Origin: a virus
Direction: 5' to 3' (one strand)
DNA length: 37,598 nucleotides
IMG/VR virus record: IMGVR_UViG_3300034112_001864
Location: 1-37,598 of that record
The position numbers and the translations under genes were made by a program. Shown here one piece after another: positions 1 through 37,598 of the stretch; position 1 is the stretch's first letter, and each line of letters opens with the position of its first letter. The notes under the pieces are model-generated. The model saw nothing but the letters and a program-made list of their open reading frames with translations. It searched no databases and had not been told where the DNA came from.

Positions 1-1176
1 GAACTTTCGTCCAACTATTCCAGCACCACTATTGGCGCGATAAACGGCGGCGACATGGTGACGATGCGCGCCGATCGCTCTGATCTGGCGATCCTATCGT
101 CAGGTGTGTTGCGCCGCTGGAACGGGACCACGCTCGCAGGCATCTCGGACGTTGATGCGCCGACGAATGCTGAAACCCTTGCGATAGTCGCGCGCCGCTG
201 GGTGGCGGCGTTCAGCGATAACGATGCGTTTGGTTGGTCTGTCGCCGGCGACTATTCCGATTGGCCTGCAAACAACCAAGCCCAAGACCAAGACATGCCC
301 GACATGATCGTGGGGCAAGAAGAGATTGCGGGCGATCTGTGGAGCTTCAACGCCGAGACCACCCAAGTCTGGCAGGCAACCGGCGGGGCTGAAGAGTCTG
401 CCTTCGCCAGGGTTCAAGGCGTCTCCATCCCGTTCGGGCTTGCGGGCAAACAAGCTGTTGCGCCGTTTGGCGGCGGGGCCATGCTCTTGGCTCACACGCG
501 CCAAGTGATGGGAACGTCTGGCTATGATCTCCAGCCCGTGGCCTATCCCGCTCTCGAAGCGGCGCTGAAAGACTTAACCGAAGCCGAGCTTGCCGATTGC
601 GCAGCGTGGTCATACCGCGCGCCGGGCAAGTGGTTCTGGACGCTCAATGCGGGCCTCGAGATCGGCTACGTCTTCGACGGCGAAACCGGCCTTTGGCATG
701 GGCGCACGAAGTACGGCTCAGATGAATACGATCTCGACTTTGCGACTTCAGCCTTTGGCCGCGTGTTCGTTGCGGGCCGTCAATCGCGCAAGGTCTGGGT
801 GCTGGACGATAACGTTTACACCGATGACGGCGACCCGATCTTACGAGAGATGACCGTCCACATCCCAAGTCAGGGCGACGTGCCGGTCGATAAGCTCGTG
901 TTCGATCTGGTCACGCGCGACGTTCCCGTGACCGGCCAAGGCTCATCGCCTGTGATGCAGGTTCGCACATCGAGCGACAATGGCGAGGTATGGAGCGACT
1001 GGCGCGAGCTGGCTCTGCCAACGCCCTCAAACAAGTTCCGGGTGCAGGACTTCGCGTTCGGTGTCGCCAGTGCCGAGCACGGGATGCTCGTCCACATGCG
1101 TATCTCGGACCCGATTGGGTTTGCCTTTAGCGGCGTTTGGATCAACCCGAGTGAAAGCGAAATGAACTCCGCATGA
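1..1176 (+). CDS. P22 gp10-like tail hub / packaged-DNA stabilisation protein (5' partial)
   Basis: The frame is open from the first base, so the true N-terminus lies left of the window; at least 391 residues are present. In P22, gp10 closes the portal after packaging and forms part of the tail hub. What I see: a beta-rich protein with no membrane segment, a central stretch with a GLAGKQAVAPFGGG motif that resembles the gp10 segment around 'GIAGTYCKTPF', and a C-terminal end (FAFSGVWINPS) placed like the gp10 ending. The next gene starts in its stop (ATGA overlap). The assignment rests on recalled family pattern and on the P22-like portal, scaffold and coat genes elsewhere in the window. Function is likely but the homology is distant. 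Confidence 0.7.
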   Translation, partial: ELSSNYSSTTIGAINGGDMVTMRADRSDLAILSSGVLRRWNGTTLAGISDVDAPTNAETLAIVARRWVAAFSDNDAFGWSVAGDYSDWPANNQAQDQDMPDMIVGQEEIAGDLWSFNAETTQVWQATGGAEESAFARVQGVSIPFGLAGKQAVAPFGGGAMLLAHTRQVMGTSGYDLQPVAYPALEAALKDLTEAELADCAAWSYRAPGKWFWTLNAGLEIGYVFDGETGLWHGRTKYGSDEYDLDFATSAFGRVFVAGRQSRKVWVLDDNVYTDDGDPILREMTVHIPSQGDVPVDKLVFDLVTRDVPVTGQGSSPVMQVRTSSDNGEVWSDWRELALPTPSNKFRVQDFAFGVASAEHGMLVHMRISDPIGFAFSGVWINPSESEMNSA

Positions 1177-1469
1177 TTACGGTCAGCGAGCAGAACCACG
1201 GACAGCCGTTGGCGGATCCGAGCACTGGCGCTCCGACTGGCGCGGCCAAGCTCCTCGTCTCTGCCGTCAACGCCCTGATAAAGCGCACAGGCGGGGTCTC
1301 TGGCAAGGCATTCGGGCCGTTGCCAAGCTATACCGTGGCAACGCTGCCAAGCGCTTCGGCCAACGCCCGTTGCTGGATATGGGTAAGCGACGAAACCGGC
1401 GGCGCGACGGCGGCCATTTCAGACGGCACAAACTGGCGCCGGATGCAGGATCGGGCCGTAGTTTCCTAA
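1173..1469 (+). CDS. Phage neck/fibre-associated protein, 98 aa
   Basis: Starts inside the stop codon of the hub gene, so it is translationally coupled to it. The C-terminal half (YTVATLPSA, then WVSDETGG, then SDGTNWRRMQDRAVVS) is a short module I recognise from many phage tail and neck proteins, often seen fused to the end of fibre or adaptor proteins. The N-terminal half (about residues 1-45) has no recognisable motif. No signal peptide or membrane segment is visible. It is probably a virion component joining hub and fibre, but no enzymatic role can be claimed. Confidence 0.7.
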   Translation: MITVSEQNHGQPLADPSTGAPTGAAKLLVSAVNALIKRTGGVSGKAFGPLPSYTVATLPSASANARCWIWVSDETGGATAAISDGTNWRRMQDRAVVS

Positions 1470-1471
1470 GC

Positions 1472-1495
1472 CGCAAGCCCAATTCCGCATCAAAC
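1472..1495 (+). repeat. Late-region intergenic element, copy A (AAGCC-N3-TTCC)
   Basis: Begins 3 nt after the TAA stop of the preceding gene and reads GCAAGCCC-AA-TTCC followed by CAT, one base and AAAC. Near-identical copies follow TAA stops at 4363-4386 and 28783-28805, with a weaker one at 34599-34615. This copy lies upstream of the tail fibre gene. It may be a phage late promoter or processing element; the function is unknown. Confidence 0.55.
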
Positions 1496-1529
1496 GCCAT
1501 GCCCTAGCCTCCACGGGAGCGCTTGCGAC

Positions 1530-3689
1530 ATGGCGAAACGGCTATTGCCGCCAGATTGGCACGTCACACGAGACAATGGCGATCCAGCAACCGATGCGAC
1601 AATCCTCGTTCGCATTGCAGGCACGTCCACACCGACGCCCGCTTACTCTGATAAAGAGCTTGCAACGAGCCTAGGCTCAACGATCAACTGTGATGCAACG
1701 GGCTATCCGGCTTCAGGTGGGAACGATGTCGCGCTCTGGGGCGCTGACACGATCAGCTATGATCTCATCGTTCAAGCTACGGGCTATAATGGCGGGGCGT
1801 CTAAGACGCTCGAAGACGTCGCTGTCGCGGATGATGCGGTTGCTGATGAAGCCTCTTCAGCCCTCGCGCTTGGCAACGCCTTCGACAATGGCGGGTTTGA
1901 GGCGTGGTCTTTCGGGACTTCGTTCTCAAACGTCTCAGGCGACGGCGACGGCGATCAAGTTGCGGACGGCTGGTATCTTTCGCAGTCCACGGCTGCAGGC
2001 AATGCCGTAAGCCGACAACCTGGCTTTGAAGTGGATGGGCTTGCAGCATCGCGCTACTGCCTCCGCGTAGGACGCCCAGCGGCTTCAACAAACTTCAACG
2101 ACATCCGCCTTTGGAAAATCCTCCGGCCAGAAATTGCGCGCCGTCTTCGCGGTAAAGAATGCACTCTGCGCTATTCGATCAGAAAGGGCGCAGATTTTCA
2201 GGCGAGTTCGGGTGGCCGCGTTTTCATCCAGCTTGCGTCTGGCGACACGGAGAGTGAAGACGGAGACCTGATCCACCTCGCTTCGTTCTCAGGTCAGGTG
2301 AACGACATTTCTACATTCGTCACGCCAGAGATAACGGGTCAGCGTTTCGAGCACACCTTTATCTTTGCGGACAATATCCGAGAGGTTGGCCTTCAGTTTA
2401 GGTTTAGCCCCGGCGGCACTGCTGGCGCAAACGACTACATAGAAATCCAAGACGTAGAGCTAAAGCTCTCTTCTGACCCCGAAGAGTTCCACGCTCGTCC
2501 TGAGATTTTGGACTTCCTGCTCTCAAACCTGAGCACTGGCGGGCGGCTCTTTAACTCGACGGCGTTCACCGATCCCGGCGCCGATCGCGTCATGATCTGG
2601 GATGAAAGCGCCAACGACTTTGTTGGCGCTACGCTTGGCACTGGGCTTGCGATCACTGGCACTGCGTTTGAACTGAGCGCGCCGATGGCCGCGATTGCAG
2701 GCCTCGCAGTCACAGACAGCAACGTGATTGTCGGCAACGGCTCGACTTGGGTTGCTGAGAGCGGAGCTACGGCGAGAACGTCTCTTGGCGTTGGCACTGG
2801 CGACAGCCCGAGCTTTACAGGTCTCACGCTGAGCGGCCAGTTGTCGTTGGCAAACGGACTCGTAAGTGCGCCCTCTTGGTGCTTCACCAACGATCCTGAC
2901 AACGGCGCATTCTACTACGGTTCCGCGAACCTCTGGGCGCTCGTTGCTGGCGGCGTATCCGTCATGGACTGCTTTACCACCTACGTTCAAAGCAGGATCC
3001 GTCACATTTTCCCGAACGGTTCCGTGGGCTCTGTTGCGGTGGGATTGGGCGGCGCGTCTCTGACGGGCTTCTACACGATCGGCACGAACAACCCCGGCGC
3101 AAGCGCGAACGGCGCGCTTGTCTGGCAGTGGGACGCAACTGCTCCGAAAGACGCGTCTGGCAACGTCTGGCAAGTCGGCGGCAAGCACGCGCTTCCGCTT
3201 CCTGCTTCAGCATGGCGGGCGCAGACGACAAACGGCGCAGCCTTCTACTCGGCCGAACTCACAACCAACCGGCAAATGATAAATGGCTGGGCGTTTGACG
3301 CAGCCACGGACGAGTTCATCCAGTGCGAAATCCCAATGCCGAAGAGCTGGAACGAAGGCACGTTCACGGCTCGCATCCGTTGGTATGCGCCAAGCGGTTC
3401 CGGCAACGTCGTGTGGGGCGTTCAAGCGCTCTGCGTTGGCGATGATGATGCGATCGACACGGCTTGGGGAACGGCTCAAACCGTGACCGACACGCTCACC
3501 GCGACCGGCGACATGATGGTGACGGCGGAAACGAGCGCCATCACTGCCGCCGGATCGCCCGCTGAAGCGGACACGCTTTGGGTCCGCGTTTACCGCGACG
3601 CCGACAATGGCAGCGACACCTTCAGCGCCGACGCTATCCTGCTCTCCGTCGAGCTTTTCCCTTCAATCAGTGGATCGAACGATGCCTGA
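1530..3689 (+). CDS. Tail fibre / tailspike protein, 719 aa
   Basis: The longest gene of the left late block, preceded by GGGAGC about 9 nt before ATG. The N-terminal 90 residues look like a carbohydrate-binding or adaptor domain of the type found on podovirus fibres (WHVTRDNGDP, then TSTPTPAYSD, then YDLIVQATGY). The middle is rich in Gly, Ser, Thr, Asn and Asp with short beta-type repeats, and the C-terminus carries a further beta-rich domain (about 600-719). No transmembrane segment or clear lyase or hydrolase active site can be read. Position right after the hub and neck genes and before the lysis genes fits a receptor-binding fibre. An enzymatic spike activity is possible but unsupported. 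Confidence 0.75.
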   Translation: MAKRLLPPDWHVTRDNGDPATDATILVRIAGTSTPTPAYSDKELATSLGSTINCDATGYPASGGNDVALWGADTISYDLIVQATGYNGGASKTLEDVAVADDAVADEASSALALGNAFDNGGFEAWSFGTSFSNVSGDGDGDQVADGWYLSQSTAAGNAVSRQPGFEVDGLAASRYCLRVGRPAASTNFNDIRLWKILRPEIARRLRGKECTLRYSIRKGADFQASSGGRVFIQLASGDTESEDGDLIHLASFSGQVNDISTFVTPEITGQRFEHTFIFADNIREVGLQFRFSPGGTAGANDYIEIQDVELKLSSDPEEFHARPEILDFLLSNLSTGGRLFNSTAFTDPGADRVMIWDESANDFVGATLGTGLAITGTAFELSAPMAAIAGLAVTDSNVIVGNGSTWVAESGATARTSLGVGTGDSPSFTGLTLSGQLSLANGLVSAPSWCFTNDPDNGAFYYGSANLWALVAGGVSVMDCFTTYVQSRIRHIFPNGSVGSVAVGLGGASLTGFYTIGTNNPGASANGALVWQWDATAPKDASGNVWQVGGKHALPLPASAWRAQTTNGAAFYSAELTTNRQMINGWAFDAATDEFIQCEIPMPKSWNEGTFTARIRWYAPSGSGNVVWGVQALCVGDDDAIDTAWGTAQTVTDTLTATGDMMVTAETSAITAAGSPAEADTLWVRVYRDADNGSDTFSADAILLSVELFPSISGSNDA

Positions 3690-4005
3690 CCGCCTTAAGT
3701 ACATTCAGATCATCTTTGAAGATGACGGCGTAAACCCGCCGACGATCAAGCGCGAGTATAAGAGCGTCCATTTCGCTGGCGAAGGCGCGCCGCGCGACGT
3801 GGACATCACGGCTGAGGAGCGCTTGGCATTTTATGCGGTCGCTGCGGCGCAAAACTCCGGCCTGATCGCTGAGGCCAACGCCGCGCGCGACCAAGCAATT
3901 GGTGAGCGCGACGCGGCTCTCAATGAAGCAAATGGCGAGCGTGAACAGCGCGAGCAAGCAGTCGCGGCGCTGGCTGCGGAGATTGCGAAGCGAACCGAGC
4001 AATGA
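3682..4005 (+). CDS. Small coiled-coil phage protein, 107 aa
   Basis: I chose ATG at 3682, which overlaps the fibre stop by 8 nt; an upstream in-frame start would run deep into the fibre gene. Residues 1-60 are globular in composition (MPDRLKYIQIIFEDDG), and residues 65-107 form an Ala/Glu/Arg-rich helix with heptad-like spacing (ARDQAIGERDAALNEANGER). It could be a fibre chaperone or a trimerisation partner, given the overlap with the fibre gene, but no family is recognised. Confidence 0.7.
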   Translation: MPDRLKYIQIIFEDDGVNPPTIKREYKSVHFAGEGAPRDVDITAEERLAFYAVAAAQNSGLIAEANAARDQAIGERDAALNEANGEREQREQAVAALAAEIAKRTEQ

Positions 4006-4358
4006 TCCCGCTTCTGACGGCCGGGGCTATGGCCGCGGCTGGCGCCCGACCGCTCCGTTTCACAGGGCTATTTACAACGTCATCGGCATCCTCGCCGGTT
4101 ACGTCTTCGACGCGCACAATCGAAGGCACAGGAACGCTGCTGTTCAACAACATCGCCGGCGTTACGGTTTCGGTGCAGTACAGCAAGAACGGCGGAGCTT
4201 TTACGACTATCACCGAAGGCCTGACGCTCGCGATGACCAATGGCGACACGTTGGCCGTGCGCTCAACCATCGCAGTCGTTAGTCAAACCACGACTTTTGA
4301 TATTCGCAACAACGCTGGCAGTGTTCTGATCGAAGCCGTGACGCTGACGCGCACGTAA
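4002..4358 (+). CDS. Hypothetical virion-type protein, 118 aa
   Basis: Starts in the stop of the preceding gene (ATGA). The sequence is Thr/Ser/Val-rich and beta-like throughout, similar in feel to small phage decoration or fibre-associated domains. An N-terminal run (MIPLLTAGAMAAAGA) might be read as a signal peptide, but it lacks a basic start and a convincing cleavage site. No family recognised. It is followed directly by the repeated late intergenic element at 4363. Confidence 0.65.
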   Translation: MIPLLTAGAMAAAGARPLRFTGLFTTSSASSPVTSSTRTIEGTGTLLFNNIAGVTVSVQYSKNGGAFTTITEGLTLAMTNGDTLAVRSTIAVVSQTTTFDIRNNAGSVLIEAVTLTRT

Positions 4359-4362
4359 CCCG

Positions 4363-4386
4363 CGCAAGCCCCATTCCACATGAAAC
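4363..4386 (+). repeat. Late-region intergenic element, copy B
   Basis: Begins 4 nt after the TAA stop of the preceding gene: GCAAGCCC-CA-TTCC-ACATG-AAAC. It lies just upstream of the lysis genes. Here ATTCCA (4373-4378) is also mirrored by TGGAAT (4387-4392), a small hairpin that the other copies lack, so the hairpin is probably not the conserved function. Confidence 0.55.
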
Positions 4387-4402
4387 TGGAATGGTAGTCT
4401 TC

Positions 4403-4699
4403 ATGTCTCACGCGATAGATGATGAAGGCCCGCGTCCCGCTCATGTGATCGATCACGGTCAAGGGCTATCGCCTAATCGGCCGACGCTTGGCCCCGGCTA
4501 TGACTGGCTCATGGAGTTCGCGCGCCAGGCGTTTCGCCCAGCTCTCGGCATCATCTGCATCCTCGGCCTCTCGCGTCATTTCCTTTGGGCAGCGCCAGAG
4601 CTTCGTCTTGATGAGATCAGCCTTCTCATTCTGACGGGCTTGGCCGGTGGCCTTGCAGGCCTTCGCACCGCGGAGCTTACCGCTCTGCGCTCGCGTTGA
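4403..4699 (+). CDS. Putative holin, two-TM membrane protein, 98 aa
   Basis: ATG at 4403 is preferred because GGAATGG lies about 8 nt upstream; ATG at 4391 is in frame and would add four residues. A hydrophilic N-terminal tail of about 40 residues is followed by two hydrophobic segments (PALGIICILGLSRHFLWAA and ISLLILTGLAGGLAGLRTA) and a short basic end. Size, topology and position immediately before the spanin genes fit a holin, resembling the 3TM/holin families that end in a GLR-x-x-E pattern. No endolysin lies next to it. The holin role is inferred from context and topology only. Confidence 0.6.
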   Translation: MSHAIDDEGPRPAHVIDHGQGLSPNRPTLGPGYDWLMEFARQAFRPALGIICILGLSRHFLWAAPELRLDEISLLILTGLAGGLAGLRTAELTALRSR

Positions 4700-5373
4700 A
4701 GTGGGGTCTCGGTTTGTGGGCCATCCTGATCGGGCTGCTTGTCGCCTACGTCATCGCTGACGGCTTCTTCGATATCTCCAACAAGATCCGTTCGTGGGCG
4801 CGTCCGCTTTGGCGGGCCGCATGGGGCGCGGTTGTCGGCGTGGCGCGGAAACGTGCTGCGCCGGCGGCTCCCGTAACGGGTCATGTAGGGACCGCTAGCG
4901 CGGATAGCGGGTCACATATGGACCAGAGCGCGCCCGTCCAAACTCCCCCTAACAATCCTATTCGCCTGCCTTCGATCACTTCGGTGCTGGGATGGTTCTG
5001 GAAATACAAGGCCGCGCTGCTGATCGTGGCGGCGTTCCTGTTTGTGTTCGGGCTCTTGCGCGGGTGCGACCTCAACCCGTTCGGCTCAAGCCCCGATCGC
5101 CTGCGGCTCGAGCGCGACATGGCTGAGGCAGAGGTCGAAACCCAAGAGACCATCAACGATCGCGATCAAGACATCGCCGCGATCGACCGCGATCTCGCGC
5201 TGATGCGCCAGCAACTCCAAAACCTAGCCCAACGAGGCCGAGATGAAATCGCCGCTGCAGCACCCGATGATGAAGCTCCCATTGACCCTGAGCTTGTGGC
5301 TGCTTTTCGTAATTCCCTTGACCGCATGTGCGTCCCGCGTGCGGACGGAACTCGCGCCGATTCCTGTGAGTGA
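4696..5373 (+). CDS. Rz-like inner-membrane spanin (i-spanin), 225 aa
   Basis: A TTG start overlaps the stop of the holin candidate (TTGA). There are two hydrophobic segments, at about 4-22 and 103-122 (AALLIVAAFLFVFGLL), followed by a strong coiled coil at about 132-185. A single TM plus a periplasmic coiled coil is the classical Rz layout, so an internal ATG at 4918 (residue 75) would give a typical one-TM spanin of about 151 aa. The longer form carries an extra N-terminal TM and a Pro/Ala-rich linker, possibly a fused or separately translated holin-like piece. The 3' end overlaps the o-spanin gene by 131 nt in another frame, as in lambda Rz/Rz1. In the family, the pair joins inner and outer membranes at lysis. 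Confidence 0.7.
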   Translation: MKWGLGLWAILIGLLVAYVIADGFFDISNKIRSWARPLWRAAWGAVVGVARKRAAPAAPVTGHVGTASADSGSHMDQSAPVQTPPNNPIRLPSITSVLGWFWKYKAALLIVAAFLFVFGLLRGCDLNPFGSSPDRLRLERDMAEAEVETQETINDRDQDIAAIDRDLALMRQQLQNLAQRGRDEIAAAAPDDEAPIDPELVAAFRNSLDRMCVPRADGTRADSCE

Positions 5374-5548
5374 GGATCTGAGACGCCCTTGCCCGGAAAC
5401 GGCGCAGCCGGCTGATCCTGTCACTCCATCGGTGGCGCTTCAGTTCGGGGCTGCTGCAATTGCCGAGGCGCGCTGCGAGCGGGCTCGCTCAAATAGTGTT
5501 ATAGCTGTGATCGACGCACACAACGACGCAGCAAGGCAAGATGACTGA
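5243..5548 (+). CDS. Rz1-like outer-membrane lipoprotein spanin (o-spanin), 101 aa
   Basis: It lies partly inside the i-spanin gene in a different frame and extends past it. ACGAGG sits 5 nt before ATG at 5243. The N-terminus has a hydrophobic signal (about residues 11-28) ending in a lipobox LTAC, so lipidation is expected on Cys 29. The mature part is rich in Pro and Ala early on, as in Rz1 proteins. Nested frame, lipobox and position together make this one of the firmer functional calls in the lysis region. Its stop overlaps the HNH gene start by 8 nt. Confidence 0.8.
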   Translation: MKSPLQHPMMKLPLTLSLWLLFVIPLTACASRVRTELAPIPVSEDLRRPCPETAQPADPVTPSVALQFGAAAIAEARCERARSNSVIAVIDAHNDAARQDD

Positions 5549-6377
5549 CACAAAACACACGATGCGATCTCAGGTGATCGCGCGGCTGCTGAGTGATGAT
5601 TTGTTTCGCCGCCGAACGACTGCGCGGCTCCACAAGAGTACCGACAAAAACGGCCCCGGAGGCTGTTGGCTTTGGACTGGCGGCACTGCCACAGGCGACT
5701 ACGGGACGATTTCGCTGACGATCCCTATGCCTGGTGGCGCGCGCTTTCGCCGGGCCACCATCTCTACTCACCGCCTTGCATACGCTTTGGCCAAAGGTGA
5801 TCCGGGCGATCAGCACATTCTGCACTCGTGCGACGTTAGACGATGCGTCAACCCCGATCACCTGACGGCAGGCACGCACGCCGACAACATGCGCGACATG
5901 GTGGCCAAGGGGCGACACCAACGCGCCACTCCTAAAGGTGACGCGGTTACGACCGCGAAGCACTCAAATGCTGACGCCCTTAAGGTCGCTGAGTTGCACC
6001 GTGCTGGCCGCACGAGTCTGGAAATCGTAGCGGAGACCGGCTTCAAGTATCACTTTGTAGTCAATGTTGCGTCTGGCCGTGCATGGTCAGACATTACAGG
6101 GCTCCCACGGCGCGTCTCAATAAAGCGCTCAGCGAAGCCGCGACCAAGGAGAGCTCCATCTCAGCGTCGGCGCTGGATGATCCTCGGGTGCCTAGCGGAG
6201 CATGGCCCGCTGGACACTGGGGCTCTCGCTAGCCTCGTAGGAGCGCGCCGAGATGCAACGCTTTCAGCGTGCATCGCTCTTGAGCGAGCTGGGCGACTTC
6301 AAAAAGTCAAAACGGGCGTTGGCTTGGCCACACTTTGGGAAGTGCGGATTGAGGCTGCCAAGAGTGAAGCGGCTTGA
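5541..6377 (+). CDS. HNH homing-type endonuclease with C-terminal winged helix, 278 aa
   Basis: The N-terminal half has the HNH_3-type signature: GCWLWTG at 41-47, a THRLAY block at 76-81, LHSCD at 94-98, CVNPDHL at 102-108 and a GT-H-x-DN block near 111-116, including the paired Cys residues that bind the structural metal. Residues about 140-190 look like a small HTH (SLEIVAETGFKYHFVVNVASGR), and the last 70 residues look like a winged helix (ILGCLAEHGPLDTGALASLVG). In the family such proteins nick or cut DNA, and many are selfish genes. It overlaps the o-spanin gene and occupies the slot where an endolysin might be expected. Confidence 0.85.
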   Translation: MTDTKHTMRSQVIARLLSDDLFRRRTTARLHKSTDKNGPGGCWLWTGGTATGDYGTISLTIPMPGGARFRRATISTHRLAYALAKGDPGDQHILHSCDVRRCVNPDHLTAGTHADNMRDMVAKGRHQRATPKGDAVTTAKHSNADALKVAELHRAGRTSLEIVAETGFKYHFVVNVASGRAWSDITGLPRRVSIKRSAKPRPRRAPSQRRRWMILGCLAEHGPLDTGALASLVGARRDATLSACIALERAGRLQKVKTGVGLATLWEVRIEAAKSEAA

Positions 6378-6387
6378 CCCGCCCTCC

Positions 6388-6405
6388 GCCGTCTAGAGTG
6401 ACGGC
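6388..6405. terminator. Possible hairpin between convergent genes
   Basis: GCCGTC (6388-6393) and GACGGC (6400-6405) form a 6-bp stem with a 6-nt loop between the convergent HNH gene and the minus-strand membrane gene. There is no clean T-run, so it is a weak terminator candidate. Confidence 0.3.
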
Positions 6406-7442
6406 TAGGCGGCTTTCTTCGCGTTCTGTTTGTCGCGTTCGCGGAACCACTTGTAGACCGTCGATTGGTGGCGTCCGACCTTCTCGGCAATCTCAGGCAC
6501 CTCGAAGCGCCCGCGCATAGAGAACGCCACTGATTTGGCGTCTTGCCACTGAGCGAGTGGCGCTGGTTCTGGCGTTGGCGCGGGCGGCGCCACTGTCGCC
6601 ACTGCCGTTTCGGCGGCCGCCACTGGCGCGCCAAACTGAGAGAGCAGGCCAAGCGTCAGAAGTGCTGCTAACCTATTGAGCCAATGGACTTTCGCGCTAG
6701 TGGCGCTCAGAGTGGCGCTGTCATTGGCGGGAGTGGCGCGTGCCACTGGCGTCGCCATTTCGCGTCCGCGCTCCGCCAAAGCGTAGCCCCAAGGCTCAAG
6801 GATCGCCCATGCCAAGAAGATCGCGAACACAGCGAGCGCCAATGTCCAGTGGTGGTGAGGATCGCGCGCCAGTGGCGGGCTCTCGCTCAATTGGCGTTGC
6901 GCCTCTGGCAGGCGAACGCGTGCCGCAGCGGTCGCGGCGTTGAACAATTCGAGCGCCGCTTGCTGGCGGCTTGTCGGGACGTTGGCGGTGTCAGCCGGGA
7001 GCTTTGCCCGCTCGGCTTCAATGGCTCGAGATAGGGTGGCGATCTCCTCGAGCAGCGCGGCACGCTCATTCTCTCGAGCCTCATAGGCCGCGCGCTGGCC
7101 CGATGCGAGCACAGCTTGCGCGCCCATGTCGGCCGAGACCGCGGCGAACACAACGCAGACCCCATAGAAGGCGATAGCGAGCCCGCGCCAGACGCGGCTT
7201 GCGCCGTCGAGCCAGGCGAAGTTCACAGCCGCACAGGCCGCAATGATCTGGGCTGCGATGCAGCCGATCGCGGCGACGGCGTAGAGAGGCCAGATCGCGT
7301 CAAGATCGGCCCAGTCGCGCGAGGCAAGCGCTTCCAAGGCCCGCGCCTTATCGGCCCAGCCCAAGACGCCGAACAGCGCCAGCGCCACGCTCATAACGAC
7401 GAGCGCGGACTTTAGAAGCCAGTTTCGCCGGCGGGCTGTCAC
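6405..7442 (-). CDS. Multi-pass membrane protein with coiled coil and C-terminal HTH, 345 aa
   Basis: Not a family I recognise. GTG start at 7442 overlaps the stop of the 57-aa gene (GTGA), so the two are translationally coupled. Hydrophobic segments lie at about 8-28, 50-72, 84-102 and 198-220, with a weaker one near 255-272. A Glu/Arg/Ala-rich coiled coil runs from about 115 to 150. The last 40 residues read as a resolvase-type HTH (VPEIAEKVGRHQSTVYKWFRER). This combination suggests a membrane-anchored DNA-binding protein, though the HTH-like tail could instead bind protein. It is transcribed against the late genes, which suggests expression in the lysogen or early. A superinfection-exclusion or DNA-tethering role is only a guess. 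Confidence 0.7.
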   Translation of the reverse strand: MTARRRNWLLKSALVVMSVALALFGVLGWADKARALEALASRDWADLDAIWPLYAVAAIGCIAAQIIAACAAVNFAWLDGASRVWRGLAIAFYGVCVVFAAVSADMGAQAVLASGQRAAYEARENERAALLEEIATLSRAIEAERAKLPADTANVPTSRQQAALELFNAATAAARVRLPEAQRQLSESPPLARDPHHHWTLALAVFAIFLAWAILEPWGYALAERGREMATPVARATPANDSATLSATSAKVHWLNRLAALLTLGLLSQFGAPVAAAETAVATVAPPAPTPEPAPLAQWQDAKSVAFSMRGRFEVPEIAEKVGRHQSTVYKWFRERDKQNAKKAA

Positions 7443-7612
7443 ACGATCCCCGCCAGATTTGCCAAAGCGATGACGACACCGCCAAGCCCAAGCATGGCGA
7501 ACGCAACGCGTGGAAACAGCGTGCGCATGATGTTCTTCGGATTGACCGAAGCCGCAAAGAACATGAACAAGCCCGCAAAAAGCACGATGAGAAGGCCGAT
7601 GGTTTCAGTCAT
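7439..7612 (-). CDS. Two-TM small membrane protein, 57 aa
   Basis: ATG on the minus strand at 7612, ending in the overlapping GTGA start of the 345-aa gene. The protein is nearly all hydrophobic: segment one at about 4-22 (IGLLIVLFAGLFMFFAAS), a short basic hinge (NPKNIMRTLFPR), and segment two at about 36-56. It is probably a subunit or partner of the downstream membrane protein. No Shine-Dalgarno sequence is strong; the TTAA-N7-TTAA site lies only 24 nt upstream, so the transcript may have a very short leader. Confidence 0.65.
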   Translation of the reverse strand: MTETIGLLIVLFAGLFMFFAASVNPKNIMRTLFPRVAFAMLGLGGVVIALANLAGIV

Positions 7613-7627
7613 CCGCTGAACCTGAGA

Positions 7628-7658
7628 GCAGCGAATTAAGACCTGCTTAACTCGCTGC
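7628..7658 (-). promoter_or_regulatory. TTAA-N7-TTAA inverted repeat (CtrA-box-like operator)
   Basis: TTAA at 7636-7639 and 7647-7650 are separated by exactly 7 nt, the full CtrA consensus known from Caulobacter. The site is the core of a wider inverted repeat with 12-bp arms (7628-7639 and 7647-7658, one mismatch). It sits just upstream of the minus-strand membrane cassette. It could be a CtrA site or the operator of a dedicated phage regulator with similar half-sites. Confidence 0.55.
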
Positions 7659-7880
7659 AGAGGACTCTAGCGCCGTGAACTAGAGACCGGCGCACCGCGG
7701 CCCAGCTCAGGCAGGGCGGACACGTTAGCGCTAACTAGCAGAGGGTGCGAGGCGCGGAGGAAAAGAAGGCGAGAGGGTCGCGACCCTGAGCCTCGCCTGA
7801 TCCGTTGAAGCGTCCGTAAACAGCCTCGAAAGCCGCCGTTCCGCGGTGCTCCCGTCTCTGGATTCTTTCCTCCCCGACTT
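7659..7880. other. Non-coding stretch with palindromes
   Basis: No convincing gene on either strand. It holds a perfect 12-bp palindrome GTTAGCGCTAAC (7724-7735) and a hairpin at 7768-7797, built on the palindrome AGGGTCGCGACCCT (7774-7787) with outer GGCGAG/CTCGCC arms. A strong plus-strand terminator follows at 7881. A structured non-coding RNA ending at that terminator is possible. Confidence 0.35.
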
Positions 7881-7910
7881 AAGGGCCGCTCCAAAAGGGC
7901 GGCCCTTTTT
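7881..7910 (+). terminator. Rho-independent terminator
   Basis: AAGGGCCGC (7881-7889), a 9-nt loop and GCGGCCCTT (7899-7907), followed by further T residues. It is strong in the plus direction, although no plus-strand gene lies directly upstream. On the minus strand it lies just after the stop of the 70-aa gene. Confidence 0.75.
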
Positions 7911-8123
7911 CTATTCTCTGTCTTCGGCGCGAGGCTGCCACTCCCAACAGCCGGATTGCCGATCGACCATCGGCCACTCTGCGAACAGAGTGACGCCGAC
8001 CATATCGCGCTCATCCTCTGTGACGAGATGGGGGCGGGGCGCATGGCGCAAACACAGGCCGTATTCTTCGTCCACCGGCGCGAAACAAGCGCACGCGCAA
8101 CACTGATCGTCTGCAACCCTCAT
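7911..8123 (-). CDS. Small cysteine-rich protein, 70 aa
   Basis: ATG at 8123 has a good GGAGAT Shine-Dalgarno 5 nt upstream, and the codons look like those of neighbouring genes. The longer reading frame in this phase runs back through antisense tRNA sequence and is not used here. The first 30 residues carry five Cys (QCCACACF, then GLCLRHA) and one more near the C-terminus (GCWEW), which suggests metal binding. No family recognised. It is transcribed away from attP, alone, and ends at a hairpin terminator. Confidence 0.55.
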   Translation of the reverse strand: MRVADDQCCACACFAPVDEEYGLCLRHAPRPHLVTEDERDMVGVTLFAEWPMVDRQSGCWEWQPRAEDRE

Positions 8124-8289
8124 CAGCAATCTCCATTCCGTCTTCAGAAGTAAAAAGGGTTCCAACACCGGGGAACGGGGCGGAAACGCGTCCCGAACAA
8201 ATCCCACGGCTTTCACACAGCAAGAGCGGCGCGTTCTCGCGCGGTTCCGATCAGTTCTGACAAGTTTTGAGCGCGCTCTCGTGGCGTTT

Positions 8290-8310
8290 TGGCGAGATAA
8301 AATCTCGCCA
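8290..8310. repeat. Inverted repeat near attP
   Basis: A perfect 9-bp inverted repeat, TGGCGAGAT and ATCTCGCCA, around AAA. It lies about 50 nt left of the tRNA-derived core. There is no terminator-like T-run after it in either direction, so an att-arm or accessory factor site is as likely as an RNA hairpin. Confidence 0.4.
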
Positions 8311-8328
8311 CGCCAATGGCTTGTGTGC

Positions 8329-8359
8329 GGTTGTAGCGGGTTGTAGCTGGCGCAGCTAC
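8329..8359. repeat. Direct and inverted repeats flanking attP core
   Basis: GGTTGTAGC occurs twice in tandem (8329-8337 and 8339-8347). The second copy runs into an inverted repeat, GTAGCTG-GCG-CAGCTAC (8343-8359). The cluster ends a few bases before the tRNA-like sequence, where integrase arm or core sites are expected. Confidence 0.5.
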
Positions 8360-8362
8360 CGG

Positions 8363-8424
8363 CCCTTGCTAAGGGAGCATACCTTAACCGGGTATCCAGG
8401 GTTCGAATCCCTGCGTCTCCGCCA
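8363..8424 (+). other. attP core: 3' half of tRNA-Ser(GCT)
   Basis: The sequence matches the tRNA-Ser(GCU) pattern from the anticodon stem to the CCA end: anticodon loop TTGCTAA with GCT at 8368-8370, a long class-II variable arm, T-arm GGGTTCGAATCCC and the 3' end CGTCTCCGCCA. The 5' acceptor strand (GGAGACG) and D-arm are absent upstream, so this is not a complete tRNA gene. A 3' tRNA fragment beside a tyrosine integrase gene is the usual form of attP; after integration it restores the host tRNA. Late genes lie on one side and integrase on the other, so this is attP rather than attL or attR. Confidence 0.85.
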
Positions 8425-8575
8425 GAAAGCTGAATAAAGACAAGGCGTTGAGCGGCATCGCAGGCGCGCAAAAAGGCGCGGCCAAAATTGATACTTTGGC
8501 CTATCACACGGATTCCACACCGGACGCGCTCCGGTGAACCGCTTGTGCAACGACGTGCGGAAGCGATCTTACGGC

Positions 8576-9811
8576 TCATGCTACGTCCGATTTTTCGGGC
8601 GCGGGGCCGGGGAGGGAGAGCGGGCGCGCGTTGAGGCCGGGGCGCATCTCCCAGCCGTAGGACAGAACCTCATCGGCCAAGTCGGCCGAGCCAACGTGCG
8701 TGTAGCGCATCGCCATTGCGGGCTTTGCCCAGCCGCCTTGATCCATGAGCCATGCGAGATCGCGCGTGACTGCGTAAGTCCACGTCGCCCAAGTGTGGCG
8801 GAAGACGTGAGGGTGAATCCACGCCACGCGCTCGCGCTCTGCAATCGCTTCGTAGATCGCCCACACTTGCTTGCGTGCTTCGTTGCGCGCGTCGTGATCA
8901 AACTTCGCGCTGCCGGCGCGATGCACTAGCTCAGCGATGCGCTCACTCTCGTCGTTGTTTGCGCGCTCGCGCACGGCGCGCACGGTGATGCGATCGAGCG
9001 CCTTCTGCACGGCGCCAACTGTCCAGCGCTCACCGCGACCGTTGAGGTAAACGGGGCCTAGTCCGTCCGCTGGCCTTTGCGGCAAGAGTCCACGCACGCG
9101 CGTTTGCACATCAATGCCGCGCGCGCGTCCTGCTTTCGTGTCGCCTTCCCAAAGCGTGAAGCGATGATTGGCCGGAGAGACTTGCGGCCAATCAAGTTTG
9201 ATAAGCTCGCCTGCGCGCGCGCCTGTGCCGACATAGCCGGTGATGATTGCTTTCTCCGGCCCTGCGTTATCGAGCCACCACTGAATCTCTTTCGGTGTGC
9301 GCCAGTCAACGCGGCCGAGCGGAGTAGGGGGCCTGCGAATGCGGCCCTTCGTAAAGCCCCACGATGTCTGATCGGCGGCGTATTGAAGAACGGCGGACAC
9401 CGGCGTGTAGAGCTGGCGATTTCTAGTCGCGTCTTTGGCGTTGGGATAAATTGCAGCGGCGAGGTCATCGATCACGCTCTGATCAATCTCGGTGAGCAGC
9501 ATTTGTCCGAAGATGCGCTTCGCACCATCGACCTTGATTTCCGCCGCGTTGATCTTCGCTAGAAAGGTTTTCTCTCCGCCAGCCTTCACATAGCCAATCA
9601 TCGCCTCAGCGAAGCTGCGAGGCCGCGGCTTGTTTAGGACTACCTCTTCGTAGATGTCCCGCTTGCGCCGTTCGAGGATGCCTTCCGCGTCTCGCTCATT
9701 ACGAGTTCCTGCGCTCTCATCCAAGTTTCTTCCAAGGTAGGTGCCGCGGATTTGCCAGATCCCCGAACGGGGGTGTTTGTAGAGGCGGAGGCGGAGCTTT
9801 TCTTGGGACAT
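8576..9811 (-). CDS. int: Tyrosine recombinase / phage integrase, 411 aa
   Basis: Catalyses site-specific recombination between attP (8363-8424, about 150 nt from the gene's 3' end) and a host tRNA-Ser gene. The N-terminal region (about 1-60) looks like an arm-binding domain, residues about 65-155 are the SAM-like core-binding domain, and the catalytic domain follows. All active-site residues are visible: R199 in GARAGEL, K226, H335 and R338 in HPHVFRHT, W361 in GGW and the nucleophile Y370 in MRYTHV. Length is normal for the family. The 5' end overlaps the upstream excisionase-like gene by 172 nt in another frame, so both are read from the leftward early transcript. Confidence 0.95.
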   Translation of the reverse strand: MSQEKLRLRLYKHPRSGIWQIRGTYLGRNLDESAGTRNERDAEGILERRKRDIYEEVVLNKPRPRSFAEAMIGYVKAGGEKTFLAKINAAEIKVDGAKRIFGQMLLTEIDQSVIDDLAAAIYPNAKDATRNRQLYTPVSAVLQYAADQTSWGFTKGRIRRPPTPLGRVDWRTPKEIQWWLDNAGPEKAIITGYVGTGARAGELIKLDWPQVSPANHRFTLWEGDTKAGRARGIDVQTRVRGLLPQRPADGLGPVYLNGRGERWTVGAVQKALDRITVRAVRERANNDESERIAELVHRAGSAKFDHDARNEARKQVWAIYEAIAERERVAWIHPHVFRHTWATWTYAVTRDLAWLMDQGGWAKPAMAMRYTHVGSADLADEVLSYGWEMRPGLNARPLSLPGPAPEKSDVA

Positions 9812-10008
9812 TTGCGCTTCACTGGCTTGGCTGCGAGGGCTTCTTCAATCCGTTCAAATTGGATGCGGCTGATCGTTCGACGCCTGATCTTTCGGCCAGG
9901 CATGACGTTGCACAAGCCTTCGCGCTCATCGAGGAAAGCGCGGAACGCACGCAAGCTCTGATGCAAGCGCAGCGCCGCCTCCTTGTCGGTGATGGGCCAA
10001 TCACTCAC
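9640..10008 (-). CDS. Excisionase-like HTH protein, 122 aa
   Basis: The first 60 residues look like a MerR/Xis-type DNA-binding domain: WPITDKEAALRLHQS, then a basic segment GRKIRRRTISRIQFERIEEAL. The remaining tail is low in complexity (Ser, Thr, Lys, Pro) and lies in the 172-nt overlap with the integrase frame, so it may be little more than translated int sequence. It starts in the stop of the GIY-YIG-type gene (ATGA). Position directly before int supports a recombination-directionality role. That function is inferred from position and fold. Confidence 0.6.
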   Translation of the reverse strand: MSDWPITDKEAALRLHQSLRAFRAFLDEREGLCNVMPGRKIRRRTISRIQFERIEEALAAKPVKRKCPKKSSASASTNTPVRGSGKSAAPTLEETWMRAQELVMSETRKASSNGASGTSTKR

Positions 10009-10685
10009 TCAGCCACTTCCCATTGCGAGCGAACAACTGGGCTGTCTGTTTGAAGCTGAATTGCGCGGATATGTTTCATCAAGCGCTTGCTGGGATGAAA
10101 CCACTCGCCGTGTGATCGCTCTTTGGCAAACTTCTTGTGGAGCGCTTGTTCTTCGTCGCGGTATTGACCTTCAACCACGGCAAGCACAACCAACTTATCT
10201 GGCGAAGCGCTGCAAAGCCCACGAAAGCGATTACGGAAATCGATCGCGATGCCGATCTTGATGAAGCCTGTGGTGACTGCGCGAATGTAGTAAACACAGC
10301 CGCCGAAGTCGCGAGGCCCCGACGGTCGCTCATAGGGGCGACTTGGCAGCTCGATTACTTCGTCGTCTGGGTGCATGAGGCCGTGATAGCGCTGCAGTCC
10401 GGTCGCTGCGCGCCACACGCCGGGGTAGGGCGCTAGGAAGGTGCGCGGACTCAGCCACGTCACCTCAAAGCGACCAGCGCGCGCCATCTCGCGGACATTG
10501 GTCTCGGTCTTGTTCAAGACAAGCGCCACTTCCTTCGGCCAAAGTGGGCGCTTGCTTGCGAGCCTTGCTTCAAAGCGAGCGTCAGCCTCTGGCTTCAGAT
10601 CACGCATGCGCTGAGCCACATCGGCTATGTCTGCGGCCATGGAGTCAACCAAGGCCTCGCTAACTGGGAGGAGCGCTGCGTTCAT
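10005..10685 (-). CDS. T5orf172/MUG113-type GIY-YIG domain protein, 226 aa
   Basis: The C-terminal half (about 128-215) carries the GIY-YIG-like pattern of the T5orf172/MUG113 group: CVYYIRA, TGFIKIGIA, DFRNRF, a DEEQALHKKF helix and GEWF. The N-terminal half has a DNA-binding look near 47-75 (WPKEVALVLNKTETNVREMARAGRFE). In the family, such domains are found in phage and selfish nucleases and in some regulators. Predicted cytoplasmic. It is coupled to the next gene by an ATGA overlap. Confidence 0.75.
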   Translation of the reverse strand: MNAALLPVSEALVDSMAADIADVAQRMRDLKPEADARFEARLASKRPLWPKEVALVLNKTETNVREMARAGRFEVTWLSPRTFLAPYPGVWRAATGLQRYHGLMHPDDEVIELPSRPYERPSGPRDFGGCVYYIRAVTTGFIKIGIAIDFRNRFRGLCSASPDKLVVLAVVEGQYRDEEQALHKKFAKERSHGEWFHPSKRLMKHIRAIQLQTDSPVVRSQWEVAE

Positions 10686-10731
10686 CTCAAATCTCTATTT
10701 GGTTTCCCGTGAAGCCTCAGAAGAGGAAGGG

Positions 10732-10815
10732 TTAGCCCCGCTGTAACTCCGCGTAGTGCATGAACGTATCGCGGCACTTCCGCAGAGCCTCAACCGGGTC
10801 GATCACGTCTTTCAT
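10732..10815 (-). CDS. Very small phage protein, 27 aa
   Basis: ATG at 10815 is preceded by a strong AAGGGGGGCG Shine-Dalgarno. The peptide (starts MKDVIDPVEALRKCRDTF) resembles the N-terminus of small phage proteins with an 'EALRKC..YF' motif, shortened here. No function can be assigned. It is a short gene that automatic calling would miss. Confidence 0.5.
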   Translation of the reverse strand: MKDVIDPVEALRKCRDTFMHYAELQRG

Positions 10816-10844
10816 TCAACGCCCCCCTTGGATCTTGCTTTCGA

Positions 10845-11216
10845 TCACACGCACACCTCGGCCAAGGCTAGAGCGATCCCTTCGGCAGCTCCGCGATTCC
10901 ATTCACGGGGGCGGCTGCGCGCCCACGCCATGAACAACTCGGCGATCTGCCCTGCGGTGAGGTTTATGCCGGGACAAAATAGCTCCTCATTGCGCACCCA
11001 TTGCTGCACTTGATAGGCGTCCATCGCGCCGCGCACATAACCCAAACACTGAGCAGCGCCCATTGACTCAACTTCGCTGGCATAGCCGCCGTCAACTGCC
11101 GCCATCATGGAGCATTTGCCGTAGAGATATTGGACGGTCGTGTAAGATTGCGCTGAGGCCTGCGGAACGTAGGACAGGAGCGCGACGGCGAGCGCGGTGG
11201 TGGTGGCTTTGAACAT
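10845..11216 (-). CDS. Secreted Rap1a/Tai-like immunity-family protein, 123 aa
   Basis: A clear signal peptide (residues 1-22, ending ASA before Q23) marks it for export to the periplasm. The mature part has four Cys (35, 57, 81, 122) and the pattern CLGYVRGAMDAY ... CPG-x-NLT-x-GQIAELFMAW, which I recognise as the Rap1a/Tai domain. In that family, Serratia Rap proteins and Tai proteins protect against type VI amidase effectors, while many phage and genomic copies have no known target. In a leftward early operon it could act as a lysogenic-conversion factor, protecting peptidoglycan or blocking superinfection. Cys 35 could pair with 57, and 81 with 122. Confidence 0.75.
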   Translation of the reverse strand: MFKATTTALAVALLSYVPQASAQSYTTVQYLYGKCSMMAAVDGGYASEVESMGAAQCLGYVRGAMDAYQVQQWVRNEELFCPGINLTAGQIAELFMAWARSRPREWNRGAAEGIALALAEVCV

Positions 11217-11224
11217 TGTTACCT

Positions 11225-11419
11225 CTAGACTGACGCGCGAAGAAACTTGACCCGCTCAAGAAAGCGCTCTGCAGCGGCTTCTGCGATGTCATCGTCTCCG
11301 TCTAAAAAAGCGCGAGCGCAAATCTCAAGCTGCTCGTGGGCTTTCTCGCGGATTGCCGCGGTGGCTCTGCGCTTTGCGTCAGCAGCTAGAAAAGCCATCG
11401 TAAGTTCGCCGGCGCTCAT
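11225..11419 (-). CDS. Small helical protein, 64 aa
   Basis: Starts in the stop of the 78-aa gene (ATGA-type overlap at 11416-11419). It is almost entirely Ala/Glu/Arg-rich helix with alternating acidic and basic residues and has no membrane segment. No family recognised. It is part of the leftward early operon between RecT and the secreted protein. Confidence 0.6.
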   Translation of the reverse strand: MSAGELTMAFLAADAKRRATAAIREKAHEQLEICARAFLDGDDDIAEAAAERFLERVKFLRASV

Positions 11420-11652
11420 GCTGCCTCTCTGCGCTTCACGGATGCAGGCATTGGCTGGCCGTTAAATAAATCGCTGCGGATGTCATAGCGGTTCGCACGG
11501 ATCGCCGCGTGAAAGCCAGCTTCGCGCAACGTGATGTGAACGATATGCCCGCGCTCTCGCCAGTAAGCCTCTATGCGGATCTTCAGGGCCAACGCGCCAG
11601 CGCGCGAGCAGTGATCGGGATACTCTGGGACCGCCTCGAAGAGTTCGCTCAT
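11416..11652 (-). CDS. Small hypothetical phage protein, 78 aa
   Basis: Overlaps RecT at its start and the next gene at its stop, each by 4 nt, so it is coupled on both sides. The sequence has a compact alpha/beta look with a core IRIEAYWRERGHIVHITLREAG, seen in small phage early proteins near recombination genes. No catalytic motif visible. Confidence 0.65.
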   Translation of the reverse strand: MSELFEAVPEYPDHCSRAGALALKIRIEAYWRERGHIVHITLREAGFHAAIRANRYDIRSDLFNGQPMPASVKRREAA

Positions 11653-12788
11653 TCTTTGCTCCCTTGAATTATTGAAGGCGCGCCAGATCGACTTCCACTG
11701 CAGCCCCCTACAGTGGTGTTGAGACTAAGAAGAGGAGCCGACGCGCCTTCTCCTGCTGGCGGTTGATGACCAGCGGGATTCGAGAAGCGAGCATCAATGC
11801 CCGCCTTGATGGTTTTCTTGAGCGTCTTGATCTCGTCGCGCTCAGAAGGATTGCAGCGCATGAGATTGGTGCGCGCGTTGGCGCGGCTCAGAAACTTCGC
11901 AAAGGCCGCTTGCGCTTCAGCAAGGCTCGCGGCCTCCATGCACGCCAGGCCTTGCGCCTTGATCTCTTCAAACGGGGAGGGCTCTGGCGCTTTCGGTGCG
12001 ACGCCGGCGGCGATGCGCTCGCTCTCTTGAGCGGCGACGTGCTCAAGCCCATCCCAAGTGTTGGCAGAAAGCAGGCCGCGCTTTTCCTCGGCCTCGGCCA
12101 TGATGTGCGTGATGTCGTCCAGATCGGTGCAGGCGCGCATGCGAGCGTTCCAGTCTTCAACAAGCGCGTCTTTCTCGGCGCCCTTGATGAAGGGGATTGG
12201 CTCGTTGGCGATGACCTCAACGTCTTGGGCTTCCTCGGCCATTTGGATGCCGCCCAGCATGTCGGCGCAGCCGTCACGCAGGGCCCAAGCACGGGCGCGC
12301 ATCTGAAGCATGCGTGGCGGGTAGGTTGTCCAAGGGCCTTGCTTCTTCCAGAGGCCAGCGGTCTTCGCATCTGAGACTGAGAACGACCGCACAGTCTGTT
12401 CGCCAGTGTCGGGCCGCGTGACCTCGCACCAAGCAATCATTGCGTCGCCGTCGCCGGAAAAATATTCCTTCACCTTCACGCCGCGCGCGCGAACCACACC
12501 CATCATCCCATCGCCCCAAAGCTTCGGGCGACCGTTGATGATGGCAAAGCTCTGCAGCGCTTGAAACGGCGCCATGCCGATTTCAGCCCCGGCCATGATC
12601 GCGACCATGACTTTCTCTGGCGTATTGATGTCCTTCGGCGTCATGCCCGACGCGGCCAGCACTTGCGCGAGCCGATAGGCTTCATCGAAGCTCTGCGGGA
12701 TCAGCGCCCCGACCTTGCCGCCCACGCTCACCGGCGCCTTGCGCACAATCTCTTGTCCAGTATCAGCCACGTCTAATAACCTCGCCAT
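11649..12788 (-). CDS. recT: RecT-family single-strand annealing recombinase, 379 aa
   Basis: The N-terminal 190 residues follow the RecT-type pattern: PQSFDEAYRLAQVLAASGMTP, VMVAIMAGAEIGMAPFQALQ, IINGRPKLWGDGMMGVVRA and later YPPRMLQMRARAWALRD. The C-terminal 180 residues are helical and end in a low-complexity Ser/Gly/Pro tail. Family members anneal complementary single strands during phage recombination and replication, usually with an exonuclease partner. No RecE- or lambda-exo-like gene is evident nearby; the adjacent HNH gene, overlapping by 26 nt, is the only nuclease beside it. Confidence 0.85.
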   Translation of the reverse strand: MARLLDVADTGQEIVRKAPVSVGGKVGALIPQSFDEAYRLAQVLAASGMTPKDINTPEKVMVAIMAGAEIGMAPFQALQSFAIINGRPKLWGDGMMGVVRARGVKVKEYFSGDGDAMIAWCEVTRPDTGEQTVRSFSVSDAKTAGLWKKQGPWTTYPPRMLQMRARAWALRDGCADMLGGIQMAEEAQDVEVIANEPIPFIKGAEKDALVEDWNARMRACTDLDDITHIMAEAEEKRGLLSANTWDGLEHVAAQESERIAAGVAPKAPEPSPFEEIKAQGLACMEAASLAEAQAAFAKFLSRANARTNLMRCNPSERDEIKTLKKTIKAGIDARFSNPAGHQPPAGEGASAPLLSLNTTVGGCSGSRSGAPSIIQGSKE

Positions 12789-13206
12789 TCATCTTCTTTT
12801 TCAGAGAGCGGTCGAAACCCTTGCTCTCGATCTTCGTCTTCCCTTGGATAAGGGCCGGAAGGCCTTCTGCTTTGCGCCTGTCTCGGCGCGCTTGCTGGCC
12901 TGTGTCTCGACGCTGGCGCTTGATCTTCGATGCGCGAGGCGTGTCTTCCTCGTTGTTCTTGCGCTTGTTGCAGCCCCAGCGTTCGCACTGGACGTTAGAG
13001 CGAACGTGATCGCCGCCGCAGGCGAGGGCGATGATGTGGCCCAAGCTCGGCGCGTCAGGATGCGGGACAACCTTCGACCGATCGCACGCAACGCCGCAGC
13101 CGCACTTGCAGACCCAGCCGTCACGCTCGAAAATCTCCGCGTCGGAGAAGTTCTCGACGGCTCGACCATGCTTGGCGGCGCGGCGCTTATGCGTGCTCGC
13201 GCTCAA
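12763..13206 (-). CDS. HNH endonuclease-like protein, 147 aa
   Basis: A compact HNH motif is visible: paired Cys (VCKCGCG at 32-38), LGHIIALACGGDH with the catalytic-type His, and NVQCERWGCNKRKNN carrying the Asn/Cys part. A long Lys/Arg-rich C-terminal tail follows, suited to DNA binding. It overlaps recT by 26 nt, and the operon arrangement suggests use in recombination or replication rather than a simple homing insertion. Confidence 0.75.
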   Translation of the reverse strand: MSASTHKRRAAKHGRAVENFSDAEIFERDGWVCKCGCGVACDRSKVVPHPDAPSLGHIIALACGGDHVRSNVQCERWGCNKRKNNEEDTPRASKIKRQRRDTGQQARRDRRKAEGLPALIQGKTKIESKGFDRSLKKKMNGEVIRRG

Positions 13207-13409
13207 ACCACGATCTCCCTCTTTGGATCAGTGTAAGAAGCCTTCAAGCCTGCGAGTTCAGCTTCGCGGCGGGCTTTCTCTTCCCGCATACGGCGGGATT
13301 CTGTTGCTTGCTCTGCAACGATAAGAAGCAGGCACATGCAGAGAAGCAGGCCAAGCGCGAGAACGGGCGCCAGCACGAAGGCCACGGCGATGTCATTTTC
13401 TGTCAGCAC
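13203..13409 (-). CDS. Small single-TM protein, 68 aa
   Basis: Residues about 7-32 form one strong hydrophobic segment (AVAFVLAPVLALGLLLCMCLLLIV), followed by a charged helix rich in Arg and Glu. Orientation with a short external N-terminus and a cytoplasmic tail is likely. No family recognised. Start and stop overlap the neighbours by a few bases. Confidence 0.65.
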   Translation of the reverse strand: MLTENDIAVAFVLAPVLALGLLLCMCLLLIVAEQATESRRMREEKARREAELAGLKASYTDPKREIVV

Positions 13410-13618
13410 CAGAAAATCTCCTGAGATGCTTTGAGGCGATAGCGGAGGCGGGCCGTTGCGAGATGGCGCTCACGTTGAGCCGTGCGCTCCTCGAACACTT
13501 CAAGACGGCGCTCCGCGCGGTTGATCGCGTTCATGCGGCGCTCTGCTTCGCGCTTGGTCATCTGACCCTCGGCAAGTAGGCGCTCGACACGGCGGCGCTC
13601 TCTGTCGAATGCGGTCAT
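13403..13618 (-). CDS. Arg/Glu-rich helical protein, 71 aa
   Basis: Nearly a continuous charged helix (RRRVERLLAEGQMTKREAERRMNAINRAERRLEVFEER), probably a coiled coil or nucleic-acid-binding helix. Overlaps the membrane gene by 7 nt and starts in the stop of the 60-aa gene. No family recognised. Confidence 0.6.
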   Translation of the reverse strand: MTAFDRERRRVERLLAEGQMTKREAERRMNAINRAERRLEVFEERTAQRERHLATARLRYRLKASQEIFWC

Positions 13619-13797
13619 TGGTCGTCTACTTCCTTCTCAGCAGGCTCATCCTTCGCGCGCTCGCGCGCTTCATCCACACGCCGCCAGTAGTCGTCATCGT
13701 TCGGGAATGGGCGAGGGCTTCCGTCAATCAGGTGGCCTCGGCCCGAGTCGCGGATGTCTTGGCGCTCGCGTTCGGACAGATAGTCGGTGGTTCTCAT
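13615..13797 (-). CDS. Small acidic hypothetical protein, 60 aa
   Basis: Hydrophilic, with DDDYWRRVDEARERAKDEP near the middle and an acidic end. Four-base overlaps with both neighbours place it in the leftward early operon. No family recognised. Confidence 0.6.
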   Translation of the reverse strand: MRTTDYLSERERQDIRDSGRGHLIDGSPRPFPNDDDYWRRVDEARERAKDEPAEKEVDDQ

Positions 13798-13982
13798 GCT
13801 GCACGCGCTTCAAGCAAGCGCATCATGGCCTTCGCGTTGTCAGACGCGCGAGCAGCGATGCGATCAGGATGGTTGTGCGGCGCGTTAGCGTTGCGCCAAG
13901 TCACCTTGCGCATTTCTTCGGCGTGGCAGTGTTCAAGCCACTGGCGCTCAAGATCGGACATGAGAATGCTACGCTCAGTCAT
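13794..13982 (-). CDS. Small hypothetical protein, 62 aa
   Basis: I chose ATG at 13982 because GGAGG lies 5 nt upstream; the frame is open further up but overlaps the next gene heavily. The sequence is helical and carries WLEHCHAEEMRKVTW and a C-terminal MMRLLEARAA helix. A single His-Cys-His cluster (EHCHAEE) might bind metal. No family recognised. Confidence 0.6.
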   Translation of the reverse strand: MTERSILMSDLERQWLEHCHAEEMRKVTWRNANAPHNHPDRIAARASDNAKAMMRLLEARAA

Positions 13983-14298
13983 CGGAACCTCCATCAGCAA
14001 GGGCGCGCACGCGGCGCAGTTCGTCGGCGTCAACCAGATCGTCAAAGCTCGCTTCCACGTTGGCGCGGAAGTCAGAGATGACTTCATCAATGGTCAGGCA
14101 TTGAGCGCGCTTGGCGCGATCCCAACGGTTGAAGTAGCGAGAGCCAGCGGCGCGGATGCGGGAGACAACCACGTCGATCTCGTTGAGAAGATCGGCCTTG
14201 GCGCGCTCGATGGTTTCAAGCTCATCGGCTAATTCGAGACGGCCAAGCTCATTGAGTTCGGTGGCCTCGTGCTCAAAGCGTTCTGTGTCGAGGCTCAT
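13975..14298 (-). CDS. Helical hypothetical protein, 107 aa
   Basis: ATG at 14298 gives a start within the stop of the upstream zinc-finger gene. Residues 5-60 form a long acidic helix or coiled coil (ERFEHEATELNELGRLELAD, then TIERAKADLLNEIDVVVSRI), followed by a second helical block. No catalytic motif or membrane segment is seen. No family recognised. Confidence 0.6.
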   Translation of the reverse strand: MSLDTERFEHEATELNELGRLELADELETIERAKADLLNEIDVVVSRIRAAGSRYFNRWDRAKRAQCLTIDEVISDFRANVEASFDDLVDADELRRVRALADGGSDD

Positions 14299-14513
14299 GC
14301 TGGTTGCCCCGTAGTTGAGTCGATTGCGTCGCTGTCGTCTTCCAGCGGGAAACGAACCCACGCATCAAGATCAGCCAAGCAGTCGCCGCACAGGTCCATT
14401 TCGCCATCAAGAACTGGCGAGAAGATGCGTAAGCGATCTTCGCGCTTGGGCAGCGCCAACGGCTCAAACGTGAGCATGCAGCGGTCGCAGCGGTGCGTTA
14501 TCTCACGGGACAT
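14295..14513 (-). CDS. Small zinc-ribbon protein, 72 aa
   Basis: Two CxxC pairs (CDRC near residue 9 and CGDC near residue 42) form a likely treble-clef or ribbon zinc site. The C-terminal part is acidic. ATG at 14513 overlaps the upstream stop (TGATG); a GTG codon just before it is an alternative. Possible DNA or protein adaptor of the early operon; no family named. Confidence 0.65.
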   Translation of the reverse strand: MSREITHRCDRCMLTFEPLALPKREDRLRIFSPVLDGEMDLCGDCLADLDAWVRFPLEDDSDAIDSTTGQPA

Positions 14514-14866
14514 CACGCGCCCTCCGGCAGATCAGCAGCGATATGAACAAGACGCTCAGAAAGGCTCTCAGCGTCTTGGGCAACGATCTGGAGCGCAGAG
14601 CGGCCAGACAAGCGCGCAAGCTCGCGCGCCCGTTGGGCTACCTTGTCCAGAATGTCGGAGAGCTGGACGACTTCATCGGCTGAGGCCTTGGCGGCGCGAA
14701 CATCGCGCGCAATCCGTTCGAAGTTCACTCGCCGCCGGTCATCGTCTGCAGCCGCGTCCATGCCAGCCATAAAGACGGCATCCCGAAGCGGCGGGAGAGA
14801 GTGGACGATCGGCTGAACCGGCGCGTCAGCGCGGGGGCGTAGGGGGATGACGTTGGTGTCGGTCAT
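14513..14866 (-). CDS. Hypothetical helical protein, 117 aa
   Basis: Pro/Val-rich N-terminus (VIPLRPRADAPVQPIVHSLPP) followed by a helical body rich in Ala, Arg, Asp and Glu. No membrane segment or catalytic motif. It shares its start base with the stop of the upstream zinc-motif gene. No family recognised. Confidence 0.6.
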   Translation of the reverse strand: MTDTNVIPLRPRADAPVQPIVHSLPPLRDAVFMAGMDAAADDDRRRVNFERIARDVRAAKASADEVVQLSDILDKVAQRARELARLSGRSALQIVAQDAESLSERLVHIAADLPEGA

Positions 14867-15426
14867 TATGCGGCCTCCGCGAAGGCGAGCGCGCGCTTGC
14901 GCGGCGTGCCGGTTTTGGTGAGCGTCGCCTGATAGGCGAGGGCGGCAGCGAGCGCGGCCTGCTTCTCCTCGGCGCTCGCCGCGAAGCGAACGGTCTGGTC
15001 GAGGCTTGAGGCGAACATGGTGTAGGCGGAGCGACCGAAGCGCTTGCTCTCGGTCACGAACGTAACCGTCTCATGCTCGTAGGGGATCATCTCGCCAGTG
15101 ACTGGATCGGATGACGCGCCGCGCTGGATGCCGCGCTCAATCTCAACGATCTTGCCCCAGTAGGAATAGACGCCGCCGCCAACGGTCACGCCGGAACAGC
15201 GGATGGTGTCGCCAACCTTGGCCTCAGCGTAGGGGCGCGAAAGCAGGTTGTTCATGTAGAGGGCGGCAGCAGCGCCGCGCTTGGTCAGAACTTCCTTTTT
15301 GCCAGCGCACTTGAAGCAGGTGCTGCCGTAGCGCTGGCAGTACGAGTAAGAGCCTGAGCCGCCGCAGCGCGAGCAGGTAACGCGCTCAAAGCGGGTGGCG
15401 ATTTCGGGGGCGTTTTCGTTTTGCAT
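14866..15426 (-). CDS. DnaJ-type zinc-finger phage protein, 186 aa
   Basis: First gene of the leftward early operon. ATG at 15426 (MQNENAPEIATRF) is preferred because GGAG lies about 12 nt before it; ATG at 15444 would add six residues. CSRCGGSGSY and CFKCAGKKEV at about 18-42 form a DnaJ-like CxxCxGxG / CxxC zinc pair. The rest is a beta-rich domain (VGDTIRCSGVTVGGGVYSYWGKIVEIE). Family members of this general kind occur in phage early regions, with no firm function. Being first after the immunity region, it is probably expressed early in infection. Confidence 0.7.
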   Translation of the reverse strand: MQNENAPEIATRFERVTCSRCGGSGSYSYCQRYGSTCFKCAGKKEVLTKRGAAAALYMNNLLSRPYAEAKVGDTIRCSGVTVGGGVYSYWGKIVEIERGIQRGASSDPVTGEMIPYEHETVTFVTESKRFGRSAYTMFASSLDQTVRFAASAEEKQAALAAALAYQATLTKTGTPRKRALAFAEAA

Positions 15427-15458
15427 GGGAGTGGGCGGCTCCATCTGTTGATGAAGCG

Positions 15459-15487
15459 AGTGTGCAATACGCCAACCATGCCGTCAA
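15459..15487 (-). promoter_or_regulatory. Possible leftward early promoter
   Basis: On the minus strand TTGACG (15487-15482) is followed after exactly 17 nt by CACACT (15464-15459), a poor -10. It lies between the repressor terminator and the first gene of the leftward operon. The -35 is good, the -10 weak, so an activator may be needed. Confidence 0.4.
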
Positions 15488-15518
15488 TAAAAAAGTGGGC
15501 ACAGCGCCCACTTATTTT
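15486..15518 (-). terminator. Terminator downstream of the repressor gene
   Basis: AAGTGGGC (15493-15500), loop ACAGC, GCCCACTT (15506-15513). On the minus strand the stem is followed by a run of T residues, making a strong terminator after the repressor gene. The plus-strand tail ATTTTGTT is weaker, so termination may be partly bidirectional. Confidence 0.8.
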
Positions 15519-15555
15519 GTTCCGGTTAGTAACCTGTTGTTAGGATGTTGGTGAA

Positions 15556-15915
15556 TCAGGCAACGTCGCCGTTATCCTCTTCATCGGTCGCCATCGCTCT
15601 AAGAAGGCGTAAATCCGTGGCGCGTCCGCGCTTTACGATCTTGCCCACAATGCGCTTGATCTCGTCGGCTTGCTCCGGGGTGTAGGCCACAAGATCGGCC
15701 TCGTCGCAGTTCAGCGCGATGGCAAAGGCTCGCAATTGGTCGCTGTTATAGCGCCTTTTGCCCCGTTCCAGCTTCGACACGTCGGACTTGGACAGCTTCA
15801 TAGCGGCGTCGCCCCATGATTCGGTGATGTCATTGACGCGATCGGCAAGCGCCTCTTGCGAGAGTTCGCGGTGGCGTCGCCACTCTTCAAGATACCAGCG
15901 GGTTCTATTGGGCAT
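15556..15915 (-). CDS. cI-like XRE-family repressor, 119 aa
   Basis: I start it at ATG 15915 (MPNRTRWYLEEW), since upstream codons lie in the operator region and look unlike protein. Residues about 8-70 form an XRE-type helix-turn-helix (LSQEALADRVN, then KLSKSDVSKLERGKRRYNSDQLRAFAIALN). The last 45 residues are a short helical dimerisation-type tail. There is no S24/LexA-type peptidase domain, so RecA-induced self-cleavage is unlikely and induction must use another route. It stands opposite a Cro/YdaS-like gene across a region with inverted repeats, and is followed by its own terminator. Confidence 0.75.
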   Translation of the reverse strand: MPNRTRWYLEEWRRHRELSQEALADRVNDITESWGDAAMKLSKSDVSKLERGKRRYNSDQLRAFAIALNCDEADLVAYTPEQADEIKRIVGKIVKRGRATDLRLLRAMATDEEDNGDVA

Positions 15916-15924
15916 AGCCCATTG

Positions 15925-15967
15925 TGCCAACCTCCCGCATGGCTGTCGTTGGCAGAGGAGGCGACAG
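15925..15967. promoter_or_regulatory. Operator-like inverted repeats in the immunity region
   Basis: TGCCAAC (15925-15931) is mirrored by GTTGGCA (15948-15954), a perfect 7-bp inverted repeat with centres 23 bp apart. An overlapping pair, CTGTCG (15943-15948) and CGACAG (15962-15967), gives a second. A CATAAT -10-like hexamer (15999-16004) precedes the Cro-like gene, and GCATAATGC there is itself palindromic. Together they fit a repressor-operator switch. Confidence 0.5.
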
Positions 15968-16019
15968 GGCCGGCGTGGGGCTTGACCGGAGGGGTGGGCA
16001 TAATGCACACTGCCTTACC

Positions 16020-16322
16020 ATGAGTCTCTCCCTTCTCAAATACTGTGAGTCTTTTGGCCTGACCGTCGCGGACGTAGCGCGCGAGGCCGATCTGGACCCG
16101 AAGTGGCTTTACAAGGTCGCCAAGGGAGAGCGGGGATTTTCCCCGGAGACCGCGGCGGCGATCGAGGCGGCGACCAAAGGGGTCGTTACGCCGTCCGATC
16201 TTAACAAAGCACGCATGGATTGGCTCGCGGCAAATCCAGACGCGGCGCGGAAGAAAAAGCCGGAGGCTGGCAAGAAGGCCCCCAAGCGCCCTTTCGTAAG
16301 GGCTGAGGAGCCGGTGGCATGA
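16020..16322 (+). CDS. Cro/YdaS-like HTH regulator, 100 aa
   Basis: ATG at 16020 is the first good start after the operator region. The HTH core (LLKYCESFGLTVADVAREADLDPKWLYKVAKGERGFSPETAAAIEAAT, residues about 5-53) has the shape of YdaS/Cro-type antirepressors. The C-terminal third is a Lys/Arg/Pro-rich tail. Divergent arrangement with the cI-like gene suggests it competes for the same operators to open the lytic programme. Confidence 0.7.
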   Translation: MSLSLLKYCESFGLTVADVAREADLDPKWLYKVAKGERGFSPETAAAIEAATKGVVTPSDLNKARMDWLAANPDAARKKKPEAGKKAPKRPFVRAEEPVA

Positions 16323-16327
16323 CTGCC

Positions 16328-16642
16328 TCAGCTCTTGCTCTTGCTCTTGCTCTTGCTCTTGCTCTTGCTCTTGCTCTTGCTCTTAGCGGGGCGGGGCAGG
16401 GTGCCAGCCGTGATCGGCTTGCCTTCTTGGAGCAAATGCACTTCGGCGCTTGGCCGCGCCAACAGCACGCCAAGCCGGGTGTAGAGATCGAGCGCGAACG
16501 CGGGCGTCATGTGACCGTTGGCGATGTATTCGCCGCTACGGCCCTTCATGAGTATGCAGGGGCCATCCCAGTCCAGATGAACAAGCTCGCTGAACAGCGC
16601 AGCCGAGCCATCAAGGCGCGCATTCAAAGCCGCGATCGACAT
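16328..16642 (-). CDS. Small protein with C-terminal (KS)9 tail, 104 aa
   Basis: A globular part of about 85 residues (for example LVHLDWDGPCILMKGRSG, then MTPAFALDLYTRLGVLLARP) is followed by nine exact Lys-Ser dipeptides, encoded by nine perfect copies of a hexamer. The stop comes directly after the repeat. The plus-strand frame here would be a poly-Leu/Ala run and looks artificial. Such a Lys/Ser tail is reminiscent of histone-like DNA-binding tails and is rich in possible phosphorylation sites, but no function is known. It converges on the Cro-like gene with only 5 nt between them. Confidence 0.6.
   Translation of the reverse strand: MSIAALNARLDGSAALFSELVHLDWDGPCILMKGRSGEYIANGHMTPAFALDLYTRLGVLLARPSAEVHLLQEGKPITAGTLPRPAKSKSKSKSKSKSKSKSKS
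16331..16384. repeat. Hexanucleotide tandem repeat, 9 copies of GCTCTT
   Basis: Nine perfect copies of a 6-bp unit (AAGAGC on the coding minus strand). Slippage would change the KS tail length by whole dipeptides without a frameshift. Confidence 0.95.
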
Positions 16643-16654
16643 TCCAAGCCTCCG

Positions 16655-16674
16655 TTGTTCCCATCAGGGAACAA
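16655..16674. promoter_or_regulatory. Operator-like inverted repeat between divergent genes
   Basis: TTGTTCCC (16655-16662) and GGGAACAA (16667-16674) form a perfect 8-bp inverted repeat around ATCA, between the minus-strand KS gene and the plus-strand HTH gene. No clean promoter hexamers were found beside it. Confidence 0.45.
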
Positions 16675-16716
16675 TCCAAGCGTGTCCAATTTTTCTCGTC
16701 AAGGGGGAGCGTAGTG

Positions 16717-17040
16717 ATGGCTCCCGGCATCACCGAATCCAACGTGCTTTCGATCCTGCGTGCCTCTCGCATGACGGGCCATCGCATCACGCCAGACACC
16801 ATTCACCGCGACGCGTTCCGCAAGCAGTGCGTTGAGCTTCGCCGCGCTGGGCTCGCGACAATCAAAAACGAGACGGTGTTCATCACCGCGAAGGGCTTCG
16901 GAAAAGCGTGGAGGAGGGCGCGTGAGCAAAGCGCATCGTCACGTCATGCAGAGCAACGCCGATCGCAAGATGGGGCGCTGGCGCCAGCGTTTGGCGAAAC
17001 CACCGATCACAAAACGGAGAAAAGCAATGGCCTTGAATAG
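16717..17040 (+). CDS. Small winged-helix-like protein, 107 aa
   Basis: AGGGGGAG lies about 7 nt before ATG 16717; GTG at 16714 is a minor alternative. The first 65 residues look like a small winged helix (NVLSILRASRMTGHRITPDT, then CVELRRAGLATIKNETVFITAKG). The C-terminal 40 residues are low in complexity and run alongside another open frame, so the true stop could be functional with little protein value in the tail. First gene of the rightward early operon. Confidence 0.55.
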   Translation: MAPGITESNVLSILRASRMTGHRITPDTIHRDAFRKQCVELRRAGLATIKNETVFITAKGFGKAWRRAREQSASSRHAEQRRSQDGALAPAFGETTDHKTEKSNGLE

Positions 17041-17272
17041 CGAGCAGCCAGAAAATCCTCTCATCGCGCGCGCCGCGCAAACCGTGAGCGATACGTACTT
17101 CATCGAGTCATGGGGTCTCGACGGCGGCATGACCGCGCTCCGCAACAAGATCGAGTTCTATCAGCGAGTGCTCGCGGAGACCGAAGCCTTCGCCGCCACG
17201 CTCACACCCGAAGAGTACGCGTCGATCGCACTGATGCCGACACGCGAGGTCGCCTCCGCGACGAAAGCATAG
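17028..17272 (+). CDS. Hypothetical phage protein, 81 aa
   Basis: ATG 17028 has a CGGAG element about 7 nt upstream and overlaps the previous gene by 13 nt. A GTG at 16922 in the same frame would add about 35 Lys/Arg-rich residues (VSKAHRHVMQS), and those codons look slightly more coding than the competing frame, so the longer form is possible. The body is helical (MTALRNKIEFYQRVLAETEAFAATLTPEEYAS). No family recognised. Confidence 0.55.
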
Positions 17273-17316
17273 CGGCGCGGTCTGGTGGAATCTCCGACAA
17301 CAGGAGCTAGGGGCGA

Positions 17317-17502
17317 ATGGACATTTGGCATTTGGTTTTTCTGGCCGTCGCTGCTGGCGCGACTGGCTTGGCTTGGGGCTACCGCGGTCAACGCGACATC
17401 GAGCGCGAGCAAGTGACCTTCTTGCGCGCGCAAGGCGGATACAAAGAGCCGCCGGCGCAATCGACATCAAAGGATGTTGCTCCTTTCCGGGGGGCGCGTT
17501 GA
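17317..17502 (+). CDS. Small single-TM protein, 61 aa
   Basis: Good AGGAG/AGGGGCG spacing before ATG 17317. One hydrophobic N-terminal segment (HLVFLAVAAGATGLAWGY) is followed by a charged tail. The stop overlaps the next start (TGATG). No family recognised. Confidence 0.6.
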   Translation: MDIWHLVFLAVAAGATGLAWGYRGQRDIEREQVTFLRAQGGYKEPPAQSTSKDVAPFRGAR

Positions 17503-17837
17503 TGCCTCTCACTCCAACACGCGATTGGCTCCCCATCATGCGCGATGCGAAGGCTCGCGGGATTCACCGCGCTCAAGTCGCAAGAGAGCAGGGCGTTTCA
17601 GCGCCGACTGTCTCCAAGTGGTGCAGCTTCTATCGCATCGATCTTCCGAAAGGGACAACACGGCGCGCGATTGCGGACTGGCCTGTTGTTCTCGCTGACG
17701 CAGCCAAGCGCGGGCTTACCCTGAAAGAGGTGGCTTACGATAACAATGTCTCTCGCCCTTGCGTGTGCAGGCACACAAAGCGCTTGGGCATTTCGCTCAA
17801 AGGCCAACACCATACCCCTCGCGCGAGGGCCGCATGA
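17502..17837 (+). CDS. Tandem HTH protein, 111 aa
   Basis: Two similar halves of about 45-50 residues each begin with DW-P (DWLPIMRDAKARG and DWPVVLADAAKRG), continue with an HTH (AQVAREQGVSAPTVSKW and KEVAYDNNVSRPCVCRH) and end in I-x-L-K-G. This is an internal duplication giving two DNA-binding units in one chain. Overlaps its neighbours by 1 and 4 nt. Likely an early transcription factor; target unknown. Confidence 0.65.
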   Translation: MPLTPTRDWLPIMRDAKARGIHRAQVAREQGVSAPTVSKWCSFYRIDLPKGTTRRAIADWPVVLADAAKRGLTLKEVAYDNNVSRPCVCRHTKRLGISLKGQHHTPRARAA

Positions 17838-18034
17838 CGGACTTCCCAAACTTCGGGGAAATCCCCGGTCACGTCACGCTCTACGACGTGCAGCGCGAAG
17901 CTAAGCAACGCGCAAAGGACGAAGCGAAAGCTCTCATCCTCAACGAGCTTCTTTACGTCACCACAGACGAAAACGGCCGCCATCTTTCTGAGAGAAAATG
18001 GCGAAAGCATTACGCCTTAATCGAGAGGCTTTGA
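17834..18034 (+). CDS. Small hypothetical protein, 66 aa
   Basis: ATGA overlap with the HTH gene. Charged helical body (YDVQREAKQRAKDEAKALIL) followed by a short beta-like end (TTDENGRHLSERKWRKHYAL). No family recognised. Confidence 0.6.
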   Translation: MTDFPNFGEIPGHVTLYDVQREAKQRAKDEAKALILNELLYVTTDENGRHLSERKWRKHYALIERL

Positions 18035-18035
18035 A

Positions 18036-18242
18036 ATGACCCCAGAACAAGACCGCGACAAGATCAGCGTTCTCTTTGAGGACACTGGCGTTCACGAGAG
18101 AGCGGCCAACATCCTCAACGCAGCGCTGGCGCAGCTACAGGCTCGCCTTTGCTACACGCGCGAGGAAGCCAAGGCCGCGATGCGTGCTCACGTCTCAGCC
18201 CCGCGCAAACGCCGTCAGCGCTCAGAGGATGCTCACGCATGA
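18036..18242 (+). CDS. Small helical protein, 68 aa
   Basis: Starts 1 nt after the preceding stop. Acidic N-terminal helix, then AALAQLQARLCYTREEAKAAM and a basic end (PRKRRQRSED). Its stop overlaps the DUF3310 start. No family recognised. Confidence 0.6.
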   Translation: MTPEQDRDKISVLFEDTGVHERAANILNAALAQLQARLCYTREEAKAAMRAHVSAPRKRRQRSEDAHA

Positions 18243-18622
18243 GCGATCCCGTAAATCATCCCAAGCACTATCAGCGCGCGGACGGCTTCGAGTGCATCGA
18301 GCTTGTTGAGCAGTTGCCCTTTTGTGAAGGCAACGCGATCAAGTACATCTTTCGTGCTGGCCTCAAGGGCTCGACCATCGAGGATCTGCGCAAGGCGCTC
18401 TGGTACGTCGATCGCGCTGACACGTCCGACAATGCGCTCTCGTTCTGCAAGACAGAGCCTCTGGTCGCTTCGCTTCACCGCGCCGCCGAAGGCTTCACCG
18501 ACAAGCATCAACGCATGGCGATCCTCGCTATTGGCGCTGGTGATCGCGCCCTCGCGCGCCGGCACATCGAAGCGATGATTGAAGATGCTGCGCTCGCAAG
18601 CGCTCAGGAGGCGGCCGCGTAA
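18239..18622 (+). CDS. DUF3310 family protein, 127 aa
   Basis: The family signature is clear: VNHPKHYQ at 5-12, ECIE near 18, GNAIKYIFRAGLKG at about 34-47 and a following LRKALWYVDR helix. DUF3310 proteins occur in many phages and are often annotated as nucleotide-kinase-related, without proof. The C-terminal half is an added helical region. Last gene before a strong terminator, so it closes the first rightward transcript. Confidence 0.85.
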   Translation: MSDPVNHPKHYQRADGFECIELVEQLPFCEGNAIKYIFRAGLKGSTIEDLRKALWYVDRADTSDNALSFCKTEPLVASLHRAAEGFTDKHQRMAILAIGAGDRALARRHIEAMIEDAALASAQEAAA

Positions 18623-18628
18623 ACGAAA

Positions 18629-18667
18629 GGAGCGCGCCAGCGGACAAGGCTGACGCGCTCCGATTTT
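18629..18667 (+). terminator. Rho-independent terminator after DUF3310
   Basis: A 13-bp stem with one mismatch, GGAGCGCGCCAGC (18629-18641) and GCTGACGCGCTCC (18649-18661), with a 7-nt loop and then GATTTT. It separates the early small-gene block from the replication block. Confidence 0.8.
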
Positions 18668-18730
18668 CCGATCCCTTGCAGAGACCAATTTTTCGCGCCG
18701 CCCAGCGCGATCAACACACGAGGAAGAACC

Positions 18731-18949
18731 GTGCGAAGCACAACCTATATACACCCCGACGCGGCGACGCACAAGATAGCGGTCAAGCCCGACGCCACCG
18801 CTAATTACAGTCGATCTGTGCAACCCCGCCTCAGCGACCCCGCGTCCCATGCTGAGGAAATGTCTCAACTCCAATCACAAGCCCAAGCCGCGTTCCAAAC
18901 AGGGGAGCACGGTGGGGGGATGCAATGTGAAATCGGGGCGCGCTCATGA
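18731..18949 (+). CDS. Small hypothetical protein, 72 aa
   Basis: GTG start at 18731 with GAGGAAG upstream; the stop overlaps the replication gene start (ATGA). Hydrophilic, with no domain recognised. The support comes from ribosome site and overlap rather than sequence features, so it could be a leader peptide for the initiator gene. Confidence 0.45.
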   Translation: MRSTTYIHPDAATHKIAVKPDATANYSRSVQPRLSDPASHAEEMSQLQSQAQAAFQTGEHGGGMQCEIGARS

Positions 18950-19800
18950 GCTGCGCCGTTCTCCTCCACTTCGCTGACGACACCCGTATCACCAGCACTC
19001 AGTTCCGCGTGCTCGGGCTCATCTTGAAGGGCTACTCAAAGCGCGCCGACATGGCCGCGAAGGTCAACAAGACCGTCGTGACTGTCGCCCGGGCGATCGA
19101 CGCTCTGGTCAAGCTGGGCATTGTTGAGCGGGAAACCGTCAAGGGAAAGCCGAGCAAGCTCCGTATCTCGACCCGTATCATGGACGCCGTGCGCGTGCTC
19201 GAAGCGGACGCCGCGACCCGTATCACTGATGCGACTAGTAACACTGGTGATACGACTACCCGTATCATTAATGATACGACCCAAATAACCCGTATCACCA
19301 ATGATCCGACCACCCGTATCGCTGGTGATCCGACTGCGCCAAATGATACGGGTCAGTCTGTGGATAACCCGCCTCGCGGGGATGTAAGCACGGGCGCGCG
19401 CGCGCAAACACAACCTTCTAATACTACAATACCTAGATCTGATCTGATCGTATCGAAGGCGATGATCGATGCGCTGATCGCCCGAGCTGGCGACGGCTGC
19501 AACCCGACCCACGGCGACGTTCACAGCGGCGCAGAGCTGACACGGCTCTTGCGCGGCGGTTGCACCTGGGAGGACATCGAGTTCGCCACAGACAGGTTAG
19601 CGGCTTCGTTCCGTCGGCGCGGCCAGCGCTTCGGCACATGGACGCTGCTCGAAGAGCACGCGGTCAAAATCCGCGACCGCCGCTTGGCTGGATTGCCGGC
19701 GCCCACAACGCCGTCACCGACCGCATCTTGGGACTCGCGACCGCGCCGCAACGGCCCATACGGCGCCAACGGCATCGCGCCGATGGTGGGCGTAGGCTGA
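18946..19800 (+). CDS. Replication initiator-like (O-type) protein, 284 aa
   Basis: Residues about 15-75 form a MarR/replication-type winged helix (QFRVLGLILKGYSKRADMAAKVNKTVVT has the expected pattern). The middle (76-131) is made of Thr/Arg/Ile/Asp repeats encoded by an iteron array, and residues 150-240 form a second domain (ALIARAGDGCNPTHGDVHSG, then LLRGGCTWEDIEFATDRL). As with lambda O, the origin seems to lie inside the initiator gene. Followed at once by the primase-helicase genes, which it would recruit. The initiator role is inferred from iterons, layout and fold. Confidence 0.65.
   Translation: MSCAVLLHFADDTRITSTQFRVLGLILKGYSKRADMAAKVNKTVVTVARAIDALVKLGIVERETVKGKPSKLRISTRIMDAVRVLEADAATRITDATSNTGDTTTRIINDTTQITRITNDPTTRIAGDPTAPNDTGQSVDNPPRGDVSTGARAQTQPSNTTIPRSDLIVSKAMIDALIARAGDGCNPTHGDVHSGAELTRLLRGGCTWEDIEFATDRLAASFRRRGQRFGTWTLLEEHAVKIRDRRLAGLPAPTTPSPTASWDSRPRRNGPYGANGIAPMVGVG
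18982..19353. repeat. Iteron cluster / probable replication origin inside the initiator gene
   Basis: ACCCGTATCA occurs at 18982, 19171, 19216, 19258 and 19288, as a 9/10 copy at 19312, and inverted at 19344-19353. Several copies are followed by a mirror half, giving the perfect palindrome GTATCATTAATGATAC at 19260-19275. Spacings of 45, 42, 30 and 24 nt keep the frame, so each copy codes for T-R-I. An AT-richer stretch (about 19408-19450) follows and could be the unwinding element. Confidence 0.75.
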
Positions 19801-19806
19801 TGCGCG

Positions 19807-20154
19807 ATGAGCAAACTCTCCGACTTCGGCATCAAGCCGCGCGGCCCGGGCAAGAGCTGGAAACAGACCTGTCCGCGCTGCAGCCATCTTCGCAAGAAGA
19901 AAACCGATCACTGCCTCAGCGTGACGACTGGACCGGCGCAATCTTCGTCGGGCTGGATCGATCCTGGGGTTTCGATTTTCCTTTGCCACAACTGCGGCTG
20001 GAAGGATCGCGCTGATGAACGCGACCCTGAAGGCGGCGACACCGCCAAGCGGCCTCAGCGCTACCGCGCGAGCGTTCCTAGAAGCCCGTGGCTTGGACAC
20101 GGAACTGTGCGAACGTCTGGGGCTAACAAGCGGCCCAGATCGCGGTGGTCGTGA
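19807..20154 (+). CDS. Primase zinc-ribbon subunit (N-terminal part of a split T7 gp4-like primase), 115 aa
   Basis: CPRC (22-25), a His/Cys at about 35-36 and CHNC (60-63) form the zinc ribbon that T7 gp4-like primases use to read template initiation sites. In T7 this domain is the N-terminus of the same chain; here it is a separate frame. The last 46 residues lie in a 140-nt overlap with the TOPRIM-helicase gene and look like translated out-of-frame sequence (Arg/Ser/Pro-rich). It may therefore work as a short separate subunit, or be joined to the next frame by a +1 shift. Confidence 0.7.
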   Translation: MSKLSDFGIKPRGPGKSWKQTCPRCSHLRKKKTDHCLSVTTGPAQSSSGWIDPGVSIFLCHNCGWKDRADERDPEGGDTAKRPQRYRASVPRSPWLGHGTVRTSGANKRPRSRWS

Positions 20155-21604
20155 GTGGCTAGCGATCCCCTATGAGCGCGCCGGCGCCCGGGTAAACCGC
20201 AAGTTCCGCGCAATCGATGCCAAGGACTTCCGCCAAGACAAAGGCGGCGAACAAGTCTTCTGGCGTCACGACTGCATCGTTGATGAAGGCTTGGCCGATC
20301 AACCGCTCATCATCACCGAAGGCGAGTTCGACGCGATCGCCGCGATCCAAGCTGGCTACTGGCGCACTCTCTCGATCCCGGGCGGCGGCAACGCGCAAGC
20401 GCAAGCGGAGGCGCGCACGTCAGGCAAGTACGCCTGCATCGCCGCGGCGCAACCCGGGCTGGATAAGATCAAGCACGTCATCATCGCTACCGATGGCGAC
20501 GGGGTAGGGGCGGCGACGCTCACGGACCTAACGAGCCTGCTAGGGCCGGCGCGCTGCCAGTTCGTCAGCTATCCGCCCGGGTGCAAGGATCTGAACGATG
20601 TCCTGCTGAAGCACGGCGCCGAAGGCGTGCGCGCGTGCATTGATGGCGCAAAGTGGGTGCGCGTCGCCGGCGTCCATAAGCTTTTCGATCTGCCGCCATT
20701 GCCGCCGCTCGAAACCTGGCGCTCGCACATCCACAAGCCGATCGATGATCTCTTGCCGATTTGCCCGGGGCATCTCTCGGTTTGGACGGGCATCCCCGGG
20801 CACGGCAAGTCATCGCTGCTGAACGCGATCGTGTGGTCAATCTCCGACCGCGACGGGACGCGCATCGCTCACGGCACATTCGAGGCCTCGCCTCAGCGCG
20901 AGTACTTGGAGGATTGCACCGGCTTTCATCTAGGCAAGCCGGCAAGCGACGCCACCGATCAAGAGCGCGAGATGGCCCGCCAGTGGGTGCAAGAGCGCAT
21001 CACCTTCATCGTCTCGGACGGCTATGTCGGCCCGGGCAATGAAGAGTTCTTCGATGCTGACCTTGACTGGTTCTTCGAGGGCGCGCGCACGGCCGTTGTT
21101 CGGGACGGATGCCGCATCGTGATCTTGGACCCGTGGTCTCAGATCGAGCACGCCCGCACCAATGCCGAGCCAGAGACGACCTACATCCAGCGCAGCATCC
21201 GCCGCGCCAAGTCGTTCGCGCGCACGTTCGATGTCCACGTTGCGATTGTCGCGCACCCCAGCAAGCAGCGCCGGATGGAAGATGGCTCTTACGCCATGCC
21301 GGAAGGCTACGAGATCAGCGGCTCGGCGCACTGGTTCAACGGCGTTGATCTTGGCGTCACGGTCCACCGCGCGCCGCCGCTCATCCTTGATGATGACAGC
21401 GGAAACTGGATGCCTGATCCAAAGTCCACGCGCGTCCTGATCCGGGCTTGGAAGAAAAAGAACCACCGCATCATGGGCAAGCCCGGCGACGCTTACGCAT
21501 CGTTCGACTCCAACACCGGCCGCTACTCCTCAGCCGAGCACTGGGAAGAGCGCACCCAACCAAAACGCTACGCAAAACCACCGGAGAATCGCCGTGACGA
21601 TTGA
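20015..21604 (+). CDS. T7 gp4-like primase-helicase, TOPRIM + RecA-type helicase, 529 aa
   Basis: AAGGA lies 8 nt before ATG 20015. A TOPRIM primase core is visible: EGEFD at 102-106, DGD at 160-162 and KDLND at 191-195. It is followed by a hexameric helicase domain with Walker A GIPGHGKSS (259-267) and Walker B near CRIVILDPW. In the family, the protein unwinds DNA 5' to 3' and lays down primers. The zinc ribbon needed for template recognition is not in this chain but in the overlapping upstream frame. Its 3' end overlaps the nuclease gene (GTG start at 21594). Confidence 0.9.
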   Translation: MNATLKAATPPSGLSATARAFLEARGLDTELCERLGLTSGPDRGGREWLAIPYERAGARVNRKFRAIDAKDFRQDKGGEQVFWRHDCIVDEGLADQPLIITEGEFDAIAAIQAGYWRTLSIPGGGNAQAQAEARTSGKYACIAAAQPGLDKIKHVIIATDGDGVGAATLTDLTSLLGPARCQFVSYPPGCKDLNDVLLKHGAEGVRACIDGAKWVRVAGVHKLFDLPPLPPLETWRSHIHKPIDDLLPICPGHLSVWTGIPGHGKSSLLNAIVWSISDRDGTRIAHGTFEASPQREYLEDCTGFHLGKPASDATDQEREMARQWVQERITFIVSDGYVGPGNEEFFDADLDWFFEGARTAVVRDGCRIVILDPWSQIEHARTNAEPETTYIQRSIRRAKSFARTFDVHVAIVAHPSKQRRMEDGSYAMPEGYEISGSAHWFNGVDLGVTVHRAPPLILDDDSGNWMPDPKSTRVLIRAWKKKNHRIMGKPGDAYASFDSNTGRYSSAEHWEERTQPKRYAKPPENRRDD

Positions 21605-22181
21605 GGCGCGCATTTCATCGCTCTTGCGCGAGGGCATAGAAGAGCACCAGCAGACGGTCGCCTTCTGGGCTGAGAACACCTATGCGGACCTGGCTGCAAA
21701 CTGCCAGAGCCCCATAGAGCGCCTGTTGCTGGCGCCGCTCATGTTCATTTGGCCGCAGTGCCTGTCTCCGCGGTACGAAGGCCCGGGCGATCGTGAGCGC
21801 GAAGCGCGGCTCTATGCCCAGTATCGCGTCGGTGATCGCAAACTTGACTTCGCCTACATCGTGACGCCGCTGCAAGAGCCGTGGGAAATCAGGCTCGGCA
21901 TCGAGTGCGACGGTCACGAGTATCATTCGAGCGTCGAGCAGAAGGCCAACGACAACGAGCGCACCATCGAGGTCGTCTCGGAGCAGGGCTTCAACATCAT
22001 CCGCTTCTCAGGCTCGCAGATCAGCCGCGACCCGAAGGCCTGTGCCGCCAAGGTGGCCGAAGCCGTTGACGGCATCTTCCAGAGCAACGTGTTCGCCTAT
22101 GTGAAGCGCAAGAACACGGACGCCTATCGCGGCATGATTGGCCCGCTTCTCTCCAACATCGCGGAAGGGGATGTGCCATGA
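21594..22181 (+). CDS. DUF559/Vsr-like PD-(D/E)XK nuclease, 195 aa
   Basis: SPIERLLLAPL near 39-49, RVGDRKLDFAYIV near 78-90, GIECDGHEYHSS near 103-114 with the acidic E-x-D pair, and QKANDNERTIEVVSEQGFNIIRFSGSQI near 116-143 reproduce the fold of DUF559 and Vsr-type endonucleases. GTG start overlaps the helicase stop. It may process recombination or replication intermediates, or take part in host DNA breakdown. The exact substrate cannot be read from sequence. Confidence 0.75.
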   Translation: MTIEARISSLLREGIEEHQQTVAFWAENTYADLAANCQSPIERLLLAPLMFIWPQCLSPRYEGPGDREREARLYAQYRVGDRKLDFAYIVTPLQEPWEIRLGIECDGHEYHSSVEQKANDNERTIEVVSEQGFNIIRFSGSQISRDPKACAAKVAEAVDGIFQSNVFAYVKRKNTDAYRGMIGPLLSNIAEGDVP

Positions 22182-22459
22182 GCTTCATCGCTGACCCGAT
22201 CGCGCGCTGCTCCAACGAGGCGCACAACGCCAAGTCATCCCGGGAGCGCTCTGCCCGGGCGTGGCTGATCGTGAATGCGATCGAGGTTTATGGCCCGTAT
22301 GTTTCTCTCAGAGAGCTTGGCCGCAAGACCAACATCAACCTCAGCACGTTGAACGCTGATCTCAATCGGCTCGAAGCAGATGGCCTAGTCGTTCGAGAGA
22401 CCATGCCGCTCAAGTATCACGCTAAATCTCCCCGGCATGTTTGGAGCTTGAAACCGTGA
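22178..22459 (+). CDS. Winged-helix DNA-binding protein, 93 aa
   Basis: ATGA overlap with the nuclease gene. Residues about 25-90 form a winged helix (WLIVNAIEVYGPYVSLRELG, then NINLSTLNADLNRLEADGLV). The stop overlaps the next start (TGATG). Likely a small regulator of the middle operon; no named family. Confidence 0.7.
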   Translation: MSFIADPIARCSNEAHNAKSSRERSARAWLIVNAIEVYGPYVSLRELGRKTNINLSTLNADLNRLEADGLVVRETMPLKYHAKSPRHVWSLKP

Positions 22460-22716
22460 TGTGGCGCCGCGCCGTAATGGCGATCTCACTTCCGTTAGCG
22501 ACGCTCTGCGCTTTTTACCTTTTCGGGGTCGCCGCAGAACTCCAAGCGATTGGCGCGCACGACTACGCGAGCATCCAAGTTGCTCTCGGCCTTTGCATGG
22601 CGGCATGGGCCGCGTTGGCGATCTGTTGGCTGATTTGGAGCCCAAGCCATCAAGAATGGTTTGGCGACGACGAAGAAGAAGAAGGCTCGTCAATGACCAG
22701 CGAGCAGGAGCTTTGA
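22459..22716 (+). CDS. Two-TM membrane protein with acidic tail, 85 aa
   Basis: Hydrophobic segments at about 6-24 (VMAISLPLATLCAFYLFGV) and 40-60 (VALGLCMAAWAALAICWLIW), then an acidic tail (DDEEEE). ATG at 22459 is used because it overlaps the upstream stop. No family recognised; a membrane role in superinfection exclusion is possible but unsupported. Confidence 0.6.
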   Translation: MWRRAVMAISLPLATLCAFYLFGVAAELQAIGAHDYASIQVALGLCMAAWAALAICWLIWSPSHQEWFGDDEEEEGSSMTSEQEL

Positions 22717-22717
22717 A

Positions 22718-23224
22718 ATGAAAATCACGAAGAGCCCCTGGACAGAGGAATGCGTTCAACTCTTGCGCCGGTTGCGGCTTGTTGAAGGGCTGGCTTGCAG
22801 CGAGATCGCTCGCCATCTGACCGCGCTTACGGGCCGTAGGTTCTCCCGTAACTCCGTGATCTCGAAATGCGATCGGCTTGGCTTTGAAGCGCCGTCGCAC
22901 CTTCGGGGCAATCGCGAGCGGCAAGCCTCAGCGTTGTCGAACCGCCGCGAGCGCCCGCCGAAGATCGCGCGCGAAGCGAAGCCGCCTAAGCCATTCTCGC
23001 AGCCAAGAGCGCCGATCGCTTGGAAGCGCTCAGAGGGCCCAGCGCGCGGCGACTGGAACATGCCCTGGTCAAAGCATGTGGACTTCAAGCACTGCGCCAT
23101 GTTCATCGGGGAAGAGAGCGGGAGCCAAGGCTTGGTTTGCGGCAAGCCCGCGACGCATGGCGTCTATTGCGAGCACTGCGCGGCGTTTTCGTATCAGCCT
23201 CTCAGACTTGCGGACGCAGCATGA
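22718..23224 (+). CDS. gcrA: GcrA-family cell-cycle regulator, 168 aa
   Basis: The N-terminal 57 residues match the GcrA DNA-binding pattern: SPWTEECVQLLRRL, EGLACSEIARHL and the recognition helix RNSVISKCDRLGF. The C-terminal region ends in the family-type Cys/His block (C126, CGKP at 141-144, YCEHC at 150-154, then YQPL). In Caulobacter, GcrA binds sigma70-RNA polymerase and activates promoters at CcrM-methylated GANTC sites. A phage copy could redirect or mimic that control during infection. It overlaps the Mom-like gene by 4 nt (ATGA), so the two are made together. The linker (about 60-115) is basic and low in complexity. Confidence 0.85.
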   Translation: MKITKSPWTEECVQLLRRLRLVEGLACSEIARHLTALTGRRFSRNSVISKCDRLGFEAPSHLRGNRERQASALSNRRERPPKIAREAKPPKPFSQPRAPIAWKRSEGPARGDWNMPWSKHVDFKHCAMFIGEESGSQGLVCGKPATHGVYCEHCAAFSYQPLRLADAA

Positions 23225-23811
23225 GCGAACGTGACTCCCCCCTTCGGTATGAGTTTCCGCTGCTGGACTTCCCAGCAAGTCGGATCGTGGACAGGGCAAG
23301 AGAATTAACGGTGAAAGTGTGCTACAAGGACCACGCAGTCGGACTGGTCGAAGCGTGGCATTCAAGGCTTCCAAAAACCCAGAGCGGGCCGTGGATGTTT
23401 GCATTCTCTGCCTCGTTTGAGGGGCGCACGTATGCAGTCGCGTTGTGGAACAATCCAAGCGCGCGTGGATTGCCGCAGACATGGCTGGAACTACGCAGAC
23501 TAGCAGCGGCTCCAGACGCACCGCGAAATACATGCTCGTTCATGCTGGGGCGAATGAGCCGATATTTTAAATTGCACCATCCCGAGATCGAGCGGCTGAT
23601 TTCATACCAAGACTCCGCCGTTCATACAGGCACGATTTACAAAGCATCTAATTGGACGCAAGGCGCCGTTTCTAAAGCGCGGGCTCGCGACCGCTCAAAG
23701 CCGCGCGTTGGCACGCGAAGGGACTATCGGTCCAATCTCAACGGGGCCGCTCCCGACGCGGCGGAAAAAATCCGGTGGGAATTTTCGCTAGCGCTGAAGG
23801 GGGCAGCATGA
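23221..23811 (+). CDS. Mom-like GNAT-fold DNA adenine modification protein, 196 aa
   Basis: Residues 45-145 follow the Mom family layout: AWHSRLP (45-51), FEGRTYAVALWNNPS (66-80), ELRRLAAAP (90-98), APRNTCSFMLGRM (100-112), and the conserved block SYQD (128-131) plus HTGTIYKASNW (135-145). In phage Mu, Mom converts adenines to N6-carbamoylmethyl-adenine and protects phage DNA from restriction. The C-terminal 45 residues are basic and Ser/Arg-rich, suited to DNA contact. Start at 23221 overlaps the GcrA stop. The exact modification made here is unknown, and no Mu com-like RNA regulator is seen. Confidence 0.7.
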   Translation: MSERDSPLRYEFPLLDFPASRIVDRARELTVKVCYKDHAVGLVEAWHSRLPKTQSGPWMFAFSASFEGRTYAVALWNNPSARGLPQTWLELRRLAAAPDAPRNTCSFMLGRMSRYFKLHHPEIERLISYQDSAVHTGTIYKASNWTQGAVSKARARDRSKPRVGTRRDYRSNLNGAAPDAAEKIRWEFSLALKGAA

Positions 23812-24071
23812 CCGGCGAACTCCATTCTCTCCCCCGCCCAAATCGCGAACCTCCAGAGCACATCACAGTGCCGATAGATGAGTTTGCTGACCGGCTAGGG
23901 CAGCTTATCGCTGATGGCGAAGACAAAGCCTCGCGGCTGACCATGACGGCGTTGTCCGTCCCGGCAGCAACACAAGCCGACTTCAACGAAACCAACGAAG
24001 CCACAAACCAAGTCCGCGCTCGTCTCTACGCAGCGCAGTTGAAGGTCTTGATGAAGGGGATAGGGGGGTGA
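23808..24071 (+). CDS. Small hypothetical protein, 87 aa
   Basis: ATGA overlap with the Mom-like gene. Hydrophilic N-terminus, then a helical body (IDEFADRLGQLIADGEDKAS). No zinc motif or membrane segment. Last gene of the GcrA-Mom operon before a new promoter. Confidence 0.55.
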   Translation: MTGELHSLPRPNREPPEHITVPIDEFADRLGQLIADGEDKASRLTMTALSVPAATQADFNETNEATNQVRARLYAAQLKVLMKGIGG

Positions 24072-24076
24072 GCCGC

Positions 24077-24105
24077 TTGACAGCGAGTATAGGATATCCT
24101 ATATC
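24077..24105 (+). promoter_or_regulatory. Sigma70-type promoter with palindromic operator in spacer
   Basis: TTGACA (24077-24082), 17-nt spacer, TATATC (24100-24105). The perfect palindrome TATAGGATATCCTATA (24088-24103) fills the spacer and overlaps the -10. Outer GCG/CGC bases at 24083-24085 and 24106-24108 extend the symmetry. A repressor bound here would block polymerase directly. Confidence 0.8.
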
Positions 24106-24125
24106 CGCTGCATCAGGAGGCAAAC

Positions 24126-24410
24126 ATGGCGACGTTCAAGTATTTCGCAGACATCAACGGCACGACCAGCGAGCTGACGAATGTCTGGCACGACGGTCAC
24201 GTTTCAACGGCGGCGCATCACTTCTCTGGCCTGACGCCAGAGGGCGCTCGTGTTGCCGCCACCCGCAAGATTGAGATGAAGGCCCGCCCCTCGCGTCACG
24301 AGTGCGACGCGCGCTGCATCAACGCAACTGGCCGCGTTATGAAGTGTGAGTGCTCTTGCGGCGGCAAGAACCACGGACGCGGGTTTTCTTGCGAGATGGT
24401 GGCAGCATGA
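24126..24410 (+). CDS. Small Cys-rich phage protein, 94 aa
   Basis: AGGAGG lies 6 nt before ATG 24126. Residues 58-90 carry a Cys/His pattern (HECDARC, then CECSCGGKNHG and SC), which recurs in small phage proteins and suggests a zinc site. The first 50 residues look beta-rich. First gene behind the palindromic promoter, so likely tightly regulated. Confidence 0.7.
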   Translation: MATFKYFADINGTTSELTNVWHDGHVSTAAHHFSGLTPEGARVAATRKIEMKARPSRHECDARCINATGRVMKCECSCGGKNHGRGFSCEMVAA

Positions 24411-24598
24411 CCAGCGAATCCCAGCGCAGAGCCAACAAGAAACAGGACGCCACCCGGAAACGGGTGGCGCTTTGGCTTGAGCCTGATGACGCCAAAGAGT
24501 TGGCGAAGATCATGCGCAAGCACGGTCTCCCGTCGCGCATTGCCGCGCTTCGGCATCTAATAGCCGAGTCAAAAGCCCATGATCTGCCCCCGCGCTGA
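24407..24598 (+). CDS. Ribbon-helix-helix-like protein, 63 aa
   Basis: ATGA overlap with the preceding gene. RKRVALWLEPDDAKELAKIM followed by a second helix (PSRIAALRHLIAESK) fits a short RHH DNA-binding fold. It may be the repressor of the palindromic promoter upstream, since it is the second gene behind that site; this is inferred from position. Confidence 0.6.
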   Translation: MTSESQRRANKKQDATRKRVALWLEPDDAKELAKIMRKHGLPSRIAALRHLIAESKAHDLPPR

Positions 24599-24779
24599 GT
24601 GCCCCATAGAGCGTATCCGCGTTGCCATCAACGCCACGCTCAAGGACGCCAAGCGAGCGCAGAGCGAAACCGTGATGTCCTGCACCTTCTGCAAGAAAAC
24701 AGTAGGCTGGAGACACGTCGGAGACCAAGACATCCCCCTTGCTCATGAAGAGGTTTGGGGAGCGCAAAAGAGGGCTTGA
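24579..24779 (+). CDS. Small Cys-containing protein, 66 aa
   Basis: Overlaps the RHH gene by 20 nt in another frame. Two Cys near the start (ICPRAECP) and a CTFC pair at about 35-38 could bind metal. Its end runs into the next promoter, whose -35 begins 4 nt before the end of the stop codon. No family recognised. Confidence 0.5.
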   Translation: MICPRAECPIERIRVAINATLKDAKRAQSETVMSCTFCKKTVGWRHVGDQDIPLAHEEVWGAQKRA

Positions 24780-24804
24780 CCCCTACGCAGCTTCTGCGTA
24801 TATA
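24776..24804 (+). promoter_or_regulatory. Sigma70-type promoter with inverted repeat in spacer
   Basis: TTGACC (24776-24781), 17-nt spacer, TATATA (24799-24804). ACGCAG-CTT-CTGCGT (24785-24799) is a perfect inverted repeat inside the spacer, another operator-like site but unlike the one at 24088 in sequence. Confidence 0.75.
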
Positions 24805-24855
24805 GAGGGTGTCGCCAACGGGGAATGATCCACGGGGCGGCGGGAACAAAACCAA

Positions 24856-25056
24856 ATGAGCACCTACACCGTTTACGCCAACGTCGAGCAAAAAGACTTC
24901 TCTGAAGTCTCAAGACATCGCTCGCTTAAAGCCGCTGGCAAATCGTATCAGGCCGCGCATACGGGCAATCTTCGCCGAGTGCTTGACCAAGATGGTAATG
25001 ACGTAACCAGCGCGGCGTGTGATGCGGTCAATGCGGTCGCTGAAAATGACCGCTGA
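24856..25056 (+). CDS. Small hypothetical protein, 66 aa
   Basis: First gene after the 24776 promoter. The sequence is alpha/beta in look (TYTVYANVEQKDFSEVSRH, then RRVLDQDGNDVTSAACDAVN) and lacks obvious motifs. Overlaps the next gene by 11 nt. Confidence 0.6.
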   Translation: MSTYTVYANVEQKDFSEVSRHRSLKAAGKSYQAAHTGNLRRVLDQDGNDVTSAACDAVNAVAENDR

Positions 25057-25240
25057 AGAATACCGCGCAGCCTTAGCAGCCCTTGGCCTTAGTCAGGTCG
25101 GGGCTGCTCCCGTTTTGGGCGTTAGCCCGCGCACAGCGCAAACCTACGCCGCAGAAGGCCCAAGCGGTCCTGCTGCACTTGCCATTCGCCTGCTGTTGGA
25201 ATTGCCGCCAGCAAAGCGCGCGCGCTACATCGAAGGCTAG
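25046..25240 (+). CDS. Small HTH transcription regulator, 64 aa
   Basis: ATG at 25046 is favoured; two upstream Met codons in frame would overlap the previous gene more. YRAALAALGLSQVGAAPVLGVSPRTAQTYAAEG is a clear XRE-like HTH, and the C-terminal helix (ALAIRLLLELPP) is typical of small phage repressors. It may act on the palindromic promoter just upstream. Confidence 0.65.
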   Translation: MTAEEYRAALAALGLSQVGAAPVLGVSPRTAQTYAAEGPSGPAALAIRLLLELPPAKRARYIEG

Positions 25241-25319
25241 AGCGGGCCATGTTTAAGGAAGAGATTTGGGGAGCGGCCACAGGCAAGCGCAGCGCGTAAA
25301 GTTTGTGTTAGTGGCTTCG

Positions 25320-25373
25320 CCCGTTCCGTAGTGGCGTGATCCAATCATCAAGCTGTAAGACCCGTTCCGCCAC
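25320..25373. repeat. Direct and inverted repeats in the gap before the late genes
   Basis: CCCGTTCCG occurs at 25320-25328 and 25361-25369, 41 bp apart. GTGGCG (25331-25336) is mirrored by CGCCAC (25368-25373). The 185-nt gap between 25240 and 25426 has no gene. It may carry late-operon control sequences; no clear promoter hexamers were found. Confidence 0.4.
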
Positions 25374-25425
25374 CTATGGCGTTTGTGCAAGCTACCCAAA
25401 GACCAGACGGGCAAGCGCGCACACG

Positions 25426-25734
25426 ATGGAAGAGTTCTTATCAAACCCGCTGCTGCTCCTCGTCCTTGGGTACTTTTTAGCGCGGTGGGATAAGCGCGGA
25501 GACCAGCAGATAGGCGGCGAGGTTTCGTTTTCAGCCTTGAAGGCATCCATCGAAGAGAAGTTCAGAAGCGTCTTCCAGCGCCTTGATGTCTTAGACGACA
25601 GCCGCGCCAAGCATGACGAGCGCATCTCCGATCTGGTCAACCAAGTGCATGAGCTTGTCGCCCGCTTAGATGTGCTCATCGGCATCGGCCGCAGCGAGGC
25701 CATGCGACACAAGCAACGGGGCATCGCAGTTTGA
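25426..25734 (+). CDS. Membrane-anchored coiled-coil protein, 102 aa
   Basis: ATG at 25426 gives an N-terminal hydrophobic segment (LLLLVLGYFLARW) followed by a coiled coil at about 40-85 (IEEKFRSVFQRLDVLDDSRA, then HDERISDLVNQVHELVARLD). Small phage proteins of this type occur near lysis or packaging genes. Function unknown. Confidence 0.6.
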   Translation: MEEFLSNPLLLLVLGYFLARWDKRGDQQIGGEVSFSALKASIEEKFRSVFQRLDVLDDSRAKHDERISDLVNQVHELVARLDVLIGIGRSEAMRHKQRGIAV

Positions 25735-26432
25735 GCCTCACCACAGAGACATACGCAGCAGCCCGCAATGAAGCCATGCTCTCCGGCGCAAAGCCGCGCG
25801 ATCTGCTTGAAGCCCTAGAGACCATAAACCGGCTAGAGGCCGTCAACGCCGCTCTGGTCCGCAATGCCGCTTGGGCCAGAGGCGCTAGAGGCGACGCCAC
25901 CACCAAGATCCCCGGCCTGACTGATACGCTGACTGAGCTGGTCCGTCGCTTCGCTGCCTGCGGCATTGTCCGCTACGCCGACATGAACGATCTTCACCGC
26001 CACAAGTCCGCACTCTGCAAGGCGCTGAAGACTCTCGCCCCATCGGTCAAGATCGAGACCCTGATAGGCGAAGGCTACGAGATCGTCTCAGGCTTCGATG
26101 AGCTTTACCGGCTGCTCCACCAAGGCAAGCAGCCATCGCTCCGGGCCAACGGCTTCACCGTCAAGCAGACCGCGATCCTGAAGCACCTGGTGCTCCGCGG
26201 CTCCGCCCACGTTGACCAGATCGCCTGCCTTCAACGCCATATGTCCAACATCCGCGCAGCCCTCAAGAAAGCTGGCCTCTCCAAGAAGATCACCATCTCC
26301 ACCCACGGGGGAGAAGGCCTCTACACCTTGGACAAGGGCAAGGACATTCTCGAAGCGCTCCTCTCTGGCGAAACCCGCACAGAGCCAAAGCGCCCCAAGC
26401 AACCAACCCTCGCACTGGTGCACGCAGCATGA
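25731..26432 (+). CDS. Tandem winged-helix regulator, 233 aa
   Basis: A TTG start overlaps the previous stop (TTGA). Two segments resemble the C-terminal half of OmpR/PhoB winged helices: residues about 62-120, ending IETLIGEGYEIVSG, and about 140-203, ending ISTHGGEGLYTLDKG, where OmpR proteins have the 'GxGY' wing. No receiver domain is present. Position just before the terminase genes suggests an activator of late transcription. The fold call is by eye. Confidence 0.55.
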   Translation: MSLTTETYAAARNEAMLSGAKPRDLLEALETINRLEAVNAALVRNAAWARGARGDATTKIPGLTDTLTELVRRFAACGIVRYADMNDLHRHKSALCKALKTLAPSVKIETLIGEGYEIVSGFDELYRLLHQGKQPSLRANGFTVKQTAILKHLVLRGSAHVDQIACLQRHMSNIRAALKKAGLSKKITISTHGGEGLYTLDKGKDILEALLSGETRTEPKRPKQPTLALVHAA

Positions 26433-26758
26433 AACGCTACATCGCAAGATACTCAGGCAAGGACGGCTTTGAAGAACGCTACGAGGTGATCGACACGAAC
26501 ACCGGGGAAAGCATCTCAGGCCAACTCCCGTATCACACCGCCAACGACAAGGCCCGCATGCTCAACCAAGAGCCAGACGCCAGCGGCTTTGCCTTCGCAC
26601 CTGTTGCCATGCTCGCGCCGACCATTCATGCCGATCTTGCAGCCGAACTCCTGAAACAATGGCAGTCAGGCAATACGCTCCTCCAGATCCCGATTGGCCA
26701 AGACCAAGACTTCCAGTTCACACCGATCTTTATTGTTAACGAGCCCGACAATGGCTAG
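26429..26758 (+). CDS. Hypothetical phage protein, 109 aa
   Basis: ATGA overlap with the winged-helix gene. Mixed alpha/beta composition (MKRYIARYSGKDGFEERYEV, then LLQIPIGQDQDFQFTPIFIV), no known motif. Overlaps the DUF5681 gene by 8 nt. Probably an accessory packaging or DNA-handling protein by position only. Confidence 0.6.
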   Translation: MKRYIARYSGKDGFEERYEVIDTNTGESISGQLPYHTANDKARMLNQEPDASGFAFAPVAMLAPTIHADLAAELLKQWQSGNTLLQIPIGQDQDFQFTPIFIVNEPDNG

Positions 26759-27158
26759 GCGCACCAAGAAAACAGAGGCCGAAGCCAAACCTGAGAGCAA
26801 GTCTCAATCAGGTCGCGAGGCGACGCAGTGGAAGCCCGGCCAATCGGGCAATCCTGGCGGCCGTCCGGCGGTGATCCGAGAGATTCGCGACCTCGCCAGA
26901 GAGAACACGCTCAAGGCCTTCAACACGCTGCTCAACGCCTGCGAGGCCGAAGATGCGCCTTGGGCGGCTCGCGTTGCAGCAGCGGCCCACATCCTCGACC
27001 GGGGCTACGGCAAGCCCACCCAGCACGTCTCTCAGACCGTGCGCCACATTAAGCAGATGACCGATGACGAGCTTCTCGCCTACCTCAGCGGCGTTGAGTC
27101 CGCCGACAGCAGCGAGGGAATTGCTGCGCCGGAGAGCGATCAGGGCAAGCCTCACTGA
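26751..27158 (+). CDS. DUF5681 protein / small terminase candidate, 135 aa
   Basis: The DUF5681 signature WKPGQSGNPGGRP lies at about 28-40, after a Lys/Glu-rich N-terminus. A helical body (AFNTLLNACEAEDAPWAARVA, shortened by me) and RGYGKPTQ follow. Family members typically sit directly before a large terminase and are taken as the small terminase or DNA-recognition subunit. The last 95 nt overlap the terminase frame. Confidence 0.7.
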   Translation: MARRTKKTEAEAKPESKSQSGREATQWKPGQSGNPGGRPAVIREIRDLARENTLKAFNTLLNACEAEDAPWAARVAAAAHILDRGYGKPTQHVSQTVRHIKQMTDDELLAYLSGVESADSSEGIAAPESDQGKPH

Positions 27159-28518
27159 ATGGGCTAGAGCGTGTGGCTATGAGCCTGCGCCGCACCACGC
27201 GATCCTGATCGATCGGCTTGAGCGCTTAGCGCGCGGCGAGTTCCGGCGGCTGTTCGTGTTTATGCCGCCGGGCTCGGCCAAATCGACCTATGCCTCGATC
27301 CTTTTCCCGCCGTGGTATCTGGCGCAGGGCAACTCAGGCCATGTGCTGGCGGCTTCTCACACGGTCACGCTGGCTGAGCGCTTTGCCCGCAAGGTGCGCA
27401 ACACAGTAGAGGAGCACGCCCACGAACTGGGTTTTGGTCTCTCTGCTGACAGCACGGCGGCAGGCCGATGGGAAACCAACACCGGCAAAGAATACCTTGC
27501 CGCAGGCGTCGGGACCGGCATCGCGGGCTTCCGTGCGGGGCTGGGGCTCATTGACGATCCCGTGGCGTCTCGCGAGCAAGCCGACAGCGAGCGCGCCCGC
27601 AACACCACTTGGAACTGGTACGAGGATGACTTCTCAAACCGCCTGATCCCCGGCGCGCTTGAGCTAATCATACAAACTCGCTGGCACGAAGATGATCTGG
27701 GCGGGCGCTTGCTTGCCCGTGACGACGGCATCGCGACGCACGTTCTCTCGCTCCCGGCTGAAGCAGGCCAAGACGATCCTCTTGGCCGTGCGCCTGGCGA
27801 GTTTCTGTGGGAAGGGGAGTATGGCTACGCGCAGCGCTTGCGCGAAAAGAAAGCGGCCTATGTCGCCGCCGGCGACAAGCGGAGCTGGGCGTCCATGTTT
27901 CAGCAGAACCCCGTGCCGGATGAAGGCTTGTTCTTGGACGTGGGGAAAATCCAGCGGACGAAGGCCCCGCCGACCGCGGAGGTTCGCGTCTATGCCGCCA
28001 GTGACTACGCCACCAAGGACGGCTCAGGCGATTACACTGTGCATGTGGTTGGCGGGCTCGACGCTGACGACAATCTCCACATCCTTGACCTATGGCGCAA
28101 GCAGACCACGACTGACGTCTGGGTCGAGCAGATGAAGAACATGGTCCGCTCTTGGCTCCCGCTCGAATGGGGCGAGGAGAACGGCGTCATCATCAAGGCC
28201 GTCAGCCCTCAGATCGACTCCAAGTTCGCCCAGGAGCCGAAGGCCTACGTCTCCCGCGTCCAGTACCCGGTGATCCACGACAAGCCGACGCGAGCCCGCA
28301 CGCTGCAAGCCCGCATCGCCAGCGGCAAGCTCTGCATCTCACCGGACGCCTATTGGGCTGACGAGCTAATCGCGGAGCTTTCGCGCTTCCCAGCCTCAAC
28401 CCATGACGACCAAGTGGATGCGGTGGCGCTGCTCTCAATCGTTGCGGCTACGCGCGGCCCGCCGAAGAAGAAGAAGGCTGCAGGCCCGCCCGCAAGCGGC
28501 TCATTCTGGGGAACGTAA
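27064..28518 (+). CDS. terL: Terminase large subunit, 484 aa
   Basis: An N-terminal ATPase with Walker A MPPGSAKST (67-75) and Walker B LGLIDD (160-165), and a C-terminal RNase H-like nuclease with YAASDYATKDGSGDYT near 305-322 and HDDQVDAVAL near 455, are all visible. It packages concatemeric DNA into the portal. ATG 27064 makes a 95-nt overlap with the DUF5681 gene; a TTG at 27121 would start at residue 20 and leave about 38 nt of overlap. Length is close to P22 gp2-type terminases. Confidence 0.93.
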   Translation: MTSFSPTSAALSPPTAARELLRRRAIRASLTEWARACGYEPAPHHAILIDRLERLARGEFRRLFVFMPPGSAKSTYASILFPPWYLAQGNSGHVLAASHTVTLAERFARKVRNTVEEHAHELGFGLSADSTAAGRWETNTGKEYLAAGVGTGIAGFRAGLGLIDDPVASREQADSERARNTTWNWYEDDFSNRLIPGALELIIQTRWHEDDLGGRLLARDDGIATHVLSLPAEAGQDDPLGRAPGEFLWEGEYGYAQRLREKKAAYVAAGDKRSWASMFQQNPVPDEGLFLDVGKIQRTKAPPTAEVRVYAASDYATKDGSGDYTVHVVGGLDADDNLHILDLWRKQTTTDVWVEQMKNMVRSWLPLEWGEENGVIIKAVSPQIDSKFAQEPKAYVSRVQYPVIHDKPTRARTLQARIASGKLCISPDAYWADELIAELSRFPASTHDDQVDAVALLSIVAATRGPPKKKKAAGPPASGSFWGT

Positions 28519-28520
28519 TC

Positions 28521-28778
28521 ATGAGACGCGCCCCCAAGCCCATCCTCATAGAGCGCTGGAATCCCCCTGAGACTTGCCGCATAGCCTGGAGCGCAGAGCC
28601 CAAGGCTTCTGTTTTCACGGGGAACGTAAAGCCCGAGGAGAAGGAGCGAGCGCTTCAAGAGATGCACAGGGCCATCCGCGCCGATGGCTACGATCCTGAA
28701 GCCTGCGAGATTGTCTGGCGGATGATCGATGTGGGCTGGGGCTGGGTGGCGAGAGTGCGCGAAGCCTCAGCAGCGTAA
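28521..28778 (+). CDS. Small hypothetical protein, 85 aa
   Basis: Starts 2 nt after the terminase stop. Contains a helical stretch (KPEEKERALQEMHRAIRADG) and a Trp-rich end (WRMIDVGWGWVARV). No family recognised. It is followed by a copy of the repeated late intergenic element. Confidence 0.6.
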   Translation: MRRAPKPILIERWNPPETCRIAWSAEPKASVFTGNVKPEEKERALQEMHRAIRADGYDPEACEIVWRMIDVGWGWVARVREASAA

Positions 28779-28782
28779 CACC

Positions 28783-28805
28783 CGCAAGCCCCGTTCCAAC
28801 TAAAC
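28783..28805 (+). repeat. Late-region intergenic element, copy C
   Basis: Begins 4 nt after a TAA stop: GCAAGCCC-CG-TTCC-A, then AACT and AAAC. It lies upstream of the portal gene. One base shorter than copies A and B in the right half. Confidence 0.55.
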
Positions 28806-28812
28806 ACGCATT

Positions 28813-28828
28813 GCCCCATGCATGGGGC
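28813..28828. promoter_or_regulatory. Perfect palindrome over the portal start codon
   Basis: GCCCCATGCATGGGGC is a perfect 16-bp palindrome (28813-28828) that contains the portal ATG at 28822. In RNA it could sequester the start, since no good Shine-Dalgarno is present. As DNA it could be an operator. Confidence 0.5.
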
Positions 28829-30891
28829 CTATTCCCAATTCGGGCACTGAAGACGCAAAGCGCGCGGCTGAGGCCGATGAGAGCGCTCGTCTCACTGTTG
28901 CCCGTGAACGCCTCAAGATCGCCCAAGAGCATGACCGCTCCAACGAAGAGGCCATGCATGAAGATGGCCTCTTCGTTGTGGGCGGGCGCAACCAATGGGA
29001 TGAGCGCGCGCTGCGTGAGCGCGACTTGGCCGGGCGCCCGATCTACACGGGCAACATTCTCCCGCCGCTGCTGGCCCAGATCACTGGGGAAATCCGGCGC
29101 AACAAGCCCGGCATCACTTGCAAGCCCGGCGACAGCGACGCGACCGCTGAGGCCGCGGAGATATTCGAGGGCCTGATCCGCTCGATTGAGCGACTGAGCC
29201 AAGCCCCGCGCGTTTACGCCCGCGTCGGCAAGATGGCCGCCTCTGTCGGCAAAGGCCACATGCGTATCGTCCCGGTCTATGCGGACGATGAGAGCTTTGA
29301 CGTTGAGCTGCGCATCCGCGCCATCCGCAACGTCTATTCGGTCAAGTGGGACCCGAGCGCCCAGCAAGACGACAAGGGCGACGCCAACTGGTGCTACGTC
29401 ACCTCCGAAGTCGATAAAAAGGCCTTTGACGAAGCCTACCCGCAAGCAGGGGAGGCCGCTTGGGCTAAGGCTCAGGCCATCCAGCGCAAGCTTGATGGGT
29501 GGCGCACCGGCGACGGCAACCGCGTCACGGTCTGCGAAGAATGGCTCGTCAAGAAAGAGCCCTATCAGCGCTATCGCGTAGCCCACACCCGCCCGACCTA
29601 TATGGGCGTCCAGATGGTGCAGCCGACCAACCAAGAGGTTGAGATCGACGGCGACGTTGGCGGCAACACGATCGACGGCGTTGAGGCCGAACACTTCCTT
29701 GAGGTCATGGCCCAGCAGGGCTTTGACGTTGTGCAGTCGCGCACCGCCTACAAGCGCACCGTCTGCATGTATCTCTGGGGCGGCGACAAGCAGCTTGCCG
29801 GCCCCATCGAGTGGAAGGGCCAGCGCATCCCGATCTTCACCTGCGTTGGTGAAGAGATCGACGTTGGCGACCAGACCATTGAGCACGGCATTGTCCGCCA
29901 CGCCAAGGATGATGTTCGCTCCTACAACTATGCACGCTCGGCCATGTTGGAGCTTGTCAGCCAAGCGCCCAAGGCGCCGATCATGGTGGCGGACGAGCAG
30001 ATCGACGGCCACGAAGACGTGTGGGTGCTCTCGCAAAAGCAGCCCGTCCCGTATCTGCCCTACAATCACATTCCGGGCTTGGGCGCACCGCAAGAGCGCA
30101 GCGGCCCGTCTGCGAACTCAGGCCCGTCTGAACTCGCAGCCTTGGCGCTCACCGGCATCAAGGACACGACCGGCATTCAAGACGCTGCCATCGGCAAGCG
30201 CTCGAATGAGACCAGCGGCATCGCTATCCAGGCGCGCGACGCTCAGGTGGACACCGGGACCTACGTTTATCTCGACAACCTGAACTCGACCATCGAGTCG
30301 ATGGGCAACGAGCTGGTTTCAGCGATCCCGCATTACTACTCGGCCCGCAAGCAGATCATGATCCTCGGCAAGGACGACGCGCCGGCGATCATGGAGCTGG
30401 ACGGCATCGATCTGAACCTTGGCAAGTACCACGTCATCTGTTCGCGTGGCCCGAGCTACCAGTCCAAGCGCGAGAAGGCCGCAGAGATACTGATGCAGAT
30501 GTCGAAGGCCGCCCCGCCGTGGGCGCAGCCTTCGATCTTCATGCGCGTCGCCAAGCTCGTGGACATGCCAGACGCGGACGACTTCATCGCCGAGATACGC
30601 ACGATCGGCGAGATGATCGGCCAGCTTCCCCCGTCGCAGCCGCAAGGCATGCCGGGGATGCCTCCGGGGATGATGCCGCCAGGGATGCCAGGCGCACCAC
30701 CCGGAATGCCGCCGCCCGGAATGCCACCCGGCGCACCGCCACCGAACAACGTCATCCCAATGCCGCCTCGCGGAGCGCCGCAAGGCGCTGATCCGCTTGC
30801 AGGCCTTTCACCAGTTTCGCCGCCGCGCGCCCCCGCCGCGCGGCCAGTCGTAGGCGACGCCCGTATGGGCGCAGCGCCGCCGGGGATCTGA
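28822..30891 (+). CDS. P22 gp1-like portal protein, 689 aa
   Basis: Length is close to the P22 portal (725 aa), and the N-terminal and central region follows the P22-portal pattern (NQWDERALRERDLAGRP, then NILPPLLAQITGEIRRNKPG, and later TGIKDTTGIQDAAIGKRSNE). The C-terminal 80 residues are extremely rich in Pro, Gly and Met (repeated MPPGM/GMPP units), a low-complexity tail in place of the P22 barrel helix. It forms the dodecameric DNA channel and docks terminase and hub. Placed terminase-portal-scaffold-coat as in P22. Confidence 0.9.
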   Translation: MGPIPNSGTEDAKRAAEADESARLTVARERLKIAQEHDRSNEEAMHEDGLFVVGGRNQWDERALRERDLAGRPIYTGNILPPLLAQITGEIRRNKPGITCKPGDSDATAEAAEIFEGLIRSIERLSQAPRVYARVGKMAASVGKGHMRIVPVYADDESFDVELRIRAIRNVYSVKWDPSAQQDDKGDANWCYVTSEVDKKAFDEAYPQAGEAAWAKAQAIQRKLDGWRTGDGNRVTVCEEWLVKKEPYQRYRVAHTRPTYMGVQMVQPTNQEVEIDGDVGGNTIDGVEAEHFLEVMAQQGFDVVQSRTAYKRTVCMYLWGGDKQLAGPIEWKGQRIPIFTCVGEEIDVGDQTIEHGIVRHAKDDVRSYNYARSAMLELVSQAPKAPIMVADEQIDGHEDVWVLSQKQPVPYLPYNHIPGLGAPQERSGPSANSGPSELAALALTGIKDTTGIQDAAIGKRSNETSGIAIQARDAQVDTGTYVYLDNLNSTIESMGNELVSAIPHYYSARKQIMILGKDDAPAIMELDGIDLNLGKYHVICSRGPSYQSKREKAAEILMQMSKAAPPWAQPSIFMRVAKLVDMPDADDFIAEIRTIGEMIGQLPPSQPQGMPGMPPGMMPPGMPGAPPGMPPPGMPPGAPPPNNVIPMPPRGAPQGADPLAGLSPVSPPRAPAARPVVGDARMGAAPPGI

Positions 30892-30900
30892 GGAGCAGGA

Positions 30901-31854
30901 ATGTCAGAGGAGAATGTCACACCGGCGGCAGAGCCGTCACCAGCAGCGCCACAAGCGTCTGAGCTTCAGCCGGGGCAAACGCCTCCGGTCGATGGCGGCG
31001 CGCAGCCTGAAGGTGAGGGACCTACACCGGAGCAGCAAGCCCAAGCGGCAGAAGAAGAGGCGAACAAGAAGCGGCAACGCTTCGACCGTCGCTTCTCCGA
31101 TCTGTCGAGCCGCGCACGCGAAGCCGAACTCCGAGCCGCAAGGCTTGAAGGCGAGCTAAACGCGCTGCGCTCGCAGAGCCGCCCAGCGCCACAGGAGCAA
31201 CCCGCTCCCGAAGCGCCGAAAGGCCCGCCCAATCCCAAGGACTACGCGGCAGGCGAATACGATCCCCGCTACGCGGCCGATCTCGCCAAGCACGAAATCC
31301 GCGAGGAGCAACGGGCGGAAGCCGAGCGTCAGGCGAAAGCCCAACGCGAAGCCGCTGCACGCGAAGAACTCCAGAAGGGCTTTCAACGCTTTGAAGGCGT
31401 GCTCGACCAAGCTGAGGTGCAAGCCGAAAGCGATGGTGGTGAGCATTTCGCCAGAGCGCCTGAAGTCCTGCGCTACGCAGCACGTCACCTGCCAGCGAGC
31501 ACCGTCGATCTCATCACTGAGTCCGAGAACCCGGTTTGGATAGCCGAAGTTATCGGGCGCGGTGGTCTGAAAGACATGCCGCTCGATCTGCAGGAACTGC
31601 GGGGCATGAGCCACGCTCAAGCCGCACGCGCCATTGCACGAATTGATGCGGCTGTCTCGCTGCTGCGCTCACAACGCGCCGCAGCGCCAGCACCCGCGCC
31701 AAGGCCTGCTCCTCAACCGTCACCGGCGCCAATCCCTACGGTCACACCGTCAGGGGCTGCGCCACAGTTTAACGCGGAGACCGCAACGCCCGCCGAAGTG
31801 GAGGCACGCCTAAGGGCACTCCAAGCGACGCGTGCGGCCTCATGGGGCGGCTGA
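30901..31854 (+). CDS. Scaffolding protein, 317 aa
   Basis: GAGGAGCAGGA precedes ATG. The N-terminal 50 residues are Pro/Glu/Gln-rich and disordered, followed by a long coiled coil (about 50-90), another at about 130-170 and a helical C-terminal region with Pro/Ala linkers. Size and position between portal and coat match P22 gp8 (303 aa), which directs procapsid assembly and exits before packaging. Sequence similarity itself is low, so the call rests mainly on composition and order. Confidence 0.75.
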   Translation: MSEENVTPAAEPSPAAPQASELQPGQTPPVDGGAQPEGEGPTPEQQAQAAEEEANKKRQRFDRRFSDLSSRAREAELRAARLEGELNALRSQSRPAPQEQPAPEAPKGPPNPKDYAAGEYDPRYAADLAKHEIREEQRAEAERQAKAQREAAAREELQKGFQRFEGVLDQAEVQAESDGGEHFARAPEVLRYAARHLPASTVDLITESENPVWIAEVIGRGGLKDMPLDLQELRGMSHAQAARAIARIDAAVSLLRSQRAAAPAPAPRPAPQPSPAPIPTVTPSGAAPQFNAETATPAEVEARLRALQATRAASWGG

Positions 31855-31875
31855 GCCCGACCCCGGAGCAGGTAA

Positions 31876-33126
31876 ATGTCTAACGTTATTGCAACACCTA
31901 CGGTGTTCGCGAAGGCGGGCCTCGCCCTCCTCAAGAACAACCTCGTCATGGCTCGCAAAGTGTCGAGCCAATATTCGTCTGAGTACGCTCGCGTCGGCGC
32001 CAAAGCGGGTCAAACCGTTAAGGCCAAGCGTCACCCGGAGTTCACCGTTCGTGACGGCCGCGTCGCGGACGTTCAAGACGTGCTCGAAGGCGAAGTGTCC
32101 ATCACTCTCGGCACGCAGAAGGGCGTGGACTACAAGTTCACCTCCATCGAAGCGGCCCTCAGCCTGGACACGCTGTTGCTCGACAAGGCGCTCAACGCCG
32201 CGATGGGCCAGCTTGCTCAGCAAGTGGACACCGACATCTTCACGGCAGCTTATCAGTCCACCTATTCGTGGGCTGGCACGCCGGGCCAAACCATCAACAG
32301 CGCAACGGACTTCTTCAAAGGCCCGGAGCGTCTGACGGACATGGCCGTGCCGATGACCGATCGCCACGGCGTTCTGTCGGTTCGTGACGGCTACGCTCTG
32401 GCGGGCTCGTTCACGGCGGGCTCCGCTTTCCAATCGGACATGACCAAGGCCGCGGTTGAGCGCGCCAAGATCCCGATGGTTGCGGACGTTGATCCGGTGT
32501 GGTCGCAGTCGGTTGTCAACCACACCAATGGCGATTGGGCAGGCGGCGCGCTCGTTAAGGGCGCCAACCAAGTCTCGGCCTACTCGTCAGTGATGACGAC
32601 CTACACGCAAAGCCTCCTGATCGATGACCTGAACAACGGCGCCACGGTCAAGAAGGGCGATGTCATCACCATCGCCAACGTGAAGGCTGTCAACCCGCGC
32701 ACGAAGCAAGTGCTGGACTACGATCAACAGTTCGTTGTCACCAGCGCCAACGCGACTTTCTCGACGGGTGGCGCTTCGGAACTGTCGATCACGATCTCGC
32801 CCCCGATCATCATCTCGGGCGCGTATCAGAACGTGGACGCAGCGCCGGCAGACAATGCCGCGATCACGCTGGTTGGCTCGGGCGGCTTGAGCTACGCCCA
32901 GAACCTTGTCTTCCACCGTGAAGCTTATGTTCTGGTCTCGGCCGACTTGCCGATGCCGTTCAATGGTGAAGCCGCGATCGAGCGCGACGCCGACTCGGGC
33001 CTGTCGCTCCGCTACTGGCGTTACTCGGATGGTCGCAACGATGAGCACAACCATCGCTACGACATCATCTACGGCGCCCAAGGCCTTGACGCGCGTCTGG
33101 CGACCCGCCTCAGCGGCACCGCCTAA
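31876..33126 (+). CDS. P22-type major capsid protein, 416 aa
   Basis: Length is close to P22 gp5 (430 aa). The sequence follows the P22 coat family: LKNNLVMARKVSSQYSSEY near the N-terminus, a loop with TLLLDKAL, AAYQSTYSW, and a C-terminal part with NLVFHREAYVLVSADLP and RYDIIYGAQGLDARLATR, the typical end of this family. It forms the icosahedral shell with a HK97-like fold. It directly follows the scaffold gene and is followed by a hairpin. Confidence 0.92.
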   Translation: MSNVIATPTVFAKAGLALLKNNLVMARKVSSQYSSEYARVGAKAGQTVKAKRHPEFTVRDGRVADVQDVLEGEVSITLGTQKGVDYKFTSIEAALSLDTLLLDKALNAAMGQLAQQVDTDIFTAAYQSTYSWAGTPGQTINSATDFFKGPERLTDMAVPMTDRHGVLSVRDGYALAGSFTAGSAFQSDMTKAAVERAKIPMVADVDPVWSQSVVNHTNGDWAGGALVKGANQVSAYSSVMTTYTQSLLIDDLNNGATVKKGDVITIANVKAVNPRTKQVLDYDQQFVVTSANATFSTGGASELSITISPPIIISGAYQNVDAAPADNAAITLVGSGGLSYAQNLVFHREAYVLVSADLPMPFNGEAAIERDADSGLSLRYWRYSDGRNDEHNHRYDIIYGAQGLDARLATRLSGTA

Positions 33127-33133
33127 GCGTAGA

Positions 33134-33157
33134 GCGGGGAGGGGCGACTCTCCCCGC
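33134..33157. terminator. Stem-loop with GNRA tetraloop after the coat gene
   Basis: GCGGGGAGGG, loop GCGA, CTCTCCCCGC: a 10-bp stem (one G-T pair) closed by a GNRA tetraloop, without a T-run. It may protect or attenuate the coat mRNA rather than end transcription. Confidence 0.45.
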
Positions 33158-33195
33158 GAACGCTCAGTGTTTCAACATCGAATAGGGATCATCCC

Positions 33196-33492
33196 ATGTC
33201 TGACATCTATCAACACTCTGACGGCCGCGAAGATGGCCAGCGTCTTGGCCAATCGGCCAGCGACAAGGTTGCCTTCTATGGCTCCACCCCGATTGTTCAG
33301 CCCTCTGCGGCGAACCAAGGCGCCATCACCGACGCCTCGGGCGGTACTGCAAACCTCACCACTGGCGTTGCAGCGCTGACCGCGACCTACAACTCGACCA
33401 TCATCGCCAACGCTCTGGCGACGATCATTGCCCACCAGACCGCCGTTCGAACGGCGCTGGTCAACTTGGGCCTCATCAAGGGCTCCGCATAA
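33196..33492 (+). CDS. Head-fibre-like capsid decoration protein, 98 aa
   Basis: GATCATCCC precedes ATG, and a weak ribosome site is present. The core (DASGGTANLTTGVAALTATY, then TIIANALATIIAHQTAVRTALVNLGLIKGSA) is a repeat-like helical unit that I recognise from phage head-fibre or decoration proteins. Position right after the coat gene agrees. Structural assignment is likely, precise role unknown. Confidence 0.65.
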   Translation: MSDIYQHSDGREDGQRLGQSASDKVAFYGSTPIVQPSAANQGAITDASGGTANLTTGVAALTATYNSTIIANALATIIAHQTAVRTALVNLGLIKGSA

Positions 33493-33493
33493 C

Positions 33494-34159
33494 GTGAGAG
33501 TCTTCGTAGCCATCCCGGCCTATGACCGGAAAATCTGCTGCGAAACGGCGACCGCTTTGCTCAGTGAGCAGGCGGTCGCCAACGCGGCGGGGATTGAGAT
33601 GCAAGTCTGCTTTCTCCCCGGCTCATGCTATGTGGACAAGGCGCGCAATCAGCTCGTGCGCGAGTTTCTGGAAAGCGACGCCGACCGGCTCGTCTTCATT
33701 GATGCAGACGTGGCCTGGGAGCCCGGCGCGCTGTTGAAGATCGCCACCGCAAAACCTGATTTCGTCGGCGGCTGCTATCGCCACAAGCGCGACGAAGAAA
33801 CCTACCCGATTGAGTGGATCGCTGAGCGCGATGAACTTTGGAGCGATGAAGAGACGGGCTTGATCGAAGTGTCGGCGCTGCCTGGCGGCTTCCTCAGCCT
33901 GTCGCGCGATGTGTTCACCAAACTGCGTGAGGCCCACCCAGACCGCGCCTACGCCCACGAGGGCCACGTCTTCCACGCTTACTTCCACCAGCCGATTGGC
34001 TGGGGTGAAGACGGTCGCTTTTGCGCTGAGTGGCGCGCGATCGGCGGGGAGGTCTGGCTCGATCCTCTTCTTAACCTGAACCATGTGGACGCAGCAGGGC
34101 GTCACCACTGGGGCAACATTGGCGCATGGCTTCGCCGGCGCATGGAGCGAGCAGCATGA
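33494..34159 (+). CDS. GT2-like glycosyltransferase, 221 aa
   Basis: GTG start 1 nt after the head-fibre stop. The N-terminus has a GT-A-type fold pattern (MRVFVAIPAYDRK) with the DxD metal/nucleotide-sugar motif FIDADV at 68-73, and a later acidic/aromatic stretch near the acceptor region (LPGGFLSLSRDVF). No signal or TM segment, so it acts in the cytoplasm. Being inside the virion gene block, it may glycosylate a capsid or fibre protein, or modify host surface sugars in lysogens. The target is unknown. Confidence 0.75.
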   Translation: MRVFVAIPAYDRKICCETATALLSEQAVANAAGIEMQVCFLPGSCYVDKARNQLVREFLESDADRLVFIDADVAWEPGALLKIATAKPDFVGGCYRHKRDEETYPIEWIAERDELWSDEETGLIEVSALPGGFLSLSRDVFTKLREAHPDRAYAHEGHVFHAYFHQPIGWGEDGRFCAEWRAIGGEVWLDPLLNLNHVDAAGRHHWGNIGAWLRRRMERAA

Positions 34160-34602
34160 GCGTGCAAGAATTTCCCAAGATGCTCTATCGCGCCGAGGGC
34201 GCTGCGGTTGTGCATTTCGTTGTGACGACACAAGCGGCGCTGGACGCTGCAATGGCTGAAGGCTGGGGCGATCGTCGCGCCGCGGTGGCCGAAGCCGCGA
34301 AAGCGCCTACGCCAGTGGCCGCCGCCAAGCCAGACGCTGCCAACAGCAAAGAGATGCTGGCCCTCATCGAAAAGCTCAACGCCGCTCAAGGCTCGATGGC
34401 CTCCAAGGATGAGATGATCGTCGCCAAGGACAACGTGATCCAAGCCCAAGGCGATCAGATTCTTGCGCTGCAAGAGTTCATCGCGGGCGTTGGCGAAGAT
34501 CCCAACTGCCCGCCCGCTTTGAAGGAAGCGATCGATGCGCTCCTTGGCGGTGACGAGAAGGCGGCAAAGCCCGCCAAGAAAGCCGGCAAGGGCAAGGCGT
34601 AA
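34156..34602 (+). CDS. Hypothetical virion-region protein, 148 aa
   Basis: ATGA overlap with the glycosyltransferase gene. N-terminal globular part (about 1-45), Ala/Pro-rich linker, then a helical stretch (LALIEKLNAAQGSMASKDEM) and a Lys/Ala-rich end. Could be a head completion or fibre accessory protein; no family recognised. Confidence 0.6.
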   Translation: MSVQEFPKMLYRAEGAAVVHFVVTTQAALDAAMAEGWGDRRAAVAEAAKAPTPVAAAKPDAANSKEMLALIEKLNAAQGSMASKDEMIVAKDNVIQAQGDQILALQEFIAGVGEDPNCPPALKEAIDALLGGDEKAAKPAKKAGKGKA

Positions 34603-34615
34603 GCCAGGTTCCAAT
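34599..34615 (+). repeat. Degenerate copy of the late intergenic element (copy D)
   Basis: GTAAGCCAGGTTCCAAT overlaps a TAA stop and matches copy C at 13 of 17 positions, keeping AAGCC-N3-TTCC. It lies upstream of the gene at 34649. Weaker evidence than copies A-C. Confidence 0.35.
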
Positions 34616-34648
34616 ATTTCGATGATGACGTGACGCTCAGGAGCGCAA

Positions 34649-35023
34649 ATGGCAACGGTCGCTAAGGTCAAACCCTATGAGGCTGGAACCAGCCTGCTTG
34701 AGGGCTGGAATTTCACCGGCGACGGTGAGGGTGACGCCATCTTCGCGTCGGCTATGGGCGATCGCTGCGCTACGGTGGCGGGCACGTTCGACGGCGCAAC
34801 GGTCACGCTCCAAGGCACCAACAGCCTTGACGGTGAGCCAAACCAAGATTGGTTCACGCTGCATGACGTGTTCGGCAACCTCCTGACGTTCACCAGCTCA
34901 GGCGCCGCAACCGGCCTCAAGGTCATTCTCGAAACGCCGTACCGCACGCGCGCCATCGTCACTGGCGCAGGCGCGGGCTGCAATCTGCGCGCTCGCATCT
35001 ATGCCCGGAGAACTCAGCGATGA
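34649..35023 (+). CDS. Beta-rich virion protein, 124 aa
   Basis: GGAGCGCAA before ATG 34649. Short beta segments throughout (GWNFTGDGEGDAIFASAMGD, then DGATVTLQGTNSLDGEPNQD), typical of head-tail connector or decoration proteins. Overlaps the next gene by 4 nt. No P22 gp4-like motif could be recognised. Confidence 0.6.
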   Translation: MATVAKVKPYEAGTSLLEGWNFTGDGEGDAIFASAMGDRCATVAGTFDGATVTLQGTNSLDGEPNQDWFTLHDVFGNLLTFTSSGAATGLKVILETPYRTRAIVTGAGAGCNLRARIYARRTQR

Positions 35024-35547
35024 GCCAGCCAAAAGACATGACGCTCGATGAGGCGTCTGCCGTCGTTGCCCAATGGGGCCAGTTTATTCGCACGTTCGCG
35101 AAGGCATCCGAGGTGATCGCTGCGGCGCAAAGCGCTGAGCAGATCAGCCGCGAAGCCTTGGCCGCTGCCGAAAAGGCCAAGGCCGTCCGCCTTGCTGAAG
35201 ACAATCTGGCGAAAGAAGCGCGCGACAAGGCGCTTGCCGCGAAGGCCGCGCAAGCTGAGGCCGAGAAAGCCGCGGCCGATGCCGTCTCAGCCGCCACGCA
35301 AAAGGCCAACAGCATCGTTGCCGGCGCTCGGTCTGAGGTCGCTGAAATTAAGAGAAGCGCTGAAGCTGACATCGCGGCCGCCAAGCAAAGCTTTGAGGCG
35401 ACGATCGCAGAGTATCGCGCCGCTCAGGCGAAAGAGGCCAAGGCCGCCGAAGCCGCAAAGCAGGAAACGGCCGGCGTCATGGCTGAGCTTGACCGCGCCC
35501 GCGCTGAACTCGCCGCCTTCAAGCGCACGCTGGGAGCGGTCGCATGA
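35020..35547 (+). CDS. Ala/Lys/Glu-rich coiled-coil protein, 175 aa
   Basis: Almost the whole chain from residue 25 is a helical, heptad-rich coiled coil (AAAEKAKAVRLAEDNLAKEA, then AEAEKAAADAVSAATQKANS). Such rods occur as tail or internal head proteins that are ejected with DNA. Overlaps both neighbours by 4 nt. No family recognised. Confidence 0.65.
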   Translation: MSQPKDMTLDEASAVVAQWGQFIRTFAKASEVIAAAQSAEQISREALAAAEKAKAVRLAEDNLAKEARDKALAAKAAQAEAEKAAADAVSAATQKANSIVAGARSEVAEIKRSAEADIAAAKQSFEATIAEYRAAQAKEAKAAEAAKQETAGVMAELDRARAELAAFKRTLGAVA

Positions 35548-35678
35548 GCAAGGGGCTATCGCCCCTCAAGCTCGGCTATGCGCCGCAACGCCATCTGCCA
35601 TTCGGCCAAAACAAACAACTCTCAGTTTCTACGGCAACGGGGAGAGCATACAACATTCGGGGCGCACATCATGTCTAA
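35544..35678 (+). CDS. Small protein, 44 aa
   Basis: ATGA overlap with the coiled-coil gene, stop 5 nt past the next ATG. A hairpin AGGGGC-TATC-GCCCCT (35551-35566) lies inside the first codons and could control translation of this gene or the next. Sequence is basic and Gly/Ser-rich, without recognisable motif; the frame may simply couple the neighbours. Confidence 0.4.
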   Translation: MSKGLSPLKLGYAPQRHLPFGQNKQLSVSTATGRAYNIRGAHHV

Positions 35679-36102
35679 ATCGAACGCTTTTGAAAACGAT
35701 CTGCTTTTGCTGATCTTCACCGCAACAGGCATCGCAAACATCGCGGACAACGCCTCGTCATCGCCGCTGACCAACCTTCACGTTTCGCTGCACACGGGCG
35801 ATCCTGGCGAGGCTGGCAATCAGACAAGCAACGAGTGCGCTTACACCTCGTATGCGCGCGTCGCTGTAGCCCGCTCCGGCTCCGGCTGGACGGTCACGGG
35901 CAACGCCGTCACCAATGCGGCGCTGATCCAGTTTCCGCAATGCACGGGCGGTTCTGAAACGGCCACACACTTCGCCATTGGCACGGCGGCAAGCTCGACC
36001 GGCAAGGTTCTCTACAAGGGCGCGCTCTCTGCGTCGCTGGCGATTAGTTCAGGCATCCAACCGCAATTCGGAGCAGGCGAGCTTGACGGCACGGAGGACT
36101 GA
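35671..36102 (+). CDS. Phage tail-fibre-type structural protein, 143 aa
   Basis: I recognise a widespread family of phage virion proteins with the pattern LLLLIFTATGIANIADNASS, SPLTNLHVSLHTGDPGEAG, YTSYARVAVARSG, GNAVTNAALIQFPQCTGG and THFAIGTAASSTGKVLYKGA. Often annotated as tail fibre or head-tail protein, with experimental function undefined. ATG 35671 lies inside the preceding small gene. Confidence 0.75.
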   Translation: MSKSNAFENDLLLLIFTATGIANIADNASSSPLTNLHVSLHTGDPGEAGNQTSNECAYTSYARVAVARSGSGWTVTGNAVTNAALIQFPQCTGGSETATHFAIGTAASSTGKVLYKGALSASLAISSGIQPQFGAGELDGTED

Positions 36103-36236
36103 TGACCGACACCCCGGTTATCATCCGCTATCGCTGCCCAACCTGCGGCATTGAGGTGCGCGCAGAAGAAGGCGCGCCCTACAAGGCGTGCGCCTGCGTA
36201 GAGCCATACGAGGCTGAGCCGGAGGCGACCGAGTGA
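36102..36236 (+). CDS. Small zinc-ribbon protein, 44 aa
   Basis: CPTC at residues 12-15 and CAC at about 30-32 form a small ribbon. Start in the stop of the previous gene, stop overlapped by the next GTG start. Missed by length-limited gene finders. Probably a folding or assembly accessory of the virion block. Confidence 0.65.
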   Translation: MTDTPVIIRYRCPTCGIEVRAEEGAPYKACACVEPYEAEPEATE

Positions 36237-37102
36237 CCGGCTTCCGCAATCACCGCGAACTAATCGAAGCCGTTGAGGCTGGGCAGACGACCACGTTCGG
36301 TTGGCGCAAAGCGCCGACGCAAACGACCGCGACCAATATCTGGTTTGATCTGAGCATGAGCCCAGGCAATCCGATCCCGAACTACTACGCCGCTGCGCCG
36401 CTCGCATCGAAGCGGCTGACGCAATCGAGCGACGGCGGCATCTTTCATGGCGCAGCGCCCGGTGGTTCATACACTAAGCACTTGCGTCGCTTCACGGCGC
36501 TGGTCTCGACGCCGACCACGGCAGTCCCGCTACCGATGATCCTGTGCGACTACCTGCTCTATTATCCCTTCGTGGACATGGGCACGACGGACGCGCAAGC
36601 CATGACGCAAAGCGAGACGCTCAATCGCTACACCGATGGCGAGGGCGTGCAGATCATGGCGGTTGAGGTCGCAGCCCAGATCGGCGGCCAATCGTTCTTC
36701 GTGACCTACACCAATTCAGACGGTGTTGCTGGGCGCGTGACGCCGACAGTGACGTGCAACACGCAAGTCTCGACCGGCACAATCATCTCGACCGCAGCAG
36801 CAACTGTTGGCTGCGCTGGGCCGTTCTTGCCGCTGCAACAGGGCGATACGGGCGTCAGATCAATCGAGGCGCTAACCATGCTCGGCGCGGACGTTGGCCT
36901 CATCGCGCTCGTGCTGGTGAAGCCGCTAGCGACCATCGGCGTCTATGACATTCAAGCGCCTGCGGAGAAGGACTTCGTCACCGACAATCCGGCGACGCTG
37001 CCGCGCATCTACGATGACGCCTACTTGAACCTGATTTGCTTGCCATCGGGCACGCTCGCAGCGGGCCAGATCATGGGCACGATAGAAACGGTGTGGAACT
37101 GA
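36233..37102 (+). CDS. Virion structural protein, 289 aa
   Basis: GTG start overlaps the zinc-ribbon stop. Beta-rich protein with DYLLYYPFVDMGTTDAQAM in the middle and repeated small/hydroxyl residues. The following gene shares the general plan, including a 'CDxLxY' segment, so the two may be paralogous virion subunits. No named family. Confidence 0.65.
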   Translation: MTGFRNHRELIEAVEAGQTTTFGWRKAPTQTTATNIWFDLSMSPGNPIPNYYAAAPLASKRLTQSSDGGIFHGAAPGGSYTKHLRRFTALVSTPTTAVPLPMILCDYLLYYPFVDMGTTDAQAMTQSETLNRYTDGEGVQIMAVEVAAQIGGQSFFVTYTNSDGVAGRVTPTVTCNTQVSTGTIISTAAATVGCAGPFLPLQQGDTGVRSIEALTMLGADVGLIALVLVKPLATIGVYDIQAPAEKDFVTDNPATLPRIYDDAYLNLICLPSGTLAAGQIMGTIETVWN

Positions 37103-37598
37103 TGGCGGGCTTTAGCTCACTCGACAATCTGATCTCAAACGTCTCCAACTCGGGGAAGTTCTTTCGCGCCGATTGGAACAAGAACCACGCCACGGGCGGC
37201 ACGGTGATTGCGGGCTCGTGGCAATGCCTACTCGGCGGCGCAGGCAACCCAGGCGCGAACACGCAGCTAGGCTCTGGCGTGACGCTGGTTCAGAAGCCAC
37301 TCTATGACTTCACCTCGACGGCTGGCGCGATCCAGCATGGCGGCGCGGTCAACGCAGCTTACGATGGCTACAAGGTGCTCCTGAATGCGAGCGCCTATAG
37401 CGCTGCGGCCACGACTATGCCTGCCGTGTTCATGCTGTGCGACTTCCTCTCCTATGCGACGCTGACCAACGCCACGATCTCGACGGCTGGCACCAAGACC
37501 TTCGTCAACACCGAGGCGGTGACATTCTCGTCTTCGTCGGGCCTGTTGATGACCACGGCGGCAGACTACGACACCTACACGCCGGTTCGCTTCACGAC
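37102..37598 (+). CDS. Virion structural protein (3' partial), at least 165 aa
   Basis: ATG 37102 overlaps the preceding stop (TGATG), and the frame stays open to the window edge. It resembles its neighbour in composition and in a conserved MLCDFLSYATL-type segment. The 3' end is missing. Runs into the unseen part of the late operon, which should reach the gp10-like gene at the left edge if the genome is circular. Confidence 0.7.
   Translation, partial: MAGFSSLDNLISNVSNSGKFFRADWNKNHATGGTVIAGSWQCLLGGAGNPGANTQLGSGVTLVQKPLYDFTSTAGAIQHGGAVNAAYDGYKVLLNASAYSAAATTMPAVFMLCDFLSYATLTNATISTAGTKTFVNTEAVTFSSSSGLLMTTAADYDTYTPVRFT

Follow-up and report, generated by a model that had tools for sequence, protein, structure and literature searches.

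Does the GcrA-family regulator encoded at this locus work together with the Mom-like DNA-modification enzyme whose gene overlaps its own, or do the two genes only happen to stand side by side? The window analyzed here is the whole of the IMG/VR record IMGVR_UViG_3300034112_001864 (37,598 bases). It codes for an integrase, RecT, a primase/helicase, a large terminase, a portal, a scaffold and a P22-type coat protein, and the integrase, the tailed-phage structural genes and a Cro/C1-type region point to a temperate tailed phage. Next to the integrase gene (8576-9811) lies a sequence resembling a tRNA 3' end (GGGTTCGAATCCCTGCGTCTCCGCCA, about 8385-8425) that is probably the attachment site; ARAGORN found no complete tRNA there. 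A run of about nine CTTGCT hexamers (about 16334-16385), near the start of ORF 16319-16714, encodes (Leu-Ala)n and could vary in length.

The two genes appear to lie in the middle of a replication/accessory operon, the features of which are as follows.

20015-21604, plus strand, primase/helicase (PHROG 239, E 1.7e-63)
21594-22181, plus strand, REase-fold endonuclease homologue (MTES_1575/DUF559) with a GTG start (Pfam MTES_1575, E 1.1e-12, over the cut-off)
22178-22459, plus strand, winged-helix DNA-binding protein (MarR_2/HTH_24; Pfam MarR_2, E 3.6e-7)
22459-22716, plus strand, small protein with apparent transmembrane segments in its translation
22718-23224, plus strand, gcrA homologue, 168 aa (ATG 22718, TGA 23222-23224)
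23221-23811, plus strand, mom homologue, 196 aa, GNAT fold (ATG 23221, TGA 23809-23811)
23808-24071, plus strand, small protein of unknown function, with an ATGA overlap with the mom stop

No family match was obtained for ORF 22441-22716, which overlaps the fourth of these, and no Pfam match for a longer ORF starting at 23775.

The first-pass annotation had assigned ORF 22718-23224 to the GcrA family, and the profile and structure searches agree. Its product matched the Pfam GcrA profile (PF07750) with an E-value of 2.5e-13 (51.1 bits against a cut-off of 26.9), residues 8-162 aligning with profile positions 3-148 of 155; residues 7-163 also aligned with 7ye1, the full-length GcrA chain of Caulobacter (E 2.3e-7). 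The AlphaFold model (mean pLDDT 80.7) comprises a confident N-terminal helix-turn-helix (predicted helices 10-22, 27-38 and 44-54), a low-confidence, unstructured linker and a C-terminal domain, the same order as in GcrA of Caulobacter crescentus (7ye1, 5yiu, 5yix), where a helix-turn-helix and a disordered linker precede the sigma-interacting domain. The C-terminal domain is of the sigma-interacting type and carries Cys126, Cys141, Cys151 and Cys154; the fourth putative metal ligand is thereby a Cys where Caulobacter has His. Its top Foldseek match was the Caulobacter sigma-interacting domain 5yix_B (prob 0.97, TMt 0.67, rmsd 1.9 over 41 columns), with an E-value (0.31) that is weak because the domain is small. 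By profile match and predicted fold, the ORF thus encodes a full-length but diverged GcrA homologue. With only 45.8 bits against the NCBIfam cell-cycle equivalog NF050816, far under the 280-bit cut-off, it is a homologue and not the host cell-cycle GcrA itself. A candidate second GcrA at 17703-17930 was discarded, being a weak match that runs across a TGA and falls under the cut-off.

GcrA recruits sigma-70 RNA polymerase, in Caulobacter at methylated GANTC promoters (PMC7403470; PMC3667746). The recognition helix reads VISKCDRLGF in the window protein and VIGKVHRLGL in Caulobacter, and a turn is inserted before it; because of these changes the phage protein may be altogether unable to recognize methylated GANTC. 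The conserved columns of our GcrA alignment (A6) carry no evidential weight here, its sequences having been chosen by the motif itself. Descriptions of phage-borne GcrA go back to 2012 and to phiCbK-like Caulobacter phages (PMC3556154), where, as in the window, the protein is phage-encoded and full-length; it was proposed to alter the host cell-cycle state. Those phages are giants of >200 kb, and the available part of that source mentions no Mom neighbor. A tblastn search with P0001 matched no record of the phage collection.

The Mom-like identity given earlier to ORF 23221-23811 was likewise upheld. The protein matched Pfam Mom (PF25680; E 2.3e-13, 50.7 bits against a cut-off of 27.1, the best stretch covering only profile positions 65-128 of 202) and PHROG 1384, "Mom-like DNA modification protein" (E 2.5e-19); the NCBIfam XF1762 model (NF045478) gave 33.8 bits, under its 50-bit cut-off. 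With its AlphaFold model (pLDDT 93.9, 58 sequences aligned), the top two Foldseek matches in the PDB were 8bv8_B and 8bv8_A, chains of phage Mu Mom described as the inactive mutant S124A, and 8bv8_B (E 1.7e-9, TM 0.65) stood ahead of every other GNAT. Mu Mom 8bv8 was also the sole match in PDB profile searches. Structure prediction, which the first-pass annotation had proposed for both proteins, therefore did not favor an unrelated acetyltransferase family for the second. In the profile alignment H47, S106, D131 and Y140 fall opposite H48, S114 (S124 of 8bv8), D139 and Y149 of Mu Mom, and among 58 Mom relatives H47 is kept in 57, D131 in 54 and Y140 in all, the position of S106 being occupied by Ser in 43 and by Thr in 15. 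The residue opposite S106 reads Ala in 8bv8, and we take it to be the mutated S124 (chain index about 114-115); the His, Asp and Tyr of Mu Mom opposite H47, D131 and Y140 are presumably functionally important. We conclude from family profiles and predicted fold that the ORF encodes a Mom-family protein.

Mom has been known in phages since Mu. The Mu enzyme is a methylcarbamoylase that shares with the window protein the GNAT fold, the aligned H/S/D/Y residues and its encoding by a phage. The window protein differs in its sequence (about 16% identity) and length (196 aa against about 231-241), no com homologue was seen in the window, and its gene sits in a replication/accessory operon instead of the late position of Mu. 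In both phages mom immediately follows, and overlaps, the gene upstream of it, which in Mu is com.

The 4-nt overlap of the two genes reported in the first-pass annotation is real: the TGA stop of gcrA and the ATG start of mom share the ATGA at 23221-23224 on the plus strand. It is, however, an ordinary junction, since its kind recurs both within the operon and among Mom relatives. Other 4-nt overlaps occur at 22178/22181 and 23808/23811, position 22459 is common to a TGA and an ATG, and the genes at 22716/22718 nearly abut. The relatives L003, L017 and Roseobacter phage CRP-902 show the same 4-nt overlap of mom with a preceding gene, in each case an unrelated one. CRP-902 (OQ401624.1; Pfam Mom 142 bits) has an alphaproteobacterial host, as the window virus probably does, yet its upstream gene encodes a VRR nuclease and GcrA is found nowhere in its genome. 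Translational coupling was rejected as evidence for a module on these grounds. No GANTC occurs between 21586 and 23233, so there is no obvious GcrA-controlled promoter ahead of the pair, and a search of 19700-25000 yielded no sigma-70-like promoter. Autoregulation of gcrA through an upstream GANTC promoter was discarded for both reasons.

A functional pair might be expected to recur, and the first-pass annotation had suggested searching other alphaproteobacterial phages for the same neighbors. GcrA was found in 3 of 50 Mom-bearing viral records (2 of 49 with the same virus left out), and Mom over the cut-off in 1 of 100 GcrA-bearing ones. Searches from the GcrA side and from the Mom side found the direct 4-nt pair only in further contigs of the window virus, and a conserved direct pair was rejected on this ground. 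One of these contigs, IMGVR_UViG_3300037517_002978, is 99.99% identical over the 13.4 kb compared, with 12.6 kb of the same contig identical; another (L013) breaks off within the same gcrA after 20 codons, and the gene upstream is identical. Relatives sought with the terminase, as a gauge of GcrA frequency in related phages, turned out to be the same virus only. Each gene is well represented by itself: GcrA alone occurs in 34 named records and at least 120 IMG/VR stretches, and Mom alone is common, the window Mom subfamily counting 368 confirmed stretches. Both named phages checked, CRP-902 and Pseudanabaena phage Pan3, have a Mom-family protein without GcrA. Mom was over the cut-off in 3 of 385 alphaproteobacterial genomes, and the regions fetched around it in two of these three held no GcrA-like motif. 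Our literature search found no link between GcrA and phage Mom; one paper names GcrA, Mom and phage together, but it deals with an unrelated subject.

Three other viruses do carry both genes, on one strand and 0.3-1.7 kb apart. The gcrA gene lies 1.5 kb upstream of mom in L017 and 1.7 kb upstream in L005, whereas in L149 (IMG/VR record 3300043313_000538) the order is opposite to that of the window, mom being followed by a small gene and gcrA, all joined by 4-nt overlaps. L149 resembles the window in having both families on one strand, 4-nt overlaps and a strong depletion of GANTC, but its two proteins are only distantly related to ours, and the GcrA proteins of the three viruses differ greatly from each other. 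This proximity is weakly suggestive of a loose association, and it could also reflect a tendency of both genes to sit in early operons. The GcrA-family protein of L005 (2510-3232), encoded upstream of its Mom gene, has two GcrA-type helix-turn-helix stretches in tandem. Some of the 65 dereplicated loci hold DNA methyltransferase genes, of the N6/N4 and C5 types, close to their Mom-family gene (for instance L092:2359-4179, L056:8197-9429 and, in Pan3, L245:4043-4678); none was detectable in the window.

The composition of the genome bears on the host. GANTC occurs 45 times in the window against about 169 expected from dinucleotides, a ratio of 0.27, while seven control words of matching pattern lie at 0.70-1.17 of expectation; the three further viruses that carry both genes have ratios of 0.37, 0.06 and 0.03. 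This depletion fits a host with CcrM and GcrA and, being specific, it points together with the gcrA gene itself to an alphaproteobacterium as the probable host. Both family identifications of the earlier proposal are supported, and a host with GANTC-type methylation is plausible; the gcrA-mom module that the proposal built on them is not supported. GATC is over-represented (292 against 189 expected). Four of the 45 GANTC sites fall in the divergent repressor/Cro-like region 15445-16322 (HTH genes 15559-15915 on the minus strand and 16020-16322 on the plus strand), one of them overlapping the start codon at 16020; this is at expectation (1.19), the numbers being small and the region having been chosen after the fact.

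Six-base palindromes are avoided in the window (0.59 of expectation, against 0.70 in GcrA-bearing, Mom-free loci). CAGCTG (18.5 expected), GTCGAC (11.5 expected), CACGTG and GAATTC are absent altogether, and enzymes cutting the first two are blocked by Mu Mom. As palindromes are still avoided, the genome gives no indication of having been relieved of restriction pressure by the window Mom. A relaxation of palindrome avoidance through Mom protection was accordingly rejected, the trend being opposite and confounded by host.

We favor, as fairly probable, an explanation in which two known kinds of phage accessory gene are chance neighbors in a replication/accessory operon and act independently. 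That these are two ordinary accessory genes and not a joint device is suggested by the relatives, in which both usually occur apart. Judged by its family, fold and conserved residues, the Mom homologue is a GNAT-fold enzyme whose most likely activity is the attachment of an acyl-derived group to adenine N6 in phage DNA, which would protect that DNA from restriction. For the GcrA homologue the most likely role is that of a sigma-70 cofactor, which would bind host RNA polymerase via sigma domain 2 and steer it to promoters, possibly with GANTC sites methylated by the host CcrM if it reads methylation as Caulobacter GcrA does. The two genes probably share a transcript simply as a consequence of their place in the operon, Mom acting on DNA and GcrA on transcription. 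Some observations sit less easily with this explanation: both genes are close and co-oriented in L017, L005 and L149, no restriction protection by Mom is visible in the genome (palindromes 0.59), and the GcrA recognition helix, with its inserted turn, departs from that of Caulobacter.

The joint epigenetic module put forward in the first-pass annotation, in which Mom alters adenine marks that the phage GcrA reads or ignores so that restriction escape is coupled to transcription control, we consider unlikely. The adjacency and overlap of the genes and the three other viruses holding both within 1.7 kb on one strand are in its favor. So is the target of Mu Mom, (C/G)A(C/G)N(C/T), which contains GA(C/G)TC. 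Of the 45 GANTC sites in the window, 26 have this form, and at these a Mu-like Mom could contend with CcrM for the very adenine read by GcrA. Mu mom is itself controlled by methylation-dependent promoter binding, as cited in PMC4461284. Against it, the direct pair is confined to the window virus, co-occurrence is low from both sides (2 of 49 and 1 of 100), CRP-902 and Pan3 have Mom without GcrA, mom overlaps unrelated genes elsewhere, and the stretch ahead of the pair lacks GANTC (21586-23233) and a sigma-70-like promoter (19700-25000).

A pairing of Mom with the REase-fold protein at 21594-22181, akin to restriction-modification, seems similarly unlikely. Mom would mark the phage DNA, the REase-fold protein would cut unmarked host or rival DNA, and GcrA would be a bystander. 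The MTES_1575/DUF559 homologue belongs to the same operon, three genes counting gcrA lying between it and mom, and Mom domains fused to REase-fold domains have been reported in jumbo phages (PMC7824862). The protein at L011:4101-5450 resembles those fusions: its Mom domain is preceded by a long N-terminal region that matches MTES_1575 weakly (21 bits, below the cut-off). In the window, however, the proteins are separate, and among the 50 Mom-bearing viral records MTES_1575 is over the cut-off only in the window virus, so its pairing with Mom is no more conserved than that of GcrA.

That the Mom homologue is a GNAT acting on a protein or a small molecule, with no DNA modification here, strikes us as about equally unlikely. 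The low identity to Mu Mom (15-16% in the structural alignment), the many ordinary GNATs that match the fold nearly as well and the XF1762 score under the cut-off would allow it. Mu Mom is nonetheless both the best fold match and the sole PDB sequence-profile match, the Pfam Mom and PHROG Mom-like profiles were both matched, S/T, H, D and Y are conserved at the Mom active-site positions, and DNA methyltransferase genes lie near several Mom-family loci. A target adenine shared by Mom and GcrA is very unlikely; in this scenario, given Mu-like specificity, about half of the GANTC marks would be overwritten by a bulkier group that the diverged phage GcrA tolerates or prefers, moving transcription from host to phage.

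Both kinds of gene are already known in phages, and their pairing as a system is not established by these data. If they are merely neighbors, as we favor, two known families, GcrA and Mom, each gain a diverged phage member encoded by an alphaproteobacterial virus. The specific idea worth keeping is the chemical overlap of the Mu Mom target with the adenine of CcrM and GcrA. If GcrA and Mom did cooperate, one phage would both rewrite an epigenetic mark and read it, and since half of all GANTC sites fit the Mu Mom target, the idea of a shared mark is testable.
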